From: Streptomyces sp. ISL-36
GTDB taxonomy: Bacteria; Actinomycetota; Actinomycetes; Streptomycetales; Streptomycetaceae
Length of the DNA: 64,000 nt
NCBI RefSeq assembly: GCF_018614205.1
Contig: NZ_JAGGOS010000015.1
Span: 75,676 to 139,675, forward strand
Reading direction: 5' to 3'
Shown here piece by piece: positions 1 to 64,000 of this stretch. Position 1 is the first letter of the stretch, and each line of letters starts with the position of its first letter. The notes beneath the pieces are model-generated. The model was not told the origin of the DNA. It was given only the letters and a program-made list of their open reading frames with translations, and ran no database searches. A program made the position numbers and the translations under genes.

Positions 1-1
1 T

Positions 2-472
2 CGTGCCACCCGTAAGGCCACGGCTCCGGCCGGTGCCCCGGCGCCTGCCGCCGAGCCGGTCGTCGAGGCCGCCCCGGAGCCGGTCGTGGCGCCCGAGCCG
101 GTCGTCGAGACGCCCGTCGTCGAGGCGCCGGTCGTCGAGGAGGCCCCCGTGGCCGCCCCGCCGAAGGCCCGCCGCCGTGTGGTCCGTAAGGTCACCGCTC
201 CCGCCGGATCCCCGGCGGGCGCCGAGGAGGCCGCCGTCGTGGTGGTCGACACCCCGGCCGTCGCGGAGACCCCCGCCCCCGAGGCGGAGGCCGGCACCGA
301 GGACGAGGCTCCCGCCCCGGCCAAGAAGACGGCCGCCCGCAAGACGGCCAAGAAGGCCACCGCGAAGAAGGCCGCCACCAAGAAGACGGCGGCCGCCAAG
401 AAGACCGTGGCGAAGAAGACGACCGCGAAGAAGGCCGCCGCCAAGAAGACGGCTGCCCCCGCGCAGGACTGA
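2..472 (+). CDS. rne: Ribonuclease E/G, C-terminal tail (5' partial)
   Basis: This frame is open from the left edge and stops at TGA 470-472, so only about 156 C-terminal residues are visible. The segment has no catalytic domain. It is a low-complexity region: first Pro/Glu/Val repeats (PVVEAP-like), then an Arg-rich patch (KARRRVVRKV), then about 50 residues of Lys/Ala repeats of the AAKKTA type ending in APAQD. Basic disordered tails of this kind occur on actinobacterial RNase E/G enzymes, where they bind RNA and partner proteins. The assignment rests mainly on position: RNase E/G lies directly before rplU-rpmA-obg in streptomycetes. A different protein with a histone-like Lys/Ala tail cannot be excluded from this fragment alone. 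Confidence 0.72.
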   Translation, partial: RATRKATAPAGAPAPAAEPVVEAAPEPVVAPEPVVETPVVEAPVVEEAPVAAPPKARRRVVRKVTAPAGSPAGAEEAAVVVVDTPAVAETPAPEAEAGTEDEAPAPAKKTAARKTAKKATAKKAATKKTAAAKKTVAKKTTAKKAAAKKTAAPAQD

Positions 473-478
473 CGCGGC

Positions 479-513
479 CCGGGCGGGCCGTCCGACGAGG
501 ACGGCCCGCCCGG
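479..513 (+). terminator. Hairpin terminator after the RNase E/G gene
   Basis: A perfect 15-bp GC stem (479-493 with 499-513) closes on the five-base loop GACGA, starting 6 bp after the stop codon. There is no T tract, as is common for Streptomyces terminators. Confidence 0.7.
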
Positions 514-538
514 CTTCCCGGGGTCGAAGTCACCGAAT

Positions 539-568
539 TTGACCCCTTGAGGCACCGGCCCGTAACCT
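539..568 (+). promoter_or_regulatory. Putative promoter of rplU-rpmA
   Basis: TTGACC (539-544) and TAACCT (563-568) are separated by 18 bp, close to the vegetative sigma (HrdB) consensus. It sits just after the upstream terminator, leaving a leader of about 150 nt before rplU. I see no ribosomal-protein autoregulatory structure that I recognise in the leader. Confidence 0.5.
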
Positions 569-724
569 TGACCGTCGGCGTGTCGTAGGGCGCGCCGCTC
601 CCCTGAGCACCCTCCTCCCGGTCCGTCGGGAGAGGCCGCTCGTCCATTTCCGGATCACCCCGGGCCCCGGCCCGTGTGAGCGGCTGGCATCAGGGGTCCG
701 TTCCCGAGTGAGAGAGAGATCCGC

Positions 725-1045
725 GTGTACGCCATCGTGCGCAGCGGTGGTCGCCAGCACAAGGTTGCTGTCGGCGACATCGTTGAGGTTGACAAGATTT
801 CCACTGCCAAGGTTGGCGACACGGTCGAGCTCTCGACCCTGCTCGTTGTCGACGGCGACGCCGTGACCAGCGACCCGTGGGTCCTGGCCGGTATCAAGGT
901 CACGGCCGAGGTCGTGGACCACCACAAGGGCGCGAAGATCGACATCCTTCGCTACAAGAACAAGACCGGCTACCGCCGTCGCCAGGGCCACCGCCAGCAG
1001 TACACGGCGATCAAGGTCACCGGCATCCCCACGGCTGCGAAGTAA
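725..1045 (+). CDS. rplU: 50S ribosomal protein L21
   Basis: L21 is a structural protein of the large ribosomal subunit that binds 23S rRNA near L20. The 106-residue product has the family's usual length and shows the typical start [14 protein letters not shown], the VGDxVEV segment, and a basic C-terminal half with [15 protein letters not shown], which contacts rRNA. The GTG start at 725 follows a purine-rich stretch (GAGAGAGA). It is followed 14 bp later by rpmA, so the two are cotranscribed, as in nearly all bacteria. Confidence 0.97.
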
Positions 1046-1059
1046 GGGACTGAGGAGAG

Positions 1060-1314
1060 ATGGCACACAAGAAGGGCGCATCGTCCACTCGGAACGGTCG
1101 CGACTCCAACGCTCAGCGGCTCGGCGTGAAGCGCTTCGGCGGTCAGGTCGTCAACGCCGGTGAGATCCTGGTCCGCCAGCGTGGCACCCACTTCCACCCG
1201 GGCGCGGGCGTCGGCCGTGGCGGCGACGACACGCTGTTCGCCCTGAACGCCGGTGCGGTGCAGTTCGGCACCCACCGTGGCCGCAAGGTCGTGAACATCG
1301 TTCCGGTCGCCTGA
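1060..1314 (+). CDS. rpmA: 50S ribosomal protein L27
   Basis: L27 lies near the peptidyl-transferase centre of the large subunit, where its flexible N-terminus contacts tRNA. The 84-residue protein starts [16 protein letters not shown] and contains the family segment [21 protein letters not shown]. The start begins directly with the conserved AHKKG tail, so no N-terminal cleavage extension of the Firmicutes type is present. The ATG at 1060 is preceded by a good ribosome site (GAGGAG). A strong terminator follows at 1330-1370. Confidence 0.97.
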
Positions 1315-1329
1315 TCGGTTCTTTTGCGG

Positions 1330-1370
1330 AGGCGGACCTCACTTCCCGTACGGGAAGCGGGTCCGCCTTT
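1330..1370 (+). terminator. Terminator after rpmA
   Basis: The outer stem pairs AGGCGGACC (1330-1338) with GGTCCGCCT (1360-1368). An inner palindrome CTTCCCGTACGGGAAG (1342-1357) extends the hairpin, and a short T run follows. It separates the ribosomal-protein unit from obg. Confidence 0.75.
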
Positions 1371-1398
1371 CGCGTGTTACTAGATAGACATTCCGTAC

Positions 1399-1428
1399 TC
1401 CCCCGACCTTCGGCCGGGGGGACCCCCA
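1399..1428. repeat. GC-rich REP-like palindrome upstream of obg
   Basis: CCCCC (1400-1404) and GGGGG (1416-1420) flank a small GACCTTCGGCC core, followed at once by GACCCCCA. I recognise this arrangement from many Streptomyces intergenic regions as an interspersed palindromic element. The copy ends just before the obg ribosome site, so it would lie in the obg leader mRNA. Confidence 0.4.
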
Positions 1429-1446
1429 GTAATCGGAGGCACAACC

Positions 1447-2886
1447 ATGACCACCTTCGTGGACCGCGTCGAGCTGCATGTCGCCGCGGGTAACGGAGGC
1501 CACGGCTGCGCCTCCGTTCACCGGGAGAAGTTCAAGCCGCTCGGCGGCCCGGACGGCGGCAACGGCGGCCGTGGCGGCGATGTGATCCTGGTCGTCGACC
1601 AGTCGGTCACGACGCTCCTCGAGTACCACCACTCGCCGCACCGCAAGGCGACCAACGGTCAGCCCGGCGCCGGCGACAACCGCTCCGGCAAGGACGGCCA
1701 GGACCTCGTCCTGACCGTGCCCGACGGAACCGTCGTCCTCGACAAGCAGGGCAACGTGCTCGCCGACCTGGTCGGCGAGGGGACCACCTTCATCGCGGGC
1801 CAGGGCGGCCGCGGCGGCCTCGGCAACGCCGCGCTGGCCTCCGCCCGCCGCAAGGCGCCCGGGTTCGCGCTGCTCGGCGAGCCCGGCGAGGCGCGGGACA
1901 TCGTCCTGGAGCTGAAGACCGTCGCCGACGTGGCGCTGGTGGGCTACCCGAGCGCCGGCAAGTCCTCGCTCATCTCCGTCCTGTCGGCCGCCAAGCCGAA
2001 GATCGCGGACTACCCGTTCACCACGCTCGTCCCGAACCTGGGCGTCGTCACCGCCGGCTCGACCGTCTACACGATCGCCGACGTGCCGGGCCTGATCCCG
2101 GGCGCCAGCCAGGGCCGTGGCCTGGGCCTGGAGTTCCTGCGGCACGTCGAGCGCTGCTCGGTGCTCGTCCACGTCCTCGACACGGCGACGCTGGAGTCCG
2201 ACCGTGACCCGGTCTCCGACCTCGATGTGATCGAGGAGGAGCTGAAGCAGTACGGCGGGCTCGAGGACCGCCCCCGGATCGTCGTCCTCAACAAGATCGA
2301 CATCCCGGACGGCCAGGACCTCGCGGACATGATCCGCCCGGACCTGGAGGCCCGCGGCTACCAGGTCTACGAGGCGTCGGCCGTGGCCCGTACGGGCCTG
2401 AAGGAGCTCTCCTTCGCGCTGGCCGACATCGTGTCGAAGGCGCGCGCGGCCAAGCCGAAGGAGGAGGCGACCCGGATCGTCATCCGCCCGAAGGCGGTCG
2501 ACGACACCGGCTTCACCGTCGTCTACGACGAGACCGAAGAGGTCTACCGTGTGCGCGGCGAGAAGCCGGAGCGCTGGGTCCGCCAGACCGACTTCAACAA
2601 CGACGAGGCCGTCGGCTACCTCGCCGACCGCCTCAACCGCCTCGGCGTCGAGGACGCGCTGATGAAGGCGGGAGCCCGCGCGGGCGACGGCGTCGCCATC
2701 GGCTCCGAGGAGAACGCGGTCGTCTTCGACTGGGAGCCCACGATGATGGCCGGCGCCGAGATGCTCGGCCGCCGAGGCGAGGACCACCGTCTCGAAGCCC
2801 CGCGTCCGGCCGCGCAGCGCCGCCGGGACCGCGACGCGGAGCGGGACGACGCCCAGCGGGAGTTCGACGACTTCAACCCGTTCTAG
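1447..2886 (+). CDS. obgE: GTPase Obg (CgtA)
   Basis: Obg is a ribosome-associated GTPase that acts in late 50S assembly, stress signalling and, in Streptomyces, control of differentiation. The 479-residue protein has three parts. Residues 1-158 form the glycine-rich Obg fold ([21 protein letters not shown]). The G domain begins with the P loop GYPSAGKSS (166-174) and continues with DVPG and NKID. A C-terminal OCT domain (about 340-430) is followed by an acidic/basic tail. The ATG at 1447 follows TCGGAGG. Its own terminators on both sides suggest a single-gene transcript. Confidence 0.96.
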
Positions 2887-2898
2887 ACGAGGTCGCCG

Positions 2899-2925
2899 CC
2901 GGGTCCGGGCTGCGCCCGGGCCCGG
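2899..2925 (+). terminator. Terminator after obg
   Basis: A 12-bp GC stem (2899-2910 with 2914-2925, one G-T pair) closes on the loop TGC, 13 bp after the obg stop. Confidence 0.6.
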
Positions 2926-2970
2926 AGGGGGGCCACCGCCCGGGCCCGTAGGGGGGTCACGCGTCTCCCG

Positions 2971-2983
2971 TAGGATTCACGGG
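2971..2983 (+). promoter_or_regulatory. -10 element for a leaderless mRNA (GT2 gene)
   Basis: TAGGAT (2971-2976) ends exactly six bases before the GTG at 2983. A sigma-70-type start would therefore fall on the first base of the start codon. There is no Shine-Dalgarno sequence here, and this spacing is the main reason for choosing GTG 2983 over ATG 3001. Confidence 0.55.
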
Positions 2984-4620
2984 TGAGCGAGACCCCCCGC
3001 ATGCCCCACGCCTCGGCCCGAGTCAGTGTCGTCGTCATCGCGTACAACGACGCCGAACACGTCGGTGACGCCGTCCGTTCCGCCCTGGCCCAGGGAGACA
3101 TGGTCGGCGAGGTGATCGTGGTCGACGACGCGTCGAGCGATACGACCCGTGAGGTGCTGGCGGCCTTCGACGGCGACCCGCGTGTCCGCATGGTCGCCCG
3201 GGAGGACAACAGTGGTGGCTGCGGCACCCCGCGCAACGACGGGATCGCCGCGGCCGTCCACCCCTACGTCATGTTCCTCGACAGCGACGACCTGCTCGTC
3301 CCGGGGGCAGCCGAGGGCCTTCTCGCGGCCGCGAGCCGCCACGACGCGGACGTCGTCGCCGGCGTGTGCGTACGCCGTGAGCTGCCCGAGGGCAGGGAGA
3401 CGACCTGGGCCGCGAAGCTGTACGACACCGCCGAGGGCGCCGAGCTGCCCGGCACGGTCCTGGACGGCGTCGAGGACCACCCCGAGCTGCTGCTCGACAC
3501 ACTCTCCGTCAACAAGCTCTACCGGCGCGCGTTCCTGAACGAGCACGGCATCCGCTTCCCCGACGGTGCCTTCCACTACGAGGACTTCGTCTTCGTCGCC
3601 CGCGTCCACGCTGCCGTGCCCCGGCTCGCCGTCACCGACGTACCCGTGTACATCTGGCATGTCCGGCGGCAGGCCGCCACCCTCTCCATCTCGCTGCGGC
3701 GGGCGTCCCTCGCCAACTGGGAGCACCGGCTCGCCGCCCACCGCGCCGTCGTGGAGGTGTTCCGCGCCGCCGGAAAGCCCGCTCTGGCCACCGCGGCGCA
3801 GACCAAGTTCCTCGACTACGACCTGCCGATGTACCTGCGCGAGCTGAACCAGCGGTCGCCGGAGTACCGGGCCGGGTGGTGGGAATCCGCCCGCGCGTAC
3901 CTGTCGGGCTTCGAGACCGGGGCAGTGACGTCCGCCACCCCGACCTCCCGCTGGATCCACGGCGCGCTGACCGCCTGCGCCGAGCCGTACGCACTCGGTC
4001 GGCTGGTCGAGCTGGCGGCTCCCCTGCCCCGGCTGATCCCCCCTTATTCCCGCTCCGCCACGGGCCTGCCCGTACTGGCCGAGGCTCCCGCCGACGTACC
4101 GCTCGACGGCCTCACGGAGCTGTCCGCCCGGGAGCTGCCCCTCGCCGTGGACGGAACGGTCTCCGTCGGGGTGACCACGAGGCTGACCCTCACCGTCCAC
4201 GATCTCTACGGAAGGGTCGACGCCCTGGGCCCGGCCTCTGTGAAGGTGGAGTTCACCGAGCGGGTGGCCACCGACCGGACCGTCTCCGTCGAGGCGCCGC
4301 TGACCCCCGTCGAGGGCGGTTGGACCGCTTCCGTACGGGTTCCCACCAGCGATCTCGTCTGCGCCGGGCGACTCGCCGCCTGGTCCCTCTTCGCCGAGGT
4401 GCGCTACGCGGACGGCACGGCCGCCGGTGTGGCGGAGGTCAGGGCCCCGCACGGCTACGCCGGCCGACGGGGCGTGGTCGTGAGCCGCACGGCCCGCATC
4501 CTGCTCGTCCAGTCCCACGTCTCCGCCCGGCGCGGCCTGATCCTGCGTCTCGCCGACGGCACCCTCGGTGCCCGGCGGGTGGTCTCGGGGCGTCTGCGGA
4601 GGCTCCTCGCGCGCCGCTGA
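2983..4620 (+). CDS. Family 2 glycosyltransferase (cell-wall glycopolymer cluster)
   Basis: The 545-residue protein opens with a GT-A glycosyltransferase domain: VSVVVIAYND at about residue 11, VDDASSDTT, NSGGCGTPRN, and the metal-binding MFLDSDD near residue 95. This domain is followed by a helical segment (NKLYRRAF, HYEDFVF) and a C-terminal beta-rich region of about 200 residues without a recognisable catalytic motif. It probably adds sugars to a wall teichoic-acid-like polymer on the cytoplasmic face. Its first 330 residues are clearly related to the N-terminal half of the next gene, so the two arose by duplication. It lacks the TagF polymerase domain of its neighbour. The sugar donor is unknown. 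Confidence 0.85.
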   Translation: MSETPRMPHASARVSVVVIAYNDAEHVGDAVRSALAQGDMVGEVIVVDDASSDTTREVLAAFDGDPRVRMVAREDNSGGCGTPRNDGIAAAVHPYVMFLDSDDLLVPGAAEGLLAAASRHDADVVAGVCVRRELPEGRETTWAAKLYDTAEGAELPGTVLDGVEDHPELLLDTLSVNKLYRRAFLNEHGIRFPDGAFHYEDFVFVARVHAAVPRLAVTDVPVYIWHVRRQAATLSISLRRASLANWEHRLAAHRAVVEVFRAAGKPALATAAQTKFLDYDLPMYLRELNQRSPEYRAGWWESARAYLSGFETGAVTSATPTSRWIHGALTACAEPYALGRLVELAAPLPRLIPPYSRSATGLPVLAEAPADVPLDGLTELSARELPLAVDGTVSVGVTTRLTLTVHDLYGRVDALGPASVKVEFTERVATDRTVSVEAPLTPVEGGWTASVRVPTSDLVCAGRLAAWSLFAEVRYADGTAAGVAEVRAPHGYAGRRGVVVSRTARILLVQSHVSARRGLILRLADGTLGARRVVSGRLRRLLARR

Positions 4621-4664
4621 GCCTTCCCCCGGAAGCCGTGGCGGCAGGGCGCGAAGGGGATTAT

Positions 4665-4691
4665 GGAACAATTGCGCTCGCGAGGTAGCCT
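4665..4691 (+). promoter_or_regulatory. Possible promoter upstream of the GT2-TagF gene
   Basis: GGAAC (4665-4669) lies 15 bp before GTA, and TAGCCT (4686-4691) overlaps the downstream side. GGAAC is the -35 core used by the Streptomyces envelope-stress factor SigE, but the -10 (GTA rather than GTC) is imperfect. TAGCCT could equally be a vegetative -10 with a poor -35. The 224-bp gap from 4621 to 4844 holds no gene that I can support. Confidence 0.25.
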
Positions 4692-4844
4692 TTCCGGTCG
4701 CTGGGTGGCCGCGGTGCAGTCCGCGGCGTCGCCCTCGCACCACCGGAGGCCCGATGTGCGCCATGCCGTGGCGCCGGCAACGCCATCGCCGGCCGGCTGA
4801 CACTCGCGCCCGACGTGTTGCGCCCGAACTGTGAGAGGACTTGG

Positions 4845-7628
4845 ATGCCGACTAGCGACGTCCCGGATGTGAGCGTCGTCGTCATCGTCTACAACGATGA
4901 GGAACGGCTCCCGCGAGCAGTTCGGTCTGTGCTCGACCAGACCCTGAACAATCTTGAAGTGATCATCGCCGACGACTGTTCGACCGATGGGACCGAGCGG
5001 GTCGCGCGGTCCCTGGAGGCGGCGGACCCGCGCGTGCGGTACGTACGGCTCGAGCAGAACAGCGGCGGCTGCAGCGCGCCGCGCAACCGCGGCATCGACG
5101 TCGCCCGCGCGGCGCACATCATGTTCCTCGACAGCGACGACGAGCTGCCCCGCCACGCCTGCAAGAGCATGCTGCTGGTCGCCGAGGAGACCGGAGTCGA
5201 CTTCGTCACCGGCGAGGTGACCCGGTACTACGAGGAGAACGACTCCACCGGTCTGTGGTACCCGCACCTCTTCACCGAGCAGCGCGTGGTGCAGGGGATC
5301 GCGGAGCAGCCGGAGTACTTCTTCGACCACCTCTCGACGAACAAGCTGTACCGGACCGCGTTCATCCGCGACAACCAGCTGACCTTCCCCGAGGGCATCC
5401 ACTACGAGGACCAGCTGTTCTCCGCGCAGGCCTACACGCTCGCGGAGACCTTCGCCGTCGTTCCCTGGTCGGTCTACACCTGGCGCCTCGCCCCCGAGAG
5501 CGTGTCCATCTCCTCCAGCCGGCACAAGATCCAGAACGTCGCCGACCGCATCGGTGTGGCGCGGCTGATCGACGCCTACTTCGACGAGAACGGACACTCG
5601 GGGCTGCGTGCGGACAAGGACTACAAGTTCCTCCGCCACGACTTCCGTCTCTACCTCGGTGACCTGCCGTTCCGCGACGCCGACTGGGTGGCCGAGTTCG
5701 CGGACGTGGTCAACCCGTACCTGAACGAGATCGCGGACGAGACGTACGCCAGGCTCTCCCGCGAGGAGCGCATCTGCATCCACCTGCTGCGCACCGGTCG
5801 CCTGGAGGAACTCCAGGTGGCGGCCCGCCAGTTGGGCCGGCCGCAGATCGCGCCGCGCTTCGCGACCGAGGACGGCGACGCGACGTACTGGGGCGCGGTC
5901 GCGCCCGCGGACGACGCGGACCGCAGCGAGCTCGACATCAGCGAGTGGCACCTGCGGCGTCAGGTCCTCAGCAGCGGACGCGTACGGCACGAGCTGCGCT
6001 CCGTCGAACTGCGCGGCCCCGTGCTGCGCCTCGACATCCGCACCTACGACCCGGCCGGCCTCATCACCGACGACGTGAAGGCCTCGGTCAAGCTCGCCGC
6101 CCACGGCAAGCCGCTGTCCGTCCCGCTCGTCCTGCGCCCCGACGGCGAGGGCCAGTACGCCTGCACGGCCGAGCTCGACCTGCGCAGGGTCCCCGTCGGC
6201 CGTGTCGGTGTGGCCACACGCCGCCACCCGGTGGTCTCCCTGGAGAGCGACGGAGGCCGCCGCTCCGATGTGCTCCTCGCCTCCTACGACCTGCCCGAGC
6301 GCCGGACCACCGTGACCTACCACAAGGTCGGCCTCCACCACCTCAAGATCGGCGCCGAACAGCGCGGGGCCGGACGCCTGGAAGTGACCTGGGAGCGCTC
6401 CGGTGTGCTGCGCGCCCTTGAGCCGCTGGGCCCGTACGCCCGCAAGGCCAAGAAGCAGGCCGGCCGGGTCAAGAAGATCCTCGTCGGCAACGAGGGCCGG
6501 GCGACGGTCTACGACGCCATCTCCAAGCTGCCGCGCAAGCGGACCCTCGCGGTCTTCGAGGCCTCCGAGGGTCGCGGCTACTGCGACAGCCCCCGGTACA
6601 TCTACGAGGAGCTGCGGCGGCGCAACCTGCCGATCGACGTCGTCTGGGCGTACTCCGGCGACACCTCCTCCTTCCCGGACGACGTGACGCTGGTCAAGCG
6701 GGGCAGCTGGGCCTACGGGCGCGCCCTCGCCCAGGCCGCGTACTGGGTGGACTCACACAACCTGCCCTACCTGTACCGCAAGCCCCAGGGCACGCGGTAC
6801 CTGCAGACCTGGCACGGCCAGACCTTCAAGGCGATGGGCTTCGACGTGCCGTCGCTGCGCCAGGCGCCGGCCGCCGAGCAGGACCAGTTCCGGGACGGTG
6901 TGGCCCGCTGGGACGCGCTGGTGTGCCCCAGCGCCGAGTTCGAGCGCACCTTCGTCCCCGCGTTCGAGGTCTCGGCCGAGCTGATCCGCTCGGGCTACCC
7001 GCGCAACGACGTCCTGGTGCGCTGGTCGGAACCGGAGCAGCAGGCCCGCGCGGCCGCCGCCCGCGAGACCCTGGGCATCGCCGCCGACCGGAAGGTGCTG
7101 CTCTACGCGCCCACCTTCCGCGACGACGCCCGCAAGTCCGGTCAGTCGATCCGGGTGGACTTCGCCGAGCTGGCTCCCTTCATCGCCGACGAGTGGATCG
7201 TGGTCGTGCGGGCGCACCCCTACGACCGCTTCAAGGTCGACCCCGAGCTCGGCCACTTCCTGCGCGACGGCTCCGGGTTCCCCGACATCAACGACCTCCT
7301 GCTCGCGTCCGACGCGGTGCTCACGGACTACTCGTCGCTGATGTTCGACTACGCGAACACCGGTCGGCCGATCCTCCTGTACACCGACGACTACGAGGCC
7401 TACCGCGGCGGTGACCGGGGGACGTACTACGACCTCGAGGACATCGCGCCGGGTCCGATGCTCACGACGACCGAGGAACTCGCCGACGCCGTCAAGGACA
7501 TCGAGGGCGTCAAGGAGCGGCACGCGCAGCGCTACCAGCGCTTCCAGGAAATGTTCTGCTCGTACGAGACCGGCCACGCGAGCAAGATGGTGGTCGATGC
7601 TTTTTTCGAAGGCGGCACCCATGACTGA
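4845..7628 (+). CDS. Bifunctional GT2 glycosyltransferase / CDP-glycerol glycerophosphotransferase (TagF-like)
   Basis: The 927-residue protein has three parts. Residues 1-330 are a GT2 domain with VSVVVIVYNDEERLP, ADDCSTDGT and the metal-binding MFLDSDDE. Residues about 370-550 are a beta-rich linker like the C-terminus of the preceding gene. Residues about 570-920 are a TagF/TarF-type glycerophosphotransferase with the family signature TWHGQTFKAMGFD, GYPRNDVL, YAPTFRDD and DYSSLMFDYA. It should make a glycosylated polyol-phosphate or polydiglycosylphosphate wall polymer at the membrane. ATG 4845 was chosen because GAGAGGA lies five bases upstream; an upstream TTG in the same frame has no such site. 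The next gene overlaps its stop by eight bases. Confidence 0.88.
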   Translation: MPTSDVPDVSVVVIVYNDEERLPRAVRSVLDQTLNNLEVIIADDCSTDGTERVARSLEAADPRVRYVRLEQNSGGCSAPRNRGIDVARAAHIMFLDSDDELPRHACKSMLLVAEETGVDFVTGEVTRYYEENDSTGLWYPHLFTEQRVVQGIAEQPEYFFDHLSTNKLYRTAFIRDNQLTFPEGIHYEDQLFSAQAYTLAETFAVVPWSVYTWRLAPESVSISSSRHKIQNVADRIGVARLIDAYFDENGHSGLRADKDYKFLRHDFRLYLGDLPFRDADWVAEFADVVNPYLNEIADETYARLSREERICIHLLRTGRLEELQVAARQLGRPQIAPRFATEDGDATYWGAVAPADDADRSELDISEWHLRRQVLSSGRVRHELRSVELRGPVLRLDIRTYDPAGLITDDVKASVKLAAHGKPLSVPLVLRPDGEGQYACTAELDLRRVPVGRVGVATRRHPVVSLESDGGRRSDVLLASYDLPERRTTVTYHKVGLHHLKIGAEQRGAGRLEVTWERSGVLRALEPLGPYARKAKKQAGRVKKILVGNEGRATVYDAISKLPRKRTLAVFEASEGRGYCDSPRYIYEELRRRNLPIDVVWAYSGDTSSFPDDVTLVKRGSWAYGRALAQAAYWVDSHNLPYLYRKPQGTRYLQTWHGQTFKAMGFDVPSLRQAPAAEQDQFRDGVARWDALVCPSAEFERTFVPAFEVSAELIRSGYPRNDVLVRWSEPEQQARAAAARETLGIAADRKVLLYAPTFRDDARKSGQSIRVDFAELAPFIADEWIVVVRAHPYDRFKVDPELGHFLRDGSGFPDINDLLLASDAVLTDYSSLMFDYANTGRPILLYTDDYEAYRGGDRGTYYDLEDIAPGPMLTTTEELADAVKDIEGVKERHAQRYQRFQEMFCSYETGHASKMVVDAFFEGGTHD

Positions 7629-8775
7629 GGCCACCCCTGCCCGCAATGTGTTCTTCGTCGGTATCGACGTCGACTCGATGGGCGGATCCCAGCGGGTGCT
7701 GCACACCCTCGCCCAGGGCATGGGCGAGCGCGGCCACCGGGTGGAGCTGATCGGCATCCGGCCCAGCCCCGAGCCCTTCCCGTACAACGCCGAGCGCGCC
7801 TACGCGCACTCCACGCTGTACGCCGAGCCGGCCCGCCCCCGCAAGCAGCCCCGCACGGTCGGACAGCGGCTCAGCCTGGCCCGGCGCGCCGAGACGCGCC
7901 GGGCGAGGGCCGAACGCGACCGCGCACGGCGTGAGTTGGAGCAGAGGCTCACGGCCGTCCGCGATGGCTACATCGTGTTCGGTTCGCCGTGGGCGGTGGA
8001 CTGGGTGACGCCCCTGAAGTGGGAGCACCTCAAGGGGATCGGCCAGTACCACGAGTCGTTCGCCCAGGCGAAGCGCGGCCCCAACCTCGGTCTGATCAGG
8101 CGTCTCTACCCCCGCCTCGAGAAGACGCTGGTGCTCAGCGACGGCGACGCCGAGGAGTTCCGCAACCAGCGGATCCCGAACGTCAAGGTCATGCCGAACC
8201 CGCTGCCGTTCTACCCCGAAGCCCTCGCCCCGCTGGACACGCGCAAGATCGGCGCCGTGGGCCGGCTCGACCCGATCAAGCGGTACGACCGGATGATCGA
8301 GGCCTTCGCCGCCGCGCACCGCGGCCGGGACGGCTGGGAGCTCCACATCTTCGGGGAGGGTCCGCTGGAGAGCGACCTGAAGCGCACCGCCGCCGCCCTC
8401 GGCGTGGGCGACCAGGTCGTCTTCCGGGGCACGGCCCGCGACATGGAGGCGGTCTACCGCGAGCTGTCGATCGTCGCCATCAGCAGTGAGCGCGAGGGCC
8501 GCCCCATGGCGCTCGCCGAGGCGGCCGCGTGCGGTGTTCCGTGTGTGAGCTTCGACCTGTCCGGCGGTGTCCGGGAACTCGTCGCGCACGGTCGTACCGG
8601 CACCCTGGTCACGCCGGCCGACGTGCCCGGCCTCGCCGAGGCGCTGGGCGAGCTGATGGACGACGGCGAGATGCGGACCAGGTACGGCGCGGCGGGCCGC
8701 GAGCACGTCCGTCAGCTGGCGCTGCCCAACGTGCTCGACCAGTGGGAGCAGGCCTTCGCGGAGATCGATCGCTGA
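7621..8775 (+). CDS. Family 4 glycosyltransferase
   Basis: The 384-residue protein is a GT-B enzyme. Its N-terminal half begins NVFFVGIDVDSMGGSQRVL, with the Gly-rich acceptor loop of GT4 enzymes. The C-terminal half carries GAVGRLDPIKRYDRMIEAF and the E-x7-E signature EGRPMALAEAA used to bind a nucleotide sugar. Its ATG lies inside the last codons of the TagF-like gene (ATGACTGA), so translation is coupled. It probably transfers a sugar to the same wall polymer. The acceptor and sugar cannot be read from sequence. A strong terminator follows. Confidence 0.86.
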   Translation: MTEATPARNVFFVGIDVDSMGGSQRVLHTLAQGMGERGHRVELIGIRPSPEPFPYNAERAYAHSTLYAEPARPRKQPRTVGQRLSLARRAETRRARAERDRARRELEQRLTAVRDGYIVFGSPWAVDWVTPLKWEHLKGIGQYHESFAQAKRGPNLGLIRRLYPRLEKTLVLSDGDAEEFRNQRIPNVKVMPNPLPFYPEALAPLDTRKIGAVGRLDPIKRYDRMIEAFAAAHRGRDGWELHIFGEGPLESDLKRTAAALGVGDQVVFRGTARDMEAVYRELSIVAISSEREGRPMALAEAAACGVPCVSFDLSGGVRELVAHGRTGTLVTPADVPGLAEALGELMDDGEMRTRYGAAGREHVRQLALPNVLDQWEQAFAEIDR

Positions 8776-8806
8776 TCGCTTTCGCCGTCCGCCCCGCCAA
8801 GGGCTC

Positions 8807-8843
8807 CTTCCGCCCCGCCGGACGCTGTCCGGCGGGGCGGAGG
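8807..8843 (+). terminator. Terminator closing the glycosyltransferase operon
   Basis: A 14-bp perfect GC stem (8810-8823 with 8827-8840) closes on the loop GCT and is extended by three further pairs. It lies about 30 bp after the GT4 stop. Confidence 0.8.
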
Positions 8844-8959
8844 CCTGCTCACGGCCGTGCGCCGGAAGCACGAGCTCCGACGCCGGCGGGCAGCGGCGAC
8901 GGGTCCCCTCCTGATCCGCCCCGTCGTACCGCCCGACGGGACTCACTCGCACCTGTTGT

Positions 8960-8972
8960 TAAACTGCCGGGA
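8960..8972 (+). promoter_or_regulatory. -10 element for leaderless galE mRNA
   Basis: TAAACT (8960-8965) is followed by exactly six bases and then the galE ATG. No ribosome-binding sequence is present, so a leaderless transcript is likely. Confidence 0.55.
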
Positions 8973-9964
8973 TGACCTGGCTTATCACCGGCGGCGCCGG
9001 ATACATCGGTTCGCACGTCGTCAAAGCAATGACCGAGGCCGGCGAGCGCGTGGTCGTCGTGGACGACCTCAGCACCGGTGACGTGGCACGGGTACCCGAA
9101 GGGGTCGCGCTCGAGCAGGGCACGGTCCTGGACCGCGACTTCCTCGACCGGGTGATGCGCGAGCACGAGGTGCGTGGCATCGTGCACCTCGCCGCCAAGA
9201 AGCAGGTCGGCGAGTCGGTCGAGCGCCCGCTGTTCTACTACCACGAGAACGTGACGGGCCTGCAGACCATCCTGGACGCGGCCGTCCGCGCCGGTGTCCA
9301 GCGCTTCCTGTTCTCCTCCTCGGCCTCCGTCTACGGCATGCCCGACGTCGACCTCGTCACCGAGGAGACCGAGTGCCTGCCGCTCAGCCCGTACGGCGAG
9401 ACGAAGCTGGTCGGAGAGTGGATGGTCCGCGCCGTGGGCCAGGCCCACGGGATCTCCACCGCCTGCCTGCGCTACTTCAACGTGGCCGGTGCCGCCACCC
9501 CGCAGCTCGCCGACACCGGCGTCTTCAACCTGGTGCCGATGGTCTTCGAGCGCCTCGACGCCGGTCTGCCGCCGAAGATCTTCGGTGACGACTACGCGAC
9601 GCCCGACGGCACCTGCATCCGTGACTACATCCACGTCGCCGACATCGCGGACGCGCACCTGGCCGCGGCCCGCGCGCTCGTCGCGTCGGGCGAGGCCGGC
9701 AAGACCGGCAGCCTCACCCTGAACATCGGGCGGGGCGAGGGTGTCTCGGTGGCGGAGATGGTCGGCCTCATCAACGAGATCACCGGCCACACGATCGAGC
9801 CCGTCGTGACGCCGCGCCGCCCCGGCGACCCCGCCCGGGTCGTCGCCTCCGCGGACCGTATCGAGTCGGAACTGGACTGGAAGGCCCGCCACGACGTCCG
9901 CTCCATGATCAGTTCGGCCTGGGAGGGCTGGGTCGCCCGCCGGGCGGTACCGGCCTCGAACTGA
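8972..9964 (+). CDS. galE: UDP-glucose 4-epimerase
   Basis: The enzyme interconverts UDP-glucose and UDP-galactose using tightly bound NAD. The 330-residue protein is a short-chain dehydrogenase fold: NAD-binding GGAGYIGSH at about residue 7, VDDLSTG, the catalytic Ser/Thr region FSSSASVYG, and the YxxxK pair in SPYGETK. The C-terminal part shows DGTCIRDYIHVAD and the NIGRGEG substrate loop. Its position after the glycosyltransferases and before gtrA suggests it supplies galactose for the wall polymer. It is 330 residues against about 338 for the E. coli enzyme. Confidence 0.93.
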   Translation: MTWLITGGAGYIGSHVVKAMTEAGERVVVVDDLSTGDVARVPEGVALEQGTVLDRDFLDRVMREHEVRGIVHLAAKKQVGESVERPLFYYHENVTGLQTILDAAVRAGVQRFLFSSSASVYGMPDVDLVTEETECLPLSPYGETKLVGEWMVRAVGQAHGISTACLRYFNVAGAATPQLADTGVFNLVPMVFERLDAGLPPKIFGDDYATPDGTCIRDYIHVADIADAHLAAARALVASGEAGKTGSLTLNIGRGEGVSVAEMVGLINEITGHTIEPVVTPRRPGDPARVVASADRIESELDWKARHDVRSMISSAWEGWVARRAVPASN

Positions 9965-9981
9965 CGCAACCGGTTTTCGGG

Positions 9982-10015
9982 AGGCGGGCACCACCCAGGT
10001 GGAGGTGCCCGCCTT
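9982..10015 (+). terminator. Terminator after galE
   Basis: An 11-bp stem pairs 9982-9992 with 10004-10014 across an 11-base loop, 18 bp after the galE stop. Confidence 0.7.
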
Positions 10016-10105
10016 CCGTGGTTTCCCGGACATCTCCCCGACGGGCGCCGGTCATCGCCCCGCCCTACCGTGGCCGGTCTGCTCACCGACCAGGAGTGAC
10101 CGCCC

Positions 10106-10597
10106 ATGACCAGGCTTTCCGTCGTCGCCCCCCACCAGGGGCGATTCGGCCAGATCATCCGCTTCGGCCTGGTGGGCGGCGTCAACACGGCCACGTTCTA
10201 CGGCTGTTACCTGCTGCTGCACCCCTGGATGCCGTACTTCGCGGCGTACTCCCTCGCCTTCCTGCTCAGCATGGTCGGCTCGTTCCTCCTGAACACCTAC
10301 TTCACCTACCGGACGCGTCCGACCTGGAAGAAGTTCGCCCTCTTCCCGCTGACCAACGTCACCAACTACCTGGTGCAGAGCGCCGGACTGTACGCCCTGG
10401 TGACCTGGGCCGGGACGGACGACCGGATCGCGCCCCTGGTGGCGGCCGTCGTGGCCATCCCGTTCACCTACCTGCTGTCGCGGCGCATCCTGACCTCCGG
10501 CGGGGCGAAGGCCTCGTCCACGGAACGGAATGTGCGGGCGGCGGCGGTGGCGGCTCGCGTAGATTGCGAGGGGCCTTCGGATCATGTGCGGAGGTAG
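10106..10597 (+). CDS. GtrA family membrane protein
   Basis: The 163-residue protein has four hydrophobic segments (about residues 17-38, 43-63, 76-97 and 105-125) and the family start FGLVGGVNTATFYG, with SFLLNTYFTYR after the second helix. GtrA proteins are small membrane proteins thought to move polyprenyl-linked sugars across the membrane for O-antigen or arabinogalactan/teichoic-acid modification. Following three glycosyltransferases and galE, it fits a flippase-like role for the same wall polymer. The ATG at 10106 has AGGAG ten bases upstream. Confidence 0.83.
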   Translation: MTRLSVVAPHQGRFGQIIRFGLVGGVNTATFYGCYLLLHPWMPYFAAYSLAFLLSMVGSFLLNTYFTYRTRPTWKKFALFPLTNVTNYLVQSAGLYALVTWAGTDDRIAPLVAAVVAIPFTYLLSRRILTSGGAKASSTERNVRAAAVAARVDCEGPSDHVRR

Positions 10598-10633
10598 CCG
10601 GACAGTTGGCAGAGGCGAGTGGGGACGACGCAG

Positions 10634-11761
10634 GTGACCGAGGCAAGGCAGTACGTGACCGAAGCGCGCAGGATCGTCGTCAAAGTCGGCTCCTCCTCAC
10701 TGACCACCGCGTCCGGCGGCCTCGACGCCGACCGGGTCGACGCCCTCGTCGACGTCCTCGCCAAGGTCCGCAGCGGTGGCGAGAAGGAGATCGTGCTGGT
10801 CTCCTCCGGTGCCATCGCCGCGGGGCTCGCGCCGCTCGGCCTCACCCGCCGGCCCAAGGACCTGGCCCGGCAGCAGGCCGCCGCCAGCGTCGGCCAAGGC
10901 CTCCTCGTCGCCCGCTACACCGCCTCCTTCGCGCGGTACGGCGTCCGCGTCGGACAGGTGCTGTTGACCACCGACGACACCAGCCGCCGCGCCCACTACC
11001 GCAACGCCTACCGGACCCTCGACCAGCTCCTCGCCATGGGCGCCCTGCCGGTCGTCAACGAGAACGACACCGTCGCCACGGACGAGATCCGCTTCGGTGA
11101 CAACGACCGGCTCGCCGCCCTCGTCGCCCATCTCGTCCGCGCCGACCTGCTGGTCCTGCTCTCGGACGTCGACGGACTCTACGACGGGGACCCGTCCAAG
11201 CCGGGCACCTCGCGGATCGCGGAGGTGGCCGGTCCCGAGGACATCGCCCACGTCGAGATCGGCTCCGCGGGCAAGGCCGGGGTCGGCACCGGCGGCATGG
11301 TCACCAAGGTGGAGGCCGCCCGCATCGCCGCCGCCGCCGGGATCCCCGTGGTCCTGACCTCCGCCAGCCGCGCGGCCGACGCCCTGTCCGGCCGTGACAC
11401 CGGTACGTACTTCCACCGCACCGGCCGCCGCTCCGCCGACCGGCTGCTCTGGCTCGCCCACGCCTCCACCCCGCAGGGCTCCCTGACCCTGGACGACGGT
11501 GCCGTACGGGCCGTCGTCGAGGGCAAGAAGTCGCTGCTCGCGGCCGGAATCGCCGCGGTGGAAGGCGAGTTCGTGGCCGGCGACCCGGTCGAGCTGCGGG
11601 ACACCGAAGGCCGGGCGGTCGCCCGGGGGCTGGTCAACTTCGACGCCAAGGAGATCCCCCGGATGCTCGGCCGTTCCACGCCCGAGCTCGCCAAGGAGCT
11701 CGGCCCGGAGTACGAGCGGGAGGTCGTCCACCGCGACGACCTGGTCGTCGTCCGCCCCTGA
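10634..11761 (+). CDS. proB: Glutamate 5-kinase
   Basis: The enzyme phosphorylates glutamate to gamma-glutamyl phosphate, the first step of proline synthesis. The 375-residue protein has an amino-acid-kinase domain (RIVVKVGSSSLTT near the N-terminus, VSSGAIAAG, NENDTVATDE, FGDNDRLAALVA, LLSDVDGLY) and a C-terminal PUA domain from about residue 280. GTG 10634 was chosen for its spacing from GGGGA; an in-frame GTG at 10619 would add five residues. It is usually feedback-inhibited by proline. proA follows after a short conserved gene. Confidence 0.95.
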   Translation: MTEARQYVTEARRIVVKVGSSSLTTASGGLDADRVDALVDVLAKVRSGGEKEIVLVSSGAIAAGLAPLGLTRRPKDLARQQAAASVGQGLLVARYTASFARYGVRVGQVLLTTDDTSRRAHYRNAYRTLDQLLAMGALPVVNENDTVATDEIRFGDNDRLAALVAHLVRADLLVLLSDVDGLYDGDPSKPGTSRIAEVAGPEDIAHVEIGSAGKAGVGTGGMVTKVEAARIAAAAGIPVVLTSASRAADALSGRDTGTYFHRTGRRSADRLLWLAHASTPQGSLTLDDGAVRAVVEGKKSLLAAGIAAVEGEFVAGDPVELRDTEGRAVARGLVNFDAKEIPRMLGRSTPELAKELGPEYEREVVHRDDLVVVRP

Positions 11762-11878
11762 AGCGCCTCGCGCGCTTGCGATTCCGTGGTGATCCGGCGA
11801 GGAAACGGCTGAAAGTCCGGCCATCCGGTAGAGACCTTCACCAAAACCGCCCCACGTACCGCCTGGGACTGGTCAACT

Positions 11879-11898
11879 TTGTCTTGGGGGCAAGACAA
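11879..11898. promoter_or_regulatory. Perfect inverted repeat, possible operator
   Basis: TTGTCTTG (11879-11886) and CAAGACAA (11891-11898) are perfect 8-bp arms around GGGG. The 310-bp gap between proB and the next start (11762-12071) holds this palindrome and no gene I can support. It is not followed by a T tract on either strand, so an operator is more likely than a terminator. Confidence 0.4.
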
Positions 11899-12071
11899 GG
11901 CGGGGTACAGCACCACACGCATCAAACAGGAGGCCGCCGGTGAGACGAGCGCGCCCAGGGGCACTGCCCCGCGGGACTGCCGAACGCGCCCTGACCAGTG
12001 TCGAGGCCGGAGCCGACTTCGACGAGGGACAGGACAGCCAGACACGTGAGGCACGCGGCGAGGAGCGGGTG

Positions 12072-12419
12072 GTGGAGGTGTCCAAGCTCTGGCACATCAC
12101 CCTGAGCGTCTCAGGGGCCGAGGCCCCGCTGAAGGAGGTCAGGCGAGGGCTCGAGCAGCTGGCCCACGACCATCCCTTCCTGCTGACCAGCCGCTACGCC
12201 AATGATCACGCGGAGATCCGCTACTGGGAAGAGGCCCGTGACCTGCACGACGCCGCGGCGGTCGCGCTGCGGCTGTGGGGCGAGCACCGGCAGAGCGCCA
12301 GGCTGCCACCTTGGGAGATCGTCGGCCTGGAGGTCATCGACCGCGAGACCTACCACCAGCGCATCGCCGAGGGATACGGCCCCCCACCGGCGGCGCCCGT
12401 AGGGGTCCACCCCTACTGA
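12072..12419 (+). CDS. Conserved hypothetical protein between proB and proA
   Basis: This protein of about 115 residues has no domain I recognise. Visible features are SKLWHITLSVSG at the start, a helix with LKEVRRGLEQLAHDHPFLL, an acidic/His centre (YANDHAEIRYWEEARDLHDAAAVALRLWGEHR) and an ending of PPPAAPVGVHPY. It looks soluble and alpha/beta. I believe similar proteins occupy this place in other streptomycetes. The start is a choice among GTG 12069, 12072 and 12078; 12072 is best spaced (six bases) from GAGGAG. The open frame extends upstream to 11940, but that part is Arg-rich and probably non-coding. Confidence 0.6.
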   Translation: MEVSKLWHITLSVSGAEAPLKEVRRGLEQLAHDHPFLLTSRYANDHAEIRYWEEARDLHDAAAVALRLWGEHRQSARLPPWEIVGLEVIDRETYHQRIAEGYGPPPAAPVGVHPY

Positions 12420-12580
12420 CCCCGCTCCCTGCCGGGCCGAGCGCCCTTAGGGTCCGCCCCTACTGATCCCGGTCCCTGCGGGGCCGAGACCGTGATCCGG
12501 CCCCGCCACGGGGACGCCGGAGGTGTCTCGGAGTGCGGGATGCGCAGGGGATACGTGAGGGATGTCCGCAGTGGTGCCAG

Positions 12581-12593
12581 TACCCTGCGGACA
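12581..12593 (+). promoter_or_regulatory. -10 element for leaderless proA mRNA
   Basis: TACCCT (12581-12586) ends six bases before the proA ATG, and no Shine-Dalgarno sequence precedes the start. The signal implies that proA is transcribed separately from proB. Confidence 0.55.
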
Positions 12594-13876
12594 TGACCTC
12601 GCTCACGCCCCTCGACAATCTGTCCCCGGTCGCTCAGGCGGCCTACCGCGCCCGCTCCGCCGCCGCCGAAATCGCGCCACTTCCGCGCGCGGCGAAGGAC
12701 GACGCCCTGCTGGCCATCGCGGACGCGCTCGAGGTCCGTACCGCCGAGATCGTCGAGGCCAACGGCGAGGACGTCGCCAGGGCCCGCGAGGCCGGCACCA
12801 GCGAGTCCATCGTCGACCGGCTGACCCTCACCCCGGAGCGCGTGCGGGCCATCGCCGCCGACGTCCGTGACGTGGCCGCGCTGCCCGACCCGGTCGGCGA
12901 GGTGGTCCGCGGTTCGACCCTCCCCAACGGCATCGACCTGCGCCAGGTCCGCGTCCCGCTCGGCGTCGTCGGCATCATCTACGAGGCCCGCCCCAACGTC
13001 ACCGTCGACGCGGCCGCCCTCTGCCTGAAGTCCGGCAACGCCGTCCTGCTGCGCGGTTCGTCCTCCGCCTACGCCTCCAACACCGCCCTGGTGAAGGTCC
13101 TGCGCGACGCCGTCGGCGGGGCCGGCCTGCCCGCCGACGCGATCCAGCTCGTGCCCGGCGAGTCCCGCGACTCGGTACGGGAGCTCATGCGCGCCCGCGG
13201 CCTGGTCGACGTCCTGATCCCGCGCGGCGGCGCCTCCCTGATCCGGACGGTCGTCGAGGAGTCGACCGTCCCCGTCATCGAGACCGGCACCGGCAACTGC
13301 CACGTCTACGTCGACGCCCAGGCCGACCTCGACATGGCCGTCGACATCCTGATCAACTCCAAGGCCCAGCGGCCCAGCGTCTGCAACGCCGCCGAGACCC
13401 TTCTGGTCCACCAGGACATCGCGGACGCCTTCCTGCCCCGCGCGCTGGCCGCCCTGGCCGACGCCGGGGTCACGGTCCACGCCGACGAGCGGGTCCTCGC
13501 CCACGCCGAGGGCTCCAAGGCCACCGTCGTCCCCGCGACCACGGAGGACTGGGAGACCGAGTACCTCTCCTACGACATCGCCGCCGCCGTCGTCGACTCC
13601 CTGGACTCGGCCGTCGCCCACATCCGGCTCTGGTCCTCCGGCCACACCGAGGCGATCGTCACCACCTCGCAGGCCGCCGCCCGCCGCTTCACCCAGCTGG
13701 TCGACTCCACGACGGTCGCCGTCAACGCGTCCACCCGGTTCACCGACGGCGGTCAGTTCGGCTTCGGCGCCGAGATCGGCATCTCGACGCAGAAGCTGCA
13801 CGCCCGCGGGCCGATGGGCCTGCCGGAGCTGACCTCCACGAAGTACATCGTCACGGGCGACGGTCACACCCGGTAA
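12593..13876 (+). CDS. proA: Gamma-glutamyl phosphate reductase
   Basis: The enzyme reduces gamma-glutamyl phosphate to glutamate semialdehyde with NADPH, the second step of proline synthesis. The 427-residue protein belongs to the aldehyde dehydrogenase superfamily. It shows [41 protein letters not shown], and the catalytic cysteine in [13 protein letters not shown]. The C-terminal part has [22 protein letters not shown], typical of ProA. ATG 12593 is supported by the leaderless -10 spacing. The upstream open frame from 12533 carries no conserved residues. Confidence 0.96.
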
Positions 13877-13976
13877 TCCACGATTCCCCCGTTCGGCGCC
13901 GCCCCGCGACGCCGCCGGGGGACCGGACGGGCGGGGATGGTTCGCACTCTCCCTGCCCAAAACCCCCTCCCCGGTC

Positions 13977-13990
13977 TACTCTGAAAAACG
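13977..13990 (+). promoter_or_regulatory. -10 element for a leaderless membrane-protein gene
   Basis: TACTCT (13977-13982) lies seven bases before GTG 13990. The same TACTCTGAA sequence precedes the next gene (14702) and the acyl-CoA synthetase gene (42082). Confidence 0.5.
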
Positions 13991-14595
13991 TGCCGGACGA
14001 CGTGGGGGGCAGGCCGTTCCCGGACGGCTCGGACCCTGAGAACTCTGACGACCGCGGGGGCGCGGACGAGGACTTCGCCACCGTGGTCTTCGACGAGGAC
14101 TTCGTACGCGCTGCCGAGGTTCATGAGCCGACCGCCGTGGAGCGCCTCCTCGCGGCGGCGCAGGCGCGCGCCGAGGCCGAGGCCGCCCGTGCCCGCGCCG
14201 GCGGCGGACCGGGGGACGACGACTTCCCCGAGGACGGCTACGACCCCTCGGACCCCTTCGGCGGCCCCTACGGGGACGGCTACGACCCGGACGACCTCGA
14301 CGACGACTCCGGCCCGTACGGACCCCACGGCGGGGCTCTGCGCCCCTACCGGGGCAGCGCCCGCTGGCACCGGCCCGTCGCCTGGGTGCTCGCCCTCGTC
14401 ATGGGCGTCGGGATGGTCGCCCTCGCCTTCACCGCGGTCTACCGGGGCGCCTCCGCCAACCGCCAGGACCAGATGCCCGCCCCCGCCACGACGGGCATCG
14501 ACAAGCCCCGAGCCGTCCCTCCCGCAGCCGTCGCGCCCTCCGCAGCCGCGGAAGACTCCGCGCCACCGGTCCCCGCCGTTCCGCGCACGCCCTGA
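13990..14595 (+). CDS. Single-pass membrane protein with VVFDE-FVRAA motif (first of a pair)
   Basis: The 201-residue protein has a cytoplasmic N-terminus with the motif TVVFDEDFVRAAEVHEPTA (residues 31-49), then an Ala/Glu coiled-coil-like stretch (ERLLAAAQARAEAEAARARA), an Asp/Gly/Tyr-rich linker (80-120), one membrane helix (about 130-151) and a short Pro/Ala-rich exterior tail. No enzyme motif is present. The next gene encodes the same motif before its own membrane helix, so the two are diverged paralogues or partners. Function is unknown; the short basic segment before the helix predicts an N-in topology. Confidence 0.72.
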   Translation: MPDDVGGRPFPDGSDPENSDDRGGADEDFATVVFDEDFVRAAEVHEPTAVERLLAAAQARAEAEAARARAGGGPGDDDFPEDGYDPSDPFGGPYGDGYDPDDLDDDSGPYGPHGGALRPYRGSARWHRPVAWVLALVMGVGMVALAFTAVYRGASANRQDQMPAPATTGIDKPRAVPPAAVAPSAAAEDSAPPVPAVPRTP

Positions 14596-14701
14596 ACCTG
14601 ACGGGCACACGGGTGAACCCCGACGGGCCCGCAGGGGCGGCCCGTCGGAAATCATCGGAACTTGTCGTGTACCTGGGCGTTTACCAGGGCTTCGTCCGAC
14701 C

Positions 14702-14714
14702 TACTCTGAAGGTA
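14702..14714 (+). promoter_or_regulatory. -10 element for a leaderless membrane-protein gene
   Basis: TACTCT (14702-14707) lies exactly six bases before ATG 14714, with TTTACC (14680-14685) 16 bp upstream as a plausible -35. Confidence 0.55.
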
Positions 14715-15799
14715 TGGCAGGGCGTGGCGACCCGCCTGAGGGGACGGCACCCGACCCCGGCGGTGGTGACGACGAGTACCGATCCGTCGTCTTCGACGAG
14801 TCGTTCGTCCGCGCTGCCCGGCTCCAGGAGTTCTCCGCCGAAGAGCGGATGGGCGAGCCCTCCCACGCCGTCCGCTCCCGGCCCGCACGCAGGACCAGAA
14901 GCGGCTCCGGTCAGGCCGTCCTGCTTGTGCTGCTGATCCTCCTCGCCTTCGGAACCGCCATCTATCTGGGCGTCCGCAACCCCTACCAGCCCCCCACCGA
15001 CCAGCGGGCGGAACCCCTGCGCATCACCATGGTCCCCCTGGCGCCGCGGGGTCCCGTGGTCGGCGGCGAACCCGCCCAGCTCTTCGCCCGCAGCCCCGCC
15101 GCGGAGTACCGGGAGGGCGCCGCCGGCATCAACCTCCCGGCCACCGGCCGCACCAGCCACTTCTCGGAGAGCCAGGTCGTGACCGCCCTGACCATCGCCA
15201 AGGAGTACCTGGTGGCCTCCTCCCTGGAGCCCGACGTACTGGCCGGAGCGACCGTCCGTCCGGCGCGGCTGCTGGTCGACCCGGACCAGTTGGAGCAGTT
15301 CGACCGGAGCGTCGAGTCCTCGCTCGACGACGGCCTGCACGCGGCCTCGGGCTGGCTGGTGCGGTTCGATCCGGCCGAGGTGGCCCTGGCCGACCCCTCG
15401 CCCCGCGTCCAGGGCACGCTCCGCTTCGCGGAGACGGGCACCGACACGCTCGACGTGACCGCGGACCACACCTTCACCTACGCCCTGCGCCCGGCCGCCT
15501 CGGGAGCGGGTCCGGTGGCCCAGGCATCGCTCTTCACCGTCCACCGCCAGATCCACTTCCGCTTCGACCGCGAGGATCTGCGGATGCACCGCGCCGAACT
15601 GCTGACCAGCGCCGTCCAGGCCGGTCCCCAGGCCTGCGGGGCCGACACCAGCGGCTCCCTGCGCCCGCTCCTGGCGGGCGAGCGGGCCCCGGGCGCCGGC
15701 ACCGGTGACCCCGCGGTCACCGACCCGTACGCCACGGGCCGGCCCGCCGTCTCCTCGCTCTGCGGAGCCCTCGACCCGGGCGCTCAGCCCTCGCTCTGA
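14714..15799 (+). CDS. Single-pass membrane protein with VVFDE-FVRAA motif (second of a pair)
   Basis: The 361-residue protein repeats the motif of the previous gene (SVVFDESFVRAARLQEFSAEER, residues 24-45, split here for reading as SVVFDE / SFVRAARLQEF / SAEER). A basic stretch and one membrane helix (about 68-86) follow, then an exterior domain of about 270 residues. The exterior domain contains HFSESQVVTALTIAKEYLV and looks mixed alpha/beta, with two cysteines near the end (QACGADT, SLCGAL) that could form a disulfide. No catalytic motif is visible. ATG 14714 is fixed by the leaderless -10 signal; the open frame continues far upstream but overlaps the previous gene. Its 3' end overlaps the convergent M48 gene by 16 bp. 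Confidence 0.72.
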   Translation: MAGRGDPPEGTAPDPGGGDDEYRSVVFDESFVRAARLQEFSAEERMGEPSHAVRSRPARRTRSGSGQAVLLVLLILLAFGTAIYLGVRNPYQPPTDQRAEPLRITMVPLAPRGPVVGGEPAQLFARSPAAEYREGAAGINLPATGRTSHFSESQVVTALTIAKEYLVASSLEPDVLAGATVRPARLLVDPDQLEQFDRSVESSLDDGLHAASGWLVRFDPAEVALADPSPRVQGTLRFAETGTDTLDVTADHTFTYALRPAASGAGPVAQASLFTVHRQIHFRFDREDLRMHRAELLTSAVQAGPQACGADTSGSLRPLLAGERAPGAGTGDPAVTDPYATGRPAVSSLCGALDPGAQPSL

Positions 15800-16929
15800 C
15801 CGTCCCGGCCGCCACTCCCGCTCTCGCCGCCGTCGCCGTCGCCGTCCCCGGCCGTACCGCCGGTGTTCCCGTCGTCGCCCCGCGAGGACCCGCCGCCGAA
15901 CCGGCTGCGCAGCTTCCCGCCCAGGTCGCCCGCCAGGTCGCCGGCACCACCGGCTATGTCGCCGACCAGCTTCATCAGGGGATCCTTGCTGGTGCGCACC
16001 GAGTCGGCGTAGTGCCCCGCCGACTCGCGGAAGGAGTCGGCCACCGAGGTGTCCTTGTCCTCCGAGCGCCGCGGGTAGTGCCCGTCCATGATCCGCTGGT
16101 AGTCGCGGCTCTCGGACCACTTCTTCAGCTCGGCCGCCCGGACGGTGGCGAACGGGTGCGAGCGCGGCAGCACATTGAGGATCTTGAGGACGGAGTCCCG
16201 CAGGTCGCCGCCCTTCTCGTACTCGTCGGCCTGGGCGAGGAACGCGTCCACGTTCATCTCGTGCAGATGGTTGCCACCGGCGATCTTCATCAGACCGCGC
16301 ATCGAGGCCTGCAGGTCCTGCCCCACCAGCAGCCCAGCCCGGTCGGCCGAGAGCTCCGACTTGCGGAACCACTCCCGCAGCGCCGTCACGATCGCCATGA
16401 TCGCCACATTGCCCAGCGGGATCCAGGCGACCTTCAGGGCGAGGTTGGTGAGGAAGAGCAGGATCGTGCGGTACACGGAGTGACCGGAGAGGGCGTGGCC
16501 CACCTCATGGCCGACGACCGCCCGCATCTCCTCCTCGTCGAGCAGCTCCACGAGGCCGGTGGTGACCACGATGATCGGCTCGTCCAGGCCGATGCACATC
16601 GCGTTCGGGTTCGGGTCCTGGGTGACGTACATCGGAGGGACCTTCTCCAGGTCCAGGATGTAACACGCGTCCCTCAGCATGTCGTTGAGGTGCGTGAACT
16701 GGGCGTCGCTCACCCGTACGGAGTCGGAGAGGAAGAGCAGCCGCAGGCTGCGCTCGGGCAGCAGCCCGCTGAGTGCCTTGAAGACCGTGTCGAATCCGGT
16801 CAGCCTGCGCAGCGCGACGAGCGCCGATCGGTCGGCCGGGTGCTCGTAGGCCCGTGAGGAGATGCCGGGGAAGCGCTTGCGCTGCCTGCTCGGCACGTTC
16901 CCGTTTCCGTTGTCGGTCTTCTCGGTCAT
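15784..16929 (-). CDS. M48 family metallopeptidase
   Basis: The 381-residue protein has the zinc-protease motif HEVGH (141-145) and the third ligand Glu192 in SELSADRAG, both typical of the M48 (HtpX/Oma1) family. Around them, MCIGLDEPIIVVTTGLVELL and RTILLFLTNLALKVAWI are family-like. One or two hydrophobic segments (about 155-183) lie between the two metal motifs and could be membrane-associated. The C-terminus is a Gly/Asp/Ser-rich tail of about 60 residues. It may degrade misfolded membrane proteins. The ATG at 16929 has AGGGGG upstream. Its end overlaps the end of the facing membrane-protein gene. Confidence 0.88.
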   Translation of the reverse strand: MTEKTDNGNGNVPSRQRKRFPGISSRAYEHPADRSALVALRRLTGFDTVFKALSGLLPERSLRLLFLSDSVRVSDAQFTHLNDMLRDACYILDLEKVPPMYVTQDPNPNAMCIGLDEPIIVVTTGLVELLDEEEMRAVVGHEVGHALSGHSVYRTILLFLTNLALKVAWIPLGNVAIMAIVTALREWFRKSELSADRAGLLVGQDLQASMRGLMKIAGGNHLHEMNVDAFLAQADEYEKGGDLRDSVLKILNVLPRSHPFATVRAAELKKWSESRDYQRIMDGHYPRRSEDKDTSVADSFRESAGHYADSVRTSKDPLMKLVGDIAGGAGDLAGDLGGKLRSRFGGGSSRGDDGNTGGTAGDGDGDGGESGSGGRDGQSEG

Positions 16930-17139
16930 GGATGCCCCCTGTTCGTACGAGACCTTGCTCGTCCCCCTGACGCATCCCAGCCTAGGCGCTGGGACCGACG
17001 TGTGCCGGAGCCTGTGGACAACTCGGGCAGCGTGGAACATCAACGCCAACGACTGAGTCGGCGTGAGCGTGCCCGGACGGCCCGCATACGATGTGCGCGA
17101 AGTCTCGCTCCCATCCCCGATCGATAGGTCCTGCCGAAG

Positions 17140-17301
17140 ATGAGCCTCCACAGCACCGCCGCCAACCTGGTCTCGCTCGCCGAGGGCGCCGAGCACGGCG
17201 GCAACCACGAAAGCCTCAGCCCCTACCTCACCGGTTTCGGTGCGCTCGGTGCGCTCCTCCTCCTGCTGTGGATCACCACCCGCTTCAACCGCGACCGCTG
17301 A
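17140..17301 (+). CDS. Small membrane protein upstream of nadD
   Basis: This 53-residue reading frame starts [20 protein letters not shown], has one hydrophobic helix ([20 protein letters not shown], residues about 30-49), and ends NRDR. A short acidic/His exterior segment and a basic C-terminal end suggest N-out, C-in topology. I believe small proteins of this type precede nadD in many streptomycetes, so it is probably real. No function can be given. The 210-bp gap on its upstream side (16930-17139) should hold divergent promoters for this gene and the M48 peptidase. Confidence 0.65.
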
Positions 17302-17339
17302 GCCGGCGACCGCCGATCAGGCGTTCGCCGCGGTGCCAG

Positions 17340-17354
17340 TAGGCTCTGCACGCA
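17340..17354 (+). promoter_or_regulatory. -10-like element near the nadD start
   Basis: TAGGCT (17340-17345) is eight bases before ATG 17354, giving a leaderless or nearly leaderless mRNA. The site supports ATG 17354 over upstream in-frame starts. Confidence 0.4.
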
Positions 17355-17974
17355 TGGGAGAGCAGGAAGTGCCTACTGGCAGTCGCGGCAAGCGCCGACT
17401 CGGCGTGATGGGTGGGACGTTCGACCCGATCCACCACGGACACCTGGTGGCCGCCAGTGAGGTGGCCGCTCTGTTCCACCTCGACGAGGTGGTGTTCGTG
17501 CCGACCGGACAGCCTTGGCAGAAGAGCCACAAGGCCGTCTCCGCGGCCGAGGACCGCTATCTGATGACGGTCATCGCCACCGCGTCGAATCCGCAGTTCT
17601 CGGTCAGTCGTATCGACATCGACCGCGGCGGACCCACGTACACCATCGACACCCTGCGGGACCTGCGCTCCCTCAACAGCGACTCGGACCTCTTCTTCAT
17701 CACCGGGGCCGACGCGCTGTCGCAGATCCTCACGTGGCGCGACGCCGAGGAGCTCTTCTCGCTCGCCCACTTCATCGGCGTCACCCGGCCGGGCCACGAC
17801 CTCACGGACGACGGTCTGCCCAAGGGCGGGGTCTCGCTGGTCGAGGTGCCCGCGCTCGCCATCTCCTCCACCGACTGCCGACTGAGGGTCGCACAGGGCG
17901 ACCCGGTCTGGTATTTGGTGCCGGACGGTGTGGTGCGCTACATCGACAAGCGCCAGTTGTACCGCGGCGAGTGA
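17354..17974 (+). CDS. nadD: Nicotinate-nucleotide adenylyltransferase
   Basis: The enzyme adenylates nicotinate mononucleotide to deamido-NAD, a required step of NAD synthesis. The 206-residue protein has the nucleotidyltransferase signature [12 protein letters not shown] (HxGH motif) near residue 20, [10 protein letters not shown] for substrate binding, and the second signature ISSTDCR near the C-terminus. The order nadD, LCP gene, rsfS is the usual Streptomyces arrangement. The LCP gene follows after 19 bp. Confidence 0.95.
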
Positions 17975-17993
17975 GCCTCGGAGAGGGGCACCG

Positions 17994-19754
17994 GTGAACG
18001 ATCAGCACAACCCGTACGACCCGTACTATCCGCAGCCGCAGATCATCGGCTACGACGAGTACGGGCAGCCGGTGTACCAGCAGGTCCCGCCTCAGGCGCA
18101 GCAGCCGTACGACCCGTACGCGCAGCAGCAGCCGGCCCAGCAGCACCACGTCCAGCAGCAGGGCTACGGCTACGACGCCTACGGGCAGCCGATCCAGCAC
18201 CAGCCCCAGCAGTCCCACCAGTCCCAGCAGTCCCAGCAGCAGCAGTCGTACGACCCGTACGCCCAGCAGCAGCAGCAGCAGCAACAGCAGCAGGGGTACG
18301 GCTACGCGCCCTACGACACCGGTCAGCAGGACGCGGCGCAGCAGCACAGCGGTCAGCAGCAGACCGGGCAGCAGTGGGCCGTGCGGGCCGAACCCGCCCC
18401 CGCCCCGGTGGCCGCCCCGGCCGGTGTGCCGGGCCAGCGCCCCGCGCCGGAGAAGGGAGGCGACGGCGGCGACGGCGATGGCGACGCGCGGGACTACCGC
18501 ACCGAGCAGTTCTCGTTCATCGAGGAGCCCGACGAGGACTCCGAAGACGTCATCGACTGGCTGAAGTTCACCGAGAGCCGCTCCGAGCGGCGCGAGGAGG
18601 CCAAGCGCCGCGGCCGCAACCGGATCATCGCCCTGGTCGTCGTCCTCGTCCTCGCCGCGGTCGGCGGGGTCGGCTACCTCTGGTCGGCCGGCAAGCTCCC
18701 CGGCACGGCCGGCGACGAGCAGAAGCAGGACACCGCGACCGGCCCGCAGAAGCGCGACACGATCGTGGTCCATCTCCACGACACCAAGGGCGGCGGCACC
18801 TCCACCGCCCTGCTGGTGGACAACACCACGACCAAGCAGGGCACCACCGTCCTGCTCCCCAACGCGCTCACCGTCGCCAACGACGACGGCTCCGCGACCA
18901 CACTCGCCAAGTCCGTCGAGGACGACGGCTCCAGCGGCACCCGCGAGGCCATCGGCAACCTCCTCGGCACCAAGATCACCGGCACCTGGCGTCTCGACAC
19001 CCCTTACCTGGAGAACCTGGTCGAGCTCGTCAGCAACATCGACATCACCACCGACGTCGAGGTGCCCGCCGCCAAGAAGGGCGAGGCGCCGCTCGTCACC
19101 AAGGGCGAGAACCAGACGCTCAACGGCCGGGCCGCCGTCGCCTACGCCACCTACCGCGCGCCCGGCGAGTCCGAGGCCAAGCAGCTCCAGCGCTTCGGCC
19201 AGGTCCTCTACGGCGTGCTGCGGAAGATGTCCGACGACCCCAAGGCGGCCACCGTCACGGTCGAGACGCTCGCCCAGATCCTCGACCCCTCCCTCCCCGA
19301 GAAGGACCTCGGCGCCTCGCTCGCGAAGCTCGCCGAGCACGCCAAGGGCGGCGACTACAAGACGGCGATGCTCCCGGTGCAGCAGGACGGCTCGCTGAGC
19401 GAGGGCGCCGCCGACAGTGTGGTCAAGGACATCCTCGGCGGAAAGGTCAGTGCGCCCGAGAAGGGCGAGGCGCCCCGCGTCTCGATCCGGGACGCCACCG
19501 GCGAGGACGCGACCGAAGCGGCCCGGATCGTCCTGGTCAACGGGGGCTACGCCTTCGTGGGCGGCGCGAAGGCGGACACCGAGGAGACCTCGCAGGTCCT
19601 CTACGGTGCCGACGCCCAGAAGGCGACCGCGGTCGAGGTGGCCAAGACCCTGGGCCTGCCGGACGGCTCGGTCAAGAAGGGCAAGGCCGCCGCGAACGCC
19701 GATGTCACGGTGGTCCTGGGCGAGGATTACAAGATCCCCGGCGCCCAGGAGTGA
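17994..19754 (+). CDS. pdtA: LytR-CpsA-Psr (LCP) family cell-wall protein
   Basis: The 586-residue protein has a Gln/Tyr-rich cytoplasmic N-terminus (residues 1-130, with a run of ten Gln at 91-100), a conserved juxtamembrane segment, one membrane helix (about 211-230), an extracellular LCP-like domain (about 257-400) and a LytR C-terminal domain (about 490-580). LCP enzymes transfer polymers from lipid carriers to peptidoglycan. From memory, the S. coelicolor gene at this position was named PdtA and attaches polydiglycosylphosphate; the symbol rests on that recollection. The usual Arg-Asp of the SIPRD segment reads LLPNAL here, so the active site is atypical. The GTG at 17994 follows GAGAGGGG. 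Confidence 0.8.
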   Translation: MNDQHNPYDPYYPQPQIIGYDEYGQPVYQQVPPQAQQPYDPYAQQQPAQQHHVQQQGYGYDAYGQPIQHQPQQSHQSQQSQQQQSYDPYAQQQQQQQQQQGYGYAPYDTGQQDAAQQHSGQQQTGQQWAVRAEPAPAPVAAPAGVPGQRPAPEKGGDGGDGDGDARDYRTEQFSFIEEPDEDSEDVIDWLKFTESRSERREEAKRRGRNRIIALVVVLVLAAVGGVGYLWSAGKLPGTAGDEQKQDTATGPQKRDTIVVHLHDTKGGGTSTALLVDNTTTKQGTTVLLPNALTVANDDGSATTLAKSVEDDGSSGTREAIGNLLGTKITGTWRLDTPYLENLVELVSNIDITTDVEVPAAKKGEAPLVTKGENQTLNGRAAVAYATYRAPGESEAKQLQRFGQVLYGVLRKMSDDPKAATVTVETLAQILDPSLPEKDLGASLAKLAEHAKGGDYKTAMLPVQQDGSLSEGAADSVVKDILGGKVSAPEKGEAPRVSIRDATGEDATEAARIVLVNGGYAFVGGAKADTEETSQVLYGADAQKATAVEVAKTLGLPDGSVKKGKAAANADVTVVLGEDYKIPGAQE

Positions 19755-19834
19755 CCTCGCTCTCATGGTTTACGGGACCGTCGGCGGTACGTGAGACCCT
19801 TGAGGTGTCTCTGACCGCCGACGAAAGCCTGCTT

Positions 19835-20275
19835 GTGACCGCCACGGATCGCTCCATCGAGCTCGTCAACGCCGCCGCCCAGGCGGCGGCCGACCGGCTC
19901 GCGCACGACATCATCGCGTACGACGTCAGTGATGTGCTGTCGATCACCGACGCCTTCCTGCTCGCCTCCGCGCCCAACGACCGCCAGGTCAAGTCGATCG
20001 TCGACGAGATCGAGGAGCGGCTCAACAAGGAGCTCGGCGCCAAGCCCGTGCGCCGCGAGGGCGACCGGGACGCCCGGTGGATCCTCCTGGACTACGTCGA
20101 CATCGTCGTCCACGTCCAGCACAGCGAGGAGCGGGTCTTCTACGCTCTGGAGCGGCTGTGGAAGGACTGCCCCGAGCTGCCACTCCCCGAGGACGCCCTG
20201 AAGACCCGCGGCAAGGCCGCCGAGCACGCCGCGCTGACCGGCGCCGCCGACGACACGGACGGTGAGCTGAGCTGA
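19835..20275 (+). CDS. rsfS: Ribosome silencing factor RsfS
   Basis: RsfS binds L14 and prevents 30S/50S joining in starved cells. The 146-residue product has the family core SDVLSITDAFLLASAPNDRQVKSIVD, cited here as SDVLSITDAFLLASA plus NDRQVKSIVD, then EGDRDARWILLDYVDIVVH and the late segment FYALERLWKDCP. The start is uncertain. GTG 19835 gives MTATDRSIELVN, which fits homologues I remember; GTG 19805 would add ten residues. It ends in an overlap with the next gene. Confidence 0.93.
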   Translation: MTATDRSIELVNAAAQAAADRLAHDIIAYDVSDVLSITDAFLLASAPNDRQVKSIVDEIEERLNKELGAKPVRREGDRDARWILLDYVDIVVHVQHSEERVFYALERLWKDCPELPLPEDALKTRGKAAEHAALTGAADDTDGELS

Positions 20276-20925
20276 GCACCACCGGGGGTGGCAGCGGCCG
20301 CCGTATCGTGCTGTGGCGTCACGGCCAGACGTCCTGGAACCTGGAGCGCCGCTTCCAGGGATCCACGGACATCGAGCTGACCGAGACCGGCGTCGCCCAG
20401 GCGCGCCGGTCCGCACGGCTGCTCGCCTCGCTCAAGCCGGACGCGATCATCGCCTCCGACCTGAAGCGGGCGGCGGCCACCGCCGGCGAGCTCGCCGCCC
20501 TCACCGGCCACACCGTCGCGTACGACTCCGCCCTGCGTGAGACGTACGCGGGGGAGTGGCAGGGGCTGACGCACGAGGAGATCGTCGGGCGGTACGGCGA
20601 GCAGTACGCCGCGTGGAAGCGCGGCGAGCCCGTGCGCCGGGGCGGCGGCGAACTGGAGACCGAGGTCGCCGACCGGGCCGCCCCGGTGGTCCTGGAGCAC
20701 GCCGAGAAGCTGCCCATCGACGGCACGCTCGTGGTGGTGAGCCACGGCGGGACGATCCGCACCACCATCGGCCGGCTCCTCGGCCTGGAGGCGCATCACT
20801 GGGAGGGGCTGGGCGGGCTCTCGAACTGCTGCTGGTCCGTCCTCGGCGAGGGCGCCCGCGGCTGGCGGCTGCTCGAGCACAACGCCGGCACGCTGCCCGA
20901 ACCGGTCCTCGGCGACGACGACTGA
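20272..20925 (+). CDS. Histidine phosphatase (phosphoglycerate mutase-like)
   Basis: The family uses a phospho-histidine intermediate to remove phosphate from sugars, glycerate or nucleotides. The protein shows VLWRHGQTSWN with the catalytic RHG, FQGSTDIELTETG, the ASDLKRAAATA segment, and the second catalytic His in VVVSHGGTIR. The start is unusual. GTG 20308 would begin inside the first beta strand (MLWRHGQT). The frame opens at CTG 20272, which overlaps the rsfS stop (cTGA) and gives LSTTGGGSGRRIVLWRHG, a complete strand. I prefer the CTG; if it is wrong, the gene starts at 20308. Substrate is unknown. Confidence 0.85.
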   Translation: MSTTGGGSGRRIVLWRHGQTSWNLERRFQGSTDIELTETGVAQARRSARLLASLKPDAIIASDLKRAAATAGELAALTGHTVAYDSALRETYAGEWQGLTHEEIVGRYGEQYAAWKRGEPVRRGGGELETEVADRAAPVVLEHAEKLPIDGTLVVVSHGGTIRTTIGRLLGLEAHHWEGLGGLSNCCWSVLGEGARGWRLLEHNAGTLPEPVLGDDD

Positions 20926-21010
20926 GCCGCCCGTCGGCCCGGATTTCACTTTCCGGCAGCTCACAGGCTAAAGTTCTTCTTGTTCGCAGCGCGGAGCGCG
21001 AAGAACACGA

Positions 21011-21083
21011 GGGGCTATAGCTCAGTTGGTAGAGCGCCTGCATGGCATGCAGGAGGTCAGGAGTTCAATTCTCCTTAGCTCCA
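21011..21083 (+). tRNA. tRNA-Ala (anticodon GGC), copy 1
   Basis: The 73-base cloverleaf has acceptor arms GGGGCTA and TAGCTCC, including the G3-U70 pair that marks alanine tRNAs. The anticodon arm is CCTGC-ATGGCAT-GCAGG, giving anticodon GGC, and the T arm contains GTTCAATTC. CCA is not encoded. A likely promoter is TTCACT (20945-20950), 18 bp, TAAAGT (20969-20974). The leader holds an inverted repeat GTTCTT / AAGAAC (20973-20978 with 21001-21006). Confidence 0.97.
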
Positions 21084-21090
21084 CGGTCAC

Positions 21091-21121
21091 CGAATCCCGT
21101 CCCCCCAGGGGGCGGGATTCG
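21091..21121 (+). terminator. Terminator after tRNA-Ala copy 1
   Basis: CGAATCCCG (21091-21099) pairs perfectly with CGGGATTCG (21113-21121), with additional C-G pairs inside. The symmetric stem can also serve the regulator gene that ends just downstream on the opposite strand. Confidence 0.7.
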
Positions 21122-21129
21122 TCGTTCTG

Positions 21130-21996
21130 TCACCTCTTCTTCTCGCGCAGGGTCTCGATCGCGCGGCGGCTCTCCTCGTCGTTCGGCGTGTACGTCACGA
21201 TCCGGCATTCCGGCATCCCGTTGATGGAGAGCGACACCGAGGTCATCCTGACCTCGCCCACCAGGTCGTGCCGGAAGGTCTTCACCCGCGTCCCCGGCGG
21301 CACCACGTCGCCGCTCCGCCACAGCCGGGCGAAGTCGGGGCTGGCCTCCGAGAGCCGTCGGACGAACGCCTCCCAGGAGGGCTCGCCCACATGCCGTCCG
21401 TACGCGCCGCGCATCTGGGCCACCATCAGCGGCAGCTCCAGCCGCCGGTTGACCACCGGGCAGGAGGGCTCGGGGAGCGTGAAGAAAGTCCACAGCACAT
21501 TACGTATGCCGAGCGGGCTACCGTCCGACTGGCGGCGGTCGGCCAGGAAGAGCTTCTCGTACGTCGAGTTGGTCGCGAGGACGTCGTAGCGGGCGTTGTA
21601 GACCACGGCGGGGTGCGGGTCCAGCGCGTCCAGGATTCCCTGGATCTCCGGGCTGACCACCTCCACGTCCGCGGCCGCCCGGTCCGGCGCGTACGGCACC
21701 TGGGCCAGGTGGTAGAGATGCTCGCGCTCGGGCCGGTCGAGCCGTAACGTGCGCGCCACCGCGTCGAGGACCTGGGCCGAGGCGTTGATCGGGCGACCCT
21801 GTTCCAGCCAGGTGTACCAGGTCACGCCGACGCCGGAGAGCTGGGCGACCTCCTCGCGGCGCAGGCCGGGTGTACGGCGGCGCAGGCCCGGTGGCATGCC
21901 CACGTCCTCCGGAGTCACCCGGGCCCGGCGGCTGCGCAGAAAGGCGGCCAGTTCGGGCCTGCGGCGCCCTTGTGCCGGTGCTGCCAATGTCGTCAC
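21130..21996 (-). CDS. XRE-family transcriptional regulator with MmyB-like ligand domain
   Basis: The 288-residue protein has an N-terminal helix-turn-helix (about residues 40-100: RRTPGLRREEVAQLSGVGVTWYTWLEQGR) given here as RRTPGLRREEVAQLSG and VTWYTWLEQGR. It is followed by a PAS-like MmyB domain with VVYNARYDVLATN and a C-terminal half containing VGEVRMTSVSLSI. These regulators often act on the divergent neighbour, frequently an oxidoreductase or efflux gene. Here the neighbour is an MFS transporter starting 103 bp away on the other strand. The ligand is unknown. The GTG start at 21996 gives MTTLAAPAQG. Confidence 0.9.
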   Translation of the reverse strand: MTTLAAPAQGRRRPELAAFLRSRRARVTPEDVGMPPGLRRRTPGLRREEVAQLSGVGVTWYTWLEQGRPINASAQVLDAVARTLRLDRPEREHLYHLAQVPYAPDRAAADVEVVSPEIQGILDALDPHPAVVYNARYDVLATNSTYEKLFLADRRQSDGSPLGIRNVLWTFFTLPEPSCPVVNRRLELPLMVAQMRGAYGRHVGEPSWEAFVRRLSEASPDFARLWRSGDVVPPGTRVKTFRHDLVGEVRMTSVSLSINGMPECRIVTYTPNDEESRRAIETLREKKR

Positions 21997-22098
21997 ACCC
22001 CCATGGTCGAGTCCCCGTGCCGCCGTTGCCAGGTGGTGTCAGTACCAGCATCAGCGGGCTCTCGTTACCCGTATCGAGTCGCCGTCACGCTTCTGGCC

Positions 22099-23637
22099 AT
22101 GACGACGACCTCGACACGTCCCGCACTCAGTAAAGACGGTGGCACCGACAACCGGCCCGGACTCCTCCTCGGCGTGGTGCTCGCCGCGCAGTTCATGGCC
22201 CTGCTCGACGTCTTCATCGTCAATGTCGCCGCCCCCACCATCCGTACCGAACTGTCCGCGTCCGGGGCGGGACTTCAGCTCGTGATCGCCGGATACACCA
22301 TCGCCTACGCGGTGCTGCTGATCACCGGCGCCCGGCTGGGCGACCGGATCGGGCACCGCCGGCTGTACCTCGGCGGGCTCGCCGTCTTCACGGTGGCCTC
22401 GCTCGCCTGCGGACTGGCGGCGGGCACCGGCCAGTTGATCACCTTCCGACTGGTCCAGGGCGCCGGAGCGGCCCTGATGATCCCGCAGGTGCTCAGCCTC
22501 ATCCAGCGGAACTTCACCGGCGAGGGCCGGGCCCGGGCGCTGAGCGCGTACTCCGCCGTCCTCGCCACCGGCGCCGCGGCCGGCCAAGTCGTCGGCGGCA
22601 TCCTCGTCAGCGCGGATCTCTTCGGCACCGGCTGGCGACCGGTCTTCCTGGTCAACATGCCCATCGGTCTCGTCCTGCTGGCACTGGGGGCGAAGGTGCT
22701 CCCGCGGGACGCCCTCACCGTGCCCGAGCCCGCCCTCACCGTGCCCGAGCCCGCCCTCACCGTGCCCGAGCCCGCCCGCCTCGGGCCCGGGAGCGGACGC
22801 ATCGGGCCCGGGCACGGCCGCACGGCAGCCGGGCGCGGCCGCTCCCTCGACCTGCCCGGGTTGGTCCTGCTCGCCCTCGCCGTCTCGCTCCTCACCGTCC
22901 CCCTGGTCCTCGGACAGGAGCAGGACTGGCCGCGGTGGTCCTGGATCTCGCTCGCGGCCTCGGCCGTGGTCTTCGTCACCTTCGGTGCCTACGAGTCCCG
23001 GCTCGCCCGCCACGGCGGCGCCCCGCTGATCGCCCCTCGCGTCCTGCGCGTCCCGGGCATCGGCCGGGCCGCGCTGCGGATCGCCCTGGCGATGGCCGTC
23101 AACGCCGGCTTCCTCTTCGGCCTCACCCTGCATCTGCAGGGCGGACTCGGGCACAGCGCCCTGCGCGCCGGACTGACCTTCGCACCGGCCGCCGTGGTCT
23201 TCGGTGTGGTCGGCCTGACCTGGCGGCGCCTGCCGGTCCGCGTCCAGCGGTTCCTGATCCCCGGCGGTTTCCTGCTCGCCGCGGCCGCCTCCGTGGCCAT
23301 GGGCGGGGTCCTCCGGGACGGCGGCACCGGCGGCTGGGGGCTCCACCTTGCGCTCGCCTGCATGGGCGCGGGCCTCTCGCTCGCGTTCAGCCCAGCGCTG
23401 ACCGGCGCGCTCGCCACCGTACGGCCCGAGGACGCCGCCGACGCCAGCGGACTGCTCGCCACCGTCACCCAGCTCGGCCAGCTGATCGGCGTCGCGTCCT
23501 TCGGCACGCTCTTCCTCGGAGGACTGCATGCGCCAGGGGCGCATGCCTCTGGCGAAGCGCTGTGGAGGTGCGCCCTCGCCCTCGCCGCCGCTTCGATCTT
23601 GGGCGCATCGACCGGCCTGGTACGCCGAGCCCGCTGA
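22099..23637 (+). CDS. MFS transporter, DHA2 (EmrB/QacA-like) family
   Basis: The 512-residue protein has the 14-helix layout of drug:proton antiporters. The first helix is LLLGVVLAAQFMALLDVFIV, followed by NVAAPTIRTEL, the motif GARLGDRIGHRRLY after helix 2, and GAGAALMIPQVLS in helix 4/5. The central cytoplasmic loop (about residues 200-255) is enlarged by three perfect copies of LTVPEPA and a Gly/Pro/Arg-rich segment. It probably exports a toxic compound or antibiotic, under control of the divergent XRE regulator. ATG 22099 was chosen because the preceding in-frame part has no conserved residues. Confidence 0.88.
   Translation: MTTTSTRPALSKDGGTDNRPGLLLGVVLAAQFMALLDVFIVNVAAPTIRTELSASGAGLQLVIAGYTIAYAVLLITGARLGDRIGHRRLYLGGLAVFTVASLACGLAAGTGQLITFRLVQGAGAALMIPQVLSLIQRNFTGEGRARALSAYSAVLATGAAAGQVVGGILVSADLFGTGWRPVFLVNMPIGLVLLALGAKVLPRDALTVPEPALTVPEPALTVPEPARLGPGSGRIGPGHGRTAAGRGRSLDLPGLVLLALAVSLLTVPLVLGQEQDWPRWSWISLAASAVVFVTFGAYESRLARHGGAPLIAPRVLRVPGIGRAALRIALAMAVNAGFLFGLTLHLQGGLGHSALRAGLTFAPAAVVFGVVGLTWRRLPVRVQRFLIPGGFLLAAAASVAMGGVLRDGGTGGWGLHLALACMGAGLSLAFSPALTGALATVRPEDAADASGLLATVTQLGQLIGVASFGTLFLGGLHAPGAHASGEALWRCALALAAASILGASTGLVRRAR
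22711..22773 (+). repeat. Three perfect tandem copies of a 21-bp unit inside the MFS gene
   Basis: Units at 22711-22731, 22732-22752 and 22753-22773 each encode ALTVPEP in frame. They lengthen the central loop of the transporter without breaking it. Confidence 0.9.
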
Positions 23638-23708
23638 CCCCCTTGCGGGGCCATGGCAGAATCGGACGGCCGGAGGGGAACGAGGGTCCGGACGGGAGGG
23701 AGTGTGCG

Positions 23709-23918
23709 ATGGCCGCGAGCCGTGCCGAGGATGCCGAAACCGAGGCCGATGCCGTCGCCCATGCCGTCGCCGAGCCCACCGATCACCTCACGCCGGTCGA
23801 GGGGACGCGAGGGCGGCTCGACTGCCCCGCGTGCGGTTCGGCCCATGTCGCCCAAGTGCTCGGCGACAACGGTGGGGTGTCCTATGTGTGCACGTCCTGC
23901 GGCCACAGCTGGAGCTGA
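23709..23918 (+). CDS. Small zinc-ribbon protein
   Basis: The 69-residue protein has an acidic N-terminus (AEDAETEADAVAHAVAEPTDH) listed here only as acidic Ala/Glu-rich residues 4-27, and a C-terminal zinc ribbon: CPACGS, then 13 residues, then CTSCGHSW, a CxxC-CxxC site. Such ribbons bind nucleic acid or protein; function is unknown. ATG 23709 has the strong site GGAGGGAG. The next gene begins within a few bases of its stop, so the two small proteins are coupled. Confidence 0.7.
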   Translation: MAASRAEDAETEADAVAHAVAEPTDHLTPVEGTRGRLDCPACGSAHVAQVLGDNGGVSYVCTSCGHSWS

Positions 23919-23921
23919 GTG

Positions 23922-24155
23922 ATGGGTGCACACAGGCGGAAGTGCGACTGGTGCGGCAGTGGTACGCCCATTGTCCGGGACATGGACCCGGTCAACACCG
24001 AGTACCAGTACTGGTGCGAGGAGTGCGCGCGGGCGCTGATCATAAAAGGCGACCCGATCGAGACGTACCGCGAGCTGGAGGGCGAGCCGATCTACGGCCG
24101 GCTCCTCGACGAACACTGCGCCCTCAAGCGGTTCTACTCCTTCGCCACGGCCTGA
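23922..24155 (+). CDS. Small CxxC/CxxC protein
   Basis: The 77-residue protein begins MGAHRRKCDWCGSGT and has a second pair in WCEECARAL, so it can bind one zinc. The middle is ALIIKGDPIETYRELEGEP and the end KRFYSFATA. The family is not one I can name, but the paired cysteines and coding quality support a real gene. ATG 23922 follows the previous stop by three bases; GTG 23919 is an alternative. Its 3' end overlaps the facing glycosyltransferase gene by 22 bp. Confidence 0.65.
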   Translation: MGAHRRKCDWCGSGTPIVRDMDPVNTEYQYWCEECARALIIKGDPIETYRELEGEPIYGRLLDEHCALKRFYSFATA

Positions 24156-25360
24156 CGCCGTCGCGTGAGCGCGTACCCGAGGAAGAGCGCTGTCGCCGTC
24201 AGCGGATAGACCGCCGAGAGCAACATCTGTCCGGCGTTCTGGTCGAGTTCGGGGCGCCCCGGGTCGTGCGGCACCCACCACAGCGCGAACGAGGCGAAGA
24301 CCAGCGCCACCGCGGCCACCGCCCAGTCGGGCCGCACGCGGTCGCGGCGGTCCACGAGCAGGACGAGCAGCGGCACGCACCACACCCAGTGATGGGACCA
24401 GGAGATCGGGCTGATCATCAGCGCCGTCACGGCACAGACGATCACGGACACCGCCCTGTCCCCGCGCAGCGCGGCCCGTACCGCGACCACCATCGCCGCG
24501 CCGCCGAGGAGGGCCGCGGCCACCGCCCACCACATGCCCGGGTCGTCGGTGTGCATCAGCCTGGCCAGCACCCCGCGCAGCGACTGGTTGGCGGTCTCCT
24601 CGGCGAACCCGACCCGGCCCGTCTCGAAGAGCGTCTCGGTCCAGAAGTGCATGGAGTCGCGCGGCAGGATCAACGCACTGGCCAGAGTCGCTCCCAGGAA
24701 CGCCGCGGTCGCCGTGGCAGCCGTGCGGAGCCACTGGTTCCAGCCCTTCTCCCGGCGCCACAGAAGCAGGCCGGCGGCCAGGACCAGAACGACGAAGAGC
24801 CCCGGTGTGAGCTTCACCGCAGTGGCCAGCCCGATGCCCACGCCCGCCCAGCGGTGTCCCTCACGACGAGTGAAGTCCCACAGCACCGCCACCGCGATGA
24901 GCAGATTGATCTGCCCGTACCGCAGCGTCGTCCACACCGGCTCGCACCAGACCACGATCGCCGCCACCCAGAGGGTGGTGCGCCACAGCTGGGTGCGGGA
25001 GAGGGACGGGCGGACCAGCTGCACGGAGAGCTGGACCAGCGCGACCACGAGGAGGAGGTTCCCGGCGGTCGTCAGCGTCCGCATCAGCGGGACACCCACG
25101 AAGGTCAGCGGGACGAACAGCAGCCCCGCCAACGGTGGATAGGTCATGGCGAGGTTCGCCGAGGTGGCGCGCATCGCGTAGAGGTCGCCGCCCGCGCGGA
25201 CCGTCTCCCCCTCGGCCCGGTAGACCATCACGTCGAGCATGTTCACGTGGGCGAGGCGTTGCGCCACCCAAAAGGCTATGAACGACAGGAGGCAGGTCGC
25301 CGCGGCGGTGGCGAGGGGCCACTGGCGGGCGCGGGTTCGGGCGAGCACGGACACGGTCAC
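24134..25360 (-). CDS. GT87-type polyprenyl-phosphate glycosyltransferase
   Basis: The 408-residue protein is almost wholly membrane, with about ten helices. Family features are the Asp in LDVMVYRAEG after helix 1, the loop AMTYPPLAGLLF, RYGQINLLIA, TAVKLTPGLF, and the motif SPISWSHHWVW. GT87 enzymes move mannose or other sugars from polyprenyl phosphate to lipids or polymers outside the membrane. The acceptor cannot be read. The GTG at 25360 is preceded on its strand by TAGGGT eight bases upstream and lacks a ribosome site, so the mRNA may be nearly leaderless. Confidence 0.84.
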   Translation of the reverse strand: MTVSVLARTRARQWPLATAAATCLLSFIAFWVAQRLAHVNMLDVMVYRAEGETVRAGGDLYAMRATSANLAMTYPPLAGLLFVPLTFVGVPLMRTLTTAGNLLLVVALVQLSVQLVRPSLSRTQLWRTTLWVAAIVVWCEPVWTTLRYGQINLLIAVAVLWDFTRREGHRWAGVGIGLATAVKLTPGLFVVLVLAAGLLLWRREKGWNQWLRTAATATAAFLGATLASALILPRDSMHFWTETLFETGRVGFAEETANQSLRGVLARLMHTDDPGMWWAVAAALLGGAAMVVAVRAALRGDRAVSVIVCAVTALMISPISWSHHWVWCVPLLVLLVDRRDRVRPDWAVAAVALVFASFALWWVPHDPGRPELDQNAGQMLLSAVYPLTATALFLGYALTRRRQAVAKE

Positions 25361-25479
25361 AGAGGGGGACCCTACCTGCCTGCCTCCGACCGGCAGGGAA
25401 ACGATTTGGTGATCCCCCGGGGAGCCGGTTAATGTTCTGTCTGTCGCCGCGGGGGAAACCCGAACGGGGCGGACAGCAA

Positions 25480-25552
25480 GGGGCTATAGCTCAGTTGGTA
25501 GAGCGCCTGCATGGCATGCAGGAGGTCAGGAGTTCAATTCTCCTTAGCTCCA
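25480..25552 (+). tRNA. tRNA-Ala (anticodon GGC), copy 2
   Basis: This 73-base gene is identical to the copy at 21011-21083, again without encoded CCA. The flanks differ: there is no similarity beyond the gene on either side. A likely promoter is TTGGTG (25406-25411), 18 bp, TAATGT (25430-25435). Confidence 0.97.
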
Positions 25553-25560
25553 CAGAAGGC

Positions 25561-25596
25561 AGAAGCGGATCATCCGAATCGGATGATCCGCTTCTT
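25561..25596 (+). terminator. Terminator after tRNA-Ala copy 2
   Basis: A perfect 15-bp stem (25561-25575 with 25581-25595) around GAATC is followed by a T-rich tail. This is the strongest hairpin of the window. Confidence 0.85.
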
Positions 25597-25660
25597 CGTT
25601 TCTACGGTTGGGCTGCCTGGGGCGGCTGGGTCGGCTGGGTCGGCGAGGTCGGCGCGGTCC

Positions 25661-25710
25661 CTGAGGCCCATGAAGCCCATGAAGCCCGTGAGGCCGGTGA
25701 GGCCCGCGAG
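25661..25710. repeat. Degenerate 9-bp tandem repeat, intergenic
   Basis: Five units related to ATGAAGCCC follow each other (25661, 25670, 25679, 25688, 25697). The region lies between the tRNA terminator and the end of the NuoF-like gene and has no gene I can support. Confidence 0.6.
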
Positions 25711-25745
25711 AGATCAGCCCGACCGCGGACCCGTCCGAAGGCGGA

Positions 25746-27323
25746 TCAACCCCTGCCGCTGTCCAGCGCCTTGCGGCCCGTGCCCGGCGGCAGCGCCGGA
25801 CGGTCCATGGGCGGCTGCTCGATCCGGAGCGCCAGCGCGGGACAGCGGCGCACGGCCCGCTGCGCACGCCCTCGCAGATGCATCGGCACGGAGGCGTCGG
25901 CGAGCGCCGGGTAGCCGTCGGGGCCCAGCCTGATCAGCTCCGGCACGATGTCCGCGCACAGCCCGTGTCCCTGGCACAGCGTCCAGTCGACCGCCAGCTT
26001 CTCGCCGCTCGGAATCGACTCCTCCGCGTCCTGGTAGCCGGGCGCGGGCAGCGGCAGCACCCCTCTGGTCGGGCGCCCGCAGCCACCGTCGAGGACATGA
26101 GCGGCCAGATCGTCCGTGAAGGCCGAGAGGGTCGACGCGAAGAAGCGCGCCGAACCGTCGGGATGCTTGCACGCGCCCCGGCCCTTCACGGCCTGCGTCA
26201 CCTCCCGCAGCGCCTCCAGCGCCGCCGGGCCCCCGCCGTTCAGCACGTCCGACAGACCGCCGGCCGCCGCGGGAAGGCCGAGCCGGCACGGGCCGCACTG
26301 GCCGGCCGTCTCCGCCGCCAGCCAGCTCGCCACCCTCAGCGACTCGCCGAGCGGGCAAGTCTCCGGGCCGATCGGCAGGATCGCCCCGGCGCCGAGGGAC
26401 CCGCCGACGGCCGCCAGGGACGCACGTGAGACGACGGCGTCGTGGACGGCCGTCGAGTCGATCCAGTTGCCGTGGTAGCCGCCCGTGAGGACGCCCTGGG
26501 GGAGCGGAGGGGCCCCGGCCAGCTGGAGCACGTACCGCAGCGGGACCCCTGTCGGGACCTCGACCACCATGGGGCGGGCGACGGCCCCCGAGAGCGTCAG
26601 CAGGACGGTGCCGGGCTCGGACTCCAGCCCCGTGTGGCCGTAGCGGCGGGGACCGATCCGGGCGGCGACGGCCAGCTGCGCGAACGTCTCGGCGTTGGAG
26701 AGCAGTGTCGGTGCGCCTCCCACGCCCGACTCGGCGGCGCGCTCCCGACGGCCGGGCGGCAGCGCGGGTCCGCCGCCGGCCGCGCGGATCACCGCGGACG
26801 CCTCTCCGGAGACCATCCGCTCGGGGGTACGGACGACACGCGCGCGCAGCGCCTGTCCACGCCGGTCGGACAGGCCCCGCTCGGCGAGCGCCGACCGGAT
26901 GGAGATCTCCGTGGAGTTACGGGTCACGGCCACGATCAGTGTCCGGGCGCCGAGCGCCTCCGCCGCCAGCAGGGCCCCGTCCAGGATCAGGTGCGGGGCG
27001 CGGTTGAGCAGGACCGTGTCCTTGCGGCAGGCGGGTTCGCCCTCGCTGCCGTTGACCACCACGACGGGACGTACTCCCCGGCGGATCGCCGCCTCGCCGA
27101 CGGCCCTGAGCTTGCGGCCGAAGGGAAATCCGGCACCGCCGCGCCCGCGGAGGAATATCTCGTCGGCGAGTTGGGCGAGCCGATCGCCGCTCATCGGTTC
27201 CAGGGGCCCGTGCACCTTCATGTGCATGGCGAGACCGAGGCGCTCGACCAGGTCGAAGCCCTGGGTGAGCTGTGGCAGACCGACCACGCGGACCTCGGGG
27301 ACATCGGGGAGCGGGGCGTTCAC
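25746..27323 (-). CDS. NuoF-like flavoprotein with SLBB and C-terminal ferredoxin domain
   Basis: The 525-residue protein resembles the NADH/FMN subunit of complex I. It has the FMN-site GRGGAGFPFGRK and NGSEGEPACRKD, an SLBB-type middle segment, and the cluster segment TAGQCGPCRLG with a later CKHPDG. In true NuoF the first part reads ESCGxCxPCR; here the first Cys is Ala, leaving three of four ligands. A C-terminal ferredoxin-like domain adds CQGHGLC and CPALAL, suiting a single 3Fe-4S or 4Fe-4S cluster. Translation is coupled to the upstream haem-membrane gene by GTGA. It likely feeds electrons from NAD(P)H to that partner. Confidence 0.82.
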   Translation of the reverse strand: MNAPLPDVPEVRVVGLPQLTQGFDLVERLGLAMHMKVHGPLEPMSGDRLAQLADEIFLRGRGGAGFPFGRKLRAVGEAAIRRGVRPVVVVNGSEGEPACRKDTVLLNRAPHLILDGALLAAEALGARTLIVAVTRNSTEISIRSALAERGLSDRRGQALRARVVRTPERMVSGEASAVIRAAGGGPALPPGRRERAAESGVGGAPTLLSNAETFAQLAVAARIGPRRYGHTGLESEPGTVLLTLSGAVARPMVVEVPTGVPLRYVLQLAGAPPLPQGVLTGGYHGNWIDSTAVHDAVVSRASLAAVGGSLGAGAILPIGPETCPLGESLRVASWLAAETAGQCGPCRLGLPAAAGGLSDVLNGGGPAALEALREVTQAVKGRGACKHPDGSARFFASTLSAFTDDLAAHVLDGGCGRPTRGVLPLPAPGYQDAEESIPSGEKLAVDWTLCQGHGLCADIVPELIRLGPDGYPALADASVPMHLRGRAQRAVRRCPALALRIEQPPMDRPALPPGTGRKALDSGRG

Positions 27324-28702
27324 GGGCGGTCTCCTGCGGGAGTGGTCCACGGTTCACCCGCGGGGGGCGGGCTGGAGTACGTCGGCATGGGGGGCGAGGG
27401 GGCGGGCCAGTAGCCGGGACGGGGGGAGGGGTCGGGGACGACGGGAAGCTCCTCGGTCAGCGGGATGCGCTCGGCGAGCGGGATGTCGCCGTCGGTGCGG
27501 TGGGGGGTGGGGCCAGGGGCCGGGGCGGCGCGTGACACCGCGCGGTAGGCGGCGGAGAAGCCGGCGGAGCGGGGGGTGCCGACGGGAGCGGCGGAGCGGG
27601 GCCCGGTGTCGGCGTAGGCGGATCCGGCGGGCTCGCGAGGAGCGGCAGGAGCGGGGGGAGCGGCAGGAGCGGGCGGAGCGGGGAAGACGCCGGAGCCGGT
27701 GGAGAGGCTCGGTGCGACGGACGGGATGGGAGGGGTGGATGGGGTGGGTGGAGCGGGGGGCGTCGGCGCGTAGAGCCGCTGCTGGGGCAGCGGGGGAGCG
27801 GCGGCCAGGTGCGTCGGCGCGATCAGCGAGGATCGTGCGGTCGGGCGGTCCAGCCACTCGGCGGAGACCGTCGGGGCGTCGAGGCCGCCGGCGTCGCCCT
27901 CGACCCGTTCGGTCCACTCGGTCCGCTCGCCCGGGACGCCTCCGGTGGCGTCAGGGGTGCTTGGGCCGCCCGGGTCGGGCTCCGGGATCCGCGTGCGGCC
28001 CTCCAGCGACGCCAGGAGCCCCGCGAGCCGGTCGACCAGCGCGCGCTGGGTCGGGGCGGGCAGCAGCCGGAGCGAGACCGCGGCGGCGACCGCCGCCAGC
28101 GCCAGGCAGTACAGGACGACGACCCAGGTGGCGGGGGGCCGGCCCGCGTACAGGCCGTGGATCAGGGCGAAGCACCAGGCCGGGTACGCCAGCATGTGCA
28201 GCGGCCGCCAGCGCGCGGCGAACCGGCTCCGGCCGGCCAGCGTGCTGCGCAGCGCGCCGGTCGCCGCGGCGATGACCATCAGGAGCCCGGCGAGCGAGCC
28301 GAAGCCGATGAGGGCCGCCGTCCCTGTGAGGCCGAGGCCGAAGGGGATCAGCGCGCCGATAGGCCCGACATGGCCGAGGGAGACCTTGACGGTGCCGTGC
28401 AGCAGCAGGAAGCCGAGAGACGCGACGGCGGTGGCGCGGTGGATGCCCTGGGCGAGCAGCCGATGGCGCGGGGAGAGGAGCAGACGGTCGGTCGCCGTCA
28501 GACCCCAGGCGACCGACGCGGTCAGGGAGACCAGCGAGAGGACGCCGGTGGTGAAGTCGAGCGCGGCGCGGAAGCTGTCGCCACCGCCGAGGGCGAGCAG
28601 CGGAAGGATCACCACCGCCGCAACCGAAAGCCCGCCTCGAACCGGCCGGCTCATACCGGTTGGCTGGACGGAAGAAGAGCGTTTCCTGCGATGAGGGTTC
28701 AT
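27320..28702 (-). CDS. Ferric-reductase-like membrane haem protein
   Basis: The 460-residue protein has six membrane helices in its first 235 residues, then a Pro/Ala-rich tail of about 220 residues ending just before the NuoF-like gene. Two helices each hold a His pair 13-14 residues apart (GIHRATAVASLGFLLLHG and PLHMLAYPAWCFALIHG), the spacing used to bind two haems in ferric-reductase and NOX-type proteins. No FAD/NAD domain is fused to it, so it probably depends on the coupled NuoF-like subunit. The ATG at 28702 has GGAG upstream. The electron acceptor is unknown. Confidence 0.78.
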   Translation of the reverse strand: MNPHRRKRSSSVQPTGMSRPVRGGLSVAAVVILPLLALGGGDSFRAALDFTTGVLSLVSLTASVAWGLTATDRLLLSPRHRLLAQGIHRATAVASLGFLLLHGTVKVSLGHVGPIGALIPFGLGLTGTAALIGFGSLAGLLMVIAAATGALRSTLAGRSRFAARWRPLHMLAYPAWCFALIHGLYAGRPPATWVVVLYCLALAAVAAAVSLRLLPAPTQRALVDRLAGLLASLEGRTRIPEPDPGGPSTPDATGGVPGERTEWTERVEGDAGGLDAPTVSAEWLDRPTARSSLIAPTHLAAAPPLPQQRLYAPTPPAPPTPSTPPIPSVAPSLSTGSGVFPAPPAPAAPPAPAAPREPAGSAYADTGPRSAAPVGTPRSAGFSAAYRAVSRAAPAPGPTPHRTDGDIPLAERIPLTEELPVVPDPSPRPGYWPAPSPPMPTYSSPPPAGEPWTTPAGDRP

Positions 28703-28922
28703 GGGTGCGACTCCGAATGGTGCGGATAAGCGGTCCCGTTGCGCCGCATGCTAGGTCGCTGCATACCGGCCGGTAGGTGGTTTGCTCGTTTACGGGGCGC
28801 ATGGCGCCTAACTGACTCTGGGGTTGCCCTGGATAAGGGCGATACGCGGAGTAACCCGGGCGCCTCGGGCGTCCAGCGGGCCGGTGGGCGGAACGTCGGT
28901 GCGGCTCGCTCGGGCCCTGCGG

Positions 28923-28935
28923 TACCCTGACGCCA
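28923..28935 (+). promoter_or_regulatory. -10 element of the leuS leader transcript
   Basis: TACCCT (28923-28928) lies exactly six bases before the ATG of the leader peptide, so the transcript should start on that ATG. The 232-bp gap from 28703 to 28934 otherwise shows only promoter space for the divergent genes. Confidence 0.55.
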
Positions 28936-28973
28936 TGCGTGCCGTACGCCTTCTGCTTAGCGAGCCGCGCTGA
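28935..28973 (+). CDS. Leucine-rich leader peptide of leuS
   Basis: The 12-codon frame reads [12 protein letters not shown] and contains three consecutive leucine codons (CTT CTG CTT at 28950-28958). It is placed before an alternative RNA structure and a rho-independent terminator, 160 bp upstream of leuS. It is far too short for a standalone product; its role should be to sense charged tRNA-Leu through ribosome stalling. CTT is a rare leucine codon in this genome, which fits a sensor. No ribosome site is present, in line with leaderless translation. Confidence 0.75.
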
Positions 28974-29016
28974 TCAGTCCCGACGGATGAAAGATCCGGT
29001 CGGAATCGGCGCGGCG

Positions 29017-29042
29017 TCCCCTCCTGTGCGAGGGGATTTTTC
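29017..29042 (+). terminator. leuS attenuator terminator
   Basis: TCCCCTC (29017-29023) pairs with GAGGGGA (29030-29036) across a six-base loop, followed by five Ts (29037-29041). The competing structure is visible: GAAAGATCC (28989-28997) can pair with GGATTTTTC (29034-29042), removing the 3' arm and T tract. A 10-bp pairing of 28964-28973 (overlapping the leader stop) with 29006-29015 encloses a 9-bp hairpin at 28980-29003. Which state follows stalling is inferred, not proven. Confidence 0.75.
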
Positions 29043-29097
29043 ATTTCGTGGCATTTCGTGGCAGTGGGCAGAGACGATCGATGGAGCTTCAAGGATC

Positions 29098-31986
<2,889 letters not shown>

Positions 31987-32008
31987 CGAGGCATGAGGGG
32001 TTTCCCCT

Positions 32009-32051
32009 ACGGGCAGGTTGGGGGTTCCGATGGAACCCTCGGCCTGCCCGT
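32009..32051 (+). terminator. Terminator after leuS
   Basis: ACGGGCAGG (32009-32017) pairs with CCTGCCCGT (32043-32051), and an inner GGGTTCC / GGAACCC stem extends it. Confidence 0.75.
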
Positions 32052-32125
32052 TCCGTTTACGGTGGAGGAACCACAACCGAGGGAACTCGAATGCCGAGGA
32101 CTCGACCCACGCCGGAGGGGCACTC

Positions 32126-32917
32126 ATGGGAGAAGCCGCGATTTTGATCATGGCGCTGCTCTTCTTCGCCTTCGTGGCGTTGGGGGTGTACGCGGCCGTG
32201 AAGGTGGTCAAGGCCGCCAAGCGCGGTGTCGACCGCACGATCACACAGGCCCGGCGCACGGTCGAGGACACCACGCTGCGCGCCAAGAGCTACGGGCAGG
32301 GCGGGGTCTCCGGCGAGCTGGCCCAGTTGCGGCTCTCGCTGCGCACCTCGATGCGTGCGACGCAGGACGCCCTGCAGGCGGGCGTCGCCGAGGACGCCTC
32401 GCTGAAGGAGACGCTCGATCTGTTCCGCCGGCTCAGCGCCCACGGGCAGGAGCTGGACGAGGACCTCAAGCGACTGGAGCGGGATCCCGACCGGGCGAGG
32501 GTGGCCGCACACCTCACCGAACTGCGGGAGCGCACCGAGCGCATCACGCACTCGGCCGACTCGCTGCGGTGGGCGGCCAGGGACCGGGCGCGGAAGTTCG
32601 CGGAGGACGACCTCTCCTCGCTGAGCGCGCAGATCGACATGGAGGCGGGCGCACTGCGTCACTGGTCGGGAGGGACTGACCAGAGCTCCGCGTCGGGCGA
32701 CTTCTCCTGGCCCGAGGCGGGCGCGGCGGCGCCGGGGGCCGAGCGGGGGCAGGCGGAGTCCGAGGACCGAGGCCAGGGCCGGGGCCCGGCCCAGGACCGA
32801 GGTCGGGACGGGGCGGCGGGCCGGGACCGGCAGCCGCCGCCGGCGATCACGGCGCGCGATCCGCGCCGGGCCGCCTATCCGTGGGAGAAGTCGACGCGGC
32901 CGGAGACCACCAACTGA
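32126..32917 (+). CDS. Membrane-anchored coiled-coil protein, function unknown
   Basis: The 263-residue protein starts with a single hydrophobic helix (AAILIMALLFFAFVALGVYA, residues 4-23) followed by basic residues, so the rest is cytoplasmic. Residues about 60-180 are Leu/Arg/Glu-rich heptads (coiled coil). The last 80 residues are Gly/Gln/Arg-rich and disordered, ending PWEKSTRPETTN. No enzyme motif is visible. ATG 32126 has GGAGGGG at ideal spacing; the longer frame from 32018 starts inside the leuS terminator and is unlikely. The protein could be a scaffold at the membrane. Confidence 0.72.
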   Translation: MGEAAILIMALLFFAFVALGVYAAVKVVKAAKRGVDRTITQARRTVEDTTLRAKSYGQGGVSGELAQLRLSLRTSMRATQDALQAGVAEDASLKETLDLFRRLSAHGQELDEDLKRLERDPDRARVAAHLTELRERTERITHSADSLRWAARDRARKFAEDDLSSLSAQIDMEAGALRHWSGGTDQSSASGDFSWPEAGAAAPGAERGQAESEDRGQGRGPAQDRGRDGAAGRDRQPPPAITARDPRRAAYPWEKSTRPETTN

Positions 32918-33083
32918 CGCTGCCGTGCGGGCGGATGGCGCCGGGCGGAGTGAGACGCGACGACGGCGCGGGCCGTTGTCCGACGTGGCGTGTGCACGGT
33001 GCGGTGGTGGCCCCATGGAGACGTGCGGGTGATCCGGCCGGTCGTCGGGAGGGGGCGGGCTGCCGAGGGGTGGCTCCGGCGGG

Positions 33084-33097
33084 TAACCTCCCGCTCA
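33084..33097 (+). promoter_or_regulatory. -10 element for leaderless degV mRNA
   Basis: TAACCT (33084-33089) is seven bases before ATG 33097 with no ribosome site, which supports this start over the longer upstream frame. Confidence 0.5.
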
Positions 33098-33942
33098 TGT
33101 CCCGGCATGTCGCGATCGTCACCGATTCCACGGCCTACCTGCCACCGCAGACGATGGAGCGGCACGGCATCACTGCGGTCCCACTGACCGTCGTCATCGG
33201 TGACAGAGCTCTTGAGGAGGGGACCGAGGTCTCCGCCCGCACGCTCGCCCAGGCGCTCCAGAAGCGGCGGCCGGTGACGACCTCGCGGCCGAGTCCCGAG
33301 GTCTTCGCGGCGACCTACCGGGCGGCCGCCGAGGCCGGCGCGCAGGGCATCGTCTCGCTCCATCTCTCCGCCGAGTTCTCCGGTACGTACGATGCCGCCG
33401 TGCTGGCGGCGAAGGACGCTCCCGTGCCCGTCCGGGTGGTCGACACCCGGATGGTGGGGATGGCACTGGGCTTCTGCGCGCTCGCGGCGGCCGAGATCGT
33501 CGACGCGGGCGGCTCGATCGACGAGGCGGTCGCCGCGGCCGAGAAGCGGGCCGCCGGGACCTCCGCCTTCTTCTATGTCGACACGCTGGACTACCTCCGC
33601 AGGGGCGGACGCATCGGTGCCGCTCAGGCGCTGGTGGGCTCCGCGCTCGCGGTGAAGCCGCTCCTCGAACTGGACGGAGGGCGGATCGAGCTGCGCGAGA
33701 AGGTGCGGACGGCGTCGAAGGCGATCGCCCGTCTCGAGGAGATCGCGGTGGAACGGGCCGGTTCGGGCACGGTGGACGTGGCCGTGCACCATCTCTGCGC
33801 CGCCGAACGGGCGGCCGCGCTGGCCGACCGGCTGCGGGAGCGGATCTCGAGCATCGAGGAGCTGCGGGTCAGCGAGGTCGGAGCGGTGATCGGAGCGCAC
33901 ACGGGCCCGGGTCTGCTGGCCGTCGTCGTCTCGCCCCGCTGA
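33097..33942 (+). CDS. DegV family fatty-acid-binding protein
   Basis: DegV (FakB-like) proteins bind a fatty acid and present it to a kinase. The 281-residue protein shows HVAIVTDSTAYLPP at the N-terminus, TSRPSPEVFAATY, LSAEFSGTYDAA, VVDTRMVGMALGF, and YVDTLDYLRRGGRIGAAQA with the conserved DTLxYLxRGGRI segment. No fatty acid kinase gene is next to it. The GC-rich gap upstream (32918-33096) holds no gene I can support. Confidence 0.92.
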   Translation: MSRHVAIVTDSTAYLPPQTMERHGITAVPLTVVIGDRALEEGTEVSARTLAQALQKRRPVTTSRPSPEVFAATYRAAAEAGAQGIVSLHLSAEFSGTYDAAVLAAKDAPVPVRVVDTRMVGMALGFCALAAAEIVDAGGSIDEAVAAAEKRAAGTSAFFYVDTLDYLRRGGRIGAAQALVGSALAVKPLLELDGGRIELREKVRTASKAIARLEEIAVERAGSGTVDVAVHHLCAAERAAALADRLRERISSIEELRVSEVGAVIGAHTGPGLLAVVVSPR

Positions 33943-34053
33943 CGACCGACTTTCTGGCGTCCGTCCATCCCCCTCAGGGGTGGCGTAGTTTTCCACAACT
34001 TGCTGGTTTTCCAGAGAATTTGACGCGCTTCAGCACGTTCGGCCGGATGTATC

Positions 34054-34067
34054 TACCGTCCTGTTCA
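34054..34067 (+). promoter_or_regulatory. -10 element for leaderless comEA mRNA
   Basis: TACCGT (34054-34059) is seven bases before ATG 34067; no ribosome site precedes the start. Confidence 0.45.
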
Positions 34068-35206
34068 TGGCTCTTCGCACGCATGTAGCAGGACGAATCG
34101 CAACGACGACCGAACCGGCAACCGAAGCGACCGCCGCAATGGCGACCGCAGTGGCGACCGAAACGGCGACCGCAGCGACCGCCGCCGCAAGGACGACCGC
34201 CCGGGCGACCAGTGGCCCCGGTCGGGTGCCCGGTTCGGACGGCCGCACCCGCCCGGGCGGGCGCGGCTCGCCTCCCGCGAGGGCACGGCGGCGGGCGCGG
34301 GTGAGACGCGTGTCCGCCGTGTCCATGACGGCCGGTGCCTCGGTACGGCGCCGGGGGGACGCGCTGTTTCCGCCCGCCGAGTCCCCCGAGTCCCCCGAGG
34401 CGCCCGAGTCAGCGGTGGCCTGGGGCGAACCGGAGGTCGCGGCAGCGAACGGACACCCAGGGCAGGGGGTCGGGCCCGGGCGGTGGGAGCGGCTGAGGCT
34501 CGCGGTGCGTGATCGGCTGCCGGTATGGGCGCAGTCGAGGTGCGGCCTCGAACCGAGGACGCTCGCGGCGCTGGCCGTGGTCCTGGTGGTGGCCGCGGGC
34601 TTCGCCGGCCGGTACTTCTGGACCGGGCGGCCGGAGGTCGTCAGGGCGCCGGAGATCGTGCGCGCGGCGCCGCTGCCGGAGGCCGGCGCTTCTCCCGCGG
34701 TCCCTGTGACGTCCGGGAGCGCCGTGGGCTCGACGGAGCCGACGGCAGCGTCGCCCCCGGAGGTCGTGGTGGATGTGAGCGGCAAGGTGCGGCGGCCGGG
34801 GGTGCTGACCCTGCCGGCGGGATCGAGGGTCGCGGACGCCCTGCGGGCCGCGGGCGGGGTCCGGCCGGGCACCGACGTCACCGGACTGAACCGGGCGCGC
34901 GTCCTCATGGACGGAGAACAGGTGCTGGTCGGCCTGCCGATGCCGATCGCACCAGGTCCGGGTCGGGGTGCGGGAGCGGGTGGGGGTGTCGGGTCCGCAG
35001 CCGGCGGGAGGGCGGCTCCGCTGAGCCTGAACGCGGCGACCGTGGAGCAGCTCGACACCCTTCCCGGGGTGGGACCGGTTCTCGCCCAGCACATCGTCGA
35101 CCACCGCACGGAGCACGGCGGGTTCCGGACGGTCGCCGAGCTGCGCGAGGTCAACGGCATCGGTGAGCGCCGGTTCGCGGACCTCGCGCCTCTGGTTCGG
35201 CCATGA
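34067..35206 (+). CDS. comEA: ComEA-like DNA-binding protein (SLBB and helix-hairpin-helix)
   Basis: The 379-residue protein has an Ala/Thr repeat N-terminus (about residues 11-50), an Arg-rich segment, a membrane helix (about 164-184), an SLBB domain (VVVDVSGKVRRPGVLTLPAG) and a C-terminal helix-hairpin-helix domain (LSLNAATVEQLDTLPGVGPVLAQHIVDHR given as LSLNAATVEQLDTLPGVGP and onward). HhH domains bind double-stranded DNA. In naturally competent bacteria ComEA hands DNA to ComEC. The overlap ATGA with comEC couples the two. The Ala/Thr N-terminus may be over-called; ATG 34323 is a possible later start. Confidence 0.88.
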   Translation: MALRTHVAGRIATTTEPATEATAAMATAVATETATAATAAARTTARATSGPGRVPGSDGRTRPGGRGSPPARARRRARVRRVSAVSMTAGASVRRRGDALFPPAESPESPEAPESAVAWGEPEVAAANGHPGQGVGPGRWERLRLAVRDRLPVWAQSRCGLEPRTLAALAVVLVVAAGFAGRYFWTGRPEVVRAPEIVRAAPLPEAGASPAVPVTSGSAVGSTEPTAASPPEVVVDVSGKVRRPGVLTLPAGSRVADALRAAGGVRPGTDVTGLNRARVLMDGEQVLVGLPMPIAPGPGRGAGAGGGVGSAAGGRAAPLSLNAATVEQLDTLPGVGPVLAQHIVDHRTEHGGFRTVAELREVNGIGERRFADLAPLVRP

Positions 35207-37755
35207 ACCGGGAAGGCACGCCCTTCACCCCGTACGAGGAAGGGCCGACCGATCTCAGGCTGGTGCCACCGGCGTTGGCGGCCTGGGGAGCTGCCGCCCT
35301 GGCGGTGGGCGCCACCGGGTGGTGGACCGTCGCCGGGGTGCTCGCCTGCTCGGCCGGGGCGGCTGCCCTGCTGGCCGTGGCCGTGATGCGTCGGTCACAG
35401 GCGCTCAGGGCCGTGCCGGGCGAGGCTTCGGAGCGGACGGAGCGGACGGAGCGGACGGAGCGGACGGAGCGGTCCGCCGGTGGCCGGCCGGGCCGGTGGC
35501 TCGGGGCAACCGCGGGAGCGGCGGTGCTGCTCTGCGCCGCGGCCGGTGCCGCATCGGGGGGACTGCACGCGGCGGACCTCAGCCGCGGGCCGGTGCCGGG
35601 CCTCGCGGCGGAGTACGCCCGGGCGGGCGCGGAGGTGACGGTCACCTCGGATCCGCGGCTCACCCGTCCTCGTGTCCGGGGCGACAGGACAGCCCCGGTC
35701 TCCGTGGTCCTGGGCGGCGAGGCGACCAGGATCGAGACGTCCGACGGGGCGGTGCACAGGACGAGGACACCGGTCCTGCTGATCGTTCCGGCGGGGGAGG
35801 CTCAGCGGGAGTGGCTGAGGCTGCTGCCCTCGACACGGCTGCGGGTGGAGGCGCGGCTGTCGCCGCCGCTGCGTCCGGGGGACCGGTTCGCGGCGGTGCT
35901 GCGGGTCGACGGTACCGGGCCGCCACGGATCACCGGGCCGCCCAGCACGGTGCAGCGCACGGCGGGAAGCCTCCGGGCCGGACTGCGGCGCGCCACCGAG
36001 GGGCTCGACCCGGACGCCCGTGCACTCCTGCCCGGACTGGTCGTCGGGGACACCTCCCGCATCGAACCGGAGCTGAGCGACGCCTTCGAGGCCACCGACC
36101 TCACCCACCTTCTGGCGGTGTCGGGCTCGAACCTCACCATCGTCCTGCTGCTTCTCGTCGGCCGGCCGGGCGCCGCCATGCGGGCCGAGCGCGGAGGACT
36201 CGCCCCCCGCCTCGGGATTCCGTTGCGGTCCACCGCTCTCGTCGGCGGAGGGCTCACGCTCGCCTTCGTCATCGTCTGCCGACCGGATCCGAGCGTGCTG
36301 CGGGCGGCCGCCTGCGGCCTGGTCGCCCTGCTCGCCATCGGCACCGGCCGGCGCCGATCGCTGATCCCCGCGCTCGCGGCGGCAGTGCTGACACTGGTGC
36401 TCTACGACCCCTGGCTGGCGCGGAGTTACGGCTTCCTCCTCTCGGTTCTGGCCACCGGCGCACTGCTGACGATCGCGCCGCGCTGGAGCGAGGCGCTGCG
36501 GCGGCGACGGGTGCCGGGCAGGATCGCCGAGGCGCTCGCCGCGGCCCTCGCGGCCCAGGTGGTGTGCGCGCCCGTGGTCGCGGTCTTCGCCGCCCGGGTC
36601 AGCCTGGTCGCGATCCCCAGCAACCTCCTCGCCGAGGCGGCGGTCGCACCGGCGACGATCCTCGGGTTCGCCGCGCTCGCTCTGGCCCCGGTCTGGATGC
36701 CCGCCGCCGAGGCCGTCGCGGAGGTCGCGGGCTGGCCGGCCGGCTGGATCGCCGGCGTGGCGCGTACCGGGGCGGCGCTGCCGGGCGCGGAGGCGGCCTG
36801 GCCGGGCGGCTGGTGGGGAGGCCTGCTGCTGGCATGCCTCTTCGGCCTCGTCGCGCTGGGCGCCTGGAATCTGCCGTACCGGCGGAGGGTCGCCACCGGC
36901 TGCGCCGTTCTGCTGCTGCTCGTGGTGGTGAGACCGCAGCCGTTGACCCGGTGGGTCACCGGCTGGCCGCCGCCGGGCTGGACGTACGCGATGTGCCAGG
37001 TGGGCCAGGGGGACGCGACCGTGCTCGCGGCGGGCGGGGACACCGCCGTGGTCGTGGACGCCGGGCCCGATCCGGCGCTGGTGGACGGCTGCCTGCGCGA
37101 CCTCGGGATCCACCGGGTTCCGCTCCTGGTCCTCACCCACTTCCACGCGGATCACGTCGCCGGACTGCCCGGGGTGCTGCGTGGGCGGGCGGTGGGGGCG
37201 ATCCAGACGACGGGGCTCGAAGAGCCGCCCGGGCAGGCGGCGTTCGTACGGCGGACGGCCGCGGCGGCCGGCGTCCCCGTCGTACGGGCCGGGCCGGGGG
37301 AACGGCGGCGCCTCGGTCCGCTGGAGTGGCGGGTGCTCTGGCCCAGGGCGGCCGCCGGGGCGCTGGTGCACGAGGAATCGGAGCCGAACGACGCCAGTGT
37401 CACCCTGCTCGTGCGGACGACCGGGGGGATGAGTCTGCTGCTCCTCGGCGACCTCGAACCGCCGGCCCAGCAGGGGCTGTTGCGGGCGTACCCGGCGCTG
37501 GTGCCGGTGGATGTGCTCAAGGTCGCCCACCATGGTTCGGCGCATCAGGACCCCGGGCTCATACGGGCGGTCCGGCCGAGGCTGGCGCTGGTGTCCACCG
37601 GTCGGGACAACCCCTACGGCCACCCGTCGCCCCGGACCATGGAGGCATTGAGGGCCGGGGGAGCGGAGGTGCTCCGGACGGACCGGGACGGGGCGATCGC
37701 GGTGGTGGGGACGGGCCGGGACCTGGTGGCCGTAGCGAAGGGAGGGAGCGGGTGA
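35203..37755 (+). CDS. comEC: ComEC/Rec2-family membrane protein with metallo-beta-lactamase domain
   Basis: The 850-residue protein is the transport channel of DNA uptake systems. Visible parts are an N-terminal membrane pair, an OB-like exterior segment (about 140-270), the competence core (LLAVSGSNLTIVLLLL, then several helices up to about residue 570), and a C-terminal metallo-beta-lactamase domain with THFHADHVAGLPG (about 645) and DVLKVAHHGSAHQ. An early loop contains four perfect 9-bp repeats encoding ERT. ATG 35203 overlaps the comEA stop. Streptomycetes are not known as naturally competent, so the role may be DNA release, degradation or conjugation-related. Confidence 0.93.
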   Translation: MNREGTPFTPYEEGPTDLRLVPPALAAWGAAALAVGATGWWTVAGVLACSAGAAALLAVAVMRRSQALRAVPGEASERTERTERTERTERSAGGRPGRWLGATAGAAVLLCAAAGAASGGLHAADLSRGPVPGLAAEYARAGAEVTVTSDPRLTRPRVRGDRTAPVSVVLGGEATRIETSDGAVHRTRTPVLLIVPAGEAQREWLRLLPSTRLRVEARLSPPLRPGDRFAAVLRVDGTGPPRITGPPSTVQRTAGSLRAGLRRATEGLDPDARALLPGLVVGDTSRIEPELSDAFEATDLTHLLAVSGSNLTIVLLLLVGRPGAAMRAERGGLAPRLGIPLRSTALVGGGLTLAFVIVCRPDPSVLRAAACGLVALLAIGTGRRRSLIPALAAAVLTLVLYDPWLARSYGFLLSVLATGALLTIAPRWSEALRRRRVPGRIAEALAAALAAQVVCAPVVAVFAARVSLVAIPSNLLAEAAVAPATILGFAALALAPVWMPAAEAVAEVAGWPAGWIAGVARTGAALPGAEAAWPGGWWGGLLLACLFGLVALGAWNLPYRRRVATGCAVLLLLVVVRPQPLTRWVTGWPPPGWTYAMCQVGQGDATVLAAGGDTAVVVDAGPDPALVDGCLRDLGIHRVPLLVLTHFHADHVAGLPGVLRGRAVGAIQTTGLEEPPGQAAFVRRTAAAAGVPVVRAGPGERRRLGPLEWRVLWPRAAAGALVHEESEPNDASVTLLVRTTGGMSLLLLGDLEPPAQQGLLRAYPALVPVDVLKVAHHGSAHQDPGLIRAVRPRLALVSTGRDNPYGHPSPRTMEALRAGGAEVLRTDRDGAIAVVGTGRDLVAVAKGGSG
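35431..35475 (+). repeat. 9-bp tandem repeat in comEC
   Basis: GAGCGGACG occurs four times in a row (35431, 35440, 35449, 35458) with a fifth degenerate copy at 35467. It encodes (ERT)n in a cytoplasmic loop. Confidence 0.85.
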
Positions 37756-37881
37756 GCAGATGGTCCACACGCTGTTCGTGGTGCCGGACCGCCACCGCCG
37801 GAGCCGTACGGGCCGTTCTGTGGCTCCTGCTGGCGCCGCCGTCCTCCATGCAGAGCTCTGGGCGGCCCCGGTCCCCGCCGC

Positions 37882-38124
37882 CTACGGGGCTTCCAGCCAG
37901 CCCTCGTACTCCGCGGCGAGCGCGTCGAGCGCCCCGGAGTCCAGGCGGCCCTCCGGATCCTCCACCACGACCAGCCACTGGGCGTCCTCGGCGTCGTCCT
38001 CACCGGCCAGGGCGTCCCTGACGAGCTGCGGCTCCTCGGCGACGCCGAAGCGGGCGGGCAGCTCCTCGGCGACCTCCTCGGCGGCGTCGCGGTCCGGCAG
38101 TACGAGTACGTGTCGTTCGCTCAC
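37882..38124 (-). CDS. Small conserved hypothetical protein
   Basis: This 80-residue acidic protein starts MSERHVLVLPDRDAAEEVAEEL, quoted here as SERHVLVLPDRDAAEEV, and ends YEGWLEAP. It reads like a ferredoxin-like alpha/beta protein (two short strands, VLVLP and WLVVVE, and two acidic helices) with no cofactor motif. I recall similar proteins between comEC and holA in streptomycetes. The GTG at 38124 has GGAGAA about six bases upstream, which can also be read as a -10 (GAGAAT). Function unknown. Confidence 0.7.
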   Translation of the reverse strand: MSERHVLVLPDRDAAEEVAEELPARFGVAEEPQLVRDALAGEDDAEDAQWLVVVEDPEGRLDSGALDALAAEYEGWLEAP

Positions 38125-38181
38125 CAGCTCATTCTCCGGTACGGGAGGGAGTGTCGGTGGCCCGTGGGATGCTGGGACGCG

Positions 38182-39168
38182 ATGGCCACCAGAAAGACTT
38201 CGACCGACGACCTCCTCGCCCCCGTCACGCTCGCCGTGGGCCAGGAGGACCTGCTCCTCGACCGTGCCGTCCAGGAGGTGGTGGCGGCCGCCCGGGCCGC
38301 CGACGCCGACACGGACGTCCGTGACCTCAGCTCCGAGCAGCTCCAGCCCGGGACGCTCGCCGAGCTGACGAGTCCGTCGCTCTTCGCCGAGCGCAAGGTC
38401 ATCGTCGTGCGGAACGCGCAGGACCTGTCCGCGGACACGATCAAGGACATCAAGGCGTACCTCGCCGCGCCGATCGAGGAGATCACGATCGTGCTGCTCC
38501 ACGCGGGCGGCGCCAAGGGCAAGGGGCTGCTCGACGCGGCGCGCAAGGCGGGCGCGCGGGAGGTGGCCTGCCCGAAGACGACGAAGCCGGCGGAGCGGCT
38601 GACGTTCGTACGGCAGGAGTTCCGCGCCCTCGGCCGGTCGGCCACGCCCGAGGCGTGCCAGGCGCTCGTCGACTCGATCGGCAGCGACCTGCGGGAGCTG
38701 GCCTCGGCGGTCTCGCAGCTGACCGCCGATGTCGAGGGGACGATCGACGAGGCGATCGTCGGGCGGTACTACACGGGCCGTGCGGAGGCGTCGTCCTTCA
38801 ACGTGGCGGACCGCGCGGTGGAGGGCAGGGCGGCGGAGGCCCTGGAGGCGCTGCGCTGGTCGCTGTCGACCGGAGTCCCACCGGTCCTGATCACCAGCGC
38901 GTTGGCGCAGGGCGTCCGGGCGATCGGAAAGCTGTCGGCGGCGCGGGGCGGCCGGCCGGCGGATCTGGCGCGTGAGCTGGGGATGCCGCCGTGGAAGATC
39001 GACCGGGTGCGGCAGCAGATGCGCGGCTGGACGCCGGACGGTGTCTCGCTGGCGCTGCGTGCGGTGGCTGAGGCGGACGCGGGGGTGAAGGGCGGCGGGG
39101 ACGACCCGGAGTACGCCCTGGAGAAGGCGGTGGTCGCGGTGGCACGGGCGGCGAGGCTCCGGCGGTAG
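38182..39168 (+). CDS. holA: DNA polymerase III delta subunit
   Basis: Delta is the clamp-loader subunit that opens the beta clamp. The 328-residue protein has the family layout: VTLAVGQEDLLLDRAVQEV at the N-terminus, a degenerate AAA+ domain without a Walker A lysine, and helical domains with FNVADRAVEGRAAEALEALR and PPVLITSALAQGVRAI. ATG 38182 was chosen because conservation begins here; the extra upstream frame has none. The terminator at 39401-39444 may serve it and rpsT from both sides. Confidence 0.9.
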   Translation: MATRKTSTDDLLAPVTLAVGQEDLLLDRAVQEVVAAARAADADTDVRDLSSEQLQPGTLAELTSPSLFAERKVIVVRNAQDLSADTIKDIKAYLAAPIEEITIVLLHAGGAKGKGLLDAARKAGAREVACPKTTKPAERLTFVRQEFRALGRSATPEACQALVDSIGSDLRELASAVSQLTADVEGTIDEAIVGRYYTGRAEASSFNVADRAVEGRAAEALEALRWSLSTGVPPVLITSALAQGVRAIGKLSAARGGRPADLARELGMPPWKIDRVRQQMRGWTPDGVSLALRAVAEADAGVKGGGDDPEYALEKAVVAVARAARLRR

Positions 39169-39243
39169 CGTCCGTCGGCCGTTGATCCCCCCACCCCGCC
39201 CCTTCCCGAAACCCTGCCGGGGGCTGGTGGGGGCCGAAGCGAC

Positions 39244-39261
39244 GTGGGGCGGCCGCCCCAC
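39244..39261. repeat. 18-bp perfect palindrome in the holA-rpsT gap
   Basis: GTGGGGCGGCCGCCCCAC is self-complementary, so it can form a hairpin in either transcript. The 395-bp gap 39169-39563 holds this palindrome, the terminator at 39401-39444 and nothing coding that I can support. Confidence 0.5.
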
Positions 39262-39400
39262 CGACCCGGTCGGCGACAGTCACCCGGCCGCGGCAGGCCC
39301 CTGCGATGCCGCGAGGCCGTCGTGCCCGTCGTGCTGACTCCTCCGCAACGGAAGTCGCACTCCCCCGCCCCTGCAGGCAGGCAACCAGGCGGGGCACGGC

Positions 39401-39444
39401 GAAGGCCCCGTCGTCTCCTGGGGAAGGAGAGCGGCGGGGCCTTC
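39401..39444 (-). terminator. Terminator of rpsT (probably bidirectional)
   Basis: GAAGGCCCCG (39401-39410) pairs with CGGGGCCTTC (39435-39444), with an inner CTCC / GGAG stem. Confidence 0.65.
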
Positions 39445-39563
39445 GGCGTGAAGACTGTGGGCTCGCACACGCGTGGCGAACGCGTATCGCGTACGAGTCC
39501 GGGGTGCCGGGAAGGGAGCGGGAGAGAGGGCCCGCGGAGTCCCGTCCGGCGTCACATCAGAGC

Positions 39564-39830
39564 TCAGCCCTGCAGGGCGGCAACCTTGGTGGCCAGCGCC
39601 GACTTCTTGTTGGCGGCGGCGTTCTTGTGGATGACACCCTTCGAGACAGCCTTGTCGAGCGCGCGGGAGGCGGCGCGAGAAGCCACGACGGCCTTCTCGA
39701 CGTCACCCGCGGCGACGGCCTCGCGGGCCTTGCGGATCGCGGTCTTGAGCGAGGACTTGACGGCCTTGTTGCGCAGGCGCGCCTTCTCGTTCGTCTTGTT
39801 CCGCTTGATCTGGGACTTGATGTTCGCCAC
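39564..39830 (-). CDS. rpsT: 30S ribosomal protein S20
   Basis: S20 binds the 5' domain of 16S rRNA early in 30S assembly. The 88-residue protein is three basic helices: [21 protein letters not shown] at the start (quoted as [20 protein letters not shown]), [19 protein letters not shown] near the end and [10 protein letters not shown]. The start is GTG at 39830, with AAAGGG and a T-rich spacer upstream. It faces away from lepA across a 220-bp divergent promoter region, the usual arrangement in streptomycetes. Confidence 0.96.
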
Positions 39831-40050
39831 GAAAAAGAACCCTTTTCTGGGGGTCCCGCCACGCCCGCAGTGGGCGCAGGGGGCAATCGATGATCTTTCA
39901 GACTGTGACTCGAAGCTGAGAGGGCATACGAGACACAGCTGTCCACGGTATCAGGCACTCTCCGGGCCGCCCAAACCGAGCGCCGCACCGCAGTCATGGG
40001 ACCATGGAGCCTACGTATCGATCCGACATCGCCCCGAGACGAGACCCTGC

Positions 40051-41922
40051 GTGCCCGCGACTCCTACCCACGTGCCCGAGCCGAGCCGTACCGACCCGGC
40101 GCTGATCCGCAATTTCTGCATCATCGCGCACATCGACCACGGCAAGTCGACCCTTGCCGACCGGATGCTCCAGCTGACCGGTGTCGTCGACCAACGGCAG
40201 ATGCGCGCCCAGTACCTCGACCGCATGGACATCGAGCGCGAGCGCGGCATCACCATCAAGTCCCAGGCGGTCCGTCTTCCCTGGGCGCCCACCGAGGGCA
40301 CGGGCCAGGGCAAGACCCACATCCTCAACATGATCGACACCCCCGGGCACGTCGACTTCACGTACGAGGTCTCGCGGTCCCTGGCGGCCTGTGAGGGCAC
40401 GGTCCTGCTCGTCGACGCGGCCCAGGGCATCGAGGCGCAGACCCTCGCGAACCTGTACCTCGCGATGGAGAACGACCTCACCATCGTTCCCGTACTGAAC
40501 AAGATCGACCTGCCGGCCGCCCAGCCGGAGAAGTTCTCCGAGGAGCTCGCCAACCTCATCGGCTGCCAGCCGGAGGACGTGCTCAAGGTCTCCGCCAAGA
40601 CGGGTCTCGGCGTCGAGGCGCTGCTGGACCGGGTCGTGGAGAACGTGCCGGCCCCCGTCGGTGTGGCCGACGCGCCCGCCCGCGCGATGATCTTCGACTC
40701 GGTCTACGACTCCTACCGCGGTGTCGTGACGTACGTACGAGTGGTCGACGGCCAGCTCAACAAGCGCGAGCGCATCAAGATGATGTCGACCGGCGCCACC
40801 CACGAGCTGCTCGAGATCGGCGTCTCGTCCCCCGAGATGACGCCCGCCGACGGCATCGGCGTCGGCGAGGTCGGCTACATCATCACCGGCGTGAAGGACG
40901 TCCGTCAGTCCAAGGTCGGTGACACGATCACCTCGCTGAACAAGGGCGCCACCGAGGCGCTCGGCGGATACAAGGACCCCAAGCCGATGGTGTTCTCGGG
41001 TCTCTACCCGCTGGACGGCTCGGAGTACCCGGACCTCCGTGAGGCCCTCGACAAGCTGCAGCTCAACGACGCCGCGCTGGTCTACGAGCCGGAGACCTCC
41101 GCCGCCCTCGGCTTCGGCTTCCGCGTCGGCTTCCTCGGGCTCCTCCACCTGGACGTGATCCGGGAGCGTCTGGAGCGCGAGTTCGGCCTCGACCTGATCG
41201 CCACCGCCCCCAACGTGGTCTACCGCGTGGTCATGGAGGACGGCAGCGAGCACACGGTCACCAACCCGAGCGAGTTCCCCGAGGGCAAGATCAGTGACGT
41301 GTACGAGCCGGTCGTACGGGCCACGATCCTTGCCCCGAGCGAGTTCATCGGCGCGATCATGGAGCTCTGCCAGACCCGTCGCGGCACCCTCCTCGGCATG
41401 GACTACCTCTCCGAGGACCGGGTCGAGATCCGCTACACCCTCCCCCTGGCCGAGATCGTCTTCGACTTCTTCGACCAGCTGAAGTCCAAGACGCGGGGTT
41501 ACGCCTCCCTCGACTACGAGCCCACCGGCGAGCAGGCCTCCAGCCTGGTCAAGGTCGACATCCTGCTGCACGGCGACAAGGTCGACGCGTTCTCCGCCGT
41601 CACCCACAAGGACGCGGCGTACGCGTACGGCGTGCGGCTCGTCGCCAAGCTGCGCGAGCTGATCCCGCGGCAGGCCTTCGAGGTGCCGATCCAGGCCGCG
41701 ATCGGTTCCCGGGTCATCGCCCGCGAAACCATCCGGGCCATCCGCAAGGACGTCCTCGCCAAGTGCTACGGCGGTGACATCTCCCGTAAGCGGAAGCTGC
41801 TGGAGAAGCAGAAGGAAGGCAAGAAGCGGATGAAGATGGTCGGTTCTGTGGAGGTTCCGCAGGAGGCCTTCATCGCCGTGCTGTCGAGCGACGATTCGGC
41901 CGGCGGCAAGAGCAAGAAGTAA
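40051..41922 (+). CDS. lepA: Elongation factor 4 (LepA)
   Basis: LepA is a ribosomal GTPase that acts on initiation/back-translocation and stress translation. The 623-residue protein has the G domain ([18 protein letters not shown] with the P loop, [20 protein letters not shown]), EF-G-like domains II, III and V, and the LepA-specific C-terminal domain ending with [20 protein letters not shown], quoted as [20 protein letters not shown] 40051 gives [16 protein letters not shown], matching homologues I remember; the long open frame upstream is not conserved. Confidence 0.97.
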
Positions 41923-41971
41923 TCGGCGGTTCAGTCGGCGGTTCAATCGGCTGTTTAGCTGACAGATACAT

Positions 41972-42010
41972 CGAACGGGCTCTCGCGCGGACTGCGCGGG
42001 GGCCCGTTCG
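41972..42010 (+). terminator. Terminator after lepA
   Basis: CGAACGGGC (41972-41980) pairs with GCCCGTTCG (42002-42010), with inner CGCG pairs. Confidence 0.7.
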
Positions 42011-42058
42011 GCGTTCGTTCTGTTATCAACCGGGTATCAAGCGGCTGCCCGCAGGCCC

Positions 42059-42087
42059 TTACGCGTCGGACTTCGGCCATCTACTCT
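42059..42087 (+). promoter_or_regulatory. Putative promoter of the acyl-CoA synthetase gene
   Basis: TTACGC (42059-42064), 17 bp, TACTCT (42082-42087). The -10 and following GAA repeat the sequence seen at 13977 and 14702, but here the gene starts about 80 bp downstream behind a normal ribosome site. Confidence 0.45.
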
Positions 42088-42173
42088 GAACCCGGCTCGA
42101 AGGTTACTCGCCAGTTAGAAACGCACCGCCAGATCGCACCACCAGCAGGCAATGCCGCCGCCCGGAGGACGTC

Positions 42174-44048
42174 GTGAGCGACACACAGACCCTGATCGAG
42201 AACCGGCCGCCCTCCGTGGCGACCCTCTTCCTTGAGCGCGTGGCGCGGACTCCCGACGCGGAGGCCTATCGCTACCCGGTACCCACCGCATCCGGCCAGG
42301 GCCCGGACGAGTGGAAGTCGCTCAGCTGGGAACAGGCCGCCGAGCGGGTCTACGCCATCGCGGCCGGTCTGATCGATCTCGGCGTCCAGTCGGAGGAGCG
42401 GGTCGCCCTCGCCTCCGCCACCCGGGTGGAGTGGATCCTCGCCGACCTCGGCGTGATGTGTGCCGGCGCCGCCACCACCACCGTCTATCCGCAGACCAAC
42501 GCCGAGGAGTCGGCGTTCATCCTCTCCGACTCCGAGTCCAAGGTCCTCATCGCGGAGGACGCGGCCCAGGTCGCCAAGGCCCGCGAGCGCCGCGGCGACC
42601 TGCCGGGCCTCCACCACGTCGTCGTCATCGACCCCACGGGCGTGGAGACCGACGACTGGGTGCTCTCCCTCGCCGACCTGGAGGCGCGCGGGAAGGTCCA
42701 CCTGGCGAACCACCCCGAGGCCGTCAAGGAGCGGGTTTCGGCCATCACCGCCACGCAGCTCGCCACCCTCATCTACACCTCCGGCACCACCGGCCGCCCC
42801 AAGGGCGTCCGTCTGCCGCACGACAACTGGTCGTACATGGCCAAGGCGATCGCCGCGACCGGCCTGGTCACCAAGGACGACGTGCAGTACCTGTGGCTGC
42901 CGCTCGCGCACGTCTTCGGCAAGGTGCTGACCTCCGGCCAGATCGAGGTCGGGCACGTCACCGCCGTCGACGGCCGCATCGACAAGATCATCGTGAACCT
43001 GCCGGTCGTCCAGCCCACCTACATGGCGGCCGTCCCGCGCATCTTCGAGAAGGTCTACAACGGCGTCGCCGCCAAGGCCCGCGAGGGAGGCGCCGCCAAG
43101 TACAAGATCTTCCAGTGGGCGGCCGGCGTCGCCCGCGAGTACGCCAAGGTCACCCAGGACAACTTCCGCCGCACCGGCACCGCCTCCGCGCCCTTCGGCC
43201 TCGCCGCCAAGCACAAGGTCGCCGACGCGCTGGTCTACAAGAAGCTCCGCGAGGCGTTCGGCGGCCGGCTGCGCGCCGCCGTCTCCGGCTCCGTCGCACT
43301 GGCTCCGGAGATCGGCTTCTTCTTCTCCGGCGCCGGCATCCACATCCTGGAGGGCTACGGCCTCACCGAGACCAGCGCCGCCTCGTTCGTCAACCCGGGC
43401 GAGGCCTACCGCACCGGAACGGTCGGCAAGCCGCTGCCCGGCTGCGAGGTGCGGATCGCCGACGACGGCGAGATCCTGCTGCGCGGCCCCGGCGTCATGG
43501 AGGGCTACCACGGCCTGCCGGAGAAGACGGCCGAGGTCCTGGAGCCCGACGGCTGGTTCCACACCGGCGACATCGGCGAGCTGTCCGCCGACGGCTATCT
43601 GCGGATCACCGACCGCAAGAAGGACCTGTTCAAGACGTCGGGCGGAAAGTACATCGCGCCGACCGAGGTCGAGGGCCAGTTCAAGGCAGTCTGCCCCTTC
43701 GTCTCCAACATCGTGGTGCTCGGCGCGGACCGGAACTACTGCAGCGCGCTCATCGCCCTCGACGAGCCCGCCATCCTCGGCTGGGCCGCCGAGCACGGCC
43801 TCGCGGGCAAGTCGTACGCGGAGGTCGTCGCCGCCCCGCAGACCCAGGAGATGGTCCAGGGGTACGTGGACCGTCTCAACGAGGGTCTCCAGCGCTGGCA
43901 GACGATCAAGAAGTTCCGGCTGCTGCCGCGCGACCTCGACGTCGAGCACGGCGAGCTGACCCCGTCGCTGAAGATGAAGCGGCCGGTCGTGGAGCGTACG
44001 TACAAGGACCTGATCGAGGACATGTACGCCGGGGCCCGGGAGGCCTGA
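42174..44048 (+). CDS. Long-chain acyl-CoA synthetase (AMP-forming)
   Basis: The enzyme activates a fatty acid with ATP and CoA. The 624-residue protein shows the AMP-binding core LIYTSGTTGRPKGVRLPH, the A5-type motif EGYGLTETSAASFV, GWFHTGDIGEL, DRKKDLFKTSGGKYIAPTEVE with the A10 region near PSLKMKRPVV. The length and the GRLRAAVSGSVALAPEIGFFF segment match FadD15-type enzymes. The GTG at 42174 has CGGAGGAC upstream. The precise chain length is not readable. Confidence 0.9.
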   Translation: MSDTQTLIENRPPSVATLFLERVARTPDAEAYRYPVPTASGQGPDEWKSLSWEQAAERVYAIAAGLIDLGVQSEERVALASATRVEWILADLGVMCAGAATTTVYPQTNAEESAFILSDSESKVLIAEDAAQVAKARERRGDLPGLHHVVVIDPTGVETDDWVLSLADLEARGKVHLANHPEAVKERVSAITATQLATLIYTSGTTGRPKGVRLPHDNWSYMAKAIAATGLVTKDDVQYLWLPLAHVFGKVLTSGQIEVGHVTAVDGRIDKIIVNLPVVQPTYMAAVPRIFEKVYNGVAAKAREGGAAKYKIFQWAAGVAREYAKVTQDNFRRTGTASAPFGLAAKHKVADALVYKKLREAFGGRLRAAVSGSVALAPEIGFFFSGAGIHILEGYGLTETSAASFVNPGEAYRTGTVGKPLPGCEVRIADDGEILLRGPGVMEGYHGLPEKTAEVLEPDGWFHTGDIGELSADGYLRITDRKKDLFKTSGGKYIAPTEVEGQFKAVCPFVSNIVVLGADRNYCSALIALDEPAILGWAAEHGLAGKSYAEVVAAPQTQEMVQGYVDRLNEGLQRWQTIKKFRLLPRDLDVEHGELTPSLKMKRPVVERTYKDLIEDMYAGAREA

Positions 44049-44071
44049 TCGGCGCAGAGGGTCACCTCGGT

Positions 44072-44125
44072 CCGCAGTAGCCGCAGTAGCCGTAGAAGCC
44101 GTAGAAGCCGTAGAAGCCGTGGACG
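44072..44125. repeat. 9-bp tandem repeat between the acyl-CoA synthetase gene and hemW
   Basis: Units at 44072 and 44081 read CCGCAGTAG, units at 44090, 44099 and 44108 read CCGTAGAAG, and 44117 is a degenerate CCGTGGACG. The 9-bp period is like that at 25661-25710. Confidence 0.8.
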
Positions 44126-44183
44126 AGGGCCCGGCTCGGGCAGCGGGAGCGGGTCACCTCGGGCAGTACGGGACAATGGGCTC

Positions 44184-45416
44184 ATGCCTTCCGTACTGCC
44201 CGATGGTGAGCCCATGCCCGAGACCGGGGCGCTGCCCGCGCACGCCTTGGAAGGGGCGGCCGAGCGGCCCCTCGGGTTCTATCTGCACGTGCCGTACTGC
44301 GCGACGCGCTGCGGCTACTGCGACTTCAACACGTACACCGCCGGCGAGCTGCGCGGTGCAGGCGGCGTGCTCGCCTCCCGGGACAACTACGCGGGGCAGG
44401 TCACCGAGGAGATCCGCCTCGCCCGGAAGGTACTCGGCGACGATCCGCGGCCGGTACGGACGGTGTTCGTGGGCGGAGGGACGCCGACGCTCCTCGCCGC
44501 CGGGGATCTCGTACGGATGCTGGGGGCGATCCGGGACGAGTTCGGGCTCGCGGACGACGCCGAGGTGACGACGGAGGCGAATCCGGAGTCGGTGGACCCG
44601 GCGTATCTGGCGGAGCTGCGCGAGGGCGGGTTCAACCGGATCTCGTTCGGGATGCAGAGCGCACGGCAGCACGTCCTGAAGGTCCTGGACCGTACGCACA
44701 CGCCCGGCCGCCCCGAGGCGTGCGTCGCCGAGGCGCGGGCGGCGGGCTTCGACCACGTGAACCTGGACCTGATCTACGGCACGCCGGGCGAGTCCGACGA
44801 CGACTGGCGGGCGTCGCTCGACGCGGCGATCGGCGCGGGCCCCGACCATGTCAGCGCGTACGCGCTCATCGTGGAGGAGGGAACCCAGCTGGCGCGGCGG
44901 ATCCGCCGCGGCGAGGTCCCGATGACCGACGACGACGTCCACGCGGACCGGTACCTGATCGCGGACTCGGTCTTCGCCGAGGCCGGCTTCGAGTGGTACG
45001 AGGTGTCGAACTGGGCCACCTCGGAGGCCGGGCGCTGCCTGCACAACGAGCTGTACTGGCGCGGGGCCGACTGGTGGGGGGCGGGCCCGGGCGCGCACAG
45101 CCACGTGGGCGGCGTGCGCTGGTGGAACGTGAAGCACCCGGGCGCGTACGCGGCGGCGCTCGGGGAAGGGCGCTCGCCGGGAGCGGGACGCGAGGTGCTG
45201 TCGGCGGAGGACCGCCGGGTGGAGCGGATCCTGCTGGAGCTCCGGCTCCGAGAGGGGTGCCCGCTGGAGCTCCTGCGCCCCGCGGGCCTGGCCGCTGCCG
45301 AGCGGGCCCTCGCGGAGGGGTTGCTGGAGGCGGGGGCGTACGGGGTCGGGCGGGCGGTTCTGACGTTGCGGGGGCGGCTGCTGGCGGACGCGGTGGTCCG
45401 GGACCTGGTGGACTAG
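44184..45416 (+). CDS. hemW: HemW-like radical SAM protein
   Basis: HemW is a haem chaperone of the radical SAM family related to coproporphyrinogen oxidase HemN. The 410-residue protein shows the 4Fe-4S motif CATRCGYCDF (CxxxCxxC), VGGGTPTLL, TEANPES, GFNRISFGMQSA, DLIYGTPGES and the later HNELYWRGADWWGAGPGAHSH, typical of HemW. ATG 44184 lies six bases after GACAAT, a possible leaderless -10. In streptomycetes hemW sits between lepA and hrcA-dnaJ, as here. Confidence 0.93.
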   Translation: MPSVLPDGEPMPETGALPAHALEGAAERPLGFYLHVPYCATRCGYCDFNTYTAGELRGAGGVLASRDNYAGQVTEEIRLARKVLGDDPRPVRTVFVGGGTPTLLAAGDLVRMLGAIRDEFGLADDAEVTTEANPESVDPAYLAELREGGFNRISFGMQSARQHVLKVLDRTHTPGRPEACVAEARAAGFDHVNLDLIYGTPGESDDDWRASLDAAIGAGPDHVSAYALIVEEGTQLARRIRRGEVPMTDDDVHADRYLIADSVFAEAGFEWYEVSNWATSEAGRCLHNELYWRGADWWGAGPGAHSHVGGVRWWNVKHPGAYAAALGEGRSPGAGREVLSAEDRRVERILLELRLREGCPLELLRPAGLAAAERALAEGLLEAGAYGVGRAVLTLRGRLLADAVVRDLVD

Positions 45417-45473
45417 GACCAGGCCGCCGCGCCCTCCGAGCCCCGGACAGGGGCCTGAAACGGCACCGCCCTC

Positions 45474-45566
45474 GTGGGTTGTGCCCACCCGTTCCGCCCC
45501 AGCGGAACAGATGCCCACAACGGGGGTGGGGGCACAGAACAGGGCGGGGCGCGTGCCCACAACGGA
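45474..45566. repeat. Multi-hairpin REP-like element
   Basis: The 189-bp gap 45417-45605 contains GTGGG-TTGTG-CCCAC (45474-45488), then GTTCCGC-CCCA-GCGGAAC (45491-45508), then two direct copies of TGCCCACAACGG (from about 45511 and 45554). I recall similar TGCCCAC / GTTCCGC arrangements elsewhere in streptomycete genomes. There is no gene in this gap. Confidence 0.5.
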
Positions 45567-45605
45567 GGCGGGGTGCGGGCTTGCGGGGGGCCCGCGGCCG
45601 GTGGC

Positions 45606-46409
45606 CTACGGTGCCGTCACGAAGTCGATCAGTTCTTCCACGCGGCCCAGGAGCGCCGGCTCCAGGTCCTTGTACGTGCGGACCCGGGAGAGGATGTGCT
45701 GCCAGGCCGCGCCCGTGTTCTCCGGCCAGCCCAGCGCCCGGCAGACGCCCGTCTTCCAGTCCTGGCCGTGGGGGACGACCGGCCACGCCGGGATGCCCAC
45801 GGAGGACGGCTTCACCGCCTCCCAGACGTCGATGTAGGGGTGGCCCACGATCAGGACGTCCGGCGACGACACCTGGGACGCGATCCGTGACTCCTTCGAG
45901 CCCTCGACGAGATGGTCCACCAGGATGCCCAGTCGGGCGTCCGGCGCCGGGGCGAACTCCGCCACGATCGCCGGGAGGTCGTCGATGCCCTCCAGGTACT
46001 CCACGACGACGCCCTCGATCCGCAGGTCGTCGCCCCAGACCCGCTCGACGAGCTCGGCGTCGTGGCGGCCCTCCACGTAGACGCGGCCCGCCCGCGCCAC
46101 CCGCGCCCGCGCCCCGGGGACCGCGATCGAGCCGGAAGCCGTACGGGTGGGACGTACCGGCGCTCCCGCCGAAGGCCGGACCAGGGTCACGACGCGGCCC
46201 TCCAGGAGGAAGCCCCGCGGCTCCATCGGGAAGACCCGGTGCTTGCCGAAGCGGTCCTCCAGGGTCACCGTGCCCGCCTCGCAGCGGACCACCGCCCCGC
46301 AGAAGCCCGTCGCGACCTCCTCCACGACCAGGTCGAGGTCCGCCGGGACCTCGGGCACGGGGGCCGACTTCTTCCAAGGGGGCGTCAGATCCGGGTTGTA
46401 GCTGCGCAT
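45606..46409 (-). CDS. DUF3097 family protein
   Basis: The 267-residue protein matches an actinobacterial family of unknown function: MRSYNPDLTPPWKKSAPVPEVP, quoted as SYNPDLTPPWKKS, at the start, RVYVEGRHDAELVERVWGDD in the middle (a TOPRIM-like EGxxDAE arrangement), ILVDHLVEGSKESRIA, VLIVGHPYIDVWEAVKP, and RTYKDLEPALLGRVEELIDF near the end. The acidic residues after EGRHDAE and in LVDHL suggest a metal-dependent nuclease or nucleotidyl role by analogy with TOPRIM folds; this is inference. ATG 46409 lies seven bases after TAACGT, a leaderless signature. Confidence 0.84.
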   Translation of the reverse strand: MRSYNPDLTPPWKKSAPVPEVPADLDLVVEEVATGFCGAVVRCEAGTVTLEDRFGKHRVFPMEPRGFLLEGRVVTLVRPSAGAPVRPTRTASGSIAVPGARARVARAGRVYVEGRHDAELVERVWGDDLRIEGVVVEYLEGIDDLPAIVAEFAPAPDARLGILVDHLVEGSKESRIASQVSSPDVLIVGHPYIDVWEAVKPSSVGIPAWPVVPHGQDWKTGVCRALGWPENTGAAWQHILSRVRTYKDLEPALLGRVEELIDFVTAP

Positions 46410-46416
46410 TCGCGCG

Positions 46417-46422
46417 ACGTTA
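46417..46422 (-). promoter_or_regulatory. -10 element for the DUF3097 gene
   Basis: On the minus strand TAACGT (46422 down to 46417) is seven bases before ATG 46409. The site overlaps the last codons of the upstream MBL gene. Confidence 0.4.
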
Positions 46423-47148
46423 TGACACTCCGAAGCGCCGTGCCAGCTCATCCCGCTGCGTCCGCACGAACGTCGCGTCCACGACCGCCCCGTGCCCCGG
46501 TACGTACGCCGCCTCCTCCCCGCCGAGAGCCAGCAGCCGGTCGAGCGCCGCCGGCCAGCGCGAGGGGATCGCGTCCCGGCCCGCCTGCGGCTCGCCCGAC
46601 TCCTCGACCAGGTCGCCGCAGAAGACGACCTCCGCGCCGGCGGCGTCGGGGACCAGGAGCGCCAGGTCGTGGCCCGAGTGCCCCGGACCGACATTGGCCA
46701 GCAGCACCTGCCGGCCGCCCAGGTCCAGCGTCCATTCGCCCGACACCGTGTGGCGCGGGGGGACCAGGACGTCCACGGCTTCCGCCGCCGAGACCGGGTC
46801 GACGCCGTGGCGTACCGCGGACCGCCGCACCGCGTCCCGCTCCCGTACGAGCAGCTCGTCCAGGCCCACCGCGCCGTACACCTCCGCCCCCGCGAACACC
46901 GCCGTGCCCAGCACATGATCGAAGTGCGGGTGGCTCAGTGCGATGTGCGTCACTCTCCGGCCCCCGGCGAGCACCTCCGCCTGCGCCCGCAGCTCCGCGC
47001 CCTCGCGCAGCGTGGAGCCCGTGTCGTACAGCAGGACCGCCTTCTCGCCGAGTACCAGGCCCACCGTCGCGTCCCAGACGGGCAGTCGTCGCCTGCCGAC
47101 CCCGTCCCCGAGCCGCTCCCAGCCGAGCTCTTCCCAATCGACATCCAT
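46420..47148 (-). CDS. MBL-fold metallohydrolase
   Basis: The 242-residue protein has the metallo-beta-lactamase signature HPHFDHVLG (HxHxDH), a downstream GHSGHDLAL with the third His, CGDLVEE with the bridging Asp, and YVPGHG. It resembles small glyoxalase II or lactonase-like enzymes, not true beta-lactamases. The substrate is unknown. On its strand TAGCGT lies six bases before ATG 47148, so the mRNA is probably leaderless. It ends 10 bp before the DUF3097 gene and faces away from hrcA. Confidence 0.86.
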
Positions 47149-47154
47149 ACGGCG

Positions 47155-47160
47155 ACGCTA
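47155..47160 (-). promoter_or_regulatory. -10 element for the MBL-fold gene
   Basis: On the minus strand TAGCGT (47160 down to 47155) is exactly six bases before ATG 47148. Confidence 0.5.
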
Positions 47161-47188
47161 TCCGCTACGACCCGGCGACCCGGCCTCC

Positions 47189-47219
47189 TTGCCAGGAGCG
47201 ATGCCCGCCGCCGTACACT
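47189..47219 (+). promoter_or_regulatory. Putative promoter of hrcA-dnaJ
   Basis: TTGCCA (47189-47194) and TACACT (47214-47219) are 19 bp apart, 13 bp upstream of the CIRCE element. Confidence 0.5.
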
Positions 47220-47232
47220 GGCCGGGGGATTC

Positions 47233-47259
47233 CTGGCACTCGGACAGGGCGAGTGCCAA
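47233..47259. promoter_or_regulatory. CIRCE operator (HrcA-binding site)
   Basis: CTGGCACTC, nine bases, GAGTGCCAA. The core TGGCACTC / GAGTGCCA is a perfect 8-bp inverted repeat with the CIRCE spacing; the consensus TTAGCACTC / GAGTGCTAA differs only in the outer bases. Position just after the promoter predicts HrcA autorepression. Confidence 0.85.
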
Positions 47260-47296
47260 ACACGGAGCAACCGGAACGACAGCTGGAGGTGTGCCC

Positions 47297-48316
47297 ATGC
47301 TCAGCGAACGCAGGCTCGAGGTGCTGCGCGCCATCGTCCAGGACTACGTCGGGACGGAGGAGCCGGTCGGCTCCAAGGCGCTCACGGAGCGCCACAGGCT
47401 CGGCGTCTCGCCCGCCACCGTGCGCAACGACATGGCCGTCCTGGAGGACGAGGGCTACATCGCCCAGCCGCACACCAGCGCCGGACGCATCCCGACGGAC
47501 AAGGGCTACCGCCTCTTCGTCGACAAGCTCGCCGGCGTCAAGCCGCTGTCGACGCCCGAGCGGCGCGCGATCCACAACTTCCTCGACGGCGCCGTCGACC
47601 TCGACGACGTCGTCGGCCGTACGGTCCGGCTGCTCGCGCAGCTGACCCGGCAGGTCGCCGTCGTGCAGTACCCGTCGCTGACCCGCTCGACGGTCCGGCA
47701 TGTGGAGCTGCTCTCGCTGGCCCCGGCCCGACTGATGCTCGTGCTGATCACCGACACCGGCCGTGTCGAGCAGCGGATGATCGACTGCCCGGCGCCGTTC
47801 GGCGAGGCCTCGCTGGCGGACCTGCGGGCCCGGCTCAACAGCCGGGTCGTCGGCCGCCGTTTCGCGGACGTGCCGCAACTGGTGCAGGATCTGCCGGAGT
47901 CCTTCGAGGAGACGGAGGACCGCGGCACGGTCACGACGGTGCTCGCGACCCTGCTCGAAACCCTGGTGGAGGAGCACGAGGAGCGGCTGATGATCGGCGG
48001 CACCGCCAACCTCACCCGCTTCGGCCACGACTTCCCCCTCACGATCAGGCCGGTGCTCGAAGCACTCGAGGAGCAGGTCGTGCTCCTCAAGCTGCTCGGC
48101 GAGGCCAAGGACTCGGGCATGACCGTACGGATCGGGCACGAGAACGCCCATGAAGGGCTCACCTCCACGTCCGTCGTCGCGGTCGGCTACGGTTCGGGCG
48201 ACGAGGCAGTCGCCAAACTCGGCGTGGTCGGACCGACCCGCATGGACTACCCCGGAACGATGGGAGCGGTACGCGCAGTGGCACGTTACGTCGGACAGAT
48301 CCTGGCGGAGTCGTAA
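47297..48316 (+). CDS. hrcA: Heat-inducible transcription repressor HrcA
   Basis: HrcA represses chaperone genes by binding CIRCE and loses activity at high temperature or when GroEL is titrated. The 339-residue protein has the winged helix at the N-terminus ([49 protein letters not shown]) and the GAF-like and dimerisation domains later, ending [22 protein letters not shown] 47297 has CTGGAGG upstream. dnaJ begins on the base after its stop. Confidence 0.95.
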
Positions 48317-49456
48317 GTGGCCACGGACTACTACGCCGTACTCGGCGTACGCCGCGACGCGTCCCAGGACGAGATCAAGAAGGCATTCCGGCGGCTCGCA
48401 CGCGAGCTGCACCCGGATGTGAATCCCGATCCGAAGACGCAGGAGCGGTTCAAGGAGATCAACGCCGCCTACGAGGTGTTGTCGGACCCGCAGAAGAAGC
48501 AGGTCTACGACCTCGGCGGTGACCCGCTCTCCGCGTCCGGCGGTGGCGGCGGGGCCGGCGGCTTCGGCCAGGGCGGCTTCGGGAACTTCTCGGACATCAT
48601 GGACGCGTTCTTCGGCACGGCGTCGCAGCGCGGGCCGCGCTCGCGCACCCGCCGGGGCCAGGACGCCATGATCCGGCTGGAGATCACCCTCGACGAGGCC
48701 GCCTTCGGCACGACGAAGGACATCCAGGTCGACACGGCGGTCGTCTGTACGACCTGTTCCGGCGAAGGCGCCGCGCCCGGCACCTCCGCGCAGACCTGTG
48801 ACATGTGCCGCGGCCGCGGTGAGGTCTCGCAGGTGACGCGGTCCTTCCTCGGCCAGGTCATGACCTCCCGCCCCTGCCCCCAGTGCCAGGGCTTCGGGAC
48901 CGTCGTCCCGACGCCGTGCCCGGAGTGCGCGGGCGACGGACGCATCCGCTCGCGCCGCACCCTCACGGTCAAGATCCCGGCCGGCGTCGACAACGGCACC
49001 CGCATCCAGCTCGCCGGCGAGGGCGAGGTCGGCCCCGGCGGCGGTCCGGCGGGCGACCTGTACGTCGAGATCCACGAGGTGCCGCACGAGGTCTTCCAGC
49101 GGCGCGGCGACGATCTGCACTGCACGGTCACCATCCCCATGACGGCGGGCGCGCTCGGCACGAAGGTGCCGCTGCAGACGCTCGACGGCATGGAGGAGGT
49201 CGACATCCGTCCGGGCACGCAGTCCGGCCAGTCGATCCCGCTGCACGGGCGCGGCGTCACGCATCTGCGCGGCGGCGGGCGCGGCGACCTGATCGTGCAC
49301 GTCGAGGTCATGACCCCGTCGAAGCTGGACCCGGAGCAGGAGCGGCTGCTGCGCGAGCTGGCGAAGCTGCGCGGCGAGGAACGGCCCACCGGCCAGTTCC
49401 AGCCGGGGCAGCAGGGCCTGTTCTCGCGCCTGAAGGACGCCTTCAACGGCCGGTAG
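48317..49456 (+). CDS. dnaJ: Chaperone DnaJ (second copy type, HrcA-linked)
   Basis: DnaJ stimulates the ATPase of DnaK and delivers substrates. The 379-residue protein has the J domain (YYAVLGVRRDASQDEIKKAF, quoted as VLGVRRDASQDEIKKAF, and the HPD in ELHPDVN), a Gly/Phe-rich segment, four zinc-finger repeats of the CxxCxGxG type (CTTCSGEG, CDMCRGRG, CPQCQGFG, CPECAGDG) and the C-terminal substrate-binding domain. Streptomycetes have another dnaJ in the dnaK operon; this one is coupled to hrcA. The GTG at 48317 abuts the hrcA TAA. Its last 61 bp are duplicated downstream. Confidence 0.96.
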   Translation: MATDYYAVLGVRRDASQDEIKKAFRRLARELHPDVNPDPKTQERFKEINAAYEVLSDPQKKQVYDLGGDPLSASGGGGGAGGFGQGGFGNFSDIMDAFFGTASQRGPRSRTRRGQDAMIRLEITLDEAAFGTTKDIQVDTAVVCTTCSGEGAAPGTSAQTCDMCRGRGEVSQVTRSFLGQVMTSRPCPQCQGFGTVVPTPCPECAGDGRIRSRRTLTVKIPAGVDNGTRIQLAGEGEVGPGGGPAGDLYVEIHEVPHEVFQRRGDDLHCTVTIPMTAGALGTKVPLQTLDGMEEVDIRPGTQSGQSIPLHGRGVTHLRGGGRGDLIVHVEVMTPSKLDPEQERLLRELAKLRGEERPTGQFQPGQQGLFSRLKDAFNGR

Positions 49457-49460
49457 GCCT
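49400..49460 (+). repeat. 61-bp direct repeat, copy 1 (dnaJ 3' end)
   Basis: This segment runs from the last codons of dnaJ through its stop (TAG) and four bases more. It matches 49503-49563 at 59 of 61 positions. Confidence 0.9.
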
Positions 49461-49502
49461 GGTCGCCGGGGGTCCGGGGGTCGTCCCCCGGGTCGGCACG
49501 GT

Positions 49503-49563
49503 CAGCCGGGGCGGCAGGGCCTGTTCTCGCGCCTGAAGGACGCTTTCAACGGCCGGTAGGCCT
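49503..49563 (+). repeat. 61-bp direct repeat, copy 2 (dnaJ remnant)
   Basis: This copy of the dnaJ 3' end, including the LFSRLKDAFNGR codons and stop, follows the gene by about 45 bp. It differs from copy 1 at two positions, one silent (GCC to GCT) and one A to G. It has no start codon or ribosome site and is a remnant, not a gene. Confidence 0.88.
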
Positions 49564-49576
49564 CGCGGTTCCCCGG

Positions 49577-49616
49577 AGGGGCCGCCGCGCACGCGCACGC
49601 GTGGGCGGCGGCCCCT
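49577..49616 (+). terminator. Terminator of hrcA-dnaJ
   Basis: A 12-bp stem pairs 49577-49588 with 49605-49616. It lies after the repeat remnant, so the whole 49457-49576 segment is probably in the mRNA. Confidence 0.65.
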
Positions 49617-49657
49617 TCGGTTTCGGCCGCGCCGCGGGCGCATGGCACGATGCCTGC

Positions 49658-50734
49658 ATGTCCACCGCACTGAACGATCTCTCCCGATACCCGATCGTGC
49701 AGGCCCCCATGGCGGGTGGCGCCTCCTGTCCGCAGCTGGTCGGAGCCGTGTGCGAGGCCGGGGGGCTCGGGTTCCTGGCCGGCGGGTACAAGACCGCCGG
49801 AGGTCTGTACCAGGAGATCAAGCAGGTGCGCGGGCTCACCGGACAGCCCTTCGGCGTCAACCTCTTCATGCCGCAGGGCGGACAGGCCGCCGACCCCGCG
49901 GCCGTCGAGGTGTACCGGCACCAGCTCGCCGGTGAGGCCACCTGGTACGAGACGGAGCTCGGCGACCCGGACAGCGGACGCGACGACGCGTACGACGCCA
50001 AGCTGGCCATCCTCCTGGAGGACCCCGTACCCGTCGTCTCCTTCACCTTCGGCTGCCCCGGCCGGGACACGTTCCACGCCTTCGCCCGCGCCGGTACGTA
50101 CACGATCGTCACCGTCACCTCCGCCGAGGAGGCGCAGGCCGCGCAGCGGGCCGGCGCCGACGCGGTCTGCGTGCAGGGCGTCGAGGCCGGCGGCCACCAG
50201 GGCACGCACCGCGACGACCCGGACGCCGCCCTCGCCGGGACCGGGCTCCTGACCCTCGTCACCCAGGTCCGCGAGACCGTGCGGCTGCCGATCGTCGCGG
50301 CCGGCGGGCTCATGCGCGGGGCGCAGATCGCCGCCGTCCTCGCCGCCGGCGCGGACGCCGCCCAGCTCGGCACCGCCTTCCTCGTCTGCCCCGAGTCGGG
50401 CGCGCACGCCCTGCACAAGCAGGCCATGACCGACCCGCTCTTCGTACGCACCGAACTCACCCGGGCCTTCTCCGGGCGCCCGGCCCGAGGCCTCGTCAAC
50501 CGCTTCATGCGCGAGCACGGGCCGTACGCCCCCGCCGCCTACCCCGAGATCCACCACCTCACCACCCCGTTGCGCAAGGCGGCCGCCACCGCGGGCGACG
50601 CGCAGGGCATGGCCCTGTGGGCCGGCCAGGGCCACCGGCTGGCCCGCGGACTCCCGGCGGGGCAACTGGTCGAGGTACTGGCCGCCGAACTCGGCACCGC
50701 CCTCTCCGCGCAGGCTCACAGGAGCACTTCATGA
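49658..50734 (+). CDS. Nitronate monooxygenase / 2-nitropropane dioxygenase family protein
   Basis: The 358-residue protein is an FMN-dependent TIM-barrel enzyme that oxidises alkyl nitronates or acts as a related oxidoreductase. Motifs are PIVQAPMAGGAS at the N-terminus, GFLAGGYKTAGGL, VNLFMPQG, FTFGCPG, the FMN-binding QGVEAGGHQGTH with its catalytic-type His, PIVAAGGLMRGAQIAAVLAAG (quoted as PIVAAGGLMRG), and QLGTAFLVCPES. ATG 49658 follows CACGAT by six bases, a weak leaderless signature. Its stop overlaps the rsmE ATG (ATGA). Confidence 0.88.
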   Translation: MSTALNDLSRYPIVQAPMAGGASCPQLVGAVCEAGGLGFLAGGYKTAGGLYQEIKQVRGLTGQPFGVNLFMPQGGQAADPAAVEVYRHQLAGEATWYETELGDPDSGRDDAYDAKLAILLEDPVPVVSFTFGCPGRDTFHAFARAGTYTIVTVTSAEEAQAAQRAGADAVCVQGVEAGGHQGTHRDDPDAALAGTGLLTLVTQVRETVRLPIVAAGGLMRGAQIAAVLAAGADAAQLGTAFLVCPESGAHALHKQAMTDPLFVRTELTRAFSGRPARGLVNRFMREHGPYAPAAYPEIHHLTTPLRKAAATAGDAQGMALWAGQGHRLARGLPAGQLVEVLAAELGTALSAQAHRSTS

Positions 50735-51477
50735 CCGCACCCGTCTTCGTCGTCGACGCCGTCCCCGGTCCCGGCGGCGGTTTCCTGCTCGACGGCCCCG
50801 AGGGCCGCCACGCCGTCTCCGTGAAGCGCCTGCGCGCCGGGGAGGAGCTCGTCCTGACCGACGGGCGGGGCGCCTGGGCGGAGTGCGTGGTGACCGCCGC
50901 CGAGGGCAAGGACCAGCTGACCGTCGAGGTCGCGGCGGTGCACGAGGACCCCGAGCCCGCACCCCGTATCACCGTCGTCCAGGCGCTGCCCAAGGGCGAC
51001 CGGGGTGAACTCGCCGTCGAGATCATGACCGAGACCGGCGTCGACGCGATCGTGCCGTGGGCCGCGTCCCGCTGCATCACCCAGTGGAAGGGCGACCGGG
51101 GCCTCAAGGCCCTCGCCAAGTGGCGGGCCACGGCGCGCGAGGCGGGCAAGCAGTCCCGCCGCACCCGTTTCCCCGAGGTCGCGGACGCGATGACGACCAA
51201 GCAGGTGGCGGCGCTGCTCACGGGCGCCGACTTCGCGGCCGTCCTGCACGAGGACCGCGCCCACCCCAGCGGTGCCCTCGCGGACGCCGCACTCCCCGCG
51301 CAGGGCGAGATCGTGCTGGTCGTCGGGCCCGAAGGGGGCGTCTCCCCCGAGGAGTTGGCGGCCTTCGAGGCGGCGGGAGCGAAGCCGTACCGCCTGGGCC
51401 ACAGCGTGCTGCGCACCTCCACGGCCGGCACGGCGGCGACGGCGCTGCTGCTCGGCCGCACCGGCCGCTGGTCCTAG
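50731..51477 (+). CDS. rsmE: 16S rRNA m3U1498 methyltransferase
   Basis: RsmE methylates U1498 of 16S rRNA using SAM. The 248-residue protein has the N-terminal PUA-like domain (LDGPEGRHAVSVKRLRAGEEL quoted as GRHAVSVKRLRAGEEL), ALPKGDRGELAVEIMTETGVD, the RCITQWKGDRGLKALAKW segment, and the SPOUT knot VVGPEGGVSPEE with LGHSVLRTSTAG near the C-terminus. It is coupled to the monooxygenase gene by ATGA. Its stop TAG overlaps the stop of the facing gene in the palindrome CTAG. Confidence 0.94.
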   Translation: MTAPVFVVDAVPGPGGGFLLDGPEGRHAVSVKRLRAGEELVLTDGRGAWAECVVTAAEGKDQLTVEVAAVHEDPEPAPRITVVQALPKGDRGELAVEIMTETGVDAIVPWAASRCITQWKGDRGLKALAKWRATAREAGKQSRRTRFPEVADAMTTKQVAALLTGADFAAVLHEDRAHPSGALADAALPAQGEIVLVVGPEGGVSPEELAAFEAAGAKPYRLGHSVLRTSTAGTAATALLLGRTGRWS

Positions 51478-51839
51478 GCCGTCTCCTCGGACGCCTCCTG
51501 GGGCCCCTCGCGCGCCGCGATCGCGTCGAACAGGGGCCAGCCGTCCTCCTCCCGCACGCCGTGTGCGGTGGGGAGGAGGCCGCGCGCCGCGGCCTCGTCG
51601 AGGAGGCGGCGCACCACCCCGGGCTCGTTGAGGTTGAGGAAGTGGCCGCCGGTGCCCATGATCTCGCCCGAGCCCAGCGGTGCTTCCCCCACCGCGCGGC
51701 CCGGGGCGTCGCGGAAGACCAGGCGGAGCTGGGCGTGGCGGGCGTCGGCGCGGCGCAGGCTCAGGACGTCGCGGCACTCCGGGTGCCGGTGCCTCAGGCT
51801 CCAGAGCCAGACGGTGTCGTCCACCACCAGCTTGCGCAG
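51474..51839 (-). CDS. Conserved hypothetical protein, candidate CTG start
   Basis: The 121-residue protein begins LRKLVVDDTVWLWSLRHRHPE and has QLRLVFRDAPGRAVGE, then GGHFLNLNEPGVVRRLLDEA and EDGWPLFDAIAAREG. It looks like a small alpha/beta protein of a streptomycete family of unknown function. The start is odd. Conservation seems to begin at RKLVV, where the codon is CTG 51839 with GAAAGG five bases upstream. No ATG or GTG lies nearby in frame; GTG a few codons later or TTG 51899 are alternatives. Its stop shares CTAG with rsmE. Confidence 0.66.
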   Translation of the reverse strand: MRKLVVDDTVWLWSLRHRHPECRDVLSLRRADARHAQLRLVFRDAPGRAVGEAPLGSGEIMGTGGHFLNLNEPGVVRRLLDEAAARGLLPTAHGVREEDGWPLFDAIAAREGPQEASEETA

Positions 51840-51909
51840 TGCGCCTTTCGCCGCATCCGCCCACCCTAATCTTCGGGCACCCGGTGAACCAGCGCCCAAG
51901 GGCCCTTCA

Positions 51910-51923
51910 TAGGCTGGTCCGCA
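51910..51923 (+). promoter_or_regulatory. -10 element for the AAA+ gene
   Basis: TAGGCT (51910-51915) lies seven bases before ATG 51923 without a ribosome site. Confidence 0.5.
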
Positions 51924-53242
51924 TGCCCGACGAGTCCCCTCTTCTCCGTAGCCTGCGCGCCGCCATCGCCGCCGCCCCCGGTGACGTACCCCTGCGCCTG
52001 CACTTCGCCGAACTGCTCCTCGCCGAAGGCCGGAACGACGAGGCCGTCACGGAGGCGGCCGTCGCGCTCCAGCACGCTCCCGGCGACGAGGCCGCCCGCG
52101 CCCTGATGGTCCGCGCGATGGGCGCGCCGGCCCCGGGCCCGGCTCCCGCCCCGGCTCCCGCGCCCCCGGAGGAGTCCGAGGGCCCCGCGCCCTTCGACTG
52201 GGCCGCCGCGGAACAGGAGGTCGGGGACCTCGTCGGCCCCCGCTTCGTCGAGAGCGGCACCGAGAGCGGTACGGAGAGCGGTTCGCAGAGCGGCACCGGA
52301 AGCGGTATCGAGGAGCCGCTCACCGCCGACGGCAGCGGCGACCCCGGGGACGCCTCCGCCTGGGACGTCGACGCCCCCGGTTCCGTACGCCTCGCCGACG
52401 TCGGCGGCATGCAGGAGGTCAAGGACCGCCTGGAGGCCGCGTTCCTCGCCCCCATGCGCAACCCCGAACTGCGCAAGCTCTACGGCAAGTCGCTGCGCGG
52501 CGGCCTCCTCCTCTACGGCCCGCCCGGCTGCGGCAAGACCTTCATCGCCCGCGCCGTCGCGGGCGAGCTCGGCGCGAGCTTCATGTCGATCTCGCTCTCC
52601 GACATCCTCGACATGTACATCGGCACGTCCGAGAAGAACGTCCACGACATCTTCGAGACCGCCCGCCGCCAGGCCCCCTGCGTCGTCTTCCTCGACGAGC
52701 TCGACGCCCTCGGCGCCAAGCGCTCCCGCACCCACCACAGCGGCCTGCGCAACGTCGTCAACCAGCTCCTCACCGAACTCGACGGCATCAACGGCGCCGA
52801 GAACGAAGGCGTCTTCGTGCTCGCCGCCACCAACGTCCCCTGGGACGTGGACCTCGCCCTGCGCCGCCCCGGCCGCCTCGACCGCACCCTGCTCGTGCTG
52901 CCGCCCGACGGCCCCGCCCGCGAGGCGATCCTCCGCTACCACCTGCGCGAGCGCCCCATCGAATCCGTCGACCTGGGCAAACTCGTCAAGGCCACCGAGG
53001 ACTTCTCGGGCGCCGACCTCGCCCATCTCTGCGAGACCGCCGCCGAGTCCGCGCTCCTCGACTCCGCCCGCACCGGCACCGTACGCATGATCAACATGAA
53101 GGACCTGCTGGGTGCGGCGAAGCAGCTCAGGCCCTCCAGCGAGTCCTGGTTCGCCTCCGCCCGCAATGTGGCGATGTTCGCCAACGACGGCGGGATGTAC
53201 GACGACCTGGTCGCCTACCTGAAGAAGAAGCGCAAGCTGTGA
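51923..53242 (+). CDS. AAA+ ATPase with N-terminal TPR-like helices (Cdc48/FtsH-type)
   Basis: The 439-residue protein starts with about 65 residues of helix pairs resembling a tetratricopeptide repeat (PLRLHFAELLLAEGRNDEAV). A Pro/Ala linker and a Gly/Ser/Glu-rich linker (ESGTESGTESGSQSG) follow, then one AAA+ module: DVGGMQEVKDRLE, Walker A GPPGCGKT, pore-loop-like DMYIGTSEKNVHD, Walker B CVVFLDELDALG, sensor 1 LAATNVPWDVD, and the arginine finger region RRPGRLDRTL. It has neither a protease domain nor a membrane segment. It is coupled to two TPR membrane proteins (GTGA and TGATG). It probably remodels a complex at the membrane; the substrate is unknown. Confidence 0.85.
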   Translation: MPDESPLLRSLRAAIAAAPGDVPLRLHFAELLLAEGRNDEAVTEAAVALQHAPGDEAARALMVRAMGAPAPGPAPAPAPAPPEESEGPAPFDWAAAEQEVGDLVGPRFVESGTESGTESGSQSGTGSGIEEPLTADGSGDPGDASAWDVDAPGSVRLADVGGMQEVKDRLEAAFLAPMRNPELRKLYGKSLRGGLLLYGPPGCGKTFIARAVAGELGASFMSISLSDILDMYIGTSEKNVHDIFETARRQAPCVVFLDELDALGAKRSRTHHSGLRNVVNQLLTELDGINGAENEGVFVLAATNVPWDVDLALRRPGRLDRTLLVLPPDGPAREAILRYHLRERPIESVDLGKLVKATEDFSGADLAHLCETAAESALLDSARTGTVRMINMKDLLGAAKQLRPSSESWFASARNVAMFANDGGMYDDLVAYLKKKRKL

Positions 53243-54300
53243 CCCTGCATCCGCAGGTCGAACAGGCCCGGCTGCTCTATGAGATGTCACGTCCGCGGGA
53301 GGGCCACGAGCTGATCGGCCGCCGCCTCGCCGAGGACCCCGACGATCACCAGGCGTGGGCGGTGCTCGGCCAGTGCCTGATGAGCCTGGGAAGGCCCTCC
53401 GAGGCCCTCGCCGCCGTCATGGAGTCGCTGAGGCTCGAACCCGGGTATGTGGACGCCCACTTCGTGCGTGGCTGGATCCTGCGCCGCATGGACCGGCTGC
53501 CCGAGGCCGACGCGGCGCAGCGCGAGGCCATCCGCATCGACCCGCATGCCTGGGGCCCGCGCCGGCAGCGCGCCGAAATGCTGCTCCAGCTGGCGCCGGA
53601 CCGTCCCGAGGAATCCCTCCGGGAGGCCCGGGAGGCGGTGCGGATCGGACCGGAAGAGGCCCAGCCCTGGGAGACGATGTACAAGGTCGCTTCGTTCCAC
53701 GGGCGGACCGACCTGGCCGAGGAAGCCGTCCGGCAGCTGCTGAGGATCGATCCCGCCCACAGCCTCGCCGTCACGGTCAGCGCGGAGCGCGAGGCGGCCA
53801 GGCCCGGCACCTCCGCCGCCCGGGCCGCGGACGTCTACGCCGGCGGCCTCGCCGCCGCCCCCGACTCCGAGGCGCTCCGCAAGGAGCTCGACAAGGCCGT
53901 CTACCGGATGCTGCGCGGCACCCGGTGGCTCGCCCTGCTCTGCCTCGTCATGGCCGGTGTCACCGTCGACATCTTCCCCACCGACGGCGAGGAGCCGAAG
54001 GAGCTGCCGATCCACCTCGGCACCCGGCTCTGGGCGCTCGCGCTGATGGCGGCCGTCTGGGGATTCGGTGCGTGGAGGCGCTACCGGAGGATGCGGACCG
54101 GCGCCCGGCTGACCGTACGCGCCCTGGTGCGGCGGGAGTTCTGGGCGCGCGTCGTCCTGGGTCAGGCGACCCTCGCCACGCTGTGCGCGCTGCTGATCGT
54201 CACCGCACCGTGGACCGATCGGCTCGTCCCCCAGATCCTGTTCTGGCTGGGGCTCGTACCGAACCTGCTCAGCATCACCCACGACCGGGACAAGATCTGA
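53239..54300 (+). CDS. TPR repeat membrane protein (first)
   Basis: The 353-residue protein has at least five tetratricopeptide repeats in residues 1-200 (for example HQAWAVLGQCLMSLGRPSEAL and VDAHFVRGWILRRMDRLPEAD, quoted as separate 20-residue pieces in positions 37-90). Three membrane helices follow in the last 130 residues (about 225-243, 260-280 and 308-345). The TPR face is cytoplasmic, next to the AAA+ ATPase. GTG 53239 overlaps the stop of the AAA+ gene, and its own stop overlaps the next gene. No enzyme motif is visible. Confidence 0.82.
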   Translation: MTLHPQVEQARLLYEMSRPREGHELIGRRLAEDPDDHQAWAVLGQCLMSLGRPSEALAAVMESLRLEPGYVDAHFVRGWILRRMDRLPEADAAQREAIRIDPHAWGPRRQRAEMLLQLAPDRPEESLREAREAVRIGPEEAQPWETMYKVASFHGRTDLAEEAVRQLLRIDPAHSLAVTVSAEREAARPGTSAARAADVYAGGLAAAPDSEALRKELDKAVYRMLRGTRWLALLCLVMAGVTVDIFPTDGEEPKELPIHLGTRLWALALMAAVWGFGAWRRYRRMRTGARLTVRALVRREFWARVVLGQATLATLCALLIVTAPWTDRLVPQILFWLGLVPNLLSITHDRDKI

Positions 54301-55400
54301 TGAACACGGGCATGAACCAGGACCTGGCGCGGGCGGACGCGCTCTTCGACGTCGGACGGTACGAACAGGCCGCCGCCCTCGCCGCGCGGCATCTGGCGAC
54401 CGACCCGGACGACACCGGCGCCCTCGTGCTCCTCGCCCGCTGCCAGCACCGCCTGGGCCGGGAGCGGGAGGCCCTCGCCACCGTCGAACGGGCCCTGCGC
54501 GCCGAGCCCGACGGACTGCCGGCCTGGCTGATGCGCACCCACATCCTCCTCGCGCTCAAGCAGTACGAGGAGGCCGAGCGCTCCGCCCGGCACTCCGTCG
54601 AACTCGCCCCCCACTACTGGGGCAGCCACTACTCCCTCGGCACCGTCCTCGACCGGTCCAGCCGCAGGGAACGGCAGCACGAGGCGTACGAGGCGGCCCG
54701 CCGCGCCGTCGCTCTCGCCCCGGGGGAGAGCGACGCCCACTTCCTCGTGGGGCTCACCGCCCACCGCACCGGCAACCACCGCGTCGCCGAACAGGCCTAC
54801 GAGACGGCGCTGCGCCTGGACCCGCAGAGCAGCGAGGCCCACAACAACCTCTCCCTCCTGCAACTGCGCCGCCGCTGGTTCCGGCGCGGGGCGTGGACGA
54901 AGGCCGCGGCGGGCTTCGTCGAGTCCGCGGCCCTCGACACGAACGACCGGCAGGCCCGCTACAACCTGGAGGCGATGGCCTGGGGCACCGTCGCGGGCGC
55001 CCGCTGGGTGGCCCTGCTCGGCTTCGTCGGCGCCGCACTCGGCTCGGCGTCGCTGCGCACCGGATCCACGGGCGCCGACGCCCTCGTCCCGTACCTGATC
55101 GGGGTCGCCGTGATCGTGGGCGGCTGGGGCGGCTGGGCGCTGTGGCTGACCCGGCGCGTGCCGCCCCGGCTGCGCCGCCCCCTGCTCCTGGTGGCGCGGG
55201 GCAGCCGGCCGGTGGTCGCGATGGGCGCCGCGGTCGGACTGCTCGGTCTGCACTCGATGGTCGCGATGGCGCTGTGGACGGCGGACTCCTCCGTCGTCGG
55301 GGCGCTCGGCTATCCCCTGTTCTGGGCCGTGGTGATCACCTACTGGGTGAGCCGCGCCGCTCTCAGGCGCCGCGCACCGGCTCCCGAGCACGGCCGATAG
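54300..55400 (+). CDS. TPR repeat membrane protein (second)
   Basis: The 366-residue protein is built like its upstream neighbour: TPR repeats in residues 1-190 (DALFDVGRYEQAAALAARHL, AHFLVGLTAHRTGNHRVAEQ, AYETALRLDPQSSEAHNNLS), then four membrane helices in the last 150 residues, with a basic C-terminus. The ATG at 54300 overlaps the previous stop as TGATG. The two TPR proteins are probably paralogues that form one membrane complex with the AAA+ ATPase. No function is known to me. Confidence 0.82.
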   Translation: MNTGMNQDLARADALFDVGRYEQAAALAARHLATDPDDTGALVLLARCQHRLGREREALATVERALRAEPDGLPAWLMRTHILLALKQYEEAERSARHSVELAPHYWGSHYSLGTVLDRSSRRERQHEAYEAARRAVALAPGESDAHFLVGLTAHRTGNHRVAEQAYETALRLDPQSSEAHNNLSLLQLRRRWFRRGAWTKAAAGFVESAALDTNDRQARYNLEAMAWGTVAGARWVALLGFVGAALGSASLRTGSTGADALVPYLIGVAVIVGGWGGWALWLTRRVPPRLRRPLLLVARGSRPVVAMGAAVGLLGLHSMVAMALWTADSSVVGALGYPLFWAVVITYWVSRAALRRRAPAPEHGR

Positions 55401-55443
55401 CATGCCGGTGTACTGATCGACACCAGGCGAGGAGGCCCGGATC

Positions 55444-55803
55444 ATGGCCGGAGAGCCGCAGAGCGACTGCCTGTTCTGCAAGATCGCGGAAGGGGAGGTG
55501 CCGGCGACGATCGTGCGCGAGACGGAGACCACGATCGCCTTCCGGGACATCAACCCGCAGGCACCCACGCATGTCCTCGTCATCCCGCGCCTCCACTACC
55601 CGGATGCCGCCTCGCTCGCCGCCGCCGCGCCGACCGTCGCCGCCGACATGCTGCGCGAGGCGGGCGAGATCGCCGCGCAGGAGAAGGTCGACGGCAGCGG
55701 TTTCCGGATCGTCTTCAACACCGGCGCCGGTGCCGGCCAGACCGTCTTCCACGCCCACGCGCACGTCCTCGGCGGCCGCGGCCTCAACTGGCCCCCCGGA
55801 TAA
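55444..55803 (+). CDS. HIT family nucleotide-binding hydrolase
   Basis: HIT/HINT proteins hydrolyse phosphoramidate bonds such as AMP-lysine. The 119-residue protein has CLFCKIAEGEVPA near the N-terminus, AFRDINPQAPTHVLVIPR, FNTGAGAGQTVFHAHAHVLGGR with the triad HxHxH, and ends GLNWPPG. The cysteines CxxC early on match zinc-binding HIT members. ATG 55444 has GAGGAGG at good spacing. RNase Z follows three bases after its stop, so they are cotranscribed. Confidence 0.93.
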   Translation: MAGEPQSDCLFCKIAEGEVPATIVRETETTIAFRDINPQAPTHVLVIPRLHYPDAASLAAAAPTVAADMLREAGEIAAQEKVDGSGFRIVFNTGAGAGQTVFHAHAHVLGGRGLNWPPG

Positions 55804-55806
55804 CCC

Positions 55807-56709
55807 GTGTCCGTACGCGAACTGGTCGTCCTCGGCACCGCGAGCCAGGTCCCGACCCGGCACCGCAACCACAACGGCTATCTGCTGCGCTGGGACGGGC
55901 AGGGCATCCTCTTCGACCCCGGCGAGGGCACCCAGCGCCAGATGCTGCGGGCCGGGGTCGCCGCCCACGACCTCGACCGGATCTGCGTCACGCACTTCCA
56001 CGGCGACCACTCCCTGGGGCTGGCCGGCGTGATCCAGCGGATCAACCTCGACCAGGTCCCGCACCCGGTCACCGCCCACTACCCGGCGAGCGGCCAGCGC
56101 TTCTTCGAGCGGCTGCGGTACGCGACCGCCTACCGCGAGACCGTACGGCTGACCGAGACCCCCGTCGCCGCCGACGGCCCCCTCGCCGTCACCGACTCGT
56201 ACACCCTCGACGCGTACCGGCTCTCGCACCCCGTCGAGTCGTACGGCTACCGGCTCACCGAGCCCGACGGGCGCCGGATACGGCCAGAACGGCTCGCCGC
56301 GCACGGCATCAAGGGCCCGGACGTGGGCCGCCTCCAGCGCGAGGGCGTCCTGAACGGCGTGACCCTGGACGAGGTCAGCGAGGTCAGGCGCGGGCAGCGG
56401 TTCGCCTTCGTCATGGACACCCGGCTCTGTGACGGGGTACGCGTGCTCGCCGAGGGCGCCGACATGCTCGTCATCGAGTCGACCTTCCTCGACGAGGACG
56501 TCCGGCTCGCCACCGACCACGGCCATCTGACGGCCGGACAGGCCGCCGCGGTCGCGCGGGACGCGGGGGTACGGCATCTCGTCCTGACCCACTTCTCGCA
56601 GCGGTACAGCGACCCGGCGGAGTTCGAACGGCAGGCCCGCGCGGCCGGGTTCGCGGGCGAGCTGAGCATTGCCCAGGACCTGATGAGGGTCCCCCTCCCC
56701 AAGAGATAG
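55807..56709 (+). CDS. rnz: Ribonuclease Z
   Basis: RNase Z cuts the 3' trailer of tRNA precursors that lack encoded CCA; both tRNA-Ala genes in this window are of that kind. The 300-residue protein has the metal motif [13 protein letters not shown] (HxHxDH), [12 protein letters not shown] early on, [11 protein letters not shown], and VLTHFSQRY near the end. The GTG at 55807 gives [13 protein letters not shown], the usual start. The deaminase gene follows after 15 bp. Confidence 0.92.
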
Positions 56710-56724
56710 ACGGACGAAAGACCC

Positions 56725-57729
56725 ATGCCCCTTCCCCTCCCCAAGGCCGAACTGCACCTGCACATCGAGGGCACGCTCGAACCCGAGCTGGCGTTCGCGC
56801 TGGCCGCGCGCAACGGCGTCACGCTGCCGTACGCGGACACCGAGGAGCTGCGCAAGGCGTACCTCTTCAGCGATCTGCAGTCCTTCCTGGACCTCTACTA
56901 CGGGCTGATGGCCGTCCTGCACACGGCGGACGACTTCACCGAACTCGCCGACGCGTATCTGACGCGGGCCGCGGCCCAGGGCGTCCGGCACGCCGAGATC
57001 TTCTTCGACCCGCAGGCGCACACCGCCCGCGGGATCCCGATCGGCACGGTGATCGAGGGCCTGGCCCGTGCGCTGGACGGGGCGCAGGAGCGGCACGGCG
57101 TCTCGACCCGGCTGATCATGTGCTTCCTGCGCGACGAGTCGGCCGAATCGGCGATGGCGACCCTGGAGTCCGCGAAGCCGTATCTGCACCGGATCACGGG
57201 CGTCGGCCTGGACTCGGCGGAGGTCGGCCATCCGCCGTCGAAGTTCCGCGAGGTGTACGCGGCGGCGGAGTCGCTCGGCCTGCGCAAGGTCGCCCACGCG
57301 GGCGAGGAGGGCCCGCCGGCCTACATCCGCGAGGCCCTGGACGTCCTCGGTGTGGAGCGGATCGACCACGGGCTGCGCTGCGTGGAGGACCCGGAGCTGG
57401 TGGAGCGGCTCGTACGGGAACGGGTGCCGCTGACGCTCTGTCCGCTGTCGAACGTACGGCTCCGGGCCATCGACGTCCTGGAGGACCACCCGCTGGCCTC
57501 GATGCTGGCCGCGGGGCTGATGGCGACCGTCAACTCCGACGACCCGGCGTACTTCGGCGGCTACGTGGGCGACACCTTCGACGCGGTGCGCGGCGCGCTG
57601 GGCCTGGACCGCGAGCAGCTGCGGACGCTGGCCCGCAACTCCTTCGAGGCCTCGTTCCTCGACGACGACGAGGACCGCAGGGCGCGATACCTGGCGGAGG
57701 TCGAGGCGTACGACTTCGACGCGGTGTAG
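56725..57729 (+). CDS. Adenine/adenosine deaminase family protein
   Basis: The enzyme deaminates adenine to hypoxanthine or adenosine to inosine. The 334-residue protein has the zinc motif ELHLHIEGTLEPE, the DPQAHTARG stretch, GVGLDSAEVGHPPSKF, VAHAGEEGPP with the catalytic Glu, ERIDHGLRC and VNSDDPAYFGGY. The combination FFDPQxHxxRG, GLDSxExGxPPSKF and NSDDPAYFGGY is what I associate with adenine deaminases of this superfamily, so adenine is the likelier substrate. The ATG at 56725 is 15 bp after rnz. Purine salvage is the probable role. Confidence 0.9.
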   Translation: MPLPLPKAELHLHIEGTLEPELAFALAARNGVTLPYADTEELRKAYLFSDLQSFLDLYYGLMAVLHTADDFTELADAYLTRAAAQGVRHAEIFFDPQAHTARGIPIGTVIEGLARALDGAQERHGVSTRLIMCFLRDESAESAMATLESAKPYLHRITGVGLDSAEVGHPPSKFREVYAAAESLGLRKVAHAGEEGPPAYIREALDVLGVERIDHGLRCVEDPELVERLVRERVPLTLCPLSNVRLRAIDVLEDHPLASMLAAGLMATVNSDDPAYFGGYVGDTFDAVRGALGLDREQLRTLARNSFEASFLDDDEDRRARYLAEVEAYDFDAV

Positions 57730-57769
57730 AGCTCCCCGGCTCTCCTGCCCTGCCTGCCCCCTAGCCGCC

Positions 57770-59128
57770 CTAGCCGCCCTGGCCTCCGTCGCCGGGGCGG
57801 GCCAGGCGGAAGGAGCGCTGGGCTGCGGCGGCGCGGCGGCGGGACGGCACCGGGACGGAGGCGACCTCCTGTTCCGGGGCGCCCATCTGCGGGACCAGGC
57901 CGGTGGCCGCCGTCGTCGTGCCCGCGACGACGGCCGCCGGGGCGCCGCCGCGGCGGCGGACCGAGCCCGGGACCAGGGGGCGGCCCGAGGTGTGCAGGGC
58001 GACCGCCGTCATCGGCGCCGCGACCAGCAGGAGCAGGGCGCACAGGATCAGGCCCATGCCCGGATACCCCGCCTGCTCGGACAGCACACTGCCGGTGACC
58101 GGGCCGCAGGCCACGCCCAGGGAGGACGCCGAGCCGACCAGCACCGCCCAGCGGCCGCGCGGGTCCAGGGAGGCGGCCAGGCCCAGCAGGTACGACAGGA
58201 CGACCGGGTAGAAGACGTTCCACAGGATCTCGCCGGTCGCGAAGGCCACCAGGCTCTCGGCGCCCGAACTGACCAGCACACAGACGGCGATGACCGCCGT
58301 ACCCGCCCCGACCGGCACGGCGCGGCCCAGCCGGGAACCGAGCGCCCCGGCCGCCAGGACGCCCGCGAGCCCGGCGCCCAGCGCCACCGCGAAGACCGCT
58401 CCGACGGTGACCTCGCCGAGCCCCGCCTGAGTGACGCCGATCCGGCCGCTGACGCCCCACAGGGCGTTCTGCGCCAGGGACCAGAGCAGGATCGCGGCGG
58501 CGAGCACGACACCGGAGCGCCGGTGCGGGAGCGGCGCCCGCACCCCGCCGCGGGACGTCCCCGCCCGTGCGGGCGCGCGGTCGGCGGGGTCGGCCGGCCC
58601 CGTCAGCCCACCCGTCAGCGGCCAGACCAGCGCAGCCGTCAGCGCGATCGACGCGAAGGGCAGCGCGTGGCCGGCGCCGAGGTGGGGGAGGGTCAGATAG
58701 AGCGCGCCCGCCGTCGCCGAGACCGAGAGCAGGCCGAGGGTGGAGGCCCGGTGCGGGTCGGGCTGCGCGGCGATCCCGGCCGCGGCCACCGCCAGGACCG
58801 TACCCGAGCCGAGGCCGCCGACGACCGCGCCGCCGATCACCAGCGGGACGCTCGCGGTGAGCGCCGCCGAGCCGTAGCCGGCGCCCATGGCCAGCAGGCC
58901 GATTCTCGCCGCCCGGCGCGGGCCGAGCCGTTCCACGCGCGCGGCCAGCGCGAAGCCGGCCGAGGCGGAGGAGAGCAGGAGGACCGAGCCCACGAGCCCC
59001 GCCTGGGCGGGGGTGAGTCCGAGCCCGGCCGAGAGCCGGCCGACGACGGTGGGGAGCAGGTACGGGGCGAGATAACCGGCCGTGAACAGGGCGACAAGGG
59101 GCCCCAGGGCACGCGGGCGCGACGACAT
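57770..59128 (-). CDS. MFS transporter (12 helix)
   Basis: The 452-residue protein has about 12 membrane helices: GPLVALFTAGYLAPYLLPTV at the start, LVGSVLLLSSASAGFALAAR, the motif RVERLGPRRAARIGLL after helix 2, and WNVFYPVVLSYLLGLAASLD in the second half. The C-terminal 60 residues are Arg/Ala-rich and cytoplasmic. No substrate can be named. ATG 59128 was taken as the start; the frame continues upstream to 59269 but that part has no conserved features. It faces away from the PfkB kinase gene across a 262-bp control region. Confidence 0.85.
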   Translation of the reverse strand: MSSRPRALGPLVALFTAGYLAPYLLPTVVGRLSAGLGLTPAQAGLVGSVLLLSSASAGFALAARVERLGPRRAARIGLLAMGAGYGSAALTASVPLVIGGAVVGGLGSGTVLAVAAAGIAAQPDPHRASTLGLLSVSATAGALYLTLPHLGAGHALPFASIALTAALVWPLTGGLTGPADPADRAPARAGTSRGGVRAPLPHRRSGVVLAAAILLWSLAQNALWGVSGRIGVTQAGLGEVTVGAVFAVALGAGLAGVLAAGALGSRLGRAVPVGAGTAVIAVCVLVSSGAESLVAFATGEILWNVFYPVVLSYLLGLAASLDPRGRWAVLVGSASSLGVACGPVTGSVLSEQAGYPGMGLILCALLLLVAAPMTAVALHTSGRPLVPGSVRRRGGAPAAVVAGTTTAATGLVPQMGAPEQEVASVPVPSRRRAAAAQRSFRLARPGDGGQGG

Positions 59129-59255
59129 GGGCGTTCCAGGGAACAGGTGAGAAAGGGGTGGAGCGCCCGGTGTTGCACGGGATCGCGGAACATGTGTATC
59201 AAGCGACCGGCGGCCCGGAGAAGCCCGGAGAGGGTGGAATCCGCCCATTGCCTTC

Positions 59256-59269
59256 GTGATCTGGGTCAC
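59256..59269. promoter_or_regulatory. Candidate Crp-type binding site
   Basis: GTGATCTGGGTCAC fits the actinobacterial Crp pattern GTG-N6-G-N-CAC exactly and has the arms GTGA / TCAC. It lies in the divergent region between the MFS transporter and the PfkB kinase genes, a plausible pair for carbon control. Confidence 0.4.
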
Positions 59270-59289
59270 TATGGGGTTTGGAGCTGGGG

Positions 59290-59314
59290 GAGCCGGGTAG
59301 TGGTGGCTCTTTTT
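59290..59314 (+). terminator. Isolated intrinsic terminator before the PfkB gene
   Basis: GAGCC (59290-59294) pairs with GGCTC (59305-59309) and is followed at once by TTTTT. It lies 77 bp before the kinase start with no gene in front of it, so it could end a short leader or a small RNA. Confidence 0.4.
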
Positions 59315-59390
59315 CTGGCTGCGTCACCCCCGTCGCCCGGCCCTCATCGGGCACACTGGGCTGATCCGCACCACGACCGGGGAGCCTGCC

Positions 59391-60503
59391 GTGACCACAG
59401 CAAGGGGAGAGCAGCAACACGACGCCGGGGTCGACCCGTTGGTGTGCCTGCGCGAGCCCACCGACCCCGAGTGCGACGTCTTCCTCACCGGCACGGTCTT
59501 CCTCGACATCATCTTCACCGGCCTCGACAGCGCCCCCGTGCGCGGCACCGAATCCTGGGCCAGGGGCATGGGTTCCAGCCCCGGCGGCGTCGCCAACATG
59601 GCCACCGCCCTCGCCCGCCTCGGCCTGCGCACCTCGCTCGCCGCCGCCTTCGGCGACGACCACTACGGCGAGTACTGCTGGGACGCCCTGGAGCAGGGCG
59701 AGGGCATCGACCTCTCGCTCTCCCGGACGGTGCCCGGCTGGCACTCGCCGGTCACCGTCTCCATGGCGTACGAGGGCGAACGCACGATGGTCTCGCACGG
59801 CCACGAGGCCCCGCCCCTGGACGGCGCCCTGCCGGCCTACCCGCCGCACGCGCGCGCCGCCGTCGCCTCCCTGGTGCCCGGCCGCGCCGAGGAGTGGGTC
59901 GCCCAGGCCGCCCGGGGCGGCGCCAAGGTCTTCGCCGACGTCGGCTGGGACGAGACCGGCGGCTGGGACCTGGCCGGCCTCACCGACCTGGAGCACTGCG
60001 AGGCGTTCCTGCCCAACGCCCAGGAGGCGATGCGCTACACCCGCACCGACACCCCGAAGGCCGCCGCCCACGCGCTCGCCGACCGGGTCCGTTACGCGGT
60101 GGTCACCCTCGGTGCGGAAGGCGCCTACGCGGTCGACGGCGCCACCGGTGAGACCGCGGAGGTCCCGGCCATCCAGGTCTCCGCCCTCGACCCGACCGGC
60201 GCCGGTGACGTCTTCGTCGCCGGCTTCGTCACCGGAACGCTCGCCGGCTGGCCGCTCGCCGACCGGCTCGCCTTCGCCGGTCTGACCGCGGCGCTGTCGG
60301 TGCAGGAGTTCGGCGGCTCGCTCTCCGCTCCCGGCTGGGGCGAGGTCGCCGCCTGGTGGCAGCACGTCCAGGGGCACGTCTGCCAGGACCCGGCGGCGCT
60401 GCGCGGCCGCTACGCCTTCCTGGAGCGCCTGCTCCCGGCCGCGACCCGCCCGTGGCCCCTGCGCCGGGCGGTCCCCACGATCGGCTTCCGCCGTTCGGCC
60501 TGA
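59391..60503 (+). CDS. PfkB family carbohydrate kinase
   Basis: The 370-residue protein belongs to the ribokinase family, which phosphorylates sugars and nucleosides. Family signatures are GSSPGGVANMATALARLGLRT near residue 63 (quoted as GGVANMATALARLG), DVGWDET, LPNAQEAMRYT, VVTLGAEGAYAVD and the ATP/anion-hole signature DPTGAGDVFVAGF with the catalytic Asp. A 30-residue N-terminal extension and a basic tail with an Arg-rich end are unusual. GTG 59391 has GGGGAG upstream. The substrate is unknown; a Crp-like site upstream suggests carbon regulation. Confidence 0.88.
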   Translation: MTTARGEQQHDAGVDPLVCLREPTDPECDVFLTGTVFLDIIFTGLDSAPVRGTESWARGMGSSPGGVANMATALARLGLRTSLAAAFGDDHYGEYCWDALEQGEGIDLSLSRTVPGWHSPVTVSMAYEGERTMVSHGHEAPPLDGALPAYPPHARAAVASLVPGRAEEWVAQAARGGAKVFADVGWDETGGWDLAGLTDLEHCEAFLPNAQEAMRYTRTDTPKAAAHALADRVRYAVVTLGAEGAYAVDGATGETAEVPAIQVSALDPTGAGDVFVAGFVTGTLAGWPLADRLAFAGLTAALSVQEFGGSLSAPGWGEVAAWWQHVQGHVCQDPAALRGRYAFLERLLPAATRPWPLRRAVPTIGFRRSA

Positions 60504-60573
60504 GCCGCAGCCCGGCCGGAGCCGCCGCCCGGCCCGAGCCGTCTGCCCGCCTTCCCGTACCCCGTCCCGGTAA

Positions 60574-60587
60574 AAGGCTTCGGCCTT
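60574..60587 (+). terminator. Short UUCG hairpin after the PfkB gene
   Basis: AAGGC (60574-60578) and GCCTT (60583-60587) close on TTCG. The stem is only five base pairs, so its strength is doubtful. Confidence 0.3.
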
Positions 60588-60599
60588 GTCAGTGACAAG
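60585..60599. promoter_or_regulatory. Palindrome in the phoH promoter region
   Basis: CTTGTCA-G-TGACAAG is a perfect 7-bp inverted repeat lying four bases before TAGGCT (60603-60608), a likely -10. Its place between -35 and -10 suits a repressor operator. Confidence 0.4.
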
Positions 60600-60678
60600 T
60601 CGTAGGCTTGGTACCCAGAGGTTGTCGAGCAGCGAGAACCCTGCAACGGGAGGTATGTGCAGGCCACAGTGCCGGCCC

Positions 60679-62781
<2,103 letters not shown>

Positions 62782-62793
62782 TAACAGAGCACC

Positions 62794-63291
62794 ATGTCGA
62801 TCGACGTCAACAACGAGTCCGGAACCGAGGTCGACGAGCAGGCGATCCTCGACATCGCCCGCTACGCCCTCGCGCGGATGCGCATCCACCCGCTCTCCGA
62901 GCTCTCCGTGATCGTCGTGGACGAGGAGGCGATGGAGCAGCTCCACATGCAGTGGATGGACCTGCCGGGCCCGACGGACGTCATGTCCTTCCCGATGGAC
63001 GAGCTCCGTCCGCCGTCGAAGGACGACGAGGAGCCGCCGCAGGGGCTCCTCGGCGACATCGTGCTCTGCCCCGAGGTCGCCACCCAGCAGGGCAAGGACG
63101 CGCCGACGCAGCACTCCATGGACGAGGAGCTCCAGCTCCTCACCGTCCACGGAGTGCTGCACCTGCTCGGCTACGACCACGAGGAGCCGGACGAGAAGGC
63201 GGAGATGTTCGGTCTCCAGGCCGCCATCGTCGACGGCTGGCGCGCGGAGAAGGGCCTGACCGGCCCGTCCCCGGCGCCGACCGTCTCCTGA
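62794..63291 (+). CDS. ybeY: Endoribonuclease YbeY (rRNA maturation)
   Basis: YbeY is a metal-dependent endoribonuclease needed for 16S rRNA 3' end processing and ribosome quality control. The 165-residue protein shows [29 protein letters not shown] (quoted as [17 protein letters not shown]), [12 protein letters not shown], and the metal site [19 protein letters not shown] 62794 follows the phoH stop by 12 bp. The order phoH, ybeY, CNNM protein, era is conserved in actinobacteria. Confidence 0.95.
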
Positions 63292-63313
63292 GCCGCAGTC
63301 GAAACCGGATCCG

Positions 63314-64000
63314 ATGAACGCATCGCTGATCTTCGGCGCGGTCGCCCTCGTCGTCGTCGCCTGGCTCGCCGCCTGCGCCGAGGCCGGTCTCGCCCGCGTC
63401 TCCAGCTTCCGCGCCGCCGAGGCCGTACGGTCCGGGCGGCGCGGTGCCGAGAAGCTCACCGAGGTCGCCTCCGACCCCACCCGCTACCTCAACGTGGCGC
63501 TCCTCGTGCGCGTCTCCTGCGAGATGGCGGCCGGGGTTCTCGTCACCTACGCGTGCCTGGAGGAGTTCCCCCAGACCTGGGAGGCGCTGCTCGTCGCCAT
63601 CGCGGTGATGGTCCTGGTGAGTTACGTCGCCGTCGGCGTCTCGCCGCGCACCATCGGCCGCCAGCACCCGCTGAACACGGCCACCGCCGCCGCGTACGTC
63701 CTGCTGCCGCTGGCCCGGATCATGGGCCCGATCCCGCAGCTGCTCATCCTCATCGGCAACGCGCTCACCCCCGGCAAGGGCTTCCGCAAGGGCCCCTTCG
63801 CCTCCGAGGCCGAGCTGCGGGCGATGGTGGACCTCGCCGAGCAGGAGTCGCTGATCGAGGACGACGAGCGCCGGATGGTGCACTCCGTCTTCGAGCTCGG
63901 CGACACGCTCGTACGTGAGGTGATGGTGCCCCGCACCGACCTGATCTGCATCGAGCGGTACAAGACGATCCGTCAGGCCCTCACCCTCGCGCTGCGCTCC
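63314..64000 (+). CDS. CNNM/CBS domain transporter-like protein (3' partial)
   Basis: Only the first 229 codons are in the window. The N-terminus has three to four membrane helices of the DUF21/CNNM domain (ASLIFGAVALVVVAWLAACAEAG, quoted as LIFGAVALVVVAWLAACAEAG minus the last residue, then LLVAIAVMVLVSYVAVGVS and YVLLPLARIMGPIPQLLILIG). The segment EAELRAMVDLAEQESLIEDDERRMVHSVFELGDT precedes the CBS domains (shown in part as ESLIEDDERRMVHSVFELGD), and the first CBS domain starts at REVMVPRTDLICI. CNNM/CorC proteins move or sense magnesium. ATG 63314 is used. Confidence 0.9.
   Translation, partial: MNASLIFGAVALVVVAWLAACAEAGLARVSSFRAAEAVRSGRRGAEKLTEVASDPTRYLNVALLVRVSCEMAAGVLVTYACLEEFPQTWEALLVAIAVMVLVSYVAVGVSPRTIGRQHPLNTATAAAYVLLPLARIMGPIPQLLILIGNALTPGKGFRKGPFASEAELRAMVDLAEQESLIEDDERRMVHSVFELGDTLVREVMVPRTDLICIERYKTIRQALTLALRS

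Follow-up and report, generated by a model that had tools for sequence, protein, structure and literature searches.

Leucine Shortage Very Probably Raises Leucyl-tRNA Synthetase through a Leu-Codon Leader and Two Hairpins Upstream of leuS in Streptomyces sp. ISL-36, as Suggested by Comparative Analysis

How would a streptomycete that runs short of leucine come to make more leucyl-tRNA synthetase? The DNA directly upstream of leuS in the window (the whole 64,000-nucleotide stretch of Streptomyces sp. ISL-36 analyzed here) suggests an answer: the shortage very probably acts through a short leader ORF with a run of Leu codons and through the two hairpins that follow it, and we put the probability that this element is a ribosome-mediated transcription attenuator of leuS at roughly 85%. 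The leuS attenuator of the window is already known in print. Classical attenuators, consisting of leader peptide, antiterminator and terminator, were predicted in 2005 upstream of leuS of S. avermitilis and S. coelicolor (PMC1262725), and in 2021 LeuL2, transcribed leaderless with a hairpin and uridines behind it, was placed before leuS of S. lividans TK24 (PMC8079986). The window copy precedes the same gene and has the leaderless start and the hairpin with its U run, and the 12-amino-acid S. lividans peptide is identical; nothing was found in the accessible portions of these papers that sets the window copy apart, and the comparison here spans many more families. What is new is how broadly the element is conserved, the covariation of its stems, the fixed geometry of a CTT codon 5 nt from the stem P1, the re-coded relatives upstream of cimA and ilvB, and a search for a conserved antiterminator that found none. 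No report of leuS attenuation outside Streptomyces was recognized in literature searches; work by Lopatovskaya from 2010 (Mol Biol 44:128), said to deal with attenuation of aminoacyl-tRNA operons, may already describe it. A word search for leuS found no instance in the accessible text of PMC13236596, PMC4833913, PMC8269248, PMC3766115, PMC3896937, PMC4046766, PMC9413887, and PMC8914203.

The leader reads ATG CGT GCC GTA CGC CTT CTG CTT AGC GAG CCG CGC TGA, and its position and those of the other parts are collected in Table 1. Two CTT among its three Leu codons is unusual because, across 40 high-GC3 ORFs of the window, only 23 of the 1222 Leu codons (1.9%) are CTT. The initial annotation, made from the letters alone, had described most of these parts correctly: a 12-codon frame with three consecutive Leu codons, two of them CTT; TACCCT six bases before the leader ATG, where a leaderless-type start is supported; a terminator with five Ts at 29017-29041, TCCCCTCCTGTGCGAGGGGATTTTT; and a 10-bp pairing of 28964-28973 with 29006-29015 (GCCGCGCTGA / TCGGCGCGGC, nine Watson-Crick pairs and one G-U), which belongs to the 11-bp stem P1.

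Table 1. Features of the leuS upstream region, in window coordinates.
Feature	Coordinates	Strand	Remarks
-10 box TACCCT	28923..28928	+	leaderless-type promoter; ends 6 nt 5' of the leader ATG
Leader ORF	28935..28973	+	peptide identical to S. lividans LeuL2 (PMC8079986, Table 4)
Control codons CTT CTG CTT (Leu)	28950..28958	+	rare CTT kept in relatives
P1, 5' strand (region 1)	28964..28974	+	overlaps the last leader codons and stop; covaries with 29005-29015
P2	28980..29003	+	variable hairpin within the P1 loop; from the MFE fold; short or absent in many relatives
P1, 3' strand (region 2)	29005..29015	+	from the MFE fold and covariation
Intrinsic terminator T	29016..29041	+	stem 29016-29023 with 29030-29037; loop 29024-29029; T tract 29037-29041
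Candidate transient antiterminator	29009..29029	+	29009-29014 (P1 3' strand) with 29024-29029 (terminator loop)
leuS, leucyl-tRNA synthetase	29098..31986	+	putative regulated gene; NCBIfam TIGR00396 leuS_bact

In the window sequence T abuts P1 directly, without a gap. Terminator-like sites within 28800-29150 number three, against 0.2 in shuffles; two of them are T and the third is a small hairpin at 28937-28949. Judging by sequence and covariation together, a Rho-independent terminator sits between the leader and leuS. The start assigned to leuS is an in-frame ATG from which the frame runs open to the end given in Table 1, and the first 199 amino acids, a partial query that stays below the full-length cut-off, match leuS_bact at E 7.4e-55. 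The same frame is in fact open from 28939, far 5' of the leuS ATG and across the terminator loop, and automatic annotation could place the start too early. Two tRNA-Ala(GGC) genes also lie in the window, about 4.4 kb apart (21011-21084 and 25480-25553).

The strongest evidence against a chance origin of the element is its conservation. Of 582 relatives, the 80 best by LeuS similarity were chosen: 75 loci from Streptomyces, two from Streptantibioticus, one from Lentzea, and two named only Actinobacteria bacterium. An LLL leader is present in all 80, in line with the check for conserved Leu codons in leuS upstream regions that the initial annotation had proposed. With the window included, codon 8 is CTT at 81 of 81 loci and codon 6 is CTT at 74, CTC at six, and CTG at one; P1 and T hardly vary among the 80 relatives, and P2 is variable. 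In a regular-expression scan, 35 of 78 upstream regions read as having such a leader, and R1, a covariance model of P1 and T, later located elements in some of those that the scan had missed.

At E 0.01, R1 matched 173 of 393 genomes of the class, representing 64 of 124 genera (genomes used to build the model are included), and found no match in the other 220; the element is therefore widespread and not universal. A draw from the whole phylum gave matches in 20 of 246 genomes and 11 of 168 genera, and 14 of those 20 genomes belong to the class. Position was assessed in genomes whose leuS had been placed separately by protein search, the window's own match being excluded: 52 of the 54 matches listed share the strand of the LeuS match and sit 33-152 nt 5' of its start. 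In one of the two exceptions (G177) another leuS lies right behind the element (L261), and the other (G207) is of an Ile type. Among 60 fetched diverse loci, leuS was found downstream of 58 by tblastn and the signature YPSG..H.GH. No downstream gene was identified within the fetched kilobase at three further matches (L317-L319), and one match (G657, L323), with no clear leader or T tract, is seemingly false. One genome has two leuS genes of different type, each behind its own leader element (L314 and L315). Several families have a TGTCCGG-like motif after the T tract of the terminator (e.g., L262, L286, and L305).

Both P1 and T covary. In a 96-row alignment, which was fitted to R1 and is so biased towards the model, P1 has 97.2% of cells paired and both-side changes in 7 of 10 modelled pairs; P1 and T taken together show both-side changes in 13 of 18 pairs, and their double-change cells number 130 where shuffles give 23.6; of all their cells 95.9% pair, compared with 40.5-48.5% in slid controls. 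A MAFFT alignment of 41 elements (A1) agrees, with 95.0% paired versus 43-56% slid. The compensatory changes for which the initial annotation had proposed an alignment are strong in both stems. Five of the 96 rows (three antisense fragments and the Ile-type L283 and L284 of A2) were removed for the analyses of antitermination, mutual information, nucleation, and spacing, leaving 91. In the mutual-information scan the three top column pairs are all P1 or T pairs and the fourth, which joins columns 47 and 91 with 72% standard pairs, adjoins P1; no coherent third helix was seen among the 40 pairs listed. The CCCC arm of T begins 1-3 nt past P1 in 89 of 91 elements. Because P1 loops range from 3 to 47 nt over the same set, P2 seems optional, and we consider it unlikely to be an essential part.

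The leader itself was compared over 172 elements, whose rows are not all independent: the window, the 80 named loci, 34 loci with a leader found by regular expression, and 57 of the 60 diverse loci (L263, cut by a contig end, was left out together with L283 and L284, and L179, which is the same as L300, was counted once). Two or more consecutive Leu codons occur in 171 of the 172 (24 groups). The last of these codons is CTT in 161 of 171, and the base after it is A in 139. Between this last codon and P1 lie 5 nt in 170 of the 171 elements, of which 161 were counted by script and nine were read from rows where the script had caught an earlier GCC. Codon choice and spacing are the informative parts here, because the Leu run was used to select the first groups and shaped R1. 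Codons 2-5 differ between families, and the leader stop may fall within P1 (PR stop), immediately ahead of it (TAG CCGCG), or past its 5' strand; it is therefore the RNA and the codons that are kept, not the peptide end. A functional protein is an unlikely role for the leader peptide, as its C-terminal codons are absent where the leader stops before P1. The leader, its codons, the fixed geometry, P1, T, and the position before leuS thus all come out of the comparison itself.

A TAnnnT motif stands 6 or 7 nt 5' of the start codon in 170 of the 172 elements, and leaderless transcription of leuL2 has been reported in S. lividans (PMC8079986); from that spacing and that report, the leuS leader mRNA seems to have a leaderless start. 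Reference titles mention other leader peptides of this kind, namely leaderless polycysteine ORFs of mycobacteria (cited in PMC13236596) and a C. glutamicum ilvBNC leader peptide without a ribosome binding site (cited in PMC4046766). The hairpin at 28937-28949 has 5 bp and occupies the extreme 5' end of the leader mRNA (codons 1-5); it is apparently retained in most Streptomyces rows and may matter for leaderless initiation.

Do the codons have a bearing on the gene behind them? Two R1 matches that do not precede leuS, L283:101-200 (+) and L284:501-599 (-), belong to a related family with the same P1-T architecture, and their leaders carry Ile codons (LII and III). The gene behind both is the citramalate synthase gene cimA (TIGR00977, E 1e-54 and 6e-51 from partial sequences), which encodes an entry enzyme to isoleucine; no published account of an Ile-codon leader before cimA was found in a literature search. 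L320 and L321 come from a family outside the class; their leaders end in ...LLIT and ...LVLIT, followed by P1 and a terminator, and the gene is ilvB, for acetolactate synthase. Leader ends with Leu/Val/Ile codons were likewise noted at L317-L319. With Ile codons before cimA and Leu, Val, and Ile codons before ilvB, the codons therefore follow the gene, and these sister elements are the best comparative argument that the codons would be the sensor. The L320 and L321 matches also recall the ilvB leader attenuators of Actinobacteria, short ORFs with branched-chain amino acid codons and a terminator, which carry Val/Leu/Ile codons, unlike the leuS leader.

R1 has just one other match at E up to 0.01 in this genome: the leuA leader MRFGLLLLSCRGEGL, published as LeuL1, which lies outside the window (L252:1501-1593, equal to contig C67:150103-150195; E 0.006) and scores just 25.6 bits. 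Like the leuS leader, this LEU element of Actinobacteria is Leu-rich and has CTTAGC followed by GCCGCGG; its spacer is 4 nt versus 5 in the leuS leader. The published descriptions give the leuA leader a pseudoknot and a pairing to the leuA Shine-Dalgarno sequence (PMC1262725) and no typical terminator (PMC8079986), unlike the leuS element, in which a terminator-like hairpin is present. On these likenesses the leuS attenuator may share its ancestry with the LEU element. The same shared sequence is seen at L316, before another leuA. No ilvB leader is among the three matches in the genome at E up to 10, and the third of these (L253, E 4) lies inside a coding-like stretch and is seemingly due to chance.

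The classical attenuators (trp, his, and leu of E. coli; trp of S. venezuelae and C. glutamicum) combine a control-codon leader peptide, a stem at the leader stop, and an intrinsic terminator. The leuS element resembles them in its Leu-codon run, its covarying protector stem (1:2) over the leader stop, and its terminator, and differs from them in that the leader ORF is leaderless and conservation is seen for P1 and T only, the search for a conserved antiterminator having found none. From these parts we infer stalling, read-through, and the leucine response. Transcription would start at the leader ATG, giving a leaderless mRNA. With Leu-tRNA plentiful, the ribosome would get to the stop codon and leave, P1 and the adjoining T would form, and most transcripts would end near 29041. 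When charged tRNA-Leu is scarce, the ribosome would wait at the CTT codons, the last of which is 5 nt before P1; a ribosome footprint of the usual size should there take in roughly the first half of the P1 5' strand. Region 2 would stay open and interfere with the nucleation of T, and, with nucleation disturbed, RNA polymerase would read through into leuS. We tentatively suggest, as a possibility that we rate well below an even chance, that the decisive stall site is the conserved rare CTT and that it acts within an old actinobacterial module, which consists only of a leaderless codon-sensor ORF, one stem 5 nt past the control codon, and an abutting terminator, with no dedicated antiterminator, and which has been re-coded with Leu for leuS, Ile for cimA, and Val/Leu/Ile for ilvB. 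In ribosome profiling of S. griseus, the high-pausing Leu codons named in the accessible part of the report are TTA and TTG, not CTT (PMC8914203).

Antitermination is the weakest link of the classical reading. Pairing tests, shuffles, and the mutual-information scan, covering 41-91 elements, found no conserved antiterminator. The best candidate in Streptomyces is a possible, predicted transient pairing between the terminator loop and the 3' strand of P1 (Table 1): with the P1 5' strand hidden, it is part of the MFE structure of nascent RNA that extends to leader positions 95-99, and T has formed by 101. Its cells are 93.9% paired in A1 and never show both-side changes. In 75 of 91 elements at least four such pairs can form, but loops shuffled at the same composition are equally stable, and over the 91 elements this pairing is not stronger than with shuffled loops (mean z by family +0.4, 25 groups). 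Hiding the P1 5' strand lowers terminator nucleation in the Streptomyces group from 0.59 to 0.22 when 4 nt of the 3' arm have emerged; across the 91 elements at that length, nucleation falls by more than 0.3 in 38 and rises in 10. By 6 nt the effect is nearly lost (4 lower, 2 higher), and once about 6 nt of the 3' arm have emerged equilibrium folds yield T with or without P1. The folding effects being small and short-lived, any switch is therefore probably kinetic.

This leaves room for a mechanism with two helices and no dedicated antiterminator, in which P1 abuts and promotes T, by stacking or by preventing region 2 from misfolding with T, and a stalled ribosome simply opens P1. Such a compact design is in keeping with the near-constant P1-T spacing, with P1 loops as short as 3 nt, with the failure to find a conserved alternative pairing, and with the drop in nucleation at 4 nt; set against it are the small size of that drop and its near disappearance by 6 nt; T looks competent alone, and equilibrium folding is in any case a poor stand-in for kinetics. 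We regard it as a real but minority possibility.

Another way to read the locus is as a constitutive short leader, a leaderless ORF with a terminator that serves basal damping, a small RNA, or ribosome recycling, and not leucine sensing. Codon changes in the S. coelicolor ilvB leader were without effect and results for leuA were ambiguous, as told in PMC1262725, and leader codons therefore need not be a sensor. Against this, the Leu codons, including the rare CTT, are kept while their neighbours vary, and the cimA and ilvB sister elements carry Ile and Val/Leu/Ile codons; a purely constitutive role consequently seems improbable.

Still less can be said for a classical three-region attenuator built on the antiterminator that the initial annotation had proposed, 28989-28997 with 29034-29042. 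The pairing is present in the window (GAAAGATCC / GGATTTTTC, eight Watson-Crick pairs and one G-U) and even extends to 11 bp at -10.8 kcal/mol, but it is not conserved as an antiterminator: among the 41 aligned elements the longer form (28987-28997/29034-29044) has 48.5% of cells paired versus 41-48% in slid controls, with no excess of covariation over shuffles. It also draws on the P2 region, which is variable or short, and on the T tract, which is transcribed after the terminator hairpin, such that it could form only once the terminator had. Nor does the proposed step from a 10-bp stem that cannot form to read-through follow from folding, since hiding the P1 5' strand leaves the complete terminator in the MFE structure. 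We consider this version very unlikely indeed. Finally, a T-box or other tRNA- or metabolite-binding riboswitch, although T-boxes are reported before ileS in Actinobacteria (PMC1262725), is barely conceivable here, as only some 80 nt of transcript precede T and these begin with an ORF, and Rfam 15 gave no family match in 27500-30500 at E up to 1 and none in six relatives at the gathering score.

The ribosome-mediated attenuator that we favor would then be a compact and widespread case of ribosome-mediated control, seemingly exerted from a leaderless mRNA. Its regular succession of leader, codon, spacer, P1, and T is suited to clean tests of attenuation without an obvious antiterminator, and the element also offers a test of why the rare CTT persists at the putative stall site.
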